Below, one piece after another: positions 1 to 64,000 of a stretch of 64,000 bases of DNA. Source of the stretch: Phorcus lineatus. Its lineage: Eukaryota; Mollusca; Gastropoda; Trochida; Trochidae. Each line of letters starts with the position of its first letter. Positions within the stretch are counted from its first letter, which is position 1. The stretch lies in assembly GCA_921293015.1 (NCBI GenBank), contig OV121092.1, positions 13,460,001 to 13,524,000 of the forward strand, read 5' to 3'. A program made the position numbers and the translations under genes. Below the pieces are notes generated by a model that was not told where the DNA came from, did no database searches, and was given only the letters and a program-made list of their open reading frames with translations.

Positions 1-48
1 GATACTTCGCGATCAAATGACACCATTGACAACTCACGGAGTGGCTCT
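1..48 (+). mobile_element. Right end of a TTAA-flanked MITE (family A), cut by the window edge
   Basis: The motif GATCAAATGACACCATTGA followed by CGGAGTGGCTCT and then TTAA (49-52) matches the right end of the family A copy at 31272-32920 and, reversed, the copy at 53021-53485. The rest of the element lies outside the window. Confidence 0.6.
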
Positions 49-52
49 TTAA

Positions 53-927
53 CACAGTTTATCGAACGTATAGCAAGGAGGGGCTGTATGAAAACCCTCG
101 GTTTATTTAATGGCACTTTTGTTAAACAAGTTAATCTAATTTGTTTTTAATCAAACGACGCTTTAAAGGGGACGTACCATGATCAATTGAACTATGCAAA
201 TAAAGTTCCCTTCATCACATTATAAAAAGGTGTTCACACAAAAATGGCCGCCAGTGACTTTGGCTTGATGCCTGACTACTTCCTCTAAGACTATGGGTGA
301 TCAGGTATGAGATAACTTTAGCCCCTGAAGATTATAATTTGACATAAACTATTGTCTAATGAGGAAAAATTGAAGAAGTTATTCTTACAAAAAAATGTGC
401 TGCTGTCCTGTTAGGCAAAAGTATTTCTTGCAATAAAAAATTTCTGGTAATAAGGCGCAAAATTATGAATATTTCCGCATGTTTCTGAAGATTAAAGACT
501 ATACTTCCCGCCACGTAGATTGATTATACATTGTAGATTAAACTGAGTCACGAATGTTGAATATCAAAATAATAAATTCATTTGTTTCAATGATATGAAA
601 CATATATCAAGGAATCAAAATATTGTGAGGAATTAAGAGTTATAATGCCAGTAAGCGTAAAATAACAGTAAATAAGTAATTGATGCCACGGCCACGCGGC
701 AGAGTAAGGAACATTTTTAACTTATTTTTTTCGACGATAAAATCTGAACTTGATCATTTTCAATTTCAATTTTGAGCTAATACTATAAATTGTAATGAAT
801 ATTTAATGCCTTAGGATGGCCACAAAACAAATTAGCTATCAGGAAAATGAGGTTTCAATAACTAAAAATGTTCACCTTGATTGCATATTAAACGAAAATC
901 ATATCCTTCTCATTCACCGACTCATAT
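53..927. other. Non-coding stretch, no gene seen
   Basis: AT-rich DNA without a supported gene. About 45 bases near 215-262 (AAGGTGTTCACA then GGCCGCCAG) resemble the reverse complement of 8990-9045, so an old dispersed repeat is likely here. Confidence 0.4.
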
Positions 928-992
928 TGAATAAAAAGGTGGGGTATGCTGGGTAATCGTACAGTGCGGACGTGGCAATGTGAGCTCTCGAA

Positions 993-2024
993 ATGGGAAT
1001 AGAAATTCAACAATATAGAGCCAAAATAGGCTCGTTTAATCAACCAAATAAGTCCAAAAAACTTATGTACGGCTTTCGGATAGAAAGAAAGTGTGTATCT
1101 TTGTCATTGAGACTTTGTTTGCTCCTATTCACATTGCTCGTGGTGAACGGATCAGTTGAGTCTAACCCGGGGCCCGGCCCGACGACACGTCAGCAAGTTT
1201 TAACTCAATCAGATTCGGGAGCTATCGGAGTACAGTGTACTAATGAAGACCTGATGAAAGCTCTAATCAATATCCAAGGTAAAATACAAACTCTTAGTGA
1301 CAATTTTCTCGGCCTCGACAACAAAGTCACCAAAATGGCGACAGACATCAACATCGAAATGCAAGAGCTACGCGTTGAAAATGCAGAGATGAAACAACAA
1401 ATACAGTCCCTACAAGATCACGTGGATGATATACAGTCTCGATCAAGACGAAATAACCTTATTTTCCATGGTATAGAGGGAGATCGTCGAGAAAATTGGG
1501 AGGCGACAGAGTCAAAACTTCGAGAATTTCTAAAAGATCGCCTAAAATTGACTAACTCAGAAGATGTCCTTATAGCGAGGGCACACCGGTTATCGCAGAT
1601 GAAACAGAATTCGCCAATAATAGCCAACTTTGTTATCACCAAAGACAGAAATGAAATTCTACACAAAGCGAAGGAAATATCAAGGACAGAAGACCGCTCT
1701 GTTCGCGTGACTGAGGATCTCACAAGACAAGTGCGAGAGGATCGCCGTGCACTCTCACAACTATTCACCGAAGCGAAGGATGCGGGAAAAAACCCCAAAA
1801 TCCGTCACAACAAGCTCATTATCGACAGAAAAGTGTATCAGCGAAATCGAGTGACCAACGAAGTGATATGTGTTTCAGATTCGCAAGGATTACAATCAGG
1901 ATCAGTAGAATCAAGCAGTCAGGAAAACATCAACAAAGGAGGTCAACAAGACACGTGTTCTTTGTTTGGACCCGGAAACACAGGGGAGACAACTCTAAAT
2001 CCTCAACGTAACAAAAACAAATGA
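993..2024 (+). CDS. LINE ORF1 protein with an N-terminal 2A-like signal
   Basis: This 343-aa protein is probably the nucleic-acid chaperone that coats the element RNA in the RNP. Residues 35-52 are hydrophobic and lead directly into a 2A-like motif at 53-61 ending NPGP, which would make ribosomes skip a bond between G60 and P61. After this come a heptad-rich coiled coil (about 85-150), an RRM-like domain beginning SRRNNLIFHGI (151-161), and a C-terminal domain with DLTRQVREDRRAL (242-254), as in L1 ORF1p (Transposase_22 family). The ATG at 993 gives the longest frame; M25 is a possible alternative that would leave a 36-aa signal-plus-2A leader. The stop is TGA at 2022-2024, in the same frame as ORF2. 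The assignment as LINE ORF1 is firm; skipping activity is inferred. Confidence 0.88.
   Translation: MGIEIQQYRAKIGSFNQPNKSKKLMYGFRIERKCVSLSLRLCLLLFTLLVVNGSVESNPGPGPTTRQQVLTQSDSGAIGVQCTNEDLMKALINIQGKIQTLSDNFLGLDNKVTKMATDINIEMQELRVENAEMKQQIQSLQDHVDDIQSRSRRNNLIFHGIEGDRRENWEATESKLREFLKDRLKLTNSEDVLIARAHRLSQMKQNSPIIANFVITKDRNEILHKAKEISRTEDRSVRVTEDLTRQVREDRRALSQLFTEAKDAGKNPKIRHNKLIIDRKVYQRNRVTNEVICVSDSQGLQSGSVESSSQENINKGGQQDTCSLFGPGNTGETTLNPQRNKNK
1149..1175 (+). other. 2A-like ribosome-skipping motif, variant S-V-E-S-N-P-G-P
   Basis: The nine residues GSVESNPGP follow a leucine-rich hydrophobic stretch. The usual 2A consensus is D-V/I-E-x-N-P-G-P; here the first residue is S, not D, and all others fit. 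2A-like sequences at the N-terminus of ORF1 are known in APE-type LINEs of sea urchin and molluscs, and some act as both a secretion signal and a skipping site. Whether the D-to-S form still works cannot be read from the sequence. Confidence 0.75.
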
Positions 2025-5000
2025 GAATGTGGCCGTGGGCTCCTTCAGCTAAGTATCCTAACTTGGAATATAGAAGGACTGTACAAATATTCATCATCAG
2101 AAAACATAAAGCAATTTCTCTCAAGGTATGATATTGTTGGGTTATGTGAATCGTTTGTAAAGAAAACTGAGGACTTTAACGATTTTATAGTGGGCTACCA
2201 TACCTTGAATTGTGTGCGAGCGAAGGAAAAAAAACATGGTCGTTATAGCGGCGGTGTGACTGTCCTCGTTCGAAATTATTTAACTGATAATAACATAGTA
2301 GAACGCATTTTCTGCACATTTGAAAATTGTGTGATATTATTAGTTAAAACATCAATGTTAGGTTTGAGAAAGGACACAATCATGATATTTGTTTACATTT
2401 CGCCAGAAAACTCACCAATTTATCAAAATAGTGATCTGGATGGCATTGATGTGCTCTCATCTTATCTTGAAACTATTCTTTGTGAATATACAGACCATGA
2501 AATAATTCTCACTGGAGATTTTAATGCCAGAATGAAAGATTACCTTGATTACATACCAAGTGACTCACTAGATCACATCATGCAGGATTCTGATAGTTAC
2601 CCATCTGATGACTTTAACTTGCCAAGATCCACTAAAGACAACAAAACTTACAATACTTTTGGAAAGAAACTAGCTGATATGTGCTGCACATTTGGCATTC
2701 ACACACTCAATGGAAGGTTATACAATGACAAAGAAGGCAATTTCACTTGCTTTACACATAATGGGGCTAGCCTAGTGGATTATTTCATAGCTAGTACACA
2801 GCTGTTTCCATACATATCTGATTTTGGTGTTCATCATATGGATCATTCAAATCACTTTCCTTTATACTGCTCCTTATCATTTGATAATGATTTACATGAA
2901 TGCCAGGTCAAGGATAGCTGTGAGGGGCAATCAAATCAAGAGGTATTGTGTGACAATCATATCAGTAAGGATAGTTTCACTTGGTGGAAATTTGTGTGGC
3001 CAACCACTGGTAGCAGTCAGGAGATATTTTGTAGTAATTTCCATGAGAAATTCTCAGAAATGAGTGATGAAATCTACAAATTAATTGATGAAAATTTATC
3101 TCTGGCTGTTAATAAACTCACTGTTTTGTATCAGGCAGCTGCACAACAATCAAAAAGAAAATATGGAAAACTAAATTCTAGAAACACAACTGTATCTCAA
3201 CAACCCCCCTGGTGGGATCATGAACTTGAAACCTTAAAAAGCAGGAAATATGCCGCACTCCGTGCACATAGACACCATGGAGGTGATTTCAGTAATTTTA
3301 GAACAATGCGCTCACTCTTCAAAAAAACATTCGCAACAAAAAAATCTATTTATCAAAACAAACAGAAGGAAATACTTATTCAATCTAGAGATAACCCTAA
3401 ACTTTTCTGGAGTACTCTAAAATCATCAAGAGCCTATCAATCAATACCACAAATAACAGTCCAACAATGGGGTGATTATTTCAAAAGTTTGCTTTCTACT
3501 AATTCTACAACTAACTATGATGCCATTATCAGTGAAATAGAAGATGAGATGACAATGACAGGTTCAGATGACCCACAGAATATCAATCTTCCATTTACCA
3601 ATGATGAAATCTCTAAATGCCTTCAAGACCTCAGAAATAACAAGTCTCCAGGGCCCAATGGAATTGTGAATGAATTAGTCAAATCCACTAAGAATTATAT
3701 TACTCCAGTGCTGACTAAATTATTTAATAATATTTTATCAACAGGAGTATTCCCTGAAGAATGGGGAAAAAGTATCATATGTCCTATTCACAAAACAGGA
3801 AACTTGAACATTACTGATAATTATAGAGGTATTTCCCTTATTGACTCATTTTGTAAAATTTTGACAAGCCTTTTGGATAAAAGATTACAATATTGGTGTG
3901 ACAACAATGATATAATTAATGAATGCCAAGCTGGTTTCAGGCCTGGATACTCAACCATTGATCACATTTTCAGCCTGCAAGCAATAGCACAGAAGTATCT
4001 CACTAAAACAAAGGGTAGATTTTACTGTATCTTCGTTGACTTTTCAAAGGCGTTTGATAGAGTGGACCATGATGTTCTTTTGAAAAGTTTGAGGAAAGTG
4101 GGCCTCAAAGGGAACTTTATAAAACTTCTCACATCAATGTATTCAAATCTCTCAGCATGTGTTAGATCATCAACTGGTTTGTCTGAATATTTCAAATGTA
4201 ACATTGGAACCCGTCAGGGATGTGTTTTGAGCCCAAAATTGTTTATAATTTACTTAAATGAACTCATATGCCAACTGGAGCAGAAAGGAGGAGAAGGAAT
4301 ATTTATAACAACAGATTTTCCAAAGATATATGCCCTGTTGTATGCAGATGATTTGTCTTCAATAGCTGACAGTGTTTTACAACTACAGAAGAAAATAAAT
4401 GTGATAGAACAATTCTGTGATTCTACAGGCATGAAGGTTAATCTAAATAAAACGAAAGTGATGGTATTCAGGAGAGGGGGGACTTTAAGGAATAATGAAA
4501 GATGGACGTATAAGGGTAATAAACTTGAAGTTGTCAACTTTTATAGATATCTTGGGATAGTATTTACCCCAAAACTTTCATGGAGTAAAACATTCAGCTG
4601 TCTGACTGCACAAGCTAAGAAAGCTATATTTAACATCATGTCTTTCCAAAAGAAATTTGGAAAATTGTGTTATGAAGATATTTTTAAGGTGTTTGATAGT
4701 ATAATCGTTCCAATATTATGTTACGGATCTGAGATATGGGGGACTTCATATAACAAGCTGATTGAAAGTGTACAGGCATCATTTTGTAAAAGATTTCTCA
4801 GACTGACTAAAAATACTCCAAACAACATGGCACTAGGGGAGTGTGGCAGGCTCCCCCTTCAATATAACTATATGACAAGAGCAATTAAGTACTGGACAAG
4901 ATTAATTCACCTTGGAAACAACAGACTACCTCATCAAGCATATAATATGCTAAAATCTCTTGATGAAGTGGAAAGAAATACATGGGCTACCTCTGTAAAG

Positions 5001-5543
5001 AATATCTTGTTCCGCCTTGGGTTTGGAGGGGTTTGGATACAACAAAATATTGGTGACATCAATCTATTCCTAAACAACTTTAAGCTTAGACTCTCTGACA
5101 ATCTTTACCAAGACTGGCACGCCTCACTGGACTCTTCCTCAAAATGTGAATATTATCATCAGTATAAGTCTCTACTCAATGTTGAATCATACATAAGTAA
5201 TGACATTCCGCAATATTTAAAACATTTCATATCAAAGTTTAGATGTAATAATTTTAGAATGAAAGTTGAAATTGGAAGACACAGTAATATACCCCATGAA
5301 GAAAGATACTGTGATTATTGTTTAAAGAATGATTTAAAAACTGTAGAAAATGAATATCATGTGCTTTTGAAATGTGAAAAATACTCTCTACTCAGGAAAA
5401 AATATCTTCCAGCTCGATTCACGGACTATCCAACAGTTAACAAATTCACTGACTTGATGAAGACTACCGATAAAGAAACAATTTACAAACTTGGACTATA
5501 TTTATCTAAAGTGTACAATTTTAAAGCGTCTACAGAAACTTAA
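2025..5543 (+). CDS. LINE ORF2: endonuclease, reverse transcriptase, CCHC motif
   Basis: This open frame of 1172 codons nicks target DNA and primes reverse transcription from it. The AP-endonuclease domain begins with LSILTWNIEGL (Asn at 2067) and holds TGDFNAR (2511-2531), LVDY and HSNHFPL (2844-2864). Reverse transcriptase motifs follow: NNKSPGPNG near 3640, NYRGISL, QAGFRPGYST, FVDFSKAFD (about 4032-4058), GTRQGC and the catalytic YADD (4341-4352). A C-terminal knuckle (C-x2-C ... H-x4-C, 5310-5375) is present. There is no ATG upstream of the endonuclease start: the first in-frame ATG is 2355, inside the domain. Expression probably needs readthrough of the TGA at 2022 or reinitiation. In the last endonuclease motif SDH is SNH. 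No frameshift was found. Confidence 0.9.
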   Translation, partial: ECGRGLLQLSILTWNIEGLYKYSSSENIKQFLSRYDIVGLCESFVKKTEDFNDFIVGYHTLNCVRAKEKKHGRYSGGVTVLVRNYLTDNNIVERIFCTFENCVILLVKTSMLGLRKDTIMIFVYISPENSPIYQNSDLDGIDVLSSYLETILCEYTDHEIILTGDFNARMKDYLDYIPSDSLDHIMQDSDSYPSDDFNLPRSTKDNKTYNTFGKKLADMCCTFGIHTLNGRLYNDKEGNFTCFTHNGASLVDYFIASTQLFPYISDFGVHHMDHSNHFPLYCSLSFDNDLHECQVKDSCEGQSNQEVLCDNHISKDSFTWWKFVWPTTGSSQEIFCSNFHEKFSEMSDEIYKLIDENLSLAVNKLTVLYQAAAQQSKRKYGKLNSRNTTVSQQPPWWDHELETLKSRKYAALRAHRHHGGDFSNFRTMRSLFKKTFATKKSIYQNKQKEILIQSRDNPKLFWSTLKSSRAYQSIPQITVQQWGDYFKSLLSTNSTTNYDAIISEIEDEMTMTGSDDPQNINLPFTNDEISKCLQDLRNNKSPGPNGIVNELVKSTKNYITPVLTKLFNNILSTGVFPEEWGKSIICPIHKTGNLNITDNYRGISLIDSFCKILTSLLDKRLQYWCDNNDIINECQAGFRPGYSTIDHIFSLQAIAQKYLTKTKGRFYCIFVDFSKAFDRVDHDVLLKSLRKVGLKGNFIKLLTSMYSNLSACVRSSTGLSEYFKCNIGTRQGCVLSPKLFIIYLNELICQLEQKGGEGIFITTDFPKIYALLYADDLSSIADSVLQLQKKINVIEQFCDSTGMKVNLNKTKVMVFRRGGTLRNNERWTYKGNKLEVVNFYRYLGIVFTPKLSWSKTFSCLTAQAKKAIFNIMSFQKKFGKLCYEDIFKVFDSIIVPILCYGSEIWGTSYNKLIESVQASFCKRFLRLTKNTPNNMALGECGRLPLQYNYMTRAIKYWTRLIHLGNNRLPHQAYNMLKSLDEVERNTWATSVKNILFRLGFGGVWIQQNIGDINLFLNNFKLRLSDNLYQDWHASLDSSSKCEYYHQYKSLLNVESYISNDIPQYLKHFISKFRCNNFRMKVEIGRHSNIPHEERYCDYCLKNDLKTVENEYHVLLKCEKYSLLRKKYLPARFTDYPTVNKFTDLMKTTDKETIYKLGLYLSKVYNFKASTET

Positions 5544-5587
5544 ATTAATGCATGCAGGATAACAATATTTGCATTTTCCTTGTATTA

Positions 5588-5641
5588 TGGGCCTATGGCC
5601 TCTTTACCGAATAAATTTGTCTGTCTGTCTGTCTGTCTGTC
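5588..5641 (+). other. LINE 3' hairpin, AATAAA and TCTG tail
   Basis: GGGCCTATGGCC can fold into a small hairpin; it is followed by CCGAATAAA and about six TCTG units. The same order (GGCC hairpin, then AATAAA) ends the LINE fragments at 21966-22400 (minus) and 54165-54222, so it is probably the 3' signal recognised by the reverse transcriptase. Confidence 0.6.
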
Positions 5642-5650
5642 TGAATAAAA

Positions 5651-6082
5651 CCAACCAATTACCTTTATGCCATCATAAATCACTGTTCAGGAAACAGATT
5701 TAGTGGATGGCAAACAGGTACGCAGGAAATTATTGCATCATTATGTAGTGGGCACAGTGCCATTTATCATGTTTAATCTTTATAAAATGGGGATCAAATT
5801 CGGCGGGTTCGTCAATGAAAGGAAATTACATTTACCTGAAGGTAACTAAGAGATTATTGAAGGATTTTATTACAGCAATTGGCCTCACAGTTGGACGCCT
5901 ATGATACGCGTGGTAGATAAGGTCAGTCTTCTGGAAAGTAAACATAATTTCAGATAAAGTTAACTCCACTACAATTTGACCAAACAGATAGGATCTAGGG
6001 ATATATTCACAATTAAATTTCGTGAATTGGTAAGGACACCTATACAAATCCAATACATCTTCAGATAAGGGGGGGGGGGGGG
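5651..6082. other. Non-coding stretch with a G run at its end
   Basis: No supported gene. A run of about 14 G lies at 6069-6082, directly before the SINE. Confidence 0.4.
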
Positions 6083-6331
6083 TGGTATCGGTGTTAAAGC
6101 GAAGTGGTTAGCGCGTTCGACTTTGAAACTAGAGTCCGTGATCCGAATCTTGCCAATGGCTCGGCAACTTTGTCTCTTTGTCTGCAATAGAGAACTCTTC
6201 TACACGCAGTCAGATTTGGATGCAATGCTACACTGAATTTCAGTGTAGTAAAATCAATGGTTCGCTAGTTCCAGCTTATACTAGCAGCCGTGATAAAATG
6301 AAATACTCTTGATAGCGGCGTTAAACCCCAT
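6083..6331 (+). mobile_element. tRNA-derived SINE, plus strand
   Basis: The head resembles a tRNA with an A-box-like AAGCGAAGTGGTTAGCGCG and a decayed B box (GTGATCCGAATCTTG). The body (GGCTCGGCAACTTTGTC, then GCAATGCTACACTGAATTTC) and the tail (GCGGCGTTAAACCCC) match the other SINE copies in the window, which lie on the minus strand. Confidence 0.75.
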
Positions 6332-7085
6332 ATCATACAATCACCACCTCATCTTAGCGAGTATTTGGTGCGTGTGTACGAATTGTCCATGGGTGGGAAG
6401 ATGGTACTTCAATTACGTACATTGTCGCATTTTACATAAATATCCTGTGTTTATACTGTGTCGCTTTATACGTATTCCTATTAAAGATTGTTTCAGAAGG
6501 TCAGACGCTTTATGTATGTTTAGGAGACAATTAGGAGAAACATATACAAATAGGTAGTTGAAAAACATGTTTTATCTGATGGTTGACTTGTTGTTGAAGG
6601 CACATTTAGTACTTTTCAGCTCGGTAAATGACTTTAGCAGCACGCTCCCATACAACGATACAGTCTCGAGTATAACAGTGTCTGCTACTTGAAACAGTTA
6701 CCAGATGTTGATGTATACAGGCAAAACCTCGTGAACCTTTGAGAAATTTCATGGCTAACGGGAATAAACACATCCTCTATGCCAGTTAAATCTTTTCTTG
6801 TTTAATAAAAATTTTCGAAGGAACGAATTGATTTGCAGAGCAACTGTAAGCTAGCTTTTTGACTTCAATAGAAATAACAATAACAGCAAAATCCCAAACG
6901 TATATAAGATATCATTTTGTGATTGAAATGTACATCAACCAACAATTCCATTGATATTTCTGTGATTATAATTCACATATATATTAAGTAGAGAGAGTAA
7001 TGCATACAACATATAAGTTATTAGATCTATTCTAAAGCATCCAGAGATGCAAAGGTACAAAAACTGCAAGAGCTTTATAGTTTGT
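6332..7085. other. Non-coding stretch, nothing recognised
   Basis: No coding, repeat or structured element could be supported by eye. Confidence 0.35.
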
Positions 7086-7156
7086 ATTCTCTCCCTTCGA
7101 ATTATGACAAAGGTATATAGGAATGTATGACGGATCTACCTCTGTTAGGAGAGAAT
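7086..7156. mobile_element. 71-bp deletion derivative of MITE family D
   Basis: ATTCTCTCCC at the left and the tract ATAGGAATGTATGACGG ... CTCTGTTAGGAGAGAAT at the right match the two ends of the 424-bp element at 57163-57586. Almost all of the inside is missing. Confidence 0.6.
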
Positions 7157-7497
7157 GTATAGTTTGTGTCTTTGTGTATTATCATGAATATGGATAAGTT
7201 TACATATTGTGTTTGTAGCTAAGGCTCATTATCATATCTTGAAGTTACATAATGTAAAACATGCTAAAGAGGACACCATCCACGCCTTACGATCATTTTA
7301 CCCCATCTCAAATACTTTGACACTAAAGAACACCTGTTACCTACCCAGAAATTGTAAGAAATTTCTACATTTCTTCACATAGATATATGTTAGACCAAAT
7401 GGCCTCACACCACCTTGACGCTGCTGCATTAGCGATCAGGTCCGGGGGTAACTGTACTTGGGGGCTGTGTGGATATTCCGTAGTACGTTTATGACAC
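7157..7497. other. Non-coding stretch, nothing recognised
   Basis: No supported gene or repeat. Confidence 0.35.
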
Positions 7498-7612
7498 AGG
7501 GCCTAGAAGCTCTCTCAGTGCTTAGATAGTCGTAGGTCAATGTTGATTGATATTGATGGTATTTACGACTATCTTAGTGCTAAGAGGCCTTCAAAACTAT
7601 AGGACCAATATA
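7498..7612. mobile_element. Palindromic MITE, family C
   Basis: The left arm (GGGCCTAG ... CTTAGATAGTCGTAGG) and the right arm (TTACGACTATCTTAGTGCTAAG) are inverted repeats around a short centre. The same element occurs three times inside the triplication at 40469-41120. Confidence 0.65.
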
Positions 7613-7727
7613 TAAATAATCATAGACAGCATTAACTATATGAGAATAATGTTGAATTGTATTTTGAGGTATCAATATTTATTACCTATTAACGGAGCAA
7701 TAGGCAGAGATATATAGTGTATTATTC

Positions 7728-7749
7728 ATATGTTCACATGTGAACATAT
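7728..7749. other. Perfect 22-bp palindrome
   Basis: A perfect dyad centred on CACATGTG, with arms ATATGTTCACA and TGTGAACATAT. It could form a cruciform or bind a dimeric factor; no function is assigned. Confidence 0.6.
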
Positions 7750-7877
7750 CACATTTTCCTATTGTTATTGATATATTGAATACATCTGAATATCGAATTA
7801 AGAGGAATGACTTTCGCCTTTCGAGTAAAATATTAGCGGGATTTTCATTCCTGGAGGCGAACACTTTTCTTAAACAT

Positions 7878-7960
7878 TAAAGAGGCTCTCAGCCCTGTGT
7901 TCCGGTCGCATATGGCAATCGTTAATAACCCTCTTTACTTATTTCGGAGTACTACCTGTT
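7878..7960 (-). mobile_element. Old relative of MITE family A (end fragment)
   Basis: TAAAGAGGCTCTCAG, then GCATATGGCAATCGTTAAT and CGGAGTACTACC resemble, in reverse, the block at 25258-25330 inside the duplicated segment and more distantly the family A right end. Confidence 0.35.
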
Positions 7961-8069
7961 GCTAAATATATAGCTAATTGCTTCAGTATAACAAAGCTCT
8001 TGTTCGAATTTCATTGAAAACTGTAAAATAACATATATTTCATTTGTGAAAAGTACATGTAACTAGAAT

Positions 8070-8340
8070 GAGACCATTTGAATTTCATTTATTTATAAGT
8101 TTAATTCTGTTATCTCAAAGTCAATTCCAATGTCTTTCAAACAAGATGTCATTTGAAAAGTTTCGACCTAATATCTAATATATCTGAAGATTAAGATACC
8201 ACATACACGGCTGTTGTTTATTCGTGAGACCATTTCGGCTATTCAAAGTCAATTTTAATGTTTTTCAACAAGATGTCGTTTGAAAAGTTTTAACTAAGTA
8301 TATAATTATCTGAAATAAAGGATAACCTAAGTACTGCATT
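8070..8340. repeat. Diverged tandem duplication, about 150 bp
   Basis: The order GAGACCATTT, TCAAAGTCAATT, ACAAGATGTC, TTTGAAAAGTTT occurs twice, starting near 8070 and 8225. No coding content. Confidence 0.55.
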
Positions 8341-10585
8341 AACCCTTTGAAATATTTTTGTTACGTTAAGGGAAAATTTAAAAGTGTGTAATGGAACACT
8401 GAACATTGCACACATATAGCTGGTTAGTTTTTATTACTATCAATTTTTTTTATTTGTCACTGACACACTGAGTAAGATATTTTAAATTTCTATCAGCATG
8501 TATGGTATTTTGGAACGTATTGATATCTGTTGTCAAGAAGTCTCTTTTAAACGACAACGGACATTTTGATATTTCTATATATACGCTAAGTACAAACTGC
8601 TCCTTTCACTCCATAAGATACATTGGTGCGGAACTATGAATAACGGCATTATTGTCATAGTGAGATAAATAGCTTATAAGGCTTATAAAGTTTTATCATA
8701 TTATCTGTAATCATTAACAAGAAAAATATAGATGATAACTATCACTTTGAAAAAAAGGAACATTAGATCTTTCTATAATGAAGAAGCAGTCAAGAGCTTC
8801 GATGGTTTAACCAATATGGACATTGCGTTAACAATGCTTTTTCATTGTTCTAAAGGACAGACAAAATTTTGGGAATTTTTTATTACTTCAAAATTTCTTC
8901 AGTAAATATCTGTTTATGCCAAATTCATTATCCAGGTCGTGAACACAACATCGCCTAAAGATCTTCTGTAGCCGTAGAATTATCATTTATCAAACGAAAT
9001 CTGCTGGCGGCCGCTTCGATGTGAACACCTTTTAATCAGGTAAGGTCGGGATATGAATTTGCTTACAATAACCAATCATATTGGTTGATTAAAAACTCGT
9101 CGTGGAATTGGTAACATCTATTTTCGATACTGCTGCCATCTTAACTCAATGGTAACACAATGGTAACTGACACATACAGTTATAGGATTTCGATCCTTCG
9201 TTTAAACTCAATCACTTCATGACGACATAAGATTCTTTCAGTCCATTAGTAATAGCTTCTAGCCTTGAACCAACTGATGATGATGTCACTTTAGTATTGT
9301 ATTACCACATTTATTTTACAGTTGGCAGTTGAGAAAAAATAAGGAATGCAATATCGTTAGGATTGTAAAGAATACATTTTTCATGCTAAAGTAGTAAAAA
9401 GTAGCTTTTGAATTGATGTTAAAACCATCTGGTAGAAGGGAAAACCTGTTGAAGATTTGGGCTATTAAACAATAAAGATCATTCAAATTCAAACCATAAA
9501 AGTCATAACTGTCACTGAAGTCATAACTTGGATAGACCGATCAACACAATACAAAGTGCTGCTTCAAAAGGTTAATAAAAAGTGACTTTCATTTAAGAGG
9601 ACCCAGCGTTTAATCAAGTTTGTTTTGCAAGTTGTGATCGTGACACACTAAAAGACGTCTCAATTAGCCAATGGAAACATTAATAGTGCTTTGGATTTTA
9701 CCTTGTTTGTTATTAATACAGGTGCCGGTTTTGGACTTGCAAAACTGCATATTGTGTTTTATAAGGGACAATTTTCTTCTTCAGGGGGGTATAGAGTAAA
9801 AGAGGTTTCTGTTAAGCCTTACCAACTACCAACAAATCGAAATACCGGAATTCCTATTAATACCTAAAAGCACCTGTTTACTTACAGGTGATATATCGAT
9901 AAGAAAGCAATGAATGAGGTGATTGATAAAAACAGCGGAAGCGAAAGGTACGATATATCTTGATTAGCAGAAGGGATATCAGCTGACAAGAATAAACAGG
10001 TTCCCTCGAAAAGGTCACTGTGGCATGGTAAACATCATTATCAATATCTACGAAACGGTAATAAGATTTGAATACATATTTTAGTAGATGTAGTATGTAC
10101 CAGGTGTCATATTTATGTCAAGGTTTCATTATTCCCATAGTAACAAACGAAGATTTGTTTTTCCGTGTGTGTGATAAATGTATGTGTTTTATCATATCAA
10201 AAGTCTGTGAACAAGGAGCTACAGTGATATGATTGCATTGTAACATTGACATTGCATGGAGCATGACATTTATTGATAATAAGCCTGAATAATCAGCGTT
10301 TCTGATTTTGTCATCAGAGAGATCTCAGCAATTGTATCTGATATCTAAAATGAAAGTGGAAAATCATAAAATCCTGTAATTAGCCCTTGGTGTGTCTTCA
10401 ATCTCAGAGATGTCTACTTTAGTTAAAGATTTTCCTTTGGGGTTTATCAATTATAAGGGTTTGCACGACATAACTAATTTATGCTGTCACAGTTACTTAA
10501 TACGTTTCTTCAGATGCTGTAACAAACATACTTAATCTATTCGACGAGATCTTAAAGAGTATCAGTATGCCGTACCTTCATTTAA
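8341..10585. other. Long non-coding stretch, no gene seen
   Basis: AT-rich, with stops in all frames. The only link found is the short block at 8990-9045, related in reverse to 215-262. Confidence 0.35.
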
Positions 10586-11221
10586 GGATGTTCGCTCCTC
10601 CGTCACAGTTACAAAACTCAAATAACCTTAAATCATAATGTTCTTATATGATAAACCAAAATGAAACGCTAATTTCTTAATTTTGATGATTAAATATGCA
10701 TCAAAATAAAGAAACGTGGTATTTTCATTTTCAAATATTTCTCAATTTTGCTGACTCAGCAATTTTTAATTGTAACTTATTTGCGCAAGTTCTATTATCT
10801 GTTTTACCCAGAAAGTAGATGTTGTTGAATGAATATGATTTGTATGTATGCGTTCAGGTATATTTTTAGATAATAAGAGAAAGCATGTTTTTAGTACAAA
10901 AATAGCTTGAATGTTGATAAATTAATTGAAATGTTTGAATACATGTTTTTTTCTGGAAGAAAATTATGTTTACTCTAACATGTTTTCATATTAAAAAAGT
11001 TTAATACACGAACTAATTTGAATTTAATATTTCTCATCATTTCCCCATTGACTCCCATGTTAAATCTCTGTACGGCATAGGCATCTTTGTCTTAAAATAT
11101 TTCCAAAAACCCCACACTAACCTTCATATTTTGGGTTGATATTTCAAGCAAATACAATAAACTTTAAAAAAAACAAGTTAGAAATTCTTTTTAATACTTT
11201 AAATTTGAGGAACGGACATCC
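10586..11221. mobile_element. TTAA-flanked non-autonomous element (636 bp)
   Basis: The ends GGATGTTCGCTCCTC and, in reverse complement, GGATGTCCGTTCCTC are inverted repeats of about 15 bp. Each end is flanked by TTAA (10582-10585 and 11222-11225), the target duplication typical of piggyBac-type elements. The inside is AT-rich and non-coding. Assignment to piggyBac rests only on the TTAA. Confidence 0.65.
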
Positions 11222-11225
11222 TTAA

Positions 11226-12580
11226 GCCACACGACTACTGGACTTGCAAGTTGATTTTACATTTTTTATTATTTATATAATTTCTCTAAGATCTATAGTA
11301 GTCTTTAATCACAGCGTTGTTGTGTTTTTTTTGGTTCATATAATACAGTGGTTGTCCTAATGCGACATATAATATGAGTAATACACAGTGGGTAGCAAAT
11401 GTTGAAAATCGTAACATCAAGCCATACATAACAGAAAGTAAAGTAATCATAATAATGGATAGCTGATGAGAGAAAGATCATTCATTACCGTTGCACACAA
11501 GTTACTACAAATCGTCGTTTAATTCAATGTCCTTTTATGTCAAATATAAATTTGATTCACAATGCTTGACAATTTCATCATCAACATTTCTCAAGGGACG
11601 GTGTGTTGCTGAAATGTCCATCATATGCAATCATTTTCATGTGTTCCGTTTGAAGTACTGAAAAGGTTGAATGCCTTTTGATTGGAGTTTGAACGTTTAT
11701 CTCGATATTGAGTTACGATGTAAGGTGTTATTCTAACCTCCTTGCCAATGTACAGTTTATCAAAAACGCAAATACATCGACTGTTTTAAATGGACTGAGC
11801 AAAGAGACTAAAGGTAGCATAGTAAATGTTTAATTTTGCTAGGCATTGTCATCTATCTAACATTGTTCTTCTCTATGCATGTCAACAACATCACAACAAC
11901 TCGGATACACATAAATGGTTAAATCTTTGTTGGTTTCGTAAACATCATTCCTTTGGAAATATCATTTTTCCCACGAGGAAATGACAGGGAAATTGATTTT
12001 AAATTGAATTATTGTCAAGCTAACATTAATTGAAATATTTGAATAAGATTCTTTAGATTTAGAGTAATTTTTAAACTGATGGTTTTTAAATAGGACATTT
12101 AATTACATTCAACTAAATACCTGTAAACAAAATTTAAAATGAAAATTTATTTTTTTAAATTTTGCCCATAGGTTCAAAACCATCAGAAAAAGGTCCCCAT
12201 TGAGGTTAGTGAACATTATTTGAACATTGGTCGCAGGGAACTTTGAGATATTCAACGTAAGATGCCTGTAGGCGTGTCAGTATAATATTCCATGAAATAT
12301 TTCTCGTATAAACTCATGTACAAAATATCGTCAACACTCAATTTTTTACACTACACTAAAGCATCGTTTCTTATGTTTGAAATTGACAATTGATATTTAA
12401 TGCATTATGTACCAGTGTATATGTTAACATGCAAATCAGGGTTGATTCAACGTGTAAATAGGCTAAATCATAAAATGAGGATCAACTGTTCGCGTTCGAC
12501 AACAAACATACACACATATCAAAGCAGGGTCCTTATCGTAGATGTTGTGTTGTTTTGGCACATACTCTGATTATATGATT
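11226..12580. other. Non-coding stretch, no gene seen
   Basis: No supported gene or repeat in this AT-rich DNA. Confidence 0.35.
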
Positions 12581-12945
12581 TGATATCCAATGCCGTATAT
12601 CCTGCGGGACCAAAATAAGATCATTCAAAGAAATGACGATGTGTTAACGGTCCTGCACGTGCTCAATTGGATACATTATTGATTGGAATTGAAGAAATAT
12701 TGGCCAGAACACCTATAATTTGTTTTAAAGAAGTCTACTGAAATAGATGCTGTGTAAATTCCTTTGATATCCAATGCCGTATATCCTGCGGGGCCAAAAT
12801 TAGATCATTCAAAGAAAAAGGTTGACGATGTGTTAACGGTCGCGCACGTGCTCAATTGGAAACATTATTAAATTGGAATTGAAGAAATATTTGGCAGGAA
12901 ACCTATATCTTTTTTAAATAAGTCTATTGTAATAAATTCTATGGA
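12581..12945. repeat. Tandem duplication of a 184-bp unit
   Basis: Two copies start at 12581 and 12765 with TGATATCCAATGCCGTATAT and share GATCATTCAAAGAAA, GATGTGTTAACGGTC, CACGTGCTCAATTGGA and AATTGAAGAAATAT. They differ by scattered substitutions and small indels, so the event is not very recent. Confidence 0.8.
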
Positions 12946-13221
12946 AGGTGTAGCAATGACATTTGAAAACAGAATTGATGGATTCAATCACTGAAGACAA
13001 ATTACAACAGAAACATGAGACCATCATAACAACTTTCGTTGCAGTTTGCTTTAATTAAAACATGGTCTGCGACACATTTGGACTTGTTAAAAAGTGAAAT
13101 ATATTATAGAACAATGCCAAGAGTCATTATATAATCGTGTTAAATGACAAAATCCATCAATCATTGAAGATTATATATAGACTTTATTATACAGTGAGTA
13201 ACTCACTATTATTAATTTATA
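12946..13221. other. Non-coding spacer
   Basis: Nothing recognised. Confidence 0.3.
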
Positions 13222-13370
13222 ATGGAGTGGAAACTATTTTCATCTACTAATTGTTAAGATTTTTCATATTTGTACGTATTTCTTATTATGTTGTGACGGA
13301 GTGGAAACTATTTTCATCTACTGACTTTTAAGATTTATCATATTTGAACGTGCTTATTACTTTGAAAATA
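13222..13370. repeat. Tandem duplication of about 77 bp
   Basis: GGAGTGGAAACTATTTTCAT, CTACT, TAAGATTT and CATATTTG recur in the same order in two adjacent copies starting near 13224 and 13300. Confidence 0.65.
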
Positions 13371-15239
13371 TTTGATTATATATCCATGTAGCTATAGGAT
13401 ATATAATTTAGCACTATAACCAGTGTAATATACATTGAAGAACAAATGGAACTGTTCTCCACCCGTGCATAATTCGTCAAATATTAGATGTAAAAAATGA
13501 ACATCTGACAAACTGTTTTCAAAGGGTTGATACATTCAATCGTTTTTTTATAAAGTAAGAATGTTATTCATAAAAATCATACGCATGTAAGCTAATCTGA
13601 AAAAGAATTAAGCGCAATGTGTAGGAGATAACAGCAAAAGTTTTCTACTTTTTAGTTATAAATACACGCTCAAAAAAACCGTTATCTTACCATGCCTGAC
13701 TTTCAGAAAACAAACATTAATAACGTATGAAACAGTGCTTGCATCCCAAGAGCAAAGAGTTTAAAGTTCTTTTCAAAGCTCAAATCCCTTGGCGATATTC
13801 ATGGATGTTTGGTTTACGTAACAGACTGAGTGTGCTCAAACATTAAAAAGTCTAAATGTTTTGAAAGCTCACGTCTGAATAACCAAACAGTATTTCGCAA
13901 AGTTTTCAATGATTAAATGCTCTTACCAGAATTTTGTAGGGTTCATAGGTCCTACATTCAACTTTATTCTTTAATTTTTGACAGTCTGAGATCAAAGTGA
14001 AAAATACACTTAAGGAACCACGTAATTAATTGATGTTTACTTCTATGTCTACCAATTTAACTTGTTAAAAGAATTCACAAGCACGTGGTGTAGTTTGGTG
14101 TTAGTAAAATGTTCGTCAGAATAGTTACTACTCAAAGGAATCCATGGAAAAGCGGTAATTTTGATCAGAATCACTTACTGAATATGCTGTCAAATCTATA
14201 ACAGTTGCGTGCCAACATACGATGGATCAACAACTGGTAATGATTTAAAGGTCACTTTATCTAACGAAAACGAACCAATAGAATTGTGAAGGGTTTGTCT
14301 TTGAAATTTTGAAATTTTTCATTAGTTTTGGGTCGCAAATCGAGCCTCTCCTTGGTCTCATTCTTCCTTATACAGTTATACCTAGTGTAATAGTGTAAAT
14401 CTCCCTGAACATCATCAACAAATGTTCCTTTTGGAAACTGATCAATCGCATGGTTGAAACCATATTAAAGATGCGATAGATATAACGGTTGAATATATTT
14501 TGCCTTTGGAAGTGGGAGTTTCCTCATCAGCTTTCGAGCGAGCAAACCGTGCTTGATTACAAATGCATATCTTGAAAACAGAGCCAGTATTGAGTCTGAA
14601 TATGTAAACGAATACGTTATACAACGATGCATGTGTGACAAAGGCAATGTGTCTAATGAAAACTGTACAAAGGAGGTTTCCTCCTAAATGAGATACTGTT
14701 GGAAGCTAGATTTGAATATTCTATGAAGGGCATTATGTTAGTAAGTTACATTGCTTTTAATACAATACTGGCCTTCTAAAAGGAAATTGTTGACGAAATC
14801 ATTGGTATGGAGATCAGTGTGTGGAAATGTAAAGAATCGAGAATAGAATGTACTTAATCCATAAAGTCGGTTCACATACAAGTTTGTTCATATATGTATA
14901 TTTGAATAGAAATATCAAGTCATTTTGATTTCGTTTCAACGTACATTGCTTTACCCCATCTGAACAAGATCCTTCGTTGTCCATGTGTGCAAAACAATTC
15001 GTAACAAAATAATGTGACAGTATTGTAAACTGAGCAAATTTCCAAACTATCGCAAGCTGATTAGCTGTTTTTTTTCAAATTTAGAACTCTTTAATTTTGG
15101 AATATGTTTTCCTTTTATCTATTTAATGTAAACGCATTTCAGGAAAAGTAAATAGGGAATATATCAGTATTTTTCGTTTTCGTTTTCTCCATGTCTTCAT
15201 ATTTAACCATCACTTGACTATATACCTTATCTTTGACCC
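13371..15239. other. Non-coding stretch, no gene seen
   Basis: No supported gene or repeat. Confidence 0.35.
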
Positions 15240-15301
15240 ATCCTGCTCGATCAGCGTACTTGAATCCGCAGGGGATTCAAATACGCTGATTGACCAGAAT
15301 G
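15240..15301. mobile_element. Tip-only copy of MITE family B
   Basis: TCCTGCTCGATCAGCGTAC, TTGAATCCGC and the inverted partner GGATTCAAATACGCTGATTG form a near palindrome equal to the ends of family B (complete at 35914-36250). The inside is lost. Confidence 0.55.
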
Positions 15302-15355
15302 GCTGAAACTTGATTTTCCGTCTTTCCCCTCATCCTTTCTATATCTTTTAGACAT

Positions 15356-17318
15356 TAGACGCGTTATGACATGGCTAGAAAGATTGGAACACCAGACGCA
15401 TAAGGCCTGATAGACGCGTTATGACATAGCTAGACAGAATGGAACATCAGACACATCAGGTCTGACAGACGCGTTATGACATGGTTAGACAGAATGGAAC
15501 ATCAGACACATCAGGCCTGATAGACGCGTTGTGACATGGGTAGACAGAATGGAACATCAGACACATCAGGCCTGATAGACGCGTTGTGACATAGCTAGAC
15601 AGAATGGAACATCAGACACATCAGGTCTGACAGACGCGTTATGACATGGTTAGACAGAATGGAACATCAGACACATCAGGCCTGATAGACGCGTTTTGAC
15701 ATGGCTAGAGAGAATGGAACGTCAGACGATATCTGCCTGATAGACGCGTTATGACATGGCTAGACAGAATGGAACATCAGACACATCTAGTACTATTGCA
15801 GGGAGAAAGCCCGCAACACCATTGTGGCTATGCATAGCGGTGAAACCTGCGAGCATCGGCTGGAACTAGCTATAGCGGACCATAGGTGGTACTGCATTGA
15901 AACTCACTGTAGCATTGCACCCAAACCTGACTGTGTGTAGAACAGTTCTCTACTGCAGACAAAGTTGCCGAGCCACTGGCGGGATTCGAACCACGGACCT
16001 CTTGATCCGAAGCCAAACGCACTAACCACTGCGCTATCCCTGGAACATCAGACGATATCTGCCCGATAGACGCGTTGTGACATGGCTAGACAGAATGGAA
16101 CATCAGACACATCAGGCCTGATAGACGCGTTGTGACATGGGTAGACAGAATGGAACATCAGACACATCAGGCCTGATAGACGCGTTGTGACATGGCTAGA
16201 CAGAATGGAACATCAGACACATCAGGCCTGATAGACGCGTTATGACATGGCTACACAGAATGGAACGTCAGACACATCAGGCCTGATAGACGCGTTATGA
16301 CATGGCTAGACAGAATGGAACAGCAGACACATAAGGCCTGATTGACGCGTTATGACATGGCTACACAGAATGGAACATCAGACACATCAGGCCTGATAGA
16401 CGCGTTATGACATGGCTAGACAGAATGGAACAGCAGACACATAAGGCCTGATAGACGCGTTATGACATGGGTAAACAGAATGGAACATCAGACACATCAG
16501 GCCTGATAGACGCGTTATGACATGGCTACACAGAATGGAACATCAGACACATCAGGCCTGATAGACGCGTTATGACATGGCTACACAGAATGGAACATCA
16601 GACACATCAGGCCTGATAGACGCGTTATGACATGGCTAGACAGAATGGAACAGCAGACACATAAGGCCTGATAGACGCGTTATGACATGGCTAGACAGAA
16701 TGGAACATCAGACACATCAGGCCTGATAGACGCGTTATGACATGGCTACACAGAATGGAACGTCAGACACATCAGGCCTGATAGACGCGTTATGACATGG
16801 CTAGACAGAATGGAACAGCAGACACATAAGGCCTGATTGACGCGTTATGACATGGCTACACAGAATGGAACATCAGACACATCAGGCCTGATAGACGCGT
16901 TATGACATGGCTAGACAGAATGGAACAGCAGACACATAAGGCCTGATAGACGCGTTATGACATGGGTAAACAGAATGGAACATCAGACACATCAGGCCTG
17001 ATAGACGCGTTATGACATGGCTACACAGAATGGAACATCAGACACATCAGGCCTGATGGACGCGTTATGACATGGCTACACAGAATGGAACATCAGACAC
17101 ATCAGGCCTGATAGACGCGTTATGACATGGCTAGACAGAATGGAACAGCAGACACATAAGGCCTGATAGACGCGTTATGACATGGCTAGACAGAATGGAA
17201 CATCAGACACATCAGGCCTGATAGACGCGTTATGACATGGCTACACAGAATGGAACATCAAACGATATCTGCCTGATAGAGGCGTTGTAACATGGCTAGA
17301 CAGAATGGAACATCAGAT
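15356..17318. repeat. 55-bp satellite array with a 495-bp higher-order repeat
   Basis: About 31 copies of a 55-bp unit (TAGACGCGTTATGACATGG, CTAGACAGAATGG, AACATCAGACACATCAGG, CCTGA) are interrupted once by a SINE. Unit variants (CTACACAG, AACAGCAG, ACATAAGG, GATTGACG, GGGTAAAC) recur in the same order: the variant TGGAACGTCA occurs at 16261 and 16756, exactly 495 bp or nine units apart, with the following variants repeated too. The outer units are the most diverged, as expected for unequal crossing-over. The array is non-coding and is not CRISPR because there are no unique spacers. Confidence 0.92.
15788..16040 (-). mobile_element. tRNA-derived SINE inserted in the 55-bp satellite
   Basis: Read on the minus strand from 16040, it starts GGGATAGCGCAGTGGTTAGT (A box) and has a canonical B box GTGGTTCGAATCCC, followed by GGCTCGGCAACTTTGTC. 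It is the best-kept tRNA-like head in the window. TGGAACATCAGAC is present on both sides (15770 and 16041), consistent with a target duplication, though this string is also part of the satellite unit. Confidence 0.85.
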
Positions 17319-19735
17319 CGCCTCTGACTTTGGAGAAGCTTACGTAAACATTATCCTATTTTGTATAAAAATCTGAAAGCTCGTTTAACTTTTTTCACAA
17401 GTTTGGTCAAATAAGTGTATTTGTGTTTTACCCTATGTATTTTACCCTATTTGCCTCCAAATATGATTAGATTTCTCCATAGACTAGGATGATTAGCATC
17501 GTCCTTGATGAAGATTTTTTTCAAAATGACATAAAGGTGAGCAAATGTGTTGAAGTTGTGATGAACCTTCGAAAACGGGTATACACATATACATTCTCAC
17601 GTACTTGAAGGACCCTTGATGTAGTCATGTTTTTGTTTGGGTATCATCAAAAGACTCCAAGTGTAACATGGCAACAGCAAGTTGAGGAAGTAAACATACA
17701 AGTAATTATCAATTGATGACATAACTTAAAGGCATATTTTCCTCCTGATCCTTTTGATCTCAGAGTGTCTGTTATGAAAATAATAAAATTTAACTCTGGA
17801 CCAATGAACAAGACGAATCAGTTCTTCTTCCGTGAGATTTAAAAAGTTTAAAAACTTTAAATTATAACTATCATTCAAAATTTACAAATACATAAGAATT
17901 TGAAGAGAATTATTCAAGCACGAGCTTTTCAAAACAACTAAACTTTTTGATGTTTGAGTACGCTTAATTTGCTCTGAAAACTTAACATGTCTCAATAACA
18001 CAAAGAGAATTCAGGTTTCAAAGAACTTTACGCTCTTTGCTCAAGAATAGTAAGTGTTGTTACATCAGTTGTTAATATTTATACCTGAAAAACCTGTTTC
18101 TAAAGAAATCGATTCATCACTCAGACATTGGAAGAAACGTTTCTTTTAGCGTGGATTTATAACTACAAAAAAGATCATATAATGTGTTATTTCTCCAAGA
18201 AAAATCTTTGTTCTTTTTATACCGGCCATGTTTCTATATTATTGTTATGAATTATTCTAACGTTACCTATATATCTATAGAAAAACACATTTGTTGAAGA
18301 AAACTAAAATGAAACGTTGGGTGCTTAACTGTTTTCCATCGCAATTCCAGAAAAAATAGATGCATTAAAAGAGGCCGAATGGTAATAACTGTAACGAGCT
18401 GACAAAGCAAGTAGAAACATTGAACTACTGGGTTGAACTCAAAAGATCCCAAATTAATTTCAAATTCGTATGATGATGGCTCTTTTGTCAAAAATTGTCG
18501 ATGTTATTTTAATAACAAAGTTATTCCCAAATTAAGCAAGGTAAAATATTATTTGATGTTATAGAGTCATTTTGTAGCAGCATTGATGTTTTTTATACTA
18601 TAAACCTGAAGTTGACCACAAAGGTCTGGTACAAGGCCGAGAGTTTTGTTTGTGTGTAAACATTTAGTAGATAACAATTTATGTCGAAACGTCTTTAAAT
18701 GTCAGCATGAATTCCCTCTCTTTGAAAATGTTTTACATATTCTGAAATTTTCAAGTTAAGAGTGATAAATTTAGTCCAATGATAAATTTAGTCCAATTAA
18801 CAATTATGAAATTGATTTCACGTGCTTTATATTGTATTATAGTTAGTTTTCAATTTCTACTGGACATAACTACCGGTGTCAGCATGATATGAAATTTTCT
18901 CATTGCCGTTTCATCAAAACAATAAACATAATAACCGTGAATGTTAACACGACCGTCATCTTTTTAAAACATGATTGTTTCGTTTCGCTTTTTTATAAGG
19001 TGTAACGCCTCAAGAAATTAAATGTCCTATTTAATACTTTCAGGTTACGAATTGATAATAAAAATTAAGATCTTTTACTTAATTAATTTGAGACAAGTAT
19101 CAATTTCAGATTGAAAACAAATCAGTTTTCATGATATTTCATCGGGTGAAATTTATTTTCACATAGTTAATTGTGTCGGCAAGAAACACAAATAATCATT
19201 AATGAGAATGTAATTTTTGAGGTGAAGAAGAATAAGCGTAAGAAGATATAACAGATTAACTTATATCATGTGCAAGCTATTCAGTTAAAACGTTTACCGT
19301 AACCATCGGAACGGCCATTTTATCACAAGGGTGACGTGTTACCCGGCCGAAAATAATTATTTGAAATTTCCAGAACGTAGAAAAAATTCTCATGTCAACA
19401 TAAATGAGCGAAATTATGTAAATTGAAATGTGTCGTTGCCGTGGCTGAAATTTCATAAGACTTTCCAATTTCAGTAAAAAAATTCGATGATATAAAGATC
19501 AACAAAAAACAGCCAGCATCATATGTCTTTTGCAGACGTTATTAAGATTTTCATCAATGACTGCGATATTCCTCTACACATTCCCTTTTCCCTTGTGAAA
19601 CAAATCACTTATTCACTTTGAAAATAATATGAAGATAACCAAAAGTGATTAACACAATGTCATGACTACCAGGTTCTACTATATTTCACAGGCAAACTTT
19701 GATGCATGTTTCAATGCTGAACATTACAAACCCTC
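17319..19735. other. Long non-coding stretch, no gene seen
   Basis: AT-rich, stops in all frames. Only a very short repeat (GATAAATTTAGTCCAAT twice near 18765-18797) was noticed. Confidence 0.35.
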
Positions 19736-20224
19736 ACTATGACCTTGGAAATAATGTGAAGGTCACCTGAACCATTCGGGCTCTACGTGTTTCGAAATGG
19801 ATGCCTAATGCCAAATATGAACGATTTCAATGAGTGGTTTATTCAGATATCACGCTGAACAACTAACCATGCAGGTTACAATGCTTAATATTTTAAATCT
19901 CGCTGTCACCTTGAAAATAATGTGAAGGTCACCATAAACGACTGGGACGATAGCTTTTGCATTAAGAAGCTTATATAAAGTCTCTCCAATAAATGGTTTT
20001 TTGGATGTCACGCTGAATAGCTAACCATGCAGTTTACAATGCCGAATATTTCAAAGCCTCGATGTGACCTTGAAAATGATTTGAAGGTCACAATAATCGA
20101 CTTTTTGAAGTTATTAATGTTATAAGGAGAATCCTACTGATGGTTGATGAGCTACATGTATTGCGCTGACAAGGGTAAATTGTCAAGGTCTAGTTGTGAC
20201 CTTTAAAGGAAGGTTAAGGTCACA
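19736..20224. repeat. Diverged ~162-bp tandem repeat with paired AGGTCA-type half-sites
   Basis: Three to four units each carry TGACCTTG(A/G) and, about 8-10 bases on, TGAAGGTCAC: near 19740, 19904 and 20064, with a rearranged unit at 20181-20223. Units also share CACGCTGAA, AACTAACCATGCAG and TTACAATGC. TGACCTTGA is the reverse complement of TCAAGGTCA, the extended half-site of NR5A/ERR-type nuclear receptors. Binding is not shown; the motif may simply be part of a mobile repeat. Confidence 0.6.
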
Positions 20225-21960
20225 AAGTTTTTTTGACACCTTTCCTTCTTCGTCATGAAGCAACATATGTTGTAAAGCGAATCCAGTCAACGTCTCTCTA
20301 ACTTTCCTCATTTCGTACACACGTACTGGCGAACGGAAGTCGCTTATTACAAGAAACCAAGAAAATACATTTTTTAGCATTCATTAATAAACATGATTTT
20401 GATGTCAAATAGTCAAAAAGGTGATAAATTTTGCAAAATCCAAAATGACTTGAACTTGTTGCCAAATAAGGGCTAAAGCTGAAATCTGTCTTTACAACCT
20501 GCCTTTACAAGAGATACTCATCATTTATTTTTCTTTGGGTACAAACAAAATACATAATAACGATTTTAACGTCTTATATTAATTGCCCAAGAGAAAAACA
20601 AAGTTTAAAGCCATGGGCTGTGTCTTGACCTGAATTCGAACCAAAATTATTTAGGTACTTAGTAAGGGATCAGTAGGGGGTGGGGTGGGGGAGGGGGGGG
20701 GGGGGGGGGGGGGAGATTTAACCCTGAATTTGTACACAGTTTTCCTGTTAGCCATATTCTTCCTTCTTACTAGTGGTCACATTTTCTCTTTCATGAGCTC
20801 AATCAGTAGACATGGATATATGACTTCACAATCTAGCTGAAATAAAAATCGAATCAAATATTTGTTCGTGTACATTCATAAATACTTAATATCATAAACA
20901 AATCTGTATTCTTATCAAACAGATTATATTCAGATGTTCCTTAAGAACAACAAATAAAACTTGCATCTAACTTTAAATGTCATCATAATAAAGTATAATT
21001 TAAATGTTATCAACGTTTACAGATATATGTATGTTGAATTGGATTCTCTGCATATTTCAATCCATTTAAATCCTTCAGCAAAAAATTAAAGTCTATAAAA
21101 CCGTGATTTGTGAAAAACAATATCATCCTAATGTTAAGGCATAGATGAAAAGCATGTTTGTCTCTATTGAAATGTGTTGAGGACTTTTAGTTCGACAACG
21201 TTTGTACAAAACTACACACAGTATCTCAATAGTAAATTATAAATTTAATCTTCCATAAAAGCGCTTAATATTTCAATATTTCAGACTATTATGGGCAACA
21301 AATTTACCCTGAGAAAATTCTATATCAAAGTTTACACGTTTTGAAATAAAAGCATATTTAACATAAAGTGAATTAACATTAATGAACGCGTGGTCGTAAT
21401 TCTAAACAACGGAACTGGTCTTGCTTCCATGAGCTCCTTTTTGTGTGGTTACTTTACTTCTAGAGACCATTCTACGTCATCCATGGCTTGATGTGACAAT
21501 TCTTCAATTCTCTTGCCCTCTGAAAATTACTTCAGGGAAACCCTCACATTATCTGCCGCATGAGAACAAAAGGCTGCATTATGTGAAACCATTAAGCAAC
21601 AAAGCAGGTGATTGAAAACATATTGTAAGAGAGCTTGTTGATGTCGCTTTTTATTTCTAAAAGGGATTGTAGCACTTCTTTTTAAAAAAAATCACCCTCA
21701 ACTATGAAAAACATTTTTTCAGAACATATAACCTCGATTGACTTTAGCCAATTATCAACAGTCGTAGCAGTTGTCCCGTATTAAAAATGAAAACTGCATG
21801 TGACCATGTTAGTGTGAAACTGATTTTCCTAAGATTTTCAACTTCACTTTAAGTGTACTTGGCATGCTAATTAGATTACTTGCATCCGTACTTTCAAACA
21901 ACATGAAAACACATGCATTCAAGTATTGCTGAGCTAAATGTGGACATGGCAGAGTACTGG
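20225..21960. other. Non-coding stretch with a long G run
   Basis: No gene. G-rich tract from about 20676, including 21 uninterrupted G at 20693-20713, able in principle to form a G-quadruplex. Confidence 0.45.
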
Positions 21961-21965
21961 ATAGT

Positions 21966-22400
21966 CAAGTCAAAAGAAGTTTATTGTACTTAAGGCCTCC
22001 GGCCCATATACAAGTGATAAAAGGTTACAGTGGGTACAAACATAATAATTAACAATCACATGGCAGAATTCACAATTCAGTTATTAATTTATCTCTTAAT
22101 ATAACAGCATGATTTACAAAAAGGGCTAGATTACGTATTACTTTTTCGTTTCTGGAGGACATAATTGAAATAAAGGCAGTTGTAGGGTACTTTGAAAGAT
22201 AACGATGTGAAATATACATTTTTCTTAAATCAGCATAGTGTGGACAAACGAAAGCAAAGTGAACTTCATCTTCAACAGCAGATTTGCATAATGGACATAT
22301 TCTTAAGTGTCTTTCTATAGAAAATCTCCTGCCTGTATTAAAGGACTGTAGTTTTACATTCGTAGTGTAAAAGTTGTATTGCCAATCACAGTACATAAAT
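21966..22400 (-). mobile_element. 5'-truncated LINE fragment (3' end)
   Basis: On the minus strand an open 3' coding remnant (22396-22070) is followed by a GGGCCGGAGGCC hairpin and CAATAAACTTC, the same 3' layout as the full-length LINE at 937-5641. The sequence is clearly a different family. It abuts another element at 22408. Confidence 0.8.
22070..22396 (-). pseudogene. LINE ORF2 C-terminal remnant with CCHC knuckle
   Basis: The 108 codons hold RRFSIERHLRICPLCKSAVE, then DEVHFAFVCPHYADLRKMY: a C-x2-C ... H-x4-C knuckle like that of the intact ORF2 (CDYC ... HVLLKC). Reverse transcriptase and endonuclease are missing through 5' truncation, so no activity is expected. Confidence 0.8.
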
Positions 22401-22407
22401 CACTTTA

Positions 22408-22810
22408 AAGTGACACAGAGTATGTTTCAAAATATTTATGTGGCTTAAATAAGAGCCAAATTAACATATATCCGTATTAGAATGTAAATCGCTTCCTAAC
22501 ACTTGCATACTCTATGCTAAAATTATGACAGCATCTAGTTTTCAATAATGGTAATAAAAGACGGTCATATCAATTCGAAAATATAAGTAACCTTCTTTAT
22601 ACTATCAGTCAAGGGTTGTCATTTTGTCTGCTTCAAAACATTCATTGTGCGCGCGCCATTGTCATGACTTATACCTGTTTATACTGAAATGATAAGCATT
22701 TTATGATCTGCAGATAGAACTACTATTTCTCCAGATGAGATAACACCATTTACGGAGTTTGACATATATGACGCCAACAACATACCCTGTTCCCCTTTTA
22801 ACCACATTTC
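22408..22810. mobile_element. Possible diverged MITE related to family A
   Basis: Starts near GACACAGAGTATGTTTC; TAAGAGCCAAA and CACAGAGTATG recur reversed at 58545-58600. Towards the right, GATAACACCATTTACGGAG, TTTGACATATATGACGCCAA and CAAC match the family A right end. Boundaries are uncertain. Confidence 0.4.
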
Positions 22811-24329
22811 CTCGTGCAAGAAACTTCATTCCCTTGGTGCAGTAATATCTAACTTTGAGTGTATCGGTTTTGGTTACTGTAGCATATTATAGGACAATTA
22901 ACTTCTTAAGTTTTCCAATTTAAATATTAGATCCTAAATGTTATTCTGTTCAGACAGAAGGACAACACATTACTGAACCACATTAACCATAGTTGTAAAA
23001 GAAATTATAAATATTATATTTGGGGCCATTTTATTGTGCACATCTTTATGTCCTTTTTACAGCCAGAGGAATATATTCGTGTAGGCTAATCAAAGTTTGT
23101 AAGATCGTTTTCCTTGGTAAAGTATATGGTCTTGCAAGCGTATATATTTATTTATGGACTTTTCGATTGAAATTTGTTTTAAGGAACCGTACTACAGTGT
23201 ATTAAACATTTAAACTCTTAAACTCTTAATAAAAGCGCATATTTTCATTTGTAAACATTTTAAAATGAAAATAACCAACATAAAGAGAATCCGAAAATGA
23301 ATGCATTTTACAAGATTTCATTTATAAGCCGAATGAATAAATGTATAATAGCAATTCTGCCTTTTTCTTGTGTTTGAATACATTTGAGAATGTCTCTTCA
23401 ATGTTGTCTCATTTCCATAATGTTTTCAGCAATTGATGTCAAGATTCAAAGAAGTGTGAGTGTATCACATATTCTAAGATTTTTTCTAGATTATAAAGAC
23501 TCAAAGGAACTGTAAATCATTTACCAATTTAAACAATGTTGATGATGATTTGCTAAGCGTTGTGCTAGTGCCAAAGATTACCTTTAGAAATGTTCATCGT
23601 GGCTATCTGTGCATTGTGATAACCTGATGTCATTGTGGCCTTGTTGATGAACAACATATTTCCACCAGGGATGCTTCTGTGACAAATTGGTTTATTGCAT
23701 GTATTCAAAATCAACAAGAACAGTTCAGATCGATGAGTATAACCATATGGATTAAAAGGCGCTTTTCGCCTCTAAGAATGCACCATTTAAGGTGTTCAGT
23801 GCTCTCGGTGCATCATTTAAATTTTCGCATCATTATTATTTTCTGTTTTTCTTATTAGATAAAGTCGAAGGTTAAGTTTGATTGTTACTGAAAACACTGC
23901 AGTATGTTCATTAAATTGTTAAGTTAATCTGACGGCATTAAGAAGCTATGTTGTGCACACCCTTTAGACTGATAAATGCCAAATGAAAAATCCTTAACCA
24001 AACCAGGCAGCTCTGGGAATGAACACACATCAAGGGCTCACGTGCATGTCGTTTTTCAATTTTTAATTTGGATATAAGAAACTCTTTTCAAAACTTATAA
24101 TGAAAAAATTAACATTGAGGAGATTGATTCGGTTCATGCTTATTGACAAACAATTTCATGCTATAATTCGAGGTCAAACTGACCTATCAGATTACAATGT
24201 ATTCATCCCATCACTGTAACTGATGACTAAATTGCTTGTTATAAAAGTAAATCTAAGGAGTAACTGATCAAATTTTATTTAATTGATGATATCTTCTAAA
24301 ATAAATCTAAATTTTCATATTTAAAGTTC
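22811..24329. other. Non-coding stretch, no gene seen
   Basis: No supported gene or repeat. Confidence 0.35.
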
Positions 24330-25563
24330 CAGTTTGATGCAAAACGATGTTATATCATAGTTTAGATGTTAATCAATCCTAATTTTAATCAATGACCTAT
24401 AACCTACGCCTCTTTGTATGGAAATTTCCTCGGTCAATATGGTTATATCTTCGTCGTCCATGGTTCAAAATTTACAATTTTAATAATCTTTTTTTAATTG
24501 TATCCATTGTTTAACTGACCAAATCTACAACAATTTTAATCATGTTAAAAATGTGTTTTAGCTTCAACATTAATTAAATTTAATACCTTTTAACTACTCT
24601 GACATGAAAAGTGATGTTCTGCAAACCTAAGTATATTACTTTCCTTAATATCTCTCAAATTTCCAATTTGAAATAAAAATTGTAATACAATACTCTCATG
24701 GCTTCATGTTAAGTTGGTTTAAAGCTACAAGATAATGTCAGTTATAGGCTGAAAGAATCCCATGACCTTGAAAACTGGATGATGTATGGTTAAGAGTATA
24801 AACGAAGTTTCAAAATCCCTTACTGTCTCACAATGCCAATTTCTGTTTTGAGTTAATGATATGAAAAGACAGCTAAAAAAATAAATTCATATTGTTTATT
24901 GCATCTTCATGATGTAGAAATATCTTATCTCGCATTTCAGGAAGAAACTAAAACCATGGTATTTAATAATTTAACAACGTAATAACCCTGATGATTCATT
25001 CTTATTTTTCATTTTTGAACAACTATCTAAGACATTTGATGCCAAAATACAATAAGTGCTAATTATCTTTCAAAAAACATTTTAATTTGGTTGCATGTAC
25101 GTACCAAAATGCCAAATATATAAGAAATGATAGTTGTAAGTGAAAATCAAACAATAGCCTTGACTGCGTGTGTTTTGAATCTTTTCACTTTACACTTTAT
25201 AAGTTGTCAACAGCTCAACCAATTAGCATTATAAATATTTAAATTGAACAACGGTTAGTACTCCGATCTGAAATGACACCATTAACGGTTGCCATATGAG
25301 ACTCCGAAAATGGTGAGAACCTCTTTAAAAGTTAATTGTTTTGCCTCAAGCTTGTCACATGTAGTTCTGCTGTAGAGGCGAGAATTTACCATGTAACAAA
25401 TGTGGCGTTTCAAAATGGCGACAATCATGACTCCTATATTTCAATATGATCACATTTAAATTTTCTTAAAAGGTACCAACATGTTGAATTACAATTCTGA
25501 CGCTTTTTGAGAACGTTATATATTGGAATGAAAACAGGTTTAATCCTCGCTTTCATCTATTAA

Positions 25564-25637
<74 letters not shown>

Positions 25638-27060
25638 GCACTTTTGTCATTAACATGGTATTATTTGGAAACAAGTTAATATATAATAATATAAAAGAGA
25701 TATTTCAAAATATAAGGTTAAAAGCAGGTATTTGTTCTTTTTAATGAATCTATCTATCCTTACCCTAGAGCATAGGAAGACAGCCAGGTCATCAAAGAGA
25801 TTTAGCTACGCCCATGGAAGCTTAATATGATTTTTGAAGTCAAAATACAATTCTTCCATCAATAATGTTTACGAATAAGGTTACATACATTTACTGCATC
25901 ACAAATGTACTGAACTTCTATGATTCCCTCAAGCACAGATACCCCCTGGCCGGATGAGTATTGCTTTCAAACTAAGGTGTTGTTTAGTGCACATGGTTTA
26001 AATATATAGCATTGAAGATATGTAGGTATGCTTGGAGCCTGATAATGTCTTCATAGGAAAACAAATTAACGTCAAATTTGAGCTTAAAGGGAATAGAAAT
26101 AAATAGAATAAATGTAACATTAGGCATGAACAGTATGACTTATATATATAGTACATGCTTCATTTGATATTTGATATTTGATAATAAGCTTAAAGCTTAA
26201 GTTGGTTTGTCTTCGACTAATATTGTTTTAACAAAAACACAGTCCAAACTCTCACCAACCATTAGAGGCTGTGTGTACTCTCGTTAACTGTGAAATTCCT
26301 CATAGGTTCACAAGGTTCCGACTGTTAACACCAACATGTGTAAACGATTCCTGGTTAAATACTCAGGCCTTGTGATATCCAAGACTTAAGATCTATATCT
26401 GTGTTTGGGAGGCATTCACTGACTTGAAAAGTAATACATTGGCTCTTTACCACAATATTTATGGGTTTGAAATATGTTTTTCGAATACATGTTCGTTTAT
26501 GTGTCTTTAACTTGTCTTAAAGATAGATATGAAGCTTTTGATCTCCCGAAGCAAAAAACAACAGCAATACTTTGTAAATAAAGTATAAACACAGATATTC
26601 ATGATAAATACAGAAATGTTAATAAATAGTTGATGTACATGCATGCATCGTCTTTACATAAGAATACTTACTCAAGGGACGACTTATTTCATTGTCAATA
26701 GACCTTACTGTTAATAGTACTGTATGCTTCATAACTGAATGCTTTATTTCTCAACGCTTCATATATCATCACCTCACCATTAACATGTGTGATACTACAC
26801 TGCTGTTATTCACTTTTGATGTTATTGCTAACATTAAAGCACTCTAAGGTTTCCTCTTGTCATCATAACAGTTAGGATTGCTGCAGACGGATCTGATGGC
26901 TCAGTTGATAAACATTGATTTATCACAAGTTTATAATGATTACACACATTACCAAGGCCTCTTCCCGGCCACATTATGTTATAATACATTTCCATATAAT
27001 GTAGTTCCAGTGTTACTGAGTGCCTTGTTCTAAATCCCCTGCCTGATCAGTGTAGTCCAC
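24330..27060. repeat. Segmental duplication, copy 1 (about 2.7 kb)
   Basis: Aligns by eye and in order with 27980-31050. Landmarks present in both are GGCTGAAAGAATCCCATGAC, AAATGCCAAATATAT, AGTACTCCGA, TCTTCCATCAATA, GTTCACAAGGTTC, GATTGCTGCA and CTGCCTGATCAGTGT. Many substitutions and indels separate the copies, and neither has coding capacity. A TA microsatellite is present only in this copy. Confidence 0.75.
25568..25635. repeat. TA microsatellite
   Basis: About 34 uninterrupted TA units. Confidence 0.95.
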
Positions 27061-27189
27061 ATAATTTCGTATGGTATAAAGTTGATTGATTCAACATAAC
27101 TCCTCGCATTGGAAAAAAGGCAGGTTTTTATTTTAAAATGTTCTTAGGCGACTATTATCATTGTTATCATTCTTCAGTGCATAATTTTC

Positions 27190-27473
27190 CCGATTTAGAC
27201 AATCAATCAAGCCAAAAGCCTCGTATCGCTAGCTATCTTATCAGCCAATGAGACGACTCGCATTCAGCAACAGCGGCACAGCCCGAATGGAAAATCCGTT
27301 GAGTTCAAGATAGAAACTTCACGCCTCTTACATAAAGACTTTCCATTGGCTGGCTGAAATAATAACAGGTGACTTAAGCAACGTATCAAACCGTACGAAG
27401 AGTTTGGCTTGAAAGAGATCAGGGTATTATAAAGGAGCGAGAGCGGATTCAAAAACGCTTATTTAGCAGGATA
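27190..27473. mobile_element. MITE family B, copy lacking its left end
   Basis: Shares with the 36-kb copies the tracts AGACGACTCGCATTCAGCAA, AATCCGTT, TTTCCATTGGCTGG and GGCTTGAAAGAGATCAGGGT, then GGAGCGAGAGCGGATTC and TTTAGCAGGAT at the right end. The left terminal repeat is not found. It lies between the two copies of the segmental duplication. Confidence 0.75.
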
Positions 27474-27515
27474 GGTTCACTATTTATATCAAACATTTTA
27501 AAGTTTGTCCTGTTG

Positions 27516-28077
27516 TCTTTAGTAACCAAATTTCTGGGGAGTTTACCTTCTTTTGTACTTCAGTTTATATGAATATGAAATAAAATTTCTGTATCTATGA
27601 CAACTCGTAACATTTTTTGCATTATGAATTGTACAACCGTTCAAAGTATAGCCATGCTGGGTTTTTAAAAAGCTATTAGTGATTTACAATCATTGCAACG
27701 TCAATTCTTCTGTAAATTTTCTCTGTCCATATGGTCATGTTTCCGTCTATTGTTTTAAATTCGCAATTTCTGAAGTTTAATTATCACCATTGTTTAATTG
27801 TCTTTAGTAACCAAATTCCTGGGGTGTTTACCTTCCTTTGTACTTCAGTTTATATGAATAGGAAATAATATTTCTGTATCTATGACAACTCGTAACATGT
27901 TTTGCATTGTGAATTGTACGACCGGACATAGTATAGCCATGCTGATTAAAAAATATATTAATGATCTACAATCGTTGCAACGCCACTTTGTAAATTTTAT
28001 CTGTCCATATGGTCATGTTTCCGTCTATTGTTTTAAATTCGCAATTTCTGACGTTTAATTATCATCATTGTTTAATT
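27516..28077. repeat. Tandem duplication of a 285-bp unit
   Basis: Copies start at 27516 and 27801 with TCTTTAGTAACCAAATT and share TACTTCAGTTTATATGAATA, CTGTATCTATGACAACTCGT, ATAGCCATGCTG and CATATGGTCATGTTTCCGTC. The second copy runs on into segmental-duplication copy 2. Confidence 0.85.
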
Positions 28078-31050
28078 GCCCTAAGCTACAACAATTGTTA
28101 ACATTTTTTAAATTGGTTTTAAGCTTTTTCATTAATTTAAATTGTATGAAATTATACCAGTTTGCTATTTCGATATGAAAAGTGATTCTTTGCAGTCCTA
28201 AAGATATTATATTCTTTATATGTCTCAACTTTCTGATTTGAAATAAAATGGTAATACGATATTTCCATGGCATTATTTTACGTTGGTTTACAGGTACAAG
28301 ATAATATATTTTACAGGCTGAAAGAATCCCATGACCTCGTAAACTAGATGATGTATGAATAAGAGTATAAACGAAATTCCTTACTGAGAAATTCTATTGT
28401 GGGTGAATAAAATGGGAAAAAAACATAGCTAAAACATTTTATTTCAATACATATTGTCTTATACATCTTCAATGTAATAACCCTAGCAAGTCATTCAATA
28501 TACAAAAAAGTACCGTTCACTCAGATGTTCAAGTTTTGTATGTGAATTTCAATTTGACTTTGATTTTTGCCAAATTACACTAATTGCTAATTAGCATTCA
28601 AAACATCACTTTAGATCTAGTTGCTTGCACTTGACCAAATGCCAAATATATCAGTGAGTGAATGAAAATCAAACAATTACCTTGCGTGTGTGTATTGTCA
28701 ATCTTTTCTCTTGACGCCTTTATATTATCGCTGTATTGAATAATTAGCAATTCAAATATACAAATCTAGCAAGTGTAAGTACTCCGAGATAAAATGAGAC
28801 CATTATCGGTTGCATTTAAGACTCCAAAAAATATATGTTTCTCCTCAAGGGCTCAGTGCAAGCCTGTCACCTTTTGTTCTGCTCTTGAGGCGAAAGTCGA
28901 CACTTGGTGTCATTAACTTAGTGATATAGGGCACAACAACAAAAAACAATACATCAGACAGCACATTATAACATAAAGTTTACAAAAAGTATAAAATGTG
29001 ATGGAATAAAAAAAATGAAATAAAATGTGATGTTATAAAAATATCAAAGGTTAAAGGCAGGTTACTATCTTAATATTAATATGAATATCTATAAACAAAA
29101 TAAAACATGGAATGCGATTAAAATCAAAGGTTATTATTATATATCTGTGAAAATACTTAGCTTTTGAGCATTAGAAGACAGCTTATCAAACAGAGCAAAC
29201 GACGCCAACGAAAATGTCATTATCATTTTTTGTTAAATTTCAATTCAACCCTCTTCCATCAATATCGTTGCTGATTGAGGTTACATCCGTTTATTGTATG
29301 TACAAAGCAACTTCCGCAATTTCTTCAGGCAGTGTTACCCGCTGACTGGATCAGTATTGCTTTCACGCTAAGGTGTTGTGAGTGCACATGGTTTAAAAAT
29401 ATATGAGTGGAAAAACATAGGCATGTTAAGAACCTGATGATTTCTTCAAAGGTTTACAGATTAACATAAAATTTGAACTTAAAGTATGAATTTGAAATAA
29501 GAGTACCGTTAGGCATGAACATATGACTATGGATATTCAACTTGTTAAATTTTCATTTTATGATATCGAGATATAAAAAGTGAAGATATGTAACAAAAGA
29601 AATTCATTATTCAGAATGATAATAAAAGGGCCTGAACTATAAATATCATGCACTTTCTGTTATTTTGCAGGTCTATTTCTGCAATAAATTGAATGCTAAA
29701 AATGGTGTACCTTTGCAATATAATGAAATTACAATCATTCAAATACATTTTCATTCCTTGATGTACGTATGTATTGGTTGGCGAACCGAGGTTTGTAAAG
29801 GGATGGTATATGTTTTGATGATGGTATTTAAGCGAATAGGAGATACTTTTTAAAAACAAGCAAGGTTCAAGATCACGTCACACATTAGGGGAGATGTACT
29901 TTCAACAATGAATTTCCTCAAAAGTTCACAAGGTTCTGACTTTTTACACCAACATCGTGTTAACGATGCCTGGATAAAGAAACAGGCATTGTGATATTCG
30001 AGACTCAACATCTCTATTTGTGTTTGGAAGCGTGCTGATAAAGTCATTACCTGACTTGAAAAGTAATAAACTTGCCCTACACCACAAAGTATCATGGGAG
30101 TAAAATATGTTTTTTCAACTACCTATTCGTTTATGTGTCTTGTCACATATAGACCATGGACCTTTTGACCTTCTGACACAAACAACAACAGCAATACCTT
30201 TCAAGGAAAACCTATAATCGCAACATGTTTTTATAAATTACAACAATTTACACAAATGCTGCCTACGTATGTCCCCTTATTCAAAACTTTTGTTATGCCA
30301 ATAACTTTGATTCGTACATCAACCCGTATTAAGAACGTATTAGCAAAGTTTATTACGAGTTCTTTACTTTAAAATCATGCCACAGCGAAATGAATATTTA
30401 TTAACATTGCAATATTATGTAAGGTTATGTTAATGAGGAGCTAATAACAATACTTTGGTTTTCGTTAACTTTGATACATATCGAAAAATACTTATAAAAA
30501 GATTTGTATGTTTGGAGAAATAAGATTAAACTTTAATATTATGTGAGGCAACTGTTACATTTTTTACATAGTATTTTTCTTTTATTCGTAAGAATATAAA
30601 TTTATATAGAAAAGCTTACCAATGAACGAAATTAAAATTCTTGACATTTTGTTCAAGAGTATTCTTTTCCCCATCATAACCTGTCTCAAATTTTAAGGTT
30701 TTATACAAAATGACGTTTGTTTTCCAGATGACCAACACTCCACTTTAACACGACAAATTTGACACATGTGATACAATACTGCTGATGTTATCACTTTGAT
30801 GTTAATGATAACATTCACTCGTTGGTTACTAACAGGTGCTAAATGTTTCCTCTGGTTATCATTAATGGTTAGATTGCTGCAAACGCTGTTTGATGGTTCA
30901 TTTGATTAGCATGCCAAATTTCATCGCAATTTTATAATGATTAGACAAAATAAACTTCCCTCTTTGGTAGCACAACGCCATCACATTTTCAGTATAACTG
31001 AGTGCAAACTACTAAATCTCCTGCCTGATCAGTGTTGCCCATAAGATTAT
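27980..31050. repeat. Segmental duplication, copy 2 (about 3.0 kb)
   Basis: Partner of 24330-27060 (landmarks listed there). It ends near CTGCCTGATCAGTGTTGCCC. No coding region, and all short open frames inside look accidental. Confidence 0.75.
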
Positions 31051-31062
31051 AATAACTGATGT

Positions 31063-31267
31063 TTGGACGACCATCAAACAGCATCACTAGATATTCCCAT
31101 TTTTAGAATGACAGATGAATTTAGAAAGACCTTAGCGTGGTTTTCACAAGTATATGTTTCAGATACGATTATACGATTAGGTGTACAGCCTGACATTCAT
31201 TTGCATCTTTTGAGTACTTTAATTGAGAGGTTTAACATTATTCACCATTCACCAAATTCCGTTAAGG
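31063..31267 (+). other. Open 68-codon fragment, possible coding remnant
   Basis: This stretch is open and reads protein-like (for example FRMTDEFRKTLAWFSQVYV and HLHLLSTLIERFNIIHH), but no family was recognised. The open frame continues past 31267 only because a MITE and then a Crypton-like insertion happen to stay open to 31416; that tail is not part of any gene. It may be an exon fragment broken by the MITE, or chance. Confidence 0.2.
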
Positions 31268-31439
31268 TTAAAGAGGTACTCCGTGATTTTCATAACATAT
31301 TATTTACCTTCTATACGAACCTTAATGCCACATGTGGTGATATAAAATCAAAACATCTTAACTTCTCATGTCCAAAAGACATTTATTACTCTCCCGTTGA
31401 AGATATCGCTGTTTAATAAATCTACAATGTTATTACACA

Positions 31440-31927
31440 TTGTGTAATAACATCACGCGCACTGATGTCGGAACTATTTTCACTCGGTCACATGACCAAG
31501 GTAACGTGATCAAAACAATTATGAAACGCATGGCGTCCAATGCGAAGTTTCCAAACGGTTGTCCAATCACTCAGCCAGGAAATACATGGTCCAAACTTTG
31601 TCTGACAATAACATTCCGCCAAATCAAATTATGCAAATCAGTGGCCATAAGAAGTTACAAAGCATAAATAACTTTTCACAAATTTCTGAAACACAGCATC
31701 GTGAAATCAGTGAAATGATCAACCGGCCAGCTGATGCGGGGTGTACTGTCAATGTTGACGTTCGCCGAGATCGCGCCGCTGACACTGTTTCAAACGTGCA
31801 GCACAATAAACAATTCTGTCATTCATGTCAATTTCAATTCAGCTTAATATGTTCCAAATTATCAGAATTCTCGTCCAAACTTGTGTGCGAGGTGACCACG
31901 CTCTTTAAGGCGATTAACTCTCAGTAA
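31440..31927 (+). pseudogene. Crypton-type tyrosine recombinase, C-terminal part, frameshifted
   Basis: The frame starting at 31440 covers the upstream part (TRSHDQGNVIKTIMKRMASN). Near 31555-31560 the reading moves to the next frame, which carries NHSARKYMVQTLSDNNIPPN and QIMQISGHKKLQSINNFSQI. The order H-x2-R ... GH ... N-N-F/Y matches the catalytic C-terminal core of Crypton/DUF3504-type recombinases. The expected nucleophile tyrosine position in INNF is phenylalanine. The N-terminal domains are absent. Frameshift, truncation and the F all argue that it is dead. Family recognition rests on motif memory only. Confidence 0.65.
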
Positions 31928-32419
31928 CTTTGGAAGTTACATCGCATTCGAAAATAATCCAACAAATGGAAAACAATCAATTGATAAGATATTCCTCACA
32001 ATGTTTCTTTATTAAAGGCGTTCTGTTTGTTGTTAAAATCTTCTTTGTCTGTTGTTATTTCCCCATTGCTTAATAATTTTTTAAAAATAAAAATAAATTA
32101 CATCGGCGATCATAATGTATTCATACGCTTGACCTAGTTTTGCTGACGTAATGCACTCATCAGTTTTAAGTATTCGAGTTTCGATTTCTTTGCCTGGTTA
32201 GGTGTCGTAGGCTATCAGTCTTATAAAAATTCCAAATTAAATACAATTCAAAGCTTTCTCTTTTTTGTGTAAAAGATAGGTAGAGCCGATGTTGATCATT
32301 ATAATGAAATGAATTCACGAATACTCACGACACAGTTGTGGCTGCATGATGGCCTCCATGTACAAATTATAAGCCTTTTTCCAGAATTTTTTTGCTGATG
32401 TTGGGCGAGTAATAAATAA

Positions 32420-32559
32420 AATACTAAACTCCGTTCCGTGCAATAACATATTTATGAAACTCGTGAATGGTTTGGTATCTAACTCGCTTTCGCTCGTTAG
32501 ATACCAAACCATTCACTCGTTTCATAAATATGTTATTACACGGAACGTCGTTTAGTATT
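32420..32559. repeat. Foldback repeat with 64-bp arms
   Basis: The left arm AATACTAAAC...GGTATCTAAC (32420-32483) pairs with 32496-32559 with few mismatches around a 12-base loop. It sits at the right end of the Crypton-like insertion. A hairpin of similar build is at 61824-61987. Confidence 0.85.
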
Positions 32560-32924
32560 CTCTATTTATATGACAAATACTGGTTCTCCATGAACATCTA
32601 AAAACAGCCTTATCAATGCGCAGAGAGATAGATATCACGTCCAATAAACATGCACACAAGTTATATAACCTAAAAACGCTATCAACTTCTTACTGCCCTC
32701 TTGGCTGTTTTAGATAAGTCTCCAAAATTACGTTTGGCTATTTGACGCGCGCCACTGTCTGGTTTTCGATAATAATTGCTACGTTCTACCTTAATATTGT
32801 CACTGTAAAAACCTATAAGCTTTAAAATGTGTATTTTGGTAACAGTCGATATTTAGCGATCAAATGACACCATTGATTAAGTTTGGCATATATGACTCCA
32901 ACAACTCCCGGAGTGGCTCTTTAT

Positions 32925-33423
32925 GGCACATAGTAAGTGACAAGTACACGATATTCAAACATCTGATCTGTAGACATTGAATAACATTTGCAGTTGTTTA
33001 TTAGTATTTTTTATTATTATTGTTGTTGTTGCTGTTATTATTATCACCACCATCATCAGAATTAGTAGTAGTATTACTGTTACCATAATTATTTTAATCC
33101 TATTGTTGTTGTTGTGGTTGTTGTTAGTCCCTGGTTTAATTCTTCCCTTTGACACAAACATTCTTGGATTAATAAAAAACTTGATGTTTTTAATAAAGCA
33201 AAATTTAACAAATGTTCATCCCATTTGAACTGCTACATAAACATGTACAAACACTGACACAGACCAACTGCAAAACATTGCAATATAGATTGATAAGCAT
33301 ACCTTTTAGAAGTTGTTCTGTACTTCAAACTATAAAATATTCTGGTTTGAAGATTTGAACTTTGTGAAATTAGGATATTTTCTTAGAATAGTATATTATA
33401 TTTCTCATCAAGAGGATATTCAG

Positions 33424-33503
<80 letters not shown>

Positions 33504-33726
33504 GAATGCATATTACATGTCAATCACTATCAGACAATCATAGATTATACAATAGTGGTTTTATTTGTTAATTCCGTTTCGTTAAGAAAATAAGACCATT
33601 CCATCTGAGATTTCTATGTTTTAAAACCTGAGAGGTTGCTGCCTAGACGTAAAATCATATCTAACGAATAGTATATATTAATTTATCCATCGAAATCATG
33701 AAAATATAATCAATGATGTGTAAGGT
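32925..33726. other. Non-coding stretch with two microsatellites
   Basis: An impure trinucleotide tract (TTATTATTG/TTG, CACCATCAT) lies at about 33005-33125. A pure TA tract of about 37 units runs from 33425 to 33499. No gene is seen. Confidence 0.7.
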
Positions 33727-34032
33727 GGTGTCATTTAGAGTTGAACGCCGTTTTCAAGGATATATTAAATCACGGCTGCTGGAATCATTGCAGGAAGAAA
33801 GCCGCAACACTGATTTGGCTTCGCATTGCGGTGGAACCTTCGAGCATCGGATAGAATTAGGGAACCATGGGTTATACCTAACTGACATTCAGTGTAGCAT
33901 TGCACCCAAACCTTACTGTGTATAGATCAGTTCTCTACTGCAGACAAAGCTGCCGAGACCCTCGGGGATTCAAACCCCGGACCTCTTGATCCGAAATTGA
34001 ATGAGCAAGCTGCTGCGCTATCCAGCCGCACA
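33727..34032 (-). mobile_element. tRNA-derived SINE, near full length
   Basis: On the minus strand it runs from the tRNA-like head (ATAGCGCAGCAGCTTGC, B-box-like GGGGTTTGAATCCC) through the body to the tail, which on the plus strand reads TTGAACGCCGTTTTCAAGG at 33738. It matches the SINE at 15788-16040 across the body. Confidence 0.8.
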
Positions 34033-34490
34033 GTTTAAAGGAAAGTCGCTAAATCAATTCAATATTTGAGCTGAACGTACTTCCTTAATGGTTCTATAAT
34101 TGAATAAAGGCTTTGTTACTTCATATAACTTTGCTCAATGTTTAAAATTTAAAATGGCCAAAGTCACTTATGAGTTCAAAATGAAACCGAATGGGAAAAG
34201 AATAATGATATTGGTGTAATTGTGTTTTCGATTTAGAGCATTTATCTGATAGCATGGTGTGCAGTCATCTATTTAAAGCTATACTTTGAAATGTAGATGT
34301 TTCCTAATAATGCTTTTGCAGTTCTCATAGATGCTGACGTTTCTACATTGTGTTGTTGCCCTTAAAGATTTATGAAACTCAACATGTGCAGCATGCACGT
34401 AAATGCAAAATCTCAATGATTCAGCAAAATGTGTGAATACCTATAATGAAGTTTTCAAGAAAATTGTAACTTAATTATCATAGGAACGAC
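34033..34490. other. Non-coding stretch, nothing recognised
   Basis: No supported gene or repeat. Confidence 0.3.
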
Positions 34491-34570
34491 AATGATATAT
34501 GGATATACAACTTCTTTATTACTCAGTGGCGACGTTTCGGCGACGAGTCTTATACCGTTATCAAGCATAT
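34491..34570 (-). mobile_element. Possible Penelope-like element end with degenerate hammerhead core
   Basis: On the minus strand the order CTTGATAACGG, a 14-base loop region, CCGAAACGTC, then TAATAAAGAAG resembles the 3' ends of Penelope-like elements, where CTGATGA-stem-GAAAC-GTC forms a hammerhead ribozyme. Here CTGATGA is altered to CTTGATAA, so self-cleavage is unlikely. No reverse transcriptase was found nearby. Confidence 0.35.
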
Positions 34571-34670
34571 GGGAAATGATGGGTACAATTATTATATATG
34601 ATGTACATATAGGTAATTTTAAAATAAACAATAGAAGGGGTAATATAACAATGAGATCAAAGGGAATACA

Positions 34671-34721
34671 ATAACAATTGAGATGACGTGTGGATACTCA
34701 GTACATCATCTCAATTGTTAT
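34671..34721. other. Perfect 16-bp-arm hairpin
   Basis: ATAACAATTGAGATGA (34671-34686) pairs with TCATCTCAATTGTTAT (34706-34721) without mismatch, with a 19-base loop. Function unknown; possibly the centre of a small inverted-repeat element. Confidence 0.6.
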
Positions 34722-34996
34722 AGTCAGTGTACATGTTATATATGGTTACACTCATATGGTTAAATCAGACCGAAACATTGGCAAATTGTTTGACATGATA
34801 CAAGAAATAAAGCCAAGACAGGCCAAGTGGGAAACCACAAAAACCTATATCTACATCAAATTTATTAACACACAAGGCTAACGACAGGCCAGGAAGCGAT
34901 AAATATCTTTACACGAAATATACACAATTATTTCGTTATTATGACGTCATCAGCAGCCTTGTCATAACATCTCGTGGCCAGCAAATTAAGAGTTAA

Positions 34997-35281
34997 TATA
35001 TATTTTGGGTCCACTGTTCCTTTGGGCTCTTTCTTAGGAATGACAAGTCTCCAGCAAGGATGGGTTGTCTAAATGCCCACCTACGCCTACTGGACAATCT
35101 TGATCAACTAACAAGGAGGAGAAAATTTCAACTCTGCAGAGTCCAAAAGAAACGTTCATTTTCATTCATTCACATTGATTTGCGAGTCAACGTCATCTAT
35201 CTACATGTTTACTCTGCCTGTTATGTTTTTAAGTTGGAGGATAATAATGTTAATTCTGAGCTTTACTCAATAAATCTATAA
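34997..35281 (+). CDS. Possible coding fragment or terminal exon, unknown protein
   Basis: An open frame of about 94 codons contains FLRNDKSPARMGCLNAHLRL and LDNLDQLTRRRKFQLC, which read like real protein, then becomes hydrophobic and ends with a stop at 35281. A pyrimidine-rich stretch with TTCTTAG at 35031-35037 could be a splice acceptor, and CAATAAATC lies just before the stop. No family is recognised and no partner exons were found. It could be a remnant of a mobile element or accidental. Confidence 0.25.
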   Translation, partial: YIFWVHCSFGLFLRNDKSPARMGCLNAHLRLLDNLDQLTRRRKFQLCRVQKKRSFSFIHIDLRVNVIYLHVYSACYVFKLEDNNVNSELYSINL

Positions 35282-35878
35282 CAAAGCCATTTGAGACTTC
35301 ATTATATTAAATAACAATAACAATTAATTTGAATATAATTCATACGAGATTATTTACAATGACCCTCTTATTATATTTGCCATGACAAATATGATAATTC
35401 ATAATAATTCGATCATGCACAAAAATTGATTAAATTACCCAATATTCTATTGTCATAAATGTGAACATTAATTTTAATTCTATTGAGAGCAGCTTTCTTT
35501 TATAATTAATTTAAGTTTTAAAACTTATAAGATTTAATTTGTTACAGAAAAAGACAGATTTTGCAGCGAAAACGAATTTTATATAACTCTTTGTAAAATT
35601 ACAAAAACAATTAATTAGTTTTGTTTTTGAAAAGAATTGGTCGATGTCAGATACTAGAATAAGATTAATGATTGTAAGGTCTTCGTTATCCGAATCTTCC
35701 AGACATTTAATGGACAGACCAGTCGAGATCGAGAAGCTTTGTTAGCAGACACCTACCGTAAAGTTTATTTATGTAAACGTCTGACATATTCAAGCTATAA
35801 AAATGTCTTGTCAAGACCCGGGTCATACTCAAGTAAACGAACACCCTTGGTCATTCGGCGTTGTAAGCGCATATAAAT
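35282..35878. other. Non-coding stretch, nothing recognised
   Basis: No supported gene or repeat. Confidence 0.3.
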
Positions 35879-35913
35879 AAATTAACACAAAGTCACATAA
35901 AATGATGGTGGGA

Positions 35914-36250
35914 ATCCTGCTACATCTGCGTTCATGAATCCGCTCTCACTCCTTCCATAAACCCTGATCTCCTTGAAGCCAAATCCCCCGTATCGCTATC
36001 TTCCGAACCAGCCATTGAGACGACTCGTATTCAGCAACAACGTCACAACCTGGATGGGAAATTCAGTATAGTTAAAAAAAGAAGCTCGATGCTCCTTGGA
36101 TAACGACATTTCATTGGCTTAAACAATAACAGTTGAGCAGAGCCACGAACATTAAGCCGTTCCAACTTTACGAGGGATCTGGTTCGAAAGAGATCAGGGG
36201 ATATTGAAGGAGCTGGATCAGCGGGTTCAATTACGCTGATGTAGCAGGAT
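35914..36250. mobile_element. MITE family B, complete copy
   Basis: The ends ATCCTGCTACATCTGCG and, in reverse complement, ATCCTGCTACATCAGCG are inverted repeats that extend inwards through GAATCCGCTCTCACTCCTTC and ACCCTGATCTC to about 60 bases. The inside is non-coding. This is the best copy for defining the family. Confidence 0.8.
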
Positions 36251-36252
36251 GG

Positions 36253-36580
36253 TAATCAAATTAACACAAAGTCCAACTTCTTTATACATTCTCAAGACTT
36301 GTACGCTCTCACTCCTTCCATATACCCTGATCTCCTTCAAGCCAAATCCCTCGTATCGTTATCTTCCGAACCAGCCAACGAGACGACTCGCATTCAGCAA
36401 CAACGGCACAACCCGGATGGGAAATCCGTTAAGTTTTCAATACAGCAACTTCACGCTCCGTACAAAACGAATTTCCATTGGCTGGAAAAATAACAGGTTA
36501 AATAAGCCACGAATATCAAGCCGGTCCAGCCGTACCAGGGTTTTGGCTTGAAAGAGATCAGGGTATAGGAAGGAGCGAGA
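36253..36580. mobile_element. MITE family B, second tandem copy
   Basis: The flank AATTAACACAAAGTC found before the first copy (35879) is repeated at 36256, followed by CGCTCTCACTCCTTCCATA and the rest of the element to GGAGCGAGAGC. The two copies therefore arose as a tandem duplication of about 374 bp; the second has lost its outer ends. Confidence 0.7.
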
Positions 36581-36615
36581 GCAGAAATAACCCATTCTTT
36601 AACATCAGAGGTAGT

Positions 36616-36880
36616 CATTACAACCTCTGTCCTTATACAACCATTCCACGGTATTGACATGTAAACATCTGATTGGATGCAATCGACGTTAGTGGTGTAA
36701 TCAGCGATGCCGTTCCAAAAATATCAAGCAAAATGCCTTAGAGTTCCGTACGCTTTCGGAAGCTAAAATATGAACTTTCACTTCGAATCTGTTTACAATG
36801 TCTATTTAGCAACTACATCATTTGAAGGCCTGTGTGACGACAAATAAGTTATCTGTGCATGCATTGTTTTCCTTGGTTGT
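36616..36880. mobile_element. MITE family D, partial copy
   Basis: AACCTCTGT, CTGATTGGATGCAATC, GTGCAATCAGCGA(C/T)-like, and GGCCTGTGTGACGACAAATA correspond to 57200-57430 inside the complete family D element. The right half is absent. Confidence 0.6.
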
Positions 36881-39045
36881 GCTGTTGCTTCAGATTAAGC
36901 TGTTTTTCTGGAATCATTTGAGTCGTATATAAGATTGATTCTCAATAGAGTACATTTTCTCTCAAATAGTCATCTACTTATGTGTGAATAGGGTATGTCT
37001 TCAAAATACAAAATTTTGATTTGATTGCCTTTGTTTTCCCACTCTCTATTGTAATTTTTGCTGTATCTGATGAATGAAATATAATGTGTTAAAACGTTCC
37101 CACTTATTTTAAACCAAAAAAAACCCAAAAAACACCAAATACACCCTTGTCATAGTCGGTTTGAAAATAAACGTTTAGAAACGTTAATTATCCAATATGC
37201 AGCTCAATTAATATCGTCATATACAAAACTCTGCCTTAATATAGTGAAGCATTCACGAAATGAATAAACATTTTGAATATCGATAGTTACAATACAGTTT
37301 TATTCCATCAACTTCCGCTCAGTTGTTATAAAATAATTGTGAAGATTCAAATTCAACCACATATAAGCAAGCAAGTGATAATATTCTCACCTAATGCACA
37401 GATGATATGCATTAATGCAAACAGCTAATGAATACATTTCCTGTTATATACATGACATCAAAATATCATTTTACAAACAAATCGGCGTGTGTATTACTGT
37501 TTCACATATTGAGCATAGCTTAACAATATTCATTCACTAACTATATTGTAACACACAATAAAAATAACTCTTTTGCTAATTGTTACAACGCTTTATGTTA
37601 ATTCTGACAAAATCAATGCGGTTAAAGTATAGTTATCATTTCAAAAGGTATAATGTTCAAAATTCACCGCCAGTTTGGTTAATTCTATAGTTAACTCAAA
37701 GTCCGAGGAAATCACCGTCTCTATAGCTTTCGGTTTACTACATTTGGATTTGAGCATCAGTAAGTACATGACCTCTTGATTGACTCAAACTTAGATGATT
37801 CCCCAATGGTATGAGAAAAAAATCCTCTTTTGAGAGACCAGAACTTCCATCATTTGCCATTCCTCAATTTGTGGCTGTGTTATCTTGAAATAATTTAAGT
37901 AAAGTCACTCCGATTAGTGCCACTAGAAATACGTAGGTTTTTTTTGCAAGTAACTTAAAGGCACTAGTGCACGCTTTTACGGTTTAAATTGGCTATTTTA
38001 AGTTTTATATGGACTTATGCATTCACTTAAACTTTCTATCGATGCAATGAAATACTAAATTTTCTTTACATTTTACCTGCAATCAACAATGATAACATTA
38101 CCTATACTGAATTACAATTTTATTCATCAATACACGAAACTGAATTAGGGAGAACAAATTTGTTATCTACAAAAGGACTCATGTTTTTCTTTAAACAATT
38201 CCATAATTTTAGATAAAAACGTGCTTTCTACACCCTATATATTGAATAAACGCTAAATAATTTTATGAATGCTGCAATAATTGTTTTTTATGATCTGGGT
38301 TTTTTTTTCACATGTTGTTTATCCACACTTCAAACTTCTTAGTAGGAATTAAAAACCCGTATTGCTCTTCAAAAGAAAATCATGGGGAAAAAACCTTTGA
38401 CTTTCCATAACAAAATTAATCGTCTCGTGGCATGAATGCAACAATAATTGAGTTTTATTTTTTTTGGGTTTTTTTTATTGTTGTTTATCTCCAGATCATA
38501 GGAATGGTAATTCGAGTATTTCGTATGCATAATGTTTTGCTCAGTATGAATAAGTAACCTGTAAAGCTCTTCATTGGCAATCTTGGTTATCCATTACAAA
38601 TCGTCTCATGGCAAATTATCAGTTTTACATCTAACAAGACAGATTGGCAGCTAATAAAATCACTATTGACGAAAAAAGCCTTTGAAAAACAGACACTAAG
38701 AGAATGAAGAGAAATTCGTTGGCTCCATGTTATTTTTTGATGTGAACGTTGACTTGGATAATACAGTAAAACTGCTTTACAGTGTAGGATTTGTCGTGTG
38801 GTAAAGCAATTGTATTATCAATCTTTAAAGATCGTTTATCTATCTGAGTAATCAATGTCAGCTTCAAAGCTAACATCAGAAACATTTGCATTTCCCAAAT
38901 GGTTATGTCCATTACAATTTGAATTTTGTTGGGCCAAAAGCTCCTCGAATGTTAGTCATGTGTGCGTTGGTTGTATCAATGCCGGTGAAATAGAAGTATG
39001 ACAGACAGTATATTATCACAAGTGAGGTTAGGTGAGGTGAAATGA
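36881..39045. other. Long non-coding stretch, no gene seen
   Basis: AT-rich, no supported gene or repeat. Confidence 0.35.
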
Positions 39046-39112
39046 GATGATTTGGGTTTTAATGCCGCATTGAAGAGTTTTCCACTTATATCATGGCGGA
39101 CCTATTGAGCCG
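39046..39112 (-). mobile_element. SINE tail fragment
   Basis: TTTTAATGCCGCATTGAAGA, TTTTCCACTTATATCATGGC match the tail of the SINEs (compare TTTAACGCCGCTTTCAAGAG at 50651). Head and body are missing. Confidence 0.5.
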
Positions 39113-39289
39113 AAAGCGCTAACTATCATCAAACGTACATAGCAATGATATATAGGAGAGTATAAAGAAAATGGAATCTTTATTCAAACCAAGGCAGAAG
39201 CATGATAAATCTTCATTGCAGTGAAAATGTAAAATGTAATCATATGATTTGAGGACATTTGAATCAAGCACATTCCCTCCAATGCGTAG

Positions 39290-40190
39290 ATGTCACTATA
39301 ATCGATGAGGAGGACTGACTATAATCGATGAGTTTGACTGACTATAATCGATGAGGAGGACTGACTGTAATCGATGAGGAGGACTGACTATAATCGATGA
39401 GGAGGACTGACTATAATCGATGAGGAGGACTGACTATAATCGATGAGGAGGGCTGACTATAATCGATGAGGATGACTGACTATAATCGATGAGGAGGGCT
39501 GACTATAATCGATGAGGAGGACTGACTATAATCGATGAGTTTGACTGACTATAATCGATGAGGAGGACTGACTGTAATCGATGAGGAGGACTGACTATAA
39601 TCGATGAGTAGGACTGAATATAATCGATGAGGAGGACTGACTATAATTGATGAGGACTGACTATAATCGATGAAGGAGGGCTGACTATAATCGATGAGGA
39701 GGACTGACTATAATCGATGAGGAGGACTGACTATGGTCGATGAGGAGGACTGACTATAATCGATGAGGAGGACTGACTATAATCGATGAGTTTGACTGAC
39801 TATAATCGATGAGGAGGACTGACTGTAAACGATGAGGAGGACTGACTATAATCGATGAGGAGGACTGACTATAATCGATGAGGAGGACTGACTATAATCG
39901 ATGAGGAGGACTGACTATAATCGATTAGTAGGACTGACTATAATTGATGAGGAGGACTGACTATAATCGATGAGGAGGACTGACTATAATCGATGAGGAG
40001 GACTGACTATAATCGATGAGGAGGACCGACTATAATCGATGAGCAGGACTAATTGTAATCGATGAGGACTAATTGTAATCGATGAGTAGGACTGACTATA
40101 ATCGATGAGGGCTGATTGAAATCGATCAGTAGGACTGACATAATCATTTAGTAGGACCGACTTTAATCGATCAGTTGGAATGACTGTAAA
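39290..40190. repeat. 23-bp minisatellite, about 38 units
   Basis: The unit is ACTATAATCGATGAGGAGG plus ACTG, so ATCGAT recurs about every 23 bases. A TTTG variant (GAGTTTGACTGAC) recurs at 39331 and 39538, 207 bp or nine units apart, suggesting block duplication. Units decay towards the right end, with shortened repeats after about 40050. Confidence 0.93.
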
Positions 40191-40468
40191 AGAGCGGCGT
40201 ACAAATAAGCTTTTAAAGCTTGTTCGCCAATCTTTGTTTCATTTTTGGAAATATAGATATGTTTAACCCACTATAATCGACTCCCTAAGATGTTTTCGGT
40301 ATGTAGCTGTTAAAATTTGGCGAGTGTGTCGATATGGCTTTCGATATTGAAATGCCTTCTGAAAATCACAACCTTTTGGTTTATTCTTTAATAATTCTGG
40401 ATCTGACATGGACGACATAGCCGCTTCACCCCCCTCCCCACAATAATTGGTTTTGTTGATCAAAATTC
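40191..40468. other. Non-coding spacer
   Basis: Begins with TACAAATAAGCTTTTA, also found at 49613 and, slightly changed, at 57698; otherwise nothing recognised. Confidence 0.3.
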
Positions 40469-41120
40469 GAACTCAGGGCCTAGATTTTCAAAACTCTCTT
40501 AATGCTAAGATATTCGTAAGCCAATGTTAATGTATGGTACTTACGACTATCTTAGGACTAGAAAAGCTTGTAAAATTTAAGCCCTAATGGATATGAGAAC
40601 TTAATGTTTTCGATTTTTTGCCTGAAGGCGTTGCATTGTTGCCAGTGAAATTAGTAATTATAATGAAAGTGTGTGCATTACTATCGAATTCAGGGCCCAG
40701 ATTTTCAAAACTCTCTTAGTGCTAAGATATTCGTAAGCCAATGTTAATGTATGGTACTTACGAATATCTTAAGGCTAGGAAAGCTTGGAAAATTTAAGCC
40801 CTAATGGATATGAGAACTAAATGTTTTCGATTTTTTGCCTGAAGGCGTTGCATTGTTGCCAGTGAAATTAGTAATTATAATGAAAGTGTGTGCATTACTA
40901 TCGAATTCAGGGCCCAGATTTTCAAAACTCTCTTAGTGCTAAGATATTCGTAAGCCAATGTTAATGTATGGTACTTACGAATATCTTAAGGCTAGGAAAG
41001 CTTGGAAAATTTAAGCCCTAATGGATATGAGAACTAAATGTTTTCGATTTTTTGCCTGAAGGCGTTGGTTGCATTGTTGCCAGTGACATTAGTAATTATA
41101 ATGAAAGTGTGTGCTTTACT
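40469..41120. repeat. Tandem triplication of a 217-bp unit containing MITE family C
   Basis: Copies start at 40469, 40686 and 40903 (exact 217-bp spacing). The second and third are almost identical apart from a 4-base insertion (GGTT) late in the third; the first has more differences. Each unit contains one palindromic family C element (TAAGATATTCGTAAG ... CTTACGAATATCTTA) plus a linker with TTGCCTGAAGGCGTTG. Confidence 0.93.
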
Positions 41121-43170
41121 ATCGCATGAGTGGAGAACCGCGCTCAAGTGTACTCTTAAACATTGAGACGTGTTATCGGAAGACTTTGATGCCTCTTATG
41201 ATAATATCTGGATTGTCTCAATAAGCACAAGAAGATATAAGTGGGTTCTGTGGCAGGTTGACGAATATTGTAAGATCGTCAGTGGCATATCTTTATAAAA
41301 AATTGTTTTAAATGAAGGAAAAAGCTTTCTCTTGTTTCCGTTGCAACCTAAATATATATACTACTACATCCAATCCCTTTTTATGTACTTTTAAAACTTA
41401 AATGTCATTAAATTATGAGAAAATGTCATTTCGTCACTGGTCGTTTGCCGGAAATGCTTTTCCCTGTGGAAACAATTGAAATTTATTTTGTTTGAAATTG
41501 ATAAATGATGTTTACCGTAAACCAGTTACGTTTATCGTGACACGGGTAAAAATTATATTTACTCGATGCTGCGTATCTCGTGAAATATAATTGTTGATTA
41601 ATATTATCATTTATAATTTTTCAGTAAGAAAAAAATCTATAAAATTTACTTATTTAATCTTATGAATTTTTGAAAAATAAAAAAAGTTTACATCTGCAAA
41701 AGTAAAGGTAAACGGTGAATTAAAATGAACGCTTTTTCAAGGCAAACTACTTTATTGAAGGCGGATGAATACAATTATTTGTTTCCGTTACTCATGTTTG
41801 TTTTTCTTTATACGTCATGTTTATTAGAAAAACACCACTCAAATCAGAGTTTGTAAGGCATTATTTTTTTATATTATTATCATTTTTTTGCCAATTTCTC
41901 TGCAAAAGTGTATAGCATCAATTCTAAAGAGAAACTCTCTGTCGAATTCCTTAAATCTCCTTTGTCATTCTCGTCGATGTTTTCGAAAAGGTCAATTGAT
42001 TTTCTAACTACACTTCAATGATACAATGCTGTAAAACTTTCAAATTTATCACCAGCAGAAAAACGTTCTCATCACTCAAACAATCTTTCTCATCCCTTTG
42101 ATCCTAATGTTTAAAAACTGAGCTGAAGAAAGAAAAGGTTCGTAATCTATTTTGATGAAGTTCAGTGACATTAGAAGAATAATGAAGAGAATATTTATCT
42201 CTAGTTTTTAATGTCCTGACACAACTAGAGTTGACATTGATGCAACATCCACTTAATAACTTCACACCCTTTTGGAACAATTGTATCAATGTCGGTTGAG
42301 ACGTGTCGATGCTGATAAAACAACTTTATGAACAAATTTCATTTTTTTTAATTTTCAATTTCCACTGCAAATTTTACATTTTGGCAGTTAATTTATCTTG
42401 CTAATAGATTTAATTACTACTTAATTGGAAAAGAGATAAGAAGCTTTGTCAAATTATACATTTTTTGCGCTAAATTTTATTGGAAAGTCAAACTATTTTT
42501 AAACACATTTAATATCAACAAACAGCATAGTCTTAAACTGGCTATTTACGTATATAAAGACATATTCACTCACTTGTGCTTCTATCGTTGCAATTAGATA
42601 ATACTTATTCTTTTCAATGTTCTTATCTGACATTGATAGAAGGGATGTAGAAAATGGAAGTGTGGGTTGTCAATGGATACTATTGATTGTTGATACGGTT
42701 GAAATAGGATTATGTTCAGCTTTTGTAACTCTTTTCGGAGGATCAGTGCATTATTTGATTATAAAAACAAAGGTTGGCGCTAGTGCCTTCAAACAAGCCA
42801 CACGTTTCAGACATGCATAGTTTGGTCACCTTGTTTGAAGACTGTGGTTACGCACGCATGGAAGCACGCGCGCAACAGACACCCTCCCTCCCCCTCACGC
42901 ACCCCCACACACCCGTGAAGCACCGACTCAGGCCCACCCACCCACCACCCCCCCACCACCCCCCTAACACATATACAAACACCCAACATCAGAACAACCC
43001 CTACACACACCTACGCACAAACATACACACACATCCCCTACAAACACCCCACACCAAAAACCCAACAACACAACCCCCCTTTCCGACACACACCTCCCCC
43101 CAAACTTTGGAAGTGAGTACAATGATCTCCATCAGGTAAGATTACCTCCGTGTAAGTCTGCCAATAAGTT
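41121..43170. other. Non-coding stretch with a C-rich, A-rich low-complexity tract
   Basis: No gene. From about 42875 to 43105 the plus strand is an almost T-free CA/C-rich tract, which creates an accidental proline- and threonine-rich open frame. Confidence 0.5.
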
Positions 43171-43171
43171 C

Positions 43172-43291
43172 CATCCTGCTGAACCAGTGTATATGAATCC
43201 GCTCTCTCTTCTTCCTAATACCCTAATCTTTTTTAAGCAAGGGAGCTTCAGGGTATTGGGAAGGAGCGAGATACGCTGATTTAGCAGGATG
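43172..43291. mobile_element. MITE family B, internally deleted copy
   Basis: The ends ATCCTGCTGAACCAGTG and TTTAGCAGGAT, then TGAATCCGCTCTC, AATACCCTAATC and GGTATTGGGAAGGAGCGAG match family B; about two thirds of the inside is missing. Confidence 0.7.
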
Positions 43292-45296
43292 AAAGCTTGA
43301 AGAACCAGTTTATGAGATTCTATCCCTATGAACAAAGATCCTTTCAATCCATTTATCAGGATACGCTCTGCAAAATCGTTTTAAGGTCTGATCTGATCAT
43401 AAAGGTTCGCGGTACTCAAGAGATCGTTTTTCTATTTCACACAACCATTCCATTATTTTTCGTCATACATGGTTTCATTAATGAAACTACCCGTGTTACA
43501 TTGAGTTTTGATGCACCAAGGATGAATGGATAAACCCGCTCGCTGGTCTTGACTGAAATCCAGTCTGATGTTTTGGACTATCAATAATGACACAGCCTCA
43601 AGGGTGTAGTAAACATTGTGTTTTACATGGAAGTAAATAAAGCAGACACGTTCGCATTGCACAAAGCGCTCTGAATACATGATTATTTATATCCATGTGG
43701 ATTTTGCGAATATATGTTTTCAATGTGCGCGAGACAGAATAAGAATATATCTTCTTATGGCTTAGAGACGAACTTTGATATTTATTCGATGCGATATTCG
43801 TCTAAAATCTTTTATGAATTCTGTAACAGTTTACGAAATAGAATCTTAACTTATTGAAATCCTTGAGTTTGGCACGCTGAAAATCAAACCAAAGTGTCAT
43901 AAAAATCGTGGTCACGTCTTAAGTTCAAGACGAAATACTTCTCCAATACATTAGATCTTAAGTATCATATTTGCACTTTGATCGCAGGAATATTATAGAA
44001 ATGAAAGTCTGGTCCAAAATAAACCTAAAAAAAAGAATATCCATGTCGAATTTTAGAATATGAACGATTCGAAATACTTCATAGTTGCAAATTAGTTTTT
44101 TTTTAAAATGGACATCAACACCCGATATAAAAGCCAAGTTTTGTTGGTTGATAATTAGCCCCCACTTATCCAAGAGAAATTTCTCGACGAACCGCATCAG
44201 CTGCAAAGGATTAAACTTTGTTCCCGACTGGCGCTAATATTGATTTTCTTTCAGAATTTTGAAATGACTTTGTGGTCGATGTTTACCCAAGGGTTTTTTC
44301 GTTCCAATCTTGTGACCAGTATCATGAAAGGAACTCCGATATAGTCTATGGGGGAAAAATACTATGTAACCATCCTCTTCAGAGCTAGGTTTTTTCGTTA
44401 AAAAGGAAATTGCTTTTGACTTGATAAAAATGTCAAAATGAAAGCACCACAGGATTTTTATTTCCTCTAGGTGAACAAAATAGTAAGGTTCAAAGTATTA
44501 TATGGATCAAAGAGGTCTTAACGTGCAAGATATGTTGATTTAGTTTGCAAAATAAATGTATGAACACGATTACATTGAAATTAGAGCTTAATCCTGGAAG
44601 CGCCTATAAAAGCAGTATACCATCTTACTTTTTTAGCATTCGATTCAGAATGCGATTTTAAAGGGATGTAAAAAATTTCAAGTTATATACATAATTAACT
44701 TTGAAATGTCAGTCGTTTAGGATTTATATTGGAATGTTCGGAAAACAAATTCTTTTGTTACTATTGATTAAAATCATTTTTTCAAGAGGACATTTTGCAA
44801 ACGTAAACAGTGATGTTAACAAAATCAATATAAAACTAATCACTTGCGAACATCTTTTATCTTTTCAGATTCAGAGATTGGCGTTTAGTTTCTTCGTTTA
44901 GAACACTTAAGGAATAATTGAACACTTTGGATTTGATCTGCTTTTTGTCTTCATACATGCCGATTTGAATAAATCTGTATTCTAATCAAATAAGTTTAAT
45001 TAATCCGAACTCGGTCACTACAGTGCTTTTCAAAGATGAAATGAAACCTTTCCGGAAGGAAAACTTCAACTCAAAGTACTTATTTCAACATAAAATTTCA
45101 TTTTATTAGATTTTAAGATAAACGAAAAACTAACGAAAACGTCTCAATTGTTTGTTAACGTCTCCATTGTACCAGTTTCCGGTCGTGTTTTAGGTCTATT
45201 AACAAAATTCTCGTTTGTCAATCTCTTAGCCTTTTGAAGTTATCGTTTTCCTCAAACCATGTGGTACACAAGAAATCATCGGAAATAATTTAAGCG
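43292..45296. other. Long non-coding stretch, no gene seen
   Basis: No supported gene or repeat. Confidence 0.35.
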
Positions 45297-45362
45297 GGCG
45301 AGTGGGCGAGTTATTGCTTAGCTTCGCTATGGCATTATCACTGCCAATAGCGGCGTATTTAC
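45297..45362 (-). mobile_element. SINE tail fragment
   Basis: GCGAGTTATTGCTTAGCTTC ... CACTGCCAATAGCGGCG resembles the fragment at 51846-51902 (GCGAGTTATTGTTTAACGCC ... AGCGGCG). Confidence 0.5.
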
Positions 45363-45451
45363 CTTGTTATCGAGACCATTTGTGCTTTGACCAGATGAGG
45401 TTTGTGCTTCAAAGCACATACGTAATGGTTCTTCAAAGAGCGAGATGATAG

Positions 45452-45570
45452 GGGTTTTTTAAACGCAGTTTTCGAGGGTATTTGGCCGCTGGTACTTTTG
45501 AAGGGAGAAGGCCCGCAACACTAATGTGTTTACCTATTCATAGGTTTCACTAAACCTTTCACTGCGAGAC
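45452..45570 (-). mobile_element. SINE, 3' part, left of an insertion
   Basis: Tail AAACGCAGTTTTCGAGGG and body GGGAGAAGGCCCGCAACAC match the intact SINE; the copy breaks off near 45570 and continues at about 47495. Confidence 0.6.
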
Positions 45571-47475
45571 TGTCACCGGAAGTCAGCCATTTGTGTGGAC
45601 AAGCAAGCCACTCGGCTCAGTAATGATCGTGTGTAACTGACTCTCTAAACACAAAGGGTCGTATATTTGCTATTTCTTTCAGGTGGAGATGCAGAGGTGG
45701 AAAATAAAGTAACAGGGAATCGGGTTTTTTAAATAATTCCCACTTCAGTATGTACTTTGACTCCATTTAACACCGACTGAATCGACCGAAGTTTTCGATG
45801 ACAGTGAGCATACCACCACACAATTCCTGAGAAAAAGGATAAACCTACTTAATATTTTCTTTATACGAGATATCATATTTAGTTAAGAACGTTATGATTA
45901 GTAAGTAGAAGGCATATACATATGGTATTAGATATTTCTAGACATTCGTCGTGGATGTGCAGTCGGTAGACGCTTGATCGCTAAACCGATCACAACTTAT
46001 TTTATGTAGAATCAATAAATATGAACATATGGACCTTTTGAAAGAATTCTCAAACCTACGATAATCTTTCTTTCTCTTAGTAAAGACCACAAGTTTGATG
46101 TCTCCCGTGCTTGTGTAAGAGACTCGTTTCTAAATCTTGCCATCAAAACATAATGATTCATAGACGTAAATTCCTACATGGTATATCATTTTTTTTCAAA
46201 AGGAATCAATTGAACATTTAACTGTTTGAGTCTGACACATGCACTTTTTGTTATTATAATAACTGAAAACTTTGCGTCAACGATACTCTCTAATATGAAA
46301 TCAAATAGTTTCCTTTCATCGCATATCTCAATTAAGTTTTTAATTGACCTGTAGAACCTTTGTCTAAGTGTATCAGCTTATATTTTCTATCTCTTGCCAT
46401 TGATATGACATAGTTGACACATAAACATATTGATCTTCTCACCTTCAATACCTAATGACGAAACAACACAAGAATAGTGAGAAAGAGAAAACTTATTTAT
46501 AAACGGATTAATTAAATGTAAAGAATATTAGTTTCATGAACGTCTTGCTTGTATACACGTTTTTGTTAAAACAAATACATACAATACAAGTGCATTGAAA
46601 TTGTAAATAACGAATCGCACAATCATTTATGAGTGACGGTACATGGCATTTGTACTAGATACAAATAATAGTCTTATCACATATCAATAAGCGTACGTCA
46701 AGACATTTTTTTCAATAGCTGGATCATGCTCACAAAGAGAGCAAAAAATAAAGTTCATTGTGATCTTGACGTCGAATTTAATTCAAAATGTTGCTAATAT
46801 TTTATGAATACGGAAACAATTATGAAGATTTTTGAATGACATTTAGACAAACCGCACGTGTCTAACAAGTGGGATGTTTTTGGGTAGCCCAAAATCATGA
46901 TCACGGGAAAGTGAAATTAATCATGCAATTTCAAAAGAAATGAAACCAAGATAATAATATTCCTCTCCTTTGTCAATAGTCTATTGCTGTTTGGGAGGGG
47001 ATATTTTATCATCTATATTAAAATTTAATTTCCTGTGATCAGAATGGGAAAAATAACTATAATATCTTAAACACCCGATGTAAAATGTTTTAACAAAGAA
47101 AAAAAAAAGCATGTCCCCCGTAAATGGTGTTTAGTCTACAAGCCATCAAACAAAGCATGTAAGGGGTAGGAAAGATATTATTCCTTTCATTTCAAGTTTT
47201 TTTGGAGAAAGTTGGAAGTCACATCGATGGCAGAAGCGAGTTCAAATTGTCTGAATTATTTCTCCGCTAGAACAAATATTCACATAGATACGACATGAAC
47301 ATATCTTGCAATCATGTAAGTTTATAATGTGTGCAAGATTCGCATCGTTTGGAGCTAATTTGGCCATAAGATAGACCGTTAATTCTACGGAGAATATAGT
47401 GAGAATGCACTAGCCGCTGTGGACGGCCTGCGCTGGTTGTCCACACAAATGGCTGACGGACCACGTGACTGAGGC
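45571..47475. mobile_element. 1.9-kb inverted-repeat element splitting a SINE
   Basis: GTCAGCCATTTGTGTGGACA at 45582 is repeated in reverse complement at about 47437-47456, with further similarity outside it (TGTCACCGG against GTCACGTGG). The inside has no coding capacity. The two SINE parts on either side make one nearly complete SINE, so the element probably inserted into it. Confidence 0.55.
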
Positions 47476-47494
47476 TCGTGACGTCATGTGAGAA

Positions 47495-47695
47495 CTATGA
47501 ATTGTAGTGAAACCTGCGAGAATGGCTTGAACTAGCGAACAATGGGCGGCACTGCGCTGAAGGTCAGTGTAGCATTGTACCGAAACCATAGGCCTACTGC
47601 ATGTAGAACCTGTACTGCAAAAACCTGGCGAAATTCGAATACCGGACCTCCTAATCCAAAGCCGAACGCGCTAGCCACTGCGCTATCCGGCCTCA
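47495..47695 (-). mobile_element. SINE, tRNA-like head and body, right of an insertion
   Basis: On the minus strand GGATAGCGCAGTGGCTAGCG is a clear A-box region and CGGTATTCGAATTTC a B box. Body tracts GTGAAACCTGCGAG and TCAGTGTAGCATTG match the intact SINE. Confidence 0.75.
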
Positions 47696-48189
47696 CGCGG
47701 TGGGGTTTCTGGCCAATTTGTTTAACCATATATTCACGTCAATGAATAAATCGTTATAGTATCGTAATAGAAAAGACTTTAGTAAGAAGTAATTAACTAC
47801 AGGTTAGTAGTTGGTATTAGTAATTTGAGAACTTTACCACTCCAACATTTACTTATTCAACGGATTTAATGTTGCATTAAAAAATTGTTGGATAAGTAAC
47901 AATTTTCCAAGGTCCTTCGATTTTCTACTAAATGTGTTGTGTCGCAGATGCAAAACTATCCTTAACCTTTTCTCAAGTAGATGTTCCAATTTCAGCCTAA
48001 ATAAAGACAATAAAAAATTAACGTTTTAAAAATAACATTTATTAACACGTGTATATAAAAAATAAAGTGAACATTGAAAATATCACGTTTCAGCACATTG
48101 AGCAGGCTCGTATGTGCAAGCTGTCACCTTCAGTATGAGAAACTAATTTTTTTTCGTCACCACCCGGTTATAAGGGTGGTATTTTCCGG
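47696..48189. other. Non-coding stretch downstream of the 115-aa gene
   Basis: Nothing recognised; part may be 3' UTR of the minus-strand gene. Confidence 0.3.
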
Positions 48190-48195
48190 TTTATT
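48190..48195 (-). terminator. Polyadenylation signal AATAAA
   Basis: TTTATT on the plus strand gives AATAAA 26 bases past the stop of the minus-strand gene. Confidence 0.45.
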
Positions 48196-48220
48196 TTGAA
48201 AGGCATTTTCTGGAACATTG

Positions 48221-51200
48221 CTACTGCCTTGTAATTAGAGAACTCTCGTACTGCCTGCGTATAGTGTTGGCTAGCTCTGTCATGCTCTTCAACATTGTGG
48301 CCAGGTTAAACATCTGTTGCCCAAGGGCGTTGTCAGTCCTGGACGGAAAACCCATGACGTCATTTCCTGTTAAAAGCTCACTTCTCGTGTTCAGCAGAAG
48401 TCGATAAATTGCAAGCATGTCGACTTCTGAAAAAAGAAACCATCTCAAACAGTTATCGGGATTTAAATGTTGCTCAAGAAGATACCTACATCATTTCCCT
48501 GAAGAATTTTTACTCAGCTGTTCCTTAGCGCTAAATGCGAAATGAATCTTCATTCAAGTCTTGACATCACATTGACATTCTTGCACGAAATGTACGAATT
48601 TGTGGTCTAGAATCCTAGCCTACCACGTTTGATCGACGTTGCTTACATCGAAAATGTAAAATAATTTGTGACGAGATCCAACAGCATATAAAGTACGACT
48701 ATTATGTTACGATATCCAAGCATTTCAACTTAACTAAATCCGTTACAGAAGCTTTTTAATGCGTACCCGACAACTCCAACGTGGTTTGGATAAGCATGAC
48801 ATTAAGAAAGAGGCAGTGATATCAATATCAAATTGTTCATTTCTACCTACAACATCAAATTATTTGTCAATCAATGAACTGACCTTTAGCTTCGCCCGAC
48901 TGCCTAAGCATCTGCATCAACTGATCGTCCATGGAAGGACGTGTCTGATTGTCCATATCCTGTGGAACACAATGTAAATATGCTCTAATCGGGTATCAAA
49001 GCAGAATATCAATTGATAATTAGTGGACAAACATTTAAAGTGCCGTCAGCAACACAGAACCATAGTTCAAATGAAAAAAGTTCCTCCTTTAAGGAGTAAA
49101 TTATATCAACGGCTACATCATAACTCAACATGTTTCAAATTTCAAATATCCCGCACTCTTAGTCCAGAATACCTACAAGCGCTTGTATCCATCACATTGA
49201 ATACGTACCTGCAGCTTGACAGGGAAAAGGACTGTCTGGTTCAGAATCTCTACGCTCTTCAGAAACTGAAACAACTAAACAAGTTTAACATTCTCTACAC
49301 GCAAAGAACGCTCAAGTCTAAAGATCTGCCTAATTTCGGCAACAGGAAAACACTTCTAAATAAAAAGCTTAGTCATTCCACAGACGCATATACCATGATT
49401 TTGTCGCATTATAAAGCAATTGCTCAGTCGAGATTGCCTACAGTATAGAGTGTAATAAGTACCAGTTTTCCCGGATCATATACGGAATTGACAAGCTTTC
49501 AATTTACTTTTCAAACGCTGTCACCGATTGCACAATAATCTTATCGACCGGAAAGTGTTCGACGAGGTTTTGACGAGCAATCTCTGACGGAACATCGACG
49601 ATGGGTTCATGTGTACAAATAAGCTTTTATCATTCAGCAATTTTGTATGAAGTCAACAATTTGAGGCAGTATGTTTTCAGGAGTCACTTGACAAACAAAA
49701 CGAATCGTCATTCATCAAGTACCGATTGTTTCTGTAAGAAATTATTTAAATGGCTGCTGAAGAAAAAAATTAATAATTTTAAAACCGGACGAAGTTCAAT
49801 CAAACATATTTAATTAGGTTGAAGACAATTTTATTTACAAGGTAAAATGACCAGTATATTCATGTAAATTGTACTTAGATTGCGCCTAGGACCCAGGACC
49901 CTAGGAGGGATGTTTATTTACATTGAAAACTGCATTTGTCATTTGTATGAATACAAGAAATGTTTTGTATAATTATGATTGTCATTATTTGCATTATCAT
50001 ATACGAGATCTAATACTTTCAAAATCGTTGAACAAAATATTAAATATGTAAGTATAATATGGATCATAATCTTAACTATAGAAAACATGTTGTCCTTCAC
50101 CGAGTATATAATATTATTAAAAAAAGAACAAGGCTTTTTGAAAACGAGTCCAACTGGTTATTCCAAGGGGAAACGAATTTCAAAATAATCCTGTCAACGA
50201 ACACATTATACACATGTGTTAAGTCCACTTTCCATTCGAGTTGAAGCCAAAACACTGCTTTCAAGACTCTTATGGCTGCTAGTATTATTGCAAGGAGAAA
50301 ACCTGCAACCCTATTGTTGCTACGAATTTCGGCGATACCAAAGAGTATCTGCTAGATTTAGCGAAACGGATTGTATAGCGCTGAAAAGACCTTACTGAAC
50401 ATAACTAAAGGAAAGGTTGCAAAGAGCCAACGGCGGGATTCGAACACCGGATGTCGTGAACCGGAGCCTAACCATGGCACTATCCCGCACCGTCCCTATC
50501 CATTGTATGGTCAGAGTGCGTTTGTAGAGATATTTTACGTGCGCTTTTTTACATATTAGAAATTCGTGAAAGTTTAATAAAAATTACAGAAAACTCTATA
50601 AAAGCAAGTAAATATTGACAATGTCAAGAACTGAGGCGAGATTTTTGTTTTAACGCCGCTTTCAAGAGTGTTTCACTTCTATCACGGCTGATTATATTAT
50701 AGCAGGGAGAAAGCCCGTAACACTATTTCACATTGCATTGCAGTGAACCAACGAACCGTGGGTGTTAATGCGCCGAAATTCAGTGAAGCATTGCACTCAA
50801 ACCTTACTGCAAAAGGTACGATATGCCATATATCGAGAAGTACAACTGTTGTTGAAAACTAATTTTTAAGCTTAGTTTTTATTTTAAAAAATCAAATTGT
50901 TTAACACCAATGCGAAGGTATAAGGTAGCAAACAGGTTTTTTTTTAGCAAACATTTGTAATTTGTATGTTGTCTTTAAAACTTGTAGTTACGAAATTGAA
51001 AGAACACGTTTATTTGTATTTTCATTTTAAAACTCGTCATTACGAGAAAATAATCGAAATTACGAGCAAAACTCGTATAAATTGGAAATTTGTTTTTCTC
51101 TTTATTATCTCCTAAATGCGAGAAAAAAGTTGTAATTATGAGATTAAAGTCGTAATAGTGAGAATATGTGTATGTATGCATGTGTGGGTTGGTACATGTT

Positions 51201-52181
51201 TGTATGTATGCATGTGTGGGTTGGTACATGTTTTTCTTTTTATACATGTATGTATGTATGTATGTATATGTATGTATGCATAGAAGTTTATATGTATAAA
51301 CATATTGCTGCGCATGACGTTGTGTTTAATCACATTCAAGAAACAATATGAAATAAATATGACATTTCAATTTCTTTGCCAAAAGACTGAAACATGTATA
51401 TTTTAAAAAAAAAAATCAAAATAATCAACAACAAAATCGCGTAATTCAATACATGATTTTTCTCGTAATTACGAGATTATTCTCGCTTTTACGAAATTAT
51501 TCTCGTTACTTTATTTTCGTTTTTACGACTTTCTCTTTCTCTTCAGCTTTTAAAGAGAAATACAAGTTTCCAGTTTTTCTCGTAATAACGAGTTTTAAAA
51601 CAGAAAATACAGATGTTCTTTCAATCTCGTAATCATGACATTTTTCTCTTTTTAAAGACAAAAAAACAAATTTCAAATGTGGTACTAATACTCTTTCATA
51701 TTATCGAAAACCGGACTATGACGCGCCTCAATCAGTCAATCGTTTGTTTTCAGCCACAAAGTTGGCCAGAATGATGTGAAATGAATAAAGAAGTTGTCAT
51801 CCATAATATTGTCTTGTATCAATATATTGACAGTTTATTGAGCGAGTTATTGTTTAACGCCGCTTTGGCAATATTTCAGCCATTAGCGGCGTGTAATGGC
51901 AGTTTATATTTTACTACAATTTGTCATATATTTGATTTGAGATGAATATATGCGATTTCTAAATTTCATATCATATTTGGTATTTAGGTTCGTATCAGTG
52001 CTTAACAAGGTGTGGTGAAAATCACGGAATGGCTTTTAAAATGTTTTTTGTTTAAAATTGAACAATACTTTTCAAATATATTTTAAGCAACATCCTTTCC
52101 TTCTTAAACTCTTACCTCTCGCATTACAGCTAGAAGTCCGGTGTTGACGTCGAGAACGCTCTGAATCTGTCGGGAAGTCAT
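48221..52181 (-). CDS. Three-exon gene for a 115-aa protein, unknown function
   Basis: Coding exons on the minus strand: 52181-52116, 48959-48884 and 48426-48221 (66 + 76 + 206 bases = 115 codons plus stop). Splice sites are good: donor GTAAGAG after exon 1, acceptor CCACAG and donor GTCAGT around exon 2, acceptor TTTCTTTTTTCAG before exon 3. Phases agree (0, then 1). The ATG has A at -3. Exon 1 encodes MTSRQIQSVLDVNTGLLAVM; exon 2 is acidic, Met- and Gln-rich (SMDDQLMQMLRQSGEAK); exon 3 includes LAIYRLLLNTRSELLTG and ends NTIRRQYESSLITRQ. It should be soluble and largely helical, with no signal peptide or membrane segment. No family was recognised. The reading frame stays open for 22 codons above the ATG, so a longer N-terminus is possible. 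The first intron (3.2 kb) holds several mobile elements. Confidence 0.65.
49071..49448 (+). CDS. Open frame of 125 codons, antisense within an intron
   Basis: The frame is open from 49020 and has its first ATG at 49071, ending TAG at 49448. It reads protein-like (LSPEYLQALVSITLNTYLQL, DREKDCLVQNLYALQKLKQL) and is basic, without membrane segments. It lies inside intron 1 of the minus-strand gene, on the other strand. No family, partner exon or poly(A) signal was found. It may be a small gene, an exon, or a retained mobile-element fragment. Confidence 0.3.
   Translation: MKKVPPLRSKLYQRLHHNSTCFKFQISRTLSPEYLQALVSITLNTYLQLDREKDCLVQNLYALQKLKQLNKFNILYTQRTLKSKDLPNFGNRKTLLNKKLSHSTDAYTMILSHYKAIAQSRLPTV
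49550..49640. repeat. Dispersed repeat shared with 57630-57720
   Basis: GACGA, ACGAGC, ATC and GGTTCATGTGTACAAATA occur in the same order in both places, with moderate divergence. Confidence 0.5.
49814..50225. other. Non-coding intronic stretch
   Basis: Nothing recognised except a short palindrome-like CCTAGGACCCAGGACCCTAGG-type block near 49886. Confidence 0.3.
50226..50493 (-). mobile_element. tRNA-derived SINE, diverged
   Basis: Minus strand: the B box GGTGTTCGAATCCCG and the region GGATAGTGCC (reverse of the plus-strand ATGGCACTATCCCGC) mark the head. The body tract TTGCAAGGAGAAAACCTGCA and the tail CACTGCTTTCAAGACT match the other copies. Confidence 0.65.
50648..50818 (-). mobile_element. 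SINE lacking its tRNA-like head
   Basis: TTTAACGCCGCTTTCAAGAG, CTATCACGGCTG, GCAGGGAGAAAGCCCGTAAC and GCATTGCACTCAAACC match the SINE tail and body; the copy stops before the tRNA-like part, as a 5'-truncated retrocopy would. Confidence 0.65.
50949..51680. mobile_element. Long inverted-repeat element with TACGAG motifs and a TATG core
   Basis: The left arm (about 50949-51165) and the right arm (about 51450-51680) are inverted repeats of roughly 200 bases: TTTAAAACTCGTNATTACGAG and TTGAAAGAACA are shared. CGTAATTACGAG-type dyads are repeated within each arm. The centre (51166-51300) is a TATG/TGCATG microsatellite. No coding capacity. Confidence 0.65.
51715..52035 (-). mobile_element. MITE family A, diverged copy with one end
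   Basis: CGAAAACCGGACTATGACGC and CGCCTCAATCAGTCAA match family A inside; AATCACGGAATGGCTT then TTAA (52036-52039) is its terminal repeat. The other end is missing. A SINE tail (51846-51902) lies within. Confidence 0.6.
51846..51902 (-). mobile_element. SINE tail fragment inside a MITE
   Basis: GCGAGTTATTGTTTAACGCC, GCTTTGGCAATATTTCAGCC, ATTAGCGGCG: the tail module common to the SINEs, here without head or body. Confidence 0.55.
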
Positions 52182-52256
52182 TTTGAGCAGTCGTTCAGCG
52201 TGTCGAGAAAGGAATGTGATGAACAACTTCTCGTCCCAGCGTTTTGATCAGATCCG

Positions 52257-52303
52257 CACGTGAAACACGCTCCTTCGAAATAACATCTCATGATTTTCAC
52301 GTG
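52257..52303. promoter_or_regulatory. Two CACGTG E-boxes upstream of the 115-aa gene
   Basis: CACGTG at 52257-52262 and 52298-52303, 76 and 117 bases before the ATG at 52181 (minus strand), in a locally CpG-richer stretch. bHLH factors bind such sites; use here is an inference. Confidence 0.35.
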
Positions 52304-52575
52304 ATGTGGGCAATTTCAATGCGTGTTTTGTTCGCGAGAACATGTTTGATCCTACAAAACTGGTTTGGGTTTGGATAGTACCATATTACACCACTGAACG
52401 AAAAAATGAGATTTGAAAAATTTGAAAAAGTATAAGTGTAAAGTGTAAAGTATAAATGAAATAATCTTAAATGCGGCCTTAAATCCCAAATCATCTCAAT
52501 GTTGTTATAGATACATTCAGACACTTTGCATTCAGCTTCAAAATCATCATTTTATTAATCTGTACAATTTTCTAG

Positions 52576-52779
52576 AAGGTTGTGCGGAAGCAGTTTTTAA
52601 AAGGACCCGACACGGTGAAAACAATTATTAATACCAAAAAGTATGCACAACGTTTTGAGGGAACTGCAAAAACGAACCCTCCAACAGTTTCAAAAGATCA
52701 AGTTGAAGCCGTCGTCAGCAAAACGTTAGCGAAATTATGTTACGGACTTTCAACAAAGATACTTTTTGTTATTATTTGA
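52576..52779 (+). CDS. Possible terminal coding exon, unknown protein
   Basis: After an acceptor-like AATTTTCTAG the frame is open for 67 codons to TGA (52777-52779), and AATAAA follows at 52810-52815. The protein is basic and reads plausibly (KGPDTVKTIINTKKYAQRF, TVSKDQVEAVVSKTLAKL). No upstream exon with a donor was identified, and no family was recognised. It lies about 390 bases from, and faces away from, exon 1 of the minus-strand gene. Confidence 0.3.
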   Translation, partial: KVVRKQFLKGPDTVKTIINTKKYAQRFEGTAKTNPPTVSKDQVEAVVSKTLAKLCYGLSTKILFVII

Positions 52780-52809
52780 AACAATTAGTCTATCACCATG
52801 GTTCAAAGA

Positions 52810-52815
52810 AATAAA
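52810..52815 (+). terminator. Polyadenylation signal AATAAA
   Basis: AATAAA 31 bases after the stop of the candidate exon at 52576-52779. Confidence 0.3.
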
Positions 52816-53020
52816 ACTATGCCGCTAAGGTATTATTTTACGAATGCTTCATCTTATTGACATTTCTGGTGCTCGTGCCGCTATGTACGTTCACCCACTA
52901 AAGAATAGTTACTGTCGACTTGAAAATATCATAGAAATGATCATAGTAATGGGACAGTGGTTCCTAAAATATGATAAAATATTTTCGTTTTATTTGCCAA
53001 TGATGAAAATGTTCCCTTAA

Positions 53021-53485
53021 AGAGCCACTCCATGAGTTGTTGTAGTCATGTATGACAAACTTAATCAATGGTGTCATTTGATCACACAGTATCGACTGTT
53101 ACCAAAAAGACACATTTTAAAGCTTATTGTTCTCTTACAGTGACAATATGAAGGTAGAATGTCGCAATTATGATCGAAAACCAGACAGTGGCGCGCGTCA
53201 AATAGTCAAACGTAATTTTGGAAACTTATCTAAAACAGCCAGGAGGGCAGCTAGGAGTTGATAGCGTTTGTAAGGTTATACAACTATCCATGCATATTGG
53301 AAGTGATCTCTATAACTTTGTGCATTAATAATGCTGTTTTTATATTTTCATGGAAAACCAGTTTTGTCATATATATGTCTTTTGGACATGAAAAGTTAAG
53401 ATGTTTTGATTTTATATCACCACATATGACATTTAGGTTCGTATCAACGGTAAATAATTTGTTATTAAAATCACGGAGTGGCTCT
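53021..53485 (-). mobile_element. MITE family A, intact copy (465 bp)
   Basis: AGAGCCACTCCATGA and, in reverse complement, AGAGCCACTCCGTGA are 15-bp inverted ends with one mismatch. TTAA flanks both sides (53017-53020, 53486-53489). The inside is non-coding and matches 31272-31386 plus 32564-32920 in reverse. TTAA duplication is typical of piggyBac-type transposases, but the ends do not begin CCC, so the family is left open. Confidence 0.8.
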
Positions 53486-53743
53486 TTAAATTTAAACCTA
53501 GTTACAGTCTTTACCCCAATGTTCCTACATTGTATTAAGAGGTTAGTGGGGGGTTGGGGTGACTTATGATTTGTTATCGTTGTATGTCAATTTTCTTTTC
53601 ATTTTTTAATGTCCTATTAACTACAGAAGCCAATGTCTCCTTGATATTTTTTACATGTTAAATTAGGTCATGAAAAAGTTTGTTCGGGAAGGGGAAAAGG
53701 GCTAAGCCAGCCCTGCTGTAACGGCCTGGCAACTGAATAAACA

Positions 53744-53893
53744 ACGTCACGTGACCAAGGTCATTCACTTCCTACTTTTCCCAGAATCATGATCGGAAGT
53801 CAAGGCCAGAGAGAGAGAGAGGCGATGTTCCTGTTCTGATTCCTTAAGCTTCGCTGCAGTGTCTTTTTGATTGAGCGATTCTTACATCAGCTG
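53744..53893 (+). promoter_or_regulatory. Promoter-like cluster and possible non-coding first exon
   Basis: GTCACGTGAC (E-box palindrome, 53746-53755) runs into CAAGGTCA (receptor half-site, to 53763); ETS-like CACTTCCT and CGGAAGT follow, then a GA repeat. A donor-like CTG|GTACGT is at 53893/53894. The block is GC-richer than its surroundings. It could be a host promoter or the 5' end of a mobile element; no coding exon was linked to it. Confidence 0.25.
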
Positions 53894-54164
53894 GTACGTA
53901 TCACAATTATATCATAATACATGTGAATATGCGTTTGTAGGAAATTGCCGAGATGGGGGTCGAAAAGAGAGAACAGTCGCAATACTTGTACTTCAAGTAG
54001 CCATTTCTACTTTCGATTTCGAACCTGATTACATTTCTGCGCTACGTTTTTCTAAAAATTGAATATCTTAGGGTAAAATAAACACTTAGATCGAATACTT
54101 TGATTAGAATGAATTGTATTCATTTTTGTATTTCATTGTACAGATATGAAAATAATGTACTTAA

Positions 54165-54222
54165 CAAATGTATAGCAGGCCTGTGGCCTATAAGTATTGA
54201 ATAAAGATTGACTGATTGAGAT
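54165..54222 (+). mobile_element. 3' end of a truncated LINE
   Basis: GCAGGCCTGTGGCCTATAAG, then TTGAATAAAGATTGACTGAT: GGCC hairpin, AATAAA and a TTGACTGA tail, as in the other LINE ends. Little or no coding part remains. Confidence 0.6.
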
Positions 54223-56330
54223 AACGAAACGTTATATTTTTCAATTGAATAAATGACTATTCAAAATATAAATATAACGTCAAATCTTTCCAACAAGGAT
54301 ATAGATTATATCTAATTAGATTTTTGACAGTTTCTTGCGTAACATAGTGAGCTAGTCAACTGTAACGGCAAGCAATAAAAACAGTCACAGCTATTTATGT
54401 ACATATGAGTTTAACATTTAATGTTGCTACAATGCATTTATCGAATAGGTATAAATACCTAATATATAATCTATATCCTTGTTGGCATTATAATCAAAAT
54501 ATTATGTATGTATAAAGAGGTATAGAATAAATACATAGAAACATTCTGAAGACCATTACATTTGAACTTGACAACAATGCCACGATTTTTTAAATATTAG
54601 GATATCTGAAATATTATGCTTTCAAGGTTTATTTCCCTAAGGTGCGAAGAAACAGGACACATAAGTTAAAAATGGTATTCATCTTCTATTAATTTCAAGT
54701 GAGAAATATTACATATTCTTCCTTCACGAGCTTTGTTGACATAGCGCTCCATCCCAATGCACAGATCATGAAACGTTTAAGGGCCATTCGGAATTTTTGT
54801 AACTTTTGTTAAATAATCCTCCATGATCATTTCAGATTTAATCATTCTATAATAGAAGCACTTATTTGTTAGAGTCATCGATGCTGTCTATGTCTCCAAA
54901 TATATATCTTTCAAATTTTCTAATCGCAAAGGTGTATCGTTATTGCTCAAAATCCTCCTTTTTGACGGATATAGATGTTTAATGATTTGATTTAAATTAT
55001 ATGTGTCGTTCCTGTATCAGCACACGTGTTTAATGACTCACATATTGTTTGAAACGTGTTTAATGACTGACATATTGTTGAAAATACGTGGAACACCAAC
55101 TCAACCACACTATATCAGTATGTTCTTACAAGAATGCTAACTTAGTGGAATATGTATTTTCAGCACGTAAAATGATAGTCGTTATCTATGTTTAATATCA
55201 ACTCTAATAACCCGAGCCCAAGCCAGTTCTTGGTCCCCTATACCAGACCCGTCACCACACCATCTCGCCCACACTCTAGCTCAGCTGCGGGACAGACTAG
55301 CCTTGCTGGGGCGTCCTTAATTAACACCAACGTCCTGCATGTTGCATTGAACTGTCCCAATGTCAGTTTGGGTTGTAACTATTAAGAATAAGGGGACAAG
55401 GAAATGAGGTAATGAATTGACTTTATTCGTCTTTCAACAGTGATATTTTTATAGATAAAACTTATATGATAAGCAACATTAGTAGATCTGCCTGATGTGT
55501 GAGGTCGTTGTTTTCTTGACTTTTTAGAATTTATTGACAATAATAAAGATATAGAGTTTGTTTATCAAGGATTGGCACAAACAATAGTTAAAGGCACTAG
55601 GCTGAATTCTTTTATTTTTATGCTCGCAGTTTCTTTCTATTCAAATATTTTTCAGAACTATGTAGAATTAAAAAATCTCTTGATTAACCCCACAAAAATC
55701 AGAAATCAGCTGACCACCAGAACATTCACATGCCTTAATCACCAGCTATAATATATTGTATAAACAAAATATCCAGTATACTAAAGTGGGTTGATATCGG
55801 TCCTTTCAATTCTCGTTAACCACTATCAGAAAAATTACATCTGGTAAAAACACTGACAGGTTGACAAGTGGTTTATGGTTTGTGGCACCAGCGGCCAATG
55901 TTGGAATGTGACGCTGGAGAGATCACAACTTAACAAAATCTATATACATCTTCCACTATGTAAATATATGTTGAAATAACAACAACCAACAAATAAGTAT
56001 TATTTATCAAGTTATTAAAAGGGCGGTTTTGATGTTTACTATAACCATTCAACGTGAAATTAATTTACTCCTATGACACGTCCAAAAGAATGAAATACTT
56101 TGATATTTGCATTGATTATGTAAATTTAAGGAGAAAAACGATACGCCCGAATCAAGTTGATCGGTAATTTGATGCACGAGTTGTGTGAAATGCATACCAG
56201 AAGGGTAGTATATGGGTACGTCCTCTTATTGATATGGCAAGATGCCAAAAATCGCAGCAAGTTGTGTTACCATGTCGGACTACCCTACTGATAAGGGTTT
56301 GAGGTGGACTAGTCTAATTGTCATTTTGGT
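54223..56330. other. Non-coding stretch with one GC-rich open patch
   Basis: No supported gene. At 55188-55385 a locally GC-rich, Pro/Ser/Thr-rich frame (SNNPSPSQFLVPYTRPVTTP) is open on the plus strand; it may be an exon or remnant but has no clear splice signals. ACGTGTTTAATGACT repeats twice near 55024-55064. Confidence 0.3.
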
Positions 56331-56394
56331 GTGCCGTTAAATAGACCTGTGTATCCTGGCCTTAGTAGCGAGACCATATATCCCGATTCTAGTT

Positions 56395-56890
56395 TTATTA
56401 GGCGAGACAATATATCATGGAATTATTGCCTAAGAACCTGCGAGACGATTATCATCACGATACAGTGGTTGCGATACAATACGTATCCCGATTCTCTACA
56501 GTTTATGGAAGAACTATAGATAGGACATAGAACAGTAACGTTGTTGTCATAGATATTACATGAAGGGAAATCACAAAATTAGAGTGGCTGTGAAATTACA
56601 TATAAAATATCAGAAATAACATATGATTTCTCTTTCTGTTTCTGTTCTAATCACTATTATCTCTGAAATAGAAGAAAAACCTTTTTAGCTTTTATTGTTA
56701 TTTGTTTGAAACAAATTATGTTAACATTATCGTGATATATTGTCTCTTAAGGCGATACATCGATGTATTGTGCACCCCAACGATATAAATATCCTAATAT
56801 ATTGTCTAAACATGTTTTGTATTGATGCACTCGTATCGCGTAGTAGACGATGCAAACATCGATACTATCGATGAATCGTTACACTACTAC
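56395..56890. mobile_element. Possible inverted-repeat (hAT-like) MITE remnant
   Basis: GCGAGACAATATATCATGG at the left is partly inverted at the right (GTGATATATTGTCTCTTA), and both sides carry GCGATAC motifs; the right side ends in ATCGATGAATCGTTACAC. Ends and target duplication are unclear. Confidence 0.25.
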
Positions 56891-57162
56891 CGTTAAAGGC
56901 ACTAACGCACGTCAATAGCTAGAAAGACCTAAATATTCCATAGATAATTTTTATATTACTAAAGATCTGCAAGGTTTTAAAGTTATTTTAGTTACCGGAA
57001 GTTATGAAAGCTTGCATCAAATCTGCAAGGATAATTATATTGAAATATTCAAATTTTGCAATCAATTTGATGACCAAAACGTTTTTAATGACCAACACTA
57101 TCATTAATGCAACAGCGATGCGTATACTTTGTATAAACTTTTTGTACAGTAATAAATGTACC

Positions 57163-57586
57163 ATTCTCTCCCTACAGAGTTAGCTCCGTCAAAAATTCCT
57201 ACATAACCTCTGTGTTAATACGAATGTTTCTTGGTCTAGAAATGTAGAACGCTGATTGGATGCAATCAAAGTTAGTTGTGCAATCAGCGACACCGTTTCA
57301 AAAGTTATCATTCAAATCGCCTAATTGTTTCCCTAAGCTTTCTAAAAGCTAATCTTTTTAATCGAATATTTACAGAACACAAACGCCTCATTTTGCGACT
57401 GTATCATTGCACAGGCCTATGTGACAACAAATATGTTATTCATGTATCCGTTGTATTCATTTGTTGAAATATTGCCAGGTAGTTTAAATTGCAATATTGT
57501 ACCGGCAGGGAAGCACAGGAAACCTTCGTATTAAGACAGAGGTAATATAGGAATTTATGACGGAGCTACCTCTGTTGGGAGAGAAT
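57163..57586. mobile_element. MITE family D, complete copy (424 bp)
   Basis: ATTCTCTCCCTACAGAG(T)TAGCTCCGTC and the reverse complement of the right end (ATTCTCTCCCAACAGAGGTA) are inverted repeats of about 60 bases, continuing through AAATTCCTA and ACCTCTGT. The inside is non-coding. A shrunken copy is at 7086 and a partial one at 36616. Confidence 0.8.
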
Positions 57587-57629
57587 AATCAAATTAGGCC
57601 TTTTCACTTTCTCGCCCGGAACGTGCTCG

Positions 57630-57800
57630 AGCTAAAACAGATTGACGAAAGGTTCTTACGAGCTATCACTGAAGGAACATGGATGATTGGTTCATGTGTA
57701 CAAATAGGCTTTTATCCAAAACAGCATAGGGAAACTGCCGGAAGCCCGAGAAACCTTCGTATTAAGACAGAGGTTGTATAGGAATTTATGACGGAGCTAT
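57630..57800. repeat. Dispersed repeat joined to a solo family D end
   Basis: 57630-57720 matches 49550-49640. At 57751-57800 CGTATTAAGACAGAGGTTGT and GGAATTTATGACGGAGCTA repeat the right end of family D in direct orientation. Confidence 0.55.
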
Positions 57801-58150
57801 TTAGATAGGTTAAAACTGTGCAAGCCCACAATGTGTCGCGTGATCGTTGTTATTCATGTAGGGTGGAGTTAATGTTATTTGACACCTACAATGCTCAACG
57901 TATATATAACATGAACCCGGACGAGACGAACACTTTATAAATATGAAGCCATGCATATCAAGTGGTATTCTACAATATGCATTTTAATGTGATATATCCA
58001 GAGGCATGCTTTTTTCCTTACCTTTCCTTTATTGAATATGAAGGTTCATGGTGACAAGCTGAACATTTTAAAAACAATATGGGGGACTATGACTTCCACT
58101 ATATAAGACTAACTTAAATCTCTGGGGGGAGGGGGCGTTCTTACGTAGAT
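57801..58150. other. Non-coding spacer
   Basis: Nothing recognised. Confidence 0.3.
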
Positions 58151-58155
58151 TGAGG

Positions 58156-58600
58156 TGATAAAGGGGCACAGAGTATGTTATAGCAGTCATATTTGTCAAA
58201 CTTTATTGATGATGTGAATCTATCGACAAACATAAGTTGTATTTGAAAATCAAATCACAATCTTAGAGCTTATCAGTTCAGTAAAGATACAACAAACAGG
58301 TTTAAGTTGCAATTTGTGATCGAAACCGGACAATGACTCAAACGTAATTTTTGAAATTTTCTACAGCAGGTACAAAGACAACTGTTAATTGGTGGTGTTA
58401 CGTAGGTCATTTAACCAATATCCATGTAAAGTGGACATAGAATTTCGACTTATTGACATTTATGTGACAATGACAGGAAAATATCTTAATTTTGGCAATT
58501 AATTGATACAGATGTAGGTTGAGGGTGGATATTTGACATTAGTTTGGCTCTTATCTAAGGAACAAATACATTCCTGAATCATACTCTGTGTAACTTGAAG
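58156..58600. mobile_element. Possible MITE distantly related to family A
   Basis: GCACAGAGTATGTTATA at the left and CATACTCTGTGTAAC at the right are inverted ends. Inside, GTGATCGAAACCGGACAATG and CTCAAACGTAATTTTTGAAA resemble 53170-53225 in family A, while the right end matches 22408-22480 reversed. Confidence 0.5.
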
Positions 58601-58605
58601 ATTAT

Positions 58606-59509
58606 TTCAAACACCCTCTTGTCTACGCATGACAGCACGTACGGATTTCTAGTGGAGACTAGATATATCGAGTCGTTGTAATAAACATCAAGGTAATTGG
58701 AGAGGCTAGAGTTGTCTTGTTGCATGACTAGGCGTATTTTGGTTCGCGGTCTGTCTAGGTATGGAGGGACAAGACTTATCTGTCTAGGGAGGGTCTAGGG
58801 TTATTGAGACTCGTGTAAAAATATATCGGTTTAAGAAGACGTCTAAGGGTCTAGCAAGTAGTTTCGATTTATTTAAGGCATGAAAGGGTTTATACATGTT
58901 CCAAGGGAAGAAGTAGAGTAGTATCGGTTTATGGCAAGAATTATGAGTCAAGAGAAGATCTAAGTATTAAGTTTAAGTAATAGATTTCATTTATAAAAAA
59001 TCATGACTACCATTGGTCTAGAAAGAGTCAAAATTTGAGTTGAATTATTAAAAGTTTTATCTGGCTGTGACGTATGACTAGTTTTATATCAACTCATGAT
59101 AAGACTTGCCGTTTATTAATGCGTAGTAGACACCCCTCCCCAGCCCCAAAAAATAATTGTATAAAACAAATATCTCCCGTAGAAGTCAACACCCTTCAAC
59201 TGCAATATCTTGTAAGCGACAGGTAAGAAGTTCTGGTTTAGACATACGACTTGATTTTTTCAATGATAATTGTTCACGCATGGTCGCCATATGGTCACAA
59301 TGTCCTTATCAAGTGTAAACAAATACGAGTATCTTAATCCTAGAATGCATTGATTAAACTTGTTGAGGTCGTTGATATTTAACTAAACAACGAACCAGAT
59401 ATACTTCTGACTATGAATATAGAACTCGCTTAAGTGTTTACATAATAATAAATGGCGTGAAGAGCTTTCATAACAAATTAGTTATCCTTTTCAGGGCAAG
59501 CTTTGATTA
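58606..59509. other. Non-coding stretch, nothing recognised
   Basis: Short GTCTAG-containing strings recur between 58735 and 58860 without a fixed period. No gene. Confidence 0.3.
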
Positions 59510-59560
59510 ATGACAGACATATAGATATAGTTTATTGGAGTGTCACATGTATGTACAAAC
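59510..59560 (-). mobile_element. Possible LINE 3' end
   Basis: On the minus strand TGACACTCCAATAAACTATA followed by ATCTATATG looks like a LINE 3' terminus, but the GGCC hairpin is absent and no coding remnant was found up to 60015. Confidence 0.25.
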
Positions 59561-60660
59561 ATTAAAAAATGCATTGGTATATAGGTAAAATTAAACATAC
59601 ATCCTGCTTAAAAAGGCTTATGAGACACTATAGCGTTTAGGACGGATAAATGGGACAAAATAATATAGAAAAAGTATAAAACATGATATAGAAAGTTAAA
59701 AAAGTTGTAACCATTTAAGAAAAGAAAATTCTCCTTATAAACATGTCATTAATAGAAGTGGCTAAGATAGCTAAAGTAGATGGATCTGATGACATGAAAG
59801 CATTTAGAAGTTGCAACTCGTTTTCAAAAGCGGTAATATTTAACAGAGATAAAAACTTGAATCCAAATCATGGTACAAATGGCAATTTAAAAGAAAGTGA
59901 ACTTCATTCTCTATATTTGGGCAGAGAGGGCAAATTCTCTCAGGCAGGGGGGTGGGGGGCTTGTTGTATCGTCCTGTTTCAATATGTAGAGCAAGGTTAC
60001 CGCAACGTAATTTAGTGAGATTTCTTCAAAAGACGTCATATTACAGAGAAAAAAGGTCACTATAGAAACAATTTATTTATCACATACCCATGAAATCTTA
60101 CGATAGTAATACGTAATGAAATACAATGAATTGCGTATTGCATTCCTCAATCCGTATTGTACTCCGTATTGCACTTCTCACGGAACTACTTTCTCAGCGA
60201 TAGAGGTGTCATGTCAGCTATTATTAGAATTTAGGTCAGGGGAAACCCGTATGCAAACATATGCAATAATGCAAACAAACGCATGTTAACTTCAACTTTT
60301 CCTCACAAACAAATTAAATAAATATCCCTCCAAAACGTAGACGTGCCATCATTGATAGTGATTCAGATTCTGAGTGAGTACAACTGTTATTTCCTCTCGT
60401 TGAACTGTTCTGTAACGTCATCTTTCCGTGTTCACACATTCACGTTTGAATACGTTGTGAACGAACTTTGCCGAATGTCAACGAATGTTTTAAGTTATGA
60501 ATGTTTATATTGTATTCGAATGAAATGTTGATATACATGTAAGTGATATGCACCATTTTAAACATGTGAACAAATATCTTGCGTCTGTTTTCTTTCAAAT
60601 ATTCATCACAGTTTTGTGTGCACTCTATTGCCATGTGACGTGATAGGGGTGGCGGAGTAA
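59561..60660. other. Non-coding stretch, no gene seen
   Basis: Contains CGTATTGCATT/CGTATTGCACT-type repeats near 60135-60180; no supported gene. Confidence 0.3.
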
Positions 60661-61739
60661 TGTCTTTAGGGTATCGTCCGAAAAGACAGAATTCCCAAAA
60701 AGACAGAGAGCTTAAAACAACACTTTTCATGGTTGACTAATCATGTGTAACATGGGCTCTACCCTTTGGAAATATTGGAACGGCCCAGATAAATAAAGAC
60801 AGAATTCCCAAAAGGATACCATTAAGATACAACAGTTGGGTTTTTTCACTCGATGGATGATAATAACATATAAATAAACTTTATAACATGAAGCACCATT
60901 TTATTCAATTCATATAGGGTCTCTGTTAACACATACATGGGTTATTTTAAAAATTGGAAGCATTTTCTGCCCAATCAAGATTCTTTTGAAATAACTTGTT
61001 TTAAAGGGTTATTTTAGGAAGAAAACAATTATTCTTGTCATTTGGAAAGTTTTGATAAAATCAGCTTTAGGGTCAAAATATTGACAGATTTACACTGTCC
61101 AGAGATGATGGTCATAGAATGTTCACAAAATCTGCATAAATTAACATGATAAAAATATATAATCAAATAATGCTTATACTTAGAGATCATTTATGTTAAC
61201 AGTGCGGTTGATTTTTCATTAACTTAAAAAAACACCCTCTACAATGTGTAACATGTCCTGTAATAGTGATAGGATATGAAATTAAGAGATTCAGCACATT
61301 TTGTAGAAAGAAGACACCGTCAAGTAAGTATGAATTTAATTTGTCAACCTTAATTATCCAAACTGTTACCAATGTATATTGTATAAAACTTATCTAATTT
61401 TTTTCTCAAAAAAAGGTATTTTTTTGCCTAGTAATGGTAGAAGTGGATGGTGTTTCACTTGATATCTTTTAGGAATCATTCATTCAAATCTAGTCTTGCT
61501 TCATAACTGTATAATAGGAAGCCTTTAATACAGCCTATGCCCTAATTCCGAAAGTCTAGATTTGACTGCATACACAATTTATGAGCCCGCAAAAATATAA
61601 TGGATGAAGGTACAGTTAATTATTAAAATATTTCATATTGATACTAGAACATAAGGCGGGTTCTGTCTTTTGGGAATTCTGTCTTTTAGGAATTCTGTCT
61701 TTTGGGAATTCTGTCTTATGGGACTGAATTGTCTTTAGG
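60661..61739. mobile_element. 1.1-kb element with inverted 16-bp repeats at its ends
   Basis: The left end has AAAAGACAGAATTCCC at 60681 and again at 60795. The right end has four tandem copies of its reverse complement (CTGTCTTTTGGGAATT type) from 61661 to 61725. TGTCTTTAGG at 60661-60670 and 61730-61739 could be a 10-bp target duplication, as in Mutator-like elements, but this string also resembles the repeat itself. The inside is non-coding. Confidence 0.5.
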
Positions 61740-61823
61740 TCAAGACAACACGTAAACACTCTTCCGTTTTTGGCTTTATTTTAAGTAAATTAAACGAAAA
61801 AAGGGTATGTGAAGAAGAAAGGG

Positions 61824-61987
61824 TATATAGAACGTCATTCTAGTGCATGTTTTCGTTTGTATTGAACTCGTAGATGTCACAAAGAGCAAAGAAACAACTC
61901 GTATTGAGAACTCGTTGTTTCTTTGCTCTTTGTGACATCAACTCGTTCAATACAAACGATAAATTCACTAGAATGACGTTCTATATA
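61824..61987. repeat. Foldback repeat with arms of about 78 bp
   Basis: TATATAGAACGTCATTCTAG and ATGTCACAAAGAGCAAAGAA in the left arm pair with the right arm almost perfectly around a short loop. Both this hairpin and the one at 32420 carry AACTCG/CGAGT near the loop. Confidence 0.85.
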
Positions 61988-62074
61988 TGTATTAAATGAC
62001 AGTATATAACACATCGAAATGCTTTTTGATATGATTTAGTTAAATTTTATTTAGAAATTGAATGGGTTTTTACT

Positions 62075-62195
62075 GTGTGTTTGCAATGGAAAAGCTACAT
62101 TCAAACCCTTGTGAACCAAGCTAGCCTGCGAGCAGGTTCAGATGAGAGTTTGAATGTAGCTTTTACATTAAAGATTTACATTGCAAACACACAAA
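62075..62195. repeat. Foldback repeat, imperfect
   Basis: TGTGTGTTTGCAATG and AAAAGCTACATTCAAAC at the left are inverted at the right (GTTTGAATGTAGCTTTTACA, CATTGCAAACACACA), with a 14-base insertion in the right arm and a partly paired centre. Confidence 0.75.
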
Positions 62196-62593
62196 CAAAT
62201 CTAGATTCGGTATGTGTGACTAGGAAAGATCTTACTTTGTATCGAATAATTTTGAGGCTTAAATAATCCAAAGAGAGCAATATCAATTTGCAAGAACTGA
62301 TAACCGTAAGATCCATGACAAGACTTGCCTTACTCAAGCGAACGTCTAGACACGCATTAAATTGTGAAAAGGTCTATCTGGGTGTAGAAATTAGCAAGTT
62401 TGTATCATGATTTAAAGAGAATCACTGCGATTAATTATCTATCACCTTTGAGAATCTAGATTTTTCTGGTATTTTGGCATAAGGTTTTAAGGTTTGCATT
62501 GTTTCATGGCAGAGATGTAAACGTTTCAAAACACCATAAACAATTTAATCAGAACCATTAATGTTAATGATATTTAATTATTTACACCAACAG
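62196..62593. other. Non-coding, probable upstream intron or leader of the TPR-like gene
   Basis: No coding content. A possible acceptor (ACACCAACAG) ends at 62593. Confidence 0.35.
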
Positions 62594-63277
62594 CGAAAAT
62601 GACGTCTGAATCCACCCAATGGCGTAAAAAGGGAAATGACGTGTACCAGAGCGTGACAGACGGACTTTGTCCTGCCCTGAAGAGAGATCGTCTAAACTTG
62701 GCGCTTCACCACTACAGTCGGGCTAACGATTTGGCCAGAACCTCCACTGAGAAATCCTCAGCTTGCAAGAACCTTGCCTTGACTGCATGGAAGATGGCCC
62801 CGGTCGCTAAGGACAGAAACGAGAAACCTCAGACCATTCACTTCTACTATAAGGAAGCTCTTAAGTACTTCCGGGATGCGCACGCAGCATCAGACGAGCA
62901 GTCTCTTGGATGGGTGTCGGGAGTGATGACGTCCGCCATAGTCTGCTGGACGGAGTTCCTGGAGACTCTGGACTCTGTGGATGTGGAAACGAGGATCAGA
63001 GAGGTTCAGGTGGCGGTTCAGTTCGTGCTTGACCGTCTGACCCGAGCTCAGGCCAACCTAGAGGTGACTAATCATTTCTTCCACGCTGGGATCACAGAAT
63101 TGCAGCAGCAAAACTACAAGAAGAGTCTGAGCATGCTCAAGGACTGCTACTTTCCTCTGACTGAGGCCAGAAGGCTGGGCACTTCCTGTGGGAGTGTCAT
63201 GGCGGAAGTTGATTTGCTTGAGGCTGATATCTACGTTCAGACCTGTGTTACCGAGTCGATCAAGGCACGTGTTACAG
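62594..63277 (+). CDS. First coding exon of a TPR-like helical protein
   Basis: ATG at 62599 opens a frame that is GC-richer than the surroundings, and ends at a donor-like ACAG|GTACAG at 63277/63278 (226 codons before the donor). The protein begins with helices typical of tetratricopeptide folds: WRKKGNDVYQSV, then LALHHYSRANDLARTSTEKS, ACKNLALTAWKM and YYKEALKYFRDAHAASDEQS; later FFHAGITELQQQNYKKSLSM again looks like a TPR hairpin. It has no signal peptide or membrane segment, so it is probably cytosolic. TPR arrays usually act as protein-binding scaffolds; the partner and the exact family are not recognised. The frame continues 14 codons past the donor before a stop, which I take as intron. 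The rest of the gene lies beyond the window. Confidence 0.7.
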
Positions 63278-64000
63278 GTACAGTTTGTCTCACAAATGTT
63301 TGTATCTCATGTGGTTAAGAAATATATAGACAGTGAACTATTTTATTTCGGTGTTGTGGTCAAAATTAAATTATTAGAACGCAGATATAGATATCCCACG
63401 AAACTATTTCAACTTCAACAGTTGATGTGTGAGTTAAACATGTACTTTTATACTGAAGGAAGAGTAACACCCATAGTGTTCTTTCTGGTTCATAATCAAG
63501 GGATAAACAATCTGTGAAAAACGATAGCTTTTCTGACGAGTCAGAATGTAGAGAAGGCATTTTAACAATTTTTATATTTTAATTCTGTAATTTCCACAAT
63601 GAATATTAATTAATGCAAAGTATTTATATATATGTATATTTCAACATTGAAGAAATTAAATCCAAACTTGAAAAAAATTATAAAAATTTTGAAAGATATT
63701 GACACTGTTGAAAAATTCATATCCAAAAGAAATGATAATTTTGCGCAATTTACAGATAAGTGGTTCCTACTATTCCCAATATTTGATACATAATCATTCC
63801 TAAGGTCTGTCCATATCTTTGCCATATCTCTTTCATATATTTACTTATCCTACTATTTATATAATGTACTAAGCTTATGATATATCAGCTACAATTTGCA
63901 CATGTAATTTATATGAATATTATGATACATTATAATGTACTATTTGTATCAAACTATGGAATCAATAAAAAAGTCTTCTTTTTTAGAGCCTCATGACCAG
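63278..64000 (+). other. Probable intron of the TPR-like gene
   Basis: AT-rich with stops in all frames. No second exon is seen before the window end. An AATAAA occurs at 63964 but without nearby coding sequence. Confidence 0.4.

What the first reader, a model, noticed from the sequence alone, without database searches (positions are those of the whole stretch)
31268..32924. A MITE caught in the act: Crypton-like insertion defined by comparison with an empty copy
The MITE at 53021-53485 is uninterrupted; the copy here carries 1177 extra bases bounded by ATTTAT, without terminal inverted repeats, and the insert encodes part of a Crypton-type recombinase. Crypton ends are hard to define, so an empty-site comparison within the same 64 kb is unusually informative.
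Basis: partly seen in the sequence, partly recalled or inferred. Interest (0 to 1): 0.72.

Follow-up and report, generated by a model that had tools for sequence, protein, structure and literature searches.

The report
Crypton with folded, self-matching attachment hairpin
A jumping gene found inside another repeat, in what is probably an animal genome, carries beside its 3' end a strictly built DNA hairpin that holds a spare copy of its own joined ends, which suggests that it inserts as a folded single DNA strand, a trick known from bacteria and their phages.

Summary
In detail: a MITE is interrupted by 1183 bp (31383-32565). The insert belongs to a young Crypton family: 14 further near-full-length copies at 95-99% identity; a full-length relative, L049, has an intact 504-codon frame between the same ends. 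The 3' end is a ~140-nt hairpin whose inner arm carries an inverted copy of the circle junction (3' end + core + the first 11-13 nt of the element's own 5' end). Nine lineages of this genome have it. Inner copy and 5' end change together. Seven share one stem plan with three TC/TC internal loops, although helix sequence is down to 24% identical. In a ninth lineage, also in this window (60077-61988), the inner copy predicted the 5' end. Insertions make no target duplication; in 33 of 33 informative cases of 40 read, the 5' end shows element core and the 3' end target core. Best explanation: a folded attachment site used in one-strand exchange, like CTXphi attP or integron attC. The single-stranded intermediate is inferred. 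Only this genome was tested.

The parts
31268..31382 (+). left part of the interrupted MITE
32566..32924 (+). right part of the interrupted MITE
53018..53489 (-). uninterrupted (empty) MITE copy
31383..32565 (+). non-autonomous Crypton insertion, 1183 bp; crossover placed at AT^TTAT at both ends
31383..31395 (+). 5' end TTATTACTCTCCC, the 13 nt that the inner copy repeats (in this copy with one mismatch)
31428..31452 (.). small 5' subterminal palindrome (TGTTATTACAC); not a feature of every lineage
   Evidence: sequence
31559..31732 (+). C-terminal tyrosine recombinase fragment (HSARK and GHK motifs)
32403..32429 (-). inverted copy of the circle junction at the base of the inner hairpin arm
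32420..32559 (.). 3' terminal hairpin; TC/TC internal loops at 32430-31/32548-49, 32461-62/32517-18, 32484-85/32494-95
   Evidence: positions read
32560..32565 (+). 3' end CTCTAT; CTCT faces TT in the inner copy, i.e. 2 extra nt on the outer arm beside the crossover
60077..61988 (+). second Crypton (another lineage), 1912 bp, 5' end predicted from the hairpins of its family
60327..60377 (+). recombinase tail PPKRRRAIIDSDSDSE* of the second Crypton
   Evidence: compared by eye with tails
61825..61988 (.). 3' hairpin of the second Crypton with TC/TC loops

Best explanation
The insert is an internally deleted copy of a Crypton moved by a tyrosine recombinase (YR) made elsewhere in the genome. Shown: its 3' end is a hairpin whose inner arm is an inverted copy of the junction formed when the element's ends are joined, short of 2 nt; this plan recurs across lineages whose sequences have diverged; insertion is a point crossover at AT^TTAT without target duplication. 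Inferred: the moving form is a single-stranded circle, or an extruded cruciform, in which the junction folds back on the inner copy. This makes a duplex recombination site next to a bulge and mismatched loops that mark strand and polarity. The YR exchanges one strand with a target of the type NT^NTAT, and replication finishes the insertion. In excision the same inner copy could pair with both ends and bring them together.
For: (1) Inner copy versus own 5' end: exact 11-13 nt match in 10 of 11 loci (L070 has an early mismatch); other-lineage mean 4.5, maximum 9; of 40320 pairings of 8 lineages only the true one reaches the score. (2) Prediction test: TTATTACATACCC, read from hairpins of the second window family, was then found with at most one mismatch as the 5' end in 4 of 4 places with long flanks (window, L089, L090, L091), and homology between these copies starts there. 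(3) Geometry: in 7 loci of 7 lineages helix B spans 28-29 bp, the cap is 2 bp, and three loops per locus, 21 in all, are TC/TC; the loops lie 17, 47-48 and 71-74 nt from the 3' end (read). Own arms pair 0.98 (B) and 0.90 (C); arms swapped among four distant loci 0.45 and 0.47, among all seven 0.56 and 0.52; 25 of 28 and 19 of 21 pairs show changes on both sides. (4) Point crossover of one polarity: 30 informative cases to 0 among 36 insertions of 8 lineages, plus 3 to 0 among 4 of a ninth. (5) The junction TTCTCT-ATTTAT-5' end is seen between tandem copies (L024; L079 and two siblings). (6) The same layout works in bacteria: CTXphi attP1/attP2 in opposite orientation ~90 bp apart, forked hairpin, one pair of strands exchanged (PMC3089051, passages); integron attC with extrahelical bases (PMC4792948, passages). 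(7) R259, H387, R390, H413 and Y422 are invariant in 6 of 6 aligned YRs (that these are the catalytic ones is from general knowledge of YRs).
Against: No direct evidence of single-stranded DNA. A double-strand exchange with strongly biased resolution would give the same junctions. In the window copy itself the inner copy differs from its 5' end at one base (CTCGCCC against CTCTCCC); L049 matches exactly. L078 keeps one regular loop, the second window family lacks the first loop, L082 has a multiplied palindrome, L077 has two further mismatches. Two of 36 insertions, both in AT repeats, differ from the element at both ends. The 5' ends of L078, L080, L081 and L082 were located with the inner copy, so the match there is not independent; for the L079/L082 family sibling copies then confirmed it. 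Of the 11 loci L067-L077, 3 did not show hairpin plus inner copy. Hairpin arms could also be kept alike by copying or inversion rather than by selection for folding.
Confidence: 0.6

Rival explanations
1. Ordinary double-stranded Crypton circle. The hairpin is a cruciform or protein-binding array that helps the YR assemble, and the inverted junction copy is a second YR-binding site. Both strands are exchanged and the core mismatch is always repaired the same way.
For: A double-stranded circle by analogy with bacteria is the published Crypton model (PMC3212892, section read); tandem copies fit circles.
Against: Does not explain why mismatched TC/TC loops are kept while helix sequences turn over, nor the 30:0 polarity.
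Confidence: 0.22
2. DIRS-like internal complementary region (ICR): the inner copy is a splint that pairs with both ends of a linear single strand so that they can be joined to a circle; the folded site is not itself the recombination substrate.
For: DIRS1-like elements have ICRs near the 3' end that complement both termini and overlap at the circular junction, and insert without target duplication (PMC3266345, passages). The layout here is the same.
Against: The full-length relative L049 is ~2.56 kb with one long forward frame, the YR; nothing seen there could make a linear strand by reverse transcription. The mismatched hairpin is not part of the DIRS passages read.
Confidence: 0.13
3. The hairpin is a replication terminator or strand-transfer signal of a rolling-circle element, as in Helitrons; the YR is a passenger.
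For: 3' hairpin, insertion without target duplication; Helitron2 has hairpins and asymmetric terminal repeats (PMC3627910, passages).
Against: The 4 proteins scanned match YR-type domains and the QRICH1 domain, no rolling-circle initiator; the inner copy spans both ends and the core, which a terminator does not need.
Confidence: 0.03
4. Chance palindrome or recent fold-back duplication in one family.
For: Long palindromes can arise by copying errors.
Against: The plan recurs in nine lineages, with compensatory changes in the seven compared.
Confidence: 0.01

Closest known systems
Crypton DNA transposons, animal group CryptonA (Kojima and Jurka 2011, PMC3212892)
   Same: YR of the DUF3504 type, YR-only element, non-autonomous copies that share the ends.
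   Different: That paper reports no terminal repeats in animal Cryptons (section 8) and has no occurrence of 'hairpin' or 'palindrom' in its main text. Here there is a 3' hairpin with an inverted junction copy.
CTXphi attP1/attP2 folded attachment site (PMC3089051)
   Same: Two inverted core sites (there ~90 bp apart, here ~120) that can pair in one strand to make a recombination site; one-strand exchange.
   Different: A phage that uses host XerC/XerD; here the full-length element encodes its own YR. The single strand is not shown here.
Integron attC hairpins (PMC4792948)
   Same: DNA hairpin with unpaired bases that mark the strand, recognised by a YR.
   Different: Here long stems with regularly spaced TC/TC loops and a full inverted copy of the junction. 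No homology claimed; detailed attC geometry is recalled, not compared.
DIRS1-like retrotransposon ICR (PMC3266345)
   Same: Internal, 3'-located sequence complementary to both termini and overlapping at the circle junction; YR; no target duplication.
   Different: No reverse transcriptase or other long forward frame in L049; no long terminal inverted repeats.

Membership tests
Crypton | Tyrosine recombinase of the Crypton/DUF3504 type with R, HxxR, H, Y | tested here: met
   DUF3504 E 4e-23 to 9.7e-33 and Phage_integrase in 4 of 4 proteins scanned; R259, H387, R390, H413, Y422 invariant in 6 of 6
Crypton | YR is the only long coding frame; no reverse transcriptase | tested here: met
   L049: one 504-codon forward frame in a ~2.56 kb element; three minus-strand frames of 80-101 codons were listed and not examined
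Crypton | Short (4-6 bp) direct repeats at both ends, as in fungal Cryptons | tested here: not met
   3' core positions 3-6 equal the element core in only 4 of 36; PMC3212892 reports none in animal Cryptons either, so this does not exclude membership
Crypton | Circular intermediate | tested here: inconclusive
   Head-to-tail junctions in L024, L079 and two siblings are indirect
Folded single-strand att site (CTXphi/attC type) | Inverted core copies able to pair within one strand | tested here: met
Folded single-strand att site (CTXphi/attC type) | One-strand crossover at a fixed point | tested here: inconclusive
   Junctions fit it, 30:0 and 3:0; biased two-strand exchange is not excluded
Folded single-strand att site (CTXphi/attC type) | Single-stranded DNA substrate | not testable with these tools
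   needs biochemistry
DIRS retrotransposon | ICR complementary to both termini at the circle junction | tested here: met
   definition
DIRS retrotransposon | Reverse transcriptase/RNase H | tested here: not met
   none among frames of L049 of 80 codons or more as judged by length and the YR match; minus-strand frames not scanned

The most novel reading that the evidence does not exclude
These Cryptons integrate as folded single-stranded DNA through a self-complementary attachment hairpin, the first such recombinase transposon in eukaryotes. The inverted junction copy is the ancestral form of the DIRS internal complementary region, and the recombinases behind ZMYM, QRICH1 and KCTD1 began as folded-DNA binders.
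Probability: 0.45. Interest if true: 0.92.

Novelty: new variant of a known kind. Interest (0 to 1): 0.8.

Why it matters
Crypton boundaries have been called difficult to characterize, and their mechanism rests on analogy with bacteria (PMC3212892). The hairpin gives a simple rule: read the inner arm, and it names the other end. In one lineage that prediction was made and then held. It also makes a mechanism testable: whether eukaryotes have a folded single-strand integration route like CTXphi and integrons, how such an element could gain copies, and whether the DIRS junction splint came from Cryptons. Crypton-derived genes are widespread in animals (PMC3212892 abstract), and Eulor5 and Eulor6 repeats of human DNA are classed as Crypton relics (PMC5753468, passages); whether those relics show the same hairpin is untested.

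Tried and rejected
Relatives outside this genome: none found. Viral contigs gave 43 candidate stretches, none confirmed; genome contigs gave 51, of which one confirmed at 23% identity in a Chitinophaga genome. No animal collection other than the window's genome was at hand, so generality is untested.

Empty sites by flank search: the L013 flanks are unique, so they gave none. The concatenated flank queries did not complete. Empty sites therefore rest on the MITE and on satellite units beside L023 (about 75% identical).

5' subterminal hairpins as a general feature: rejected; z below -5 only in L079 and L082 of 9 loci. One loop spacing for all: rejected; L078 and the second window family differ. 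ATTTAT as a target duplication: rejected. Strand preference by folding energy: the bottom strand is more stable in 13 of 13 folded loci, by 0.2 to 5.2 kcal/mol; not used as evidence. That tandem GA.GA pairs are stable is recalled, not tested.

Of loci L067-L077, hairpin plus inner copy was recognised in 8 of 11; L072 showed the 3' end motif only, L071 a weak 3'-motif match only, L073 a 5' end only. L073 also has a different, near-perfect palindrome, not followed up. L078-L082 were picked by intact frame; 5 of 5 show hairpin and inner copy. Structure prediction was not tried, because its stated rule did not list loci of this source.

Literature: searches for Crypton with hairpin (10 papers), palindrome (23 papers, 20 listed), single-stranded DNA (5 papers), mollusc and non-autonomous (3 papers) and Eulor with hairpin (3 papers) listed no paper whose title or abstract start describes such a Crypton hairpin. 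Only listings and the passages or sections cited were read; papers not held were not seen.

Corrections made on checking: loop distances, helix C range, helix B identity range, the Pfam QRICH1 statement, the one-strand row of the membership test, and the mismatch in the window copy's own inner copy.

Full report
The insertion. At 31268-32924 a MITE is split. Its halves match the uninterrupted copy at 53018-53489 and 16 of 16 further copies fetched; the site itself was read in the 53-kb copy and 9 of those 16. The insert occurs elsewhere: 14 further near-full-length matches in one piece at 95-99% identity, and more that are cut or split. Where the ends are present they agree: (T)TTATTACTCTCC at 5', with a few variants at the first base, and GTATTCTCTA at 3'.

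The element. C39 holds L049, which has the same two ends but an intact 504-codon frame where the window copy has only the last part. Four proteins of this group were scanned: all hit DUF3504 and Phage_integrase; three also match the QRICH1 domain, two of those below its cut-off. By sequence the only PDB match of L049 at E up to 1 is QRICH1. Six proteins with open frames are aligned; the other five are 39-58% identical to L049, and R, H, R, H, Y are invariant. PMC3212892 derives DUF3504 from Crypton YRs (abstract). So this is a Crypton, and the window copy is an internally deleted derivative.

The hairpin. The 3' end folds into one long stem. The arms of 14 loci were aligned and 13 folded. L049, L067, L075, L077, L079, L080 and L081 share one plan: base helix of 9-12 bp, TC/TC loop, helix B spanning 28-29 bp, TC/TC loop, helix C of 20-23 bp (17 bp in L077, with two further mismatches), TC/TC loop, 2 bp and a 4-nt cap; all 21 of these loops are TC against TC. 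L078 keeps only the last loop and a 3x3 mismatch; L082 has a multiplied palindrome. Helix B of L079 is 24-34% and of L080 25-43% identical to the others, yet helix B is 96% or more paired within every element. Swapping arms among L049, L079, L080 and L081 drops pairing to 0.45, among all seven to 0.56; 25 of 28 pairs changed on both sides. For helix C the own value is 0.90 (lowest 0.76), swapped 0.47 and 0.52, and 19 of 21 pairs changed.

The junction copy. Just outside the inner arm, the reverse complement reads 3' end + ATTTAT + 5' end of the same element, short of 2 nt (the 2 nt were read by eye). The match to the element's own 5' end is 11-13 nt and stops there in 10 of 11 loci; of 40320 lineage pairings only the true one reaches this score. 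In the window copy itself one base differs. For L078, L080, L081 and L082 the 5' end was located with this match, so those cases are not independent. For the L079/L082 family 10 sibling places were read: the expected 5' boundary was found in 8 and the 3' end in 9; two of these places and L079 itself are head-to-tail with the junction GATTCTCT-ATTTAT-CATCC, or one base from it further out.

A test on a ninth lineage. The window holds another hairpin at 61825-61988, of a family with 40 places scored of 519 candidates. In 20 copies the inner copy reads GACGTTCT-ATATTTATTACATACCC with small variation; the outer end reads GACGTTCTATATAT, again with few variants, and then differs from copy to copy. 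This predicts the 5' end TTATTACATACCC. With up to one mismatch it was then found in the window (60077) and in L089, L090 and L091, 4 of 4 places with long flanks, and the four copies become homologous there. The window copy is 1912 bp and still has a recombinase tail.

Insertion chemistry. In 36 insertions of 8 lineages with both ends read, core positions 3-6 equal the element in 34 at the 5' end and in 4 at the 3' end; 30 are informative in one direction, none in the other, 4 are uninformative, and 2, both in AT repeats, differ at both ends. Left out of that count: L024 (tandem), L025 and L027 (no 5' end by that script; L027 is the locus of L049), L029 and L030 (5' end not recognised; duplicates of L031), the tandem places and two places there without a 5' end. 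For L078, L080, L081 and L082 the 5' end used is the one found with the inner copy. The ninth lineage adds 3 informative of 4. The L023 insertion sits in a satellite array whose empty units place the crossover at AT^TTAT without duplication. The target looks like NT^NTAT: T at position 2 (5' side) in 29 of 36; T at 4, A at 5 and T at 6 (3' side) in 33, 24 and 28.

Interpretation. A conventional two-strand YR exchange over a 6-8 bp core leaves mismatches that can resolve either way; only one outcome is seen. The simplest reading is that one strand is exchanged, as for CTXphi and integron cassettes, whose sites are folded in one strand. Conserved mismatches and a 2-nt bulge by the crossover would mark the strand, the part that extrahelical bases play in attC. 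DIRS elements offer a second precedent, an internal region complementary to both termini at the junction. Both readings need a single strand, which sequence cannot show. Biased two-strand resolution remains possible.

Limits. One genome; nine lineages judged by eye, not by a tree. Counts of copies and family sizes are lower bounds, because the search scores only its best candidates.

Noticed in passing
window 60077-61988: A second Crypton of another lineage with the same kind of 3' hairpin; about 1 kb of its middle (60680-61720) is bounded by inverted AAAAGACAGAATTCCC-like ends and looks like a nested TIR element.
   Followed up: partly
window 984-5543: Two adjacent long frames (346 and 1172 aa, stop to stop) with endonuclease/reverse transcriptase-like sequence by eye and an NPGP motif near the start of the first: a non-LTR retrotransposon, possibly with a 2A-like peptide (motif recalled).
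   Followed up: no
L079, L108, L114: Head-to-tail Crypton copies: at three places of the L079 family a 5' end directly follows another copy's 3' end.
   Followed up: partly
L029, L030, L031 (C15:46.64-46.79 Mb): Three copies of what looks like one insertion in duplicated DNA, each with about 500 bp of other sequence inside the element.
   Followed up: partly
L073:315-473: Near-perfect palindrome with ~65-bp arms and an end resembling TTCTTATAAAT, unlike the TC/TC hairpins.
   Followed up: no
window 40506-40988, 54290-54485, 62074-62193: Further inverted repeats of unknown origin.
   Followed up: no
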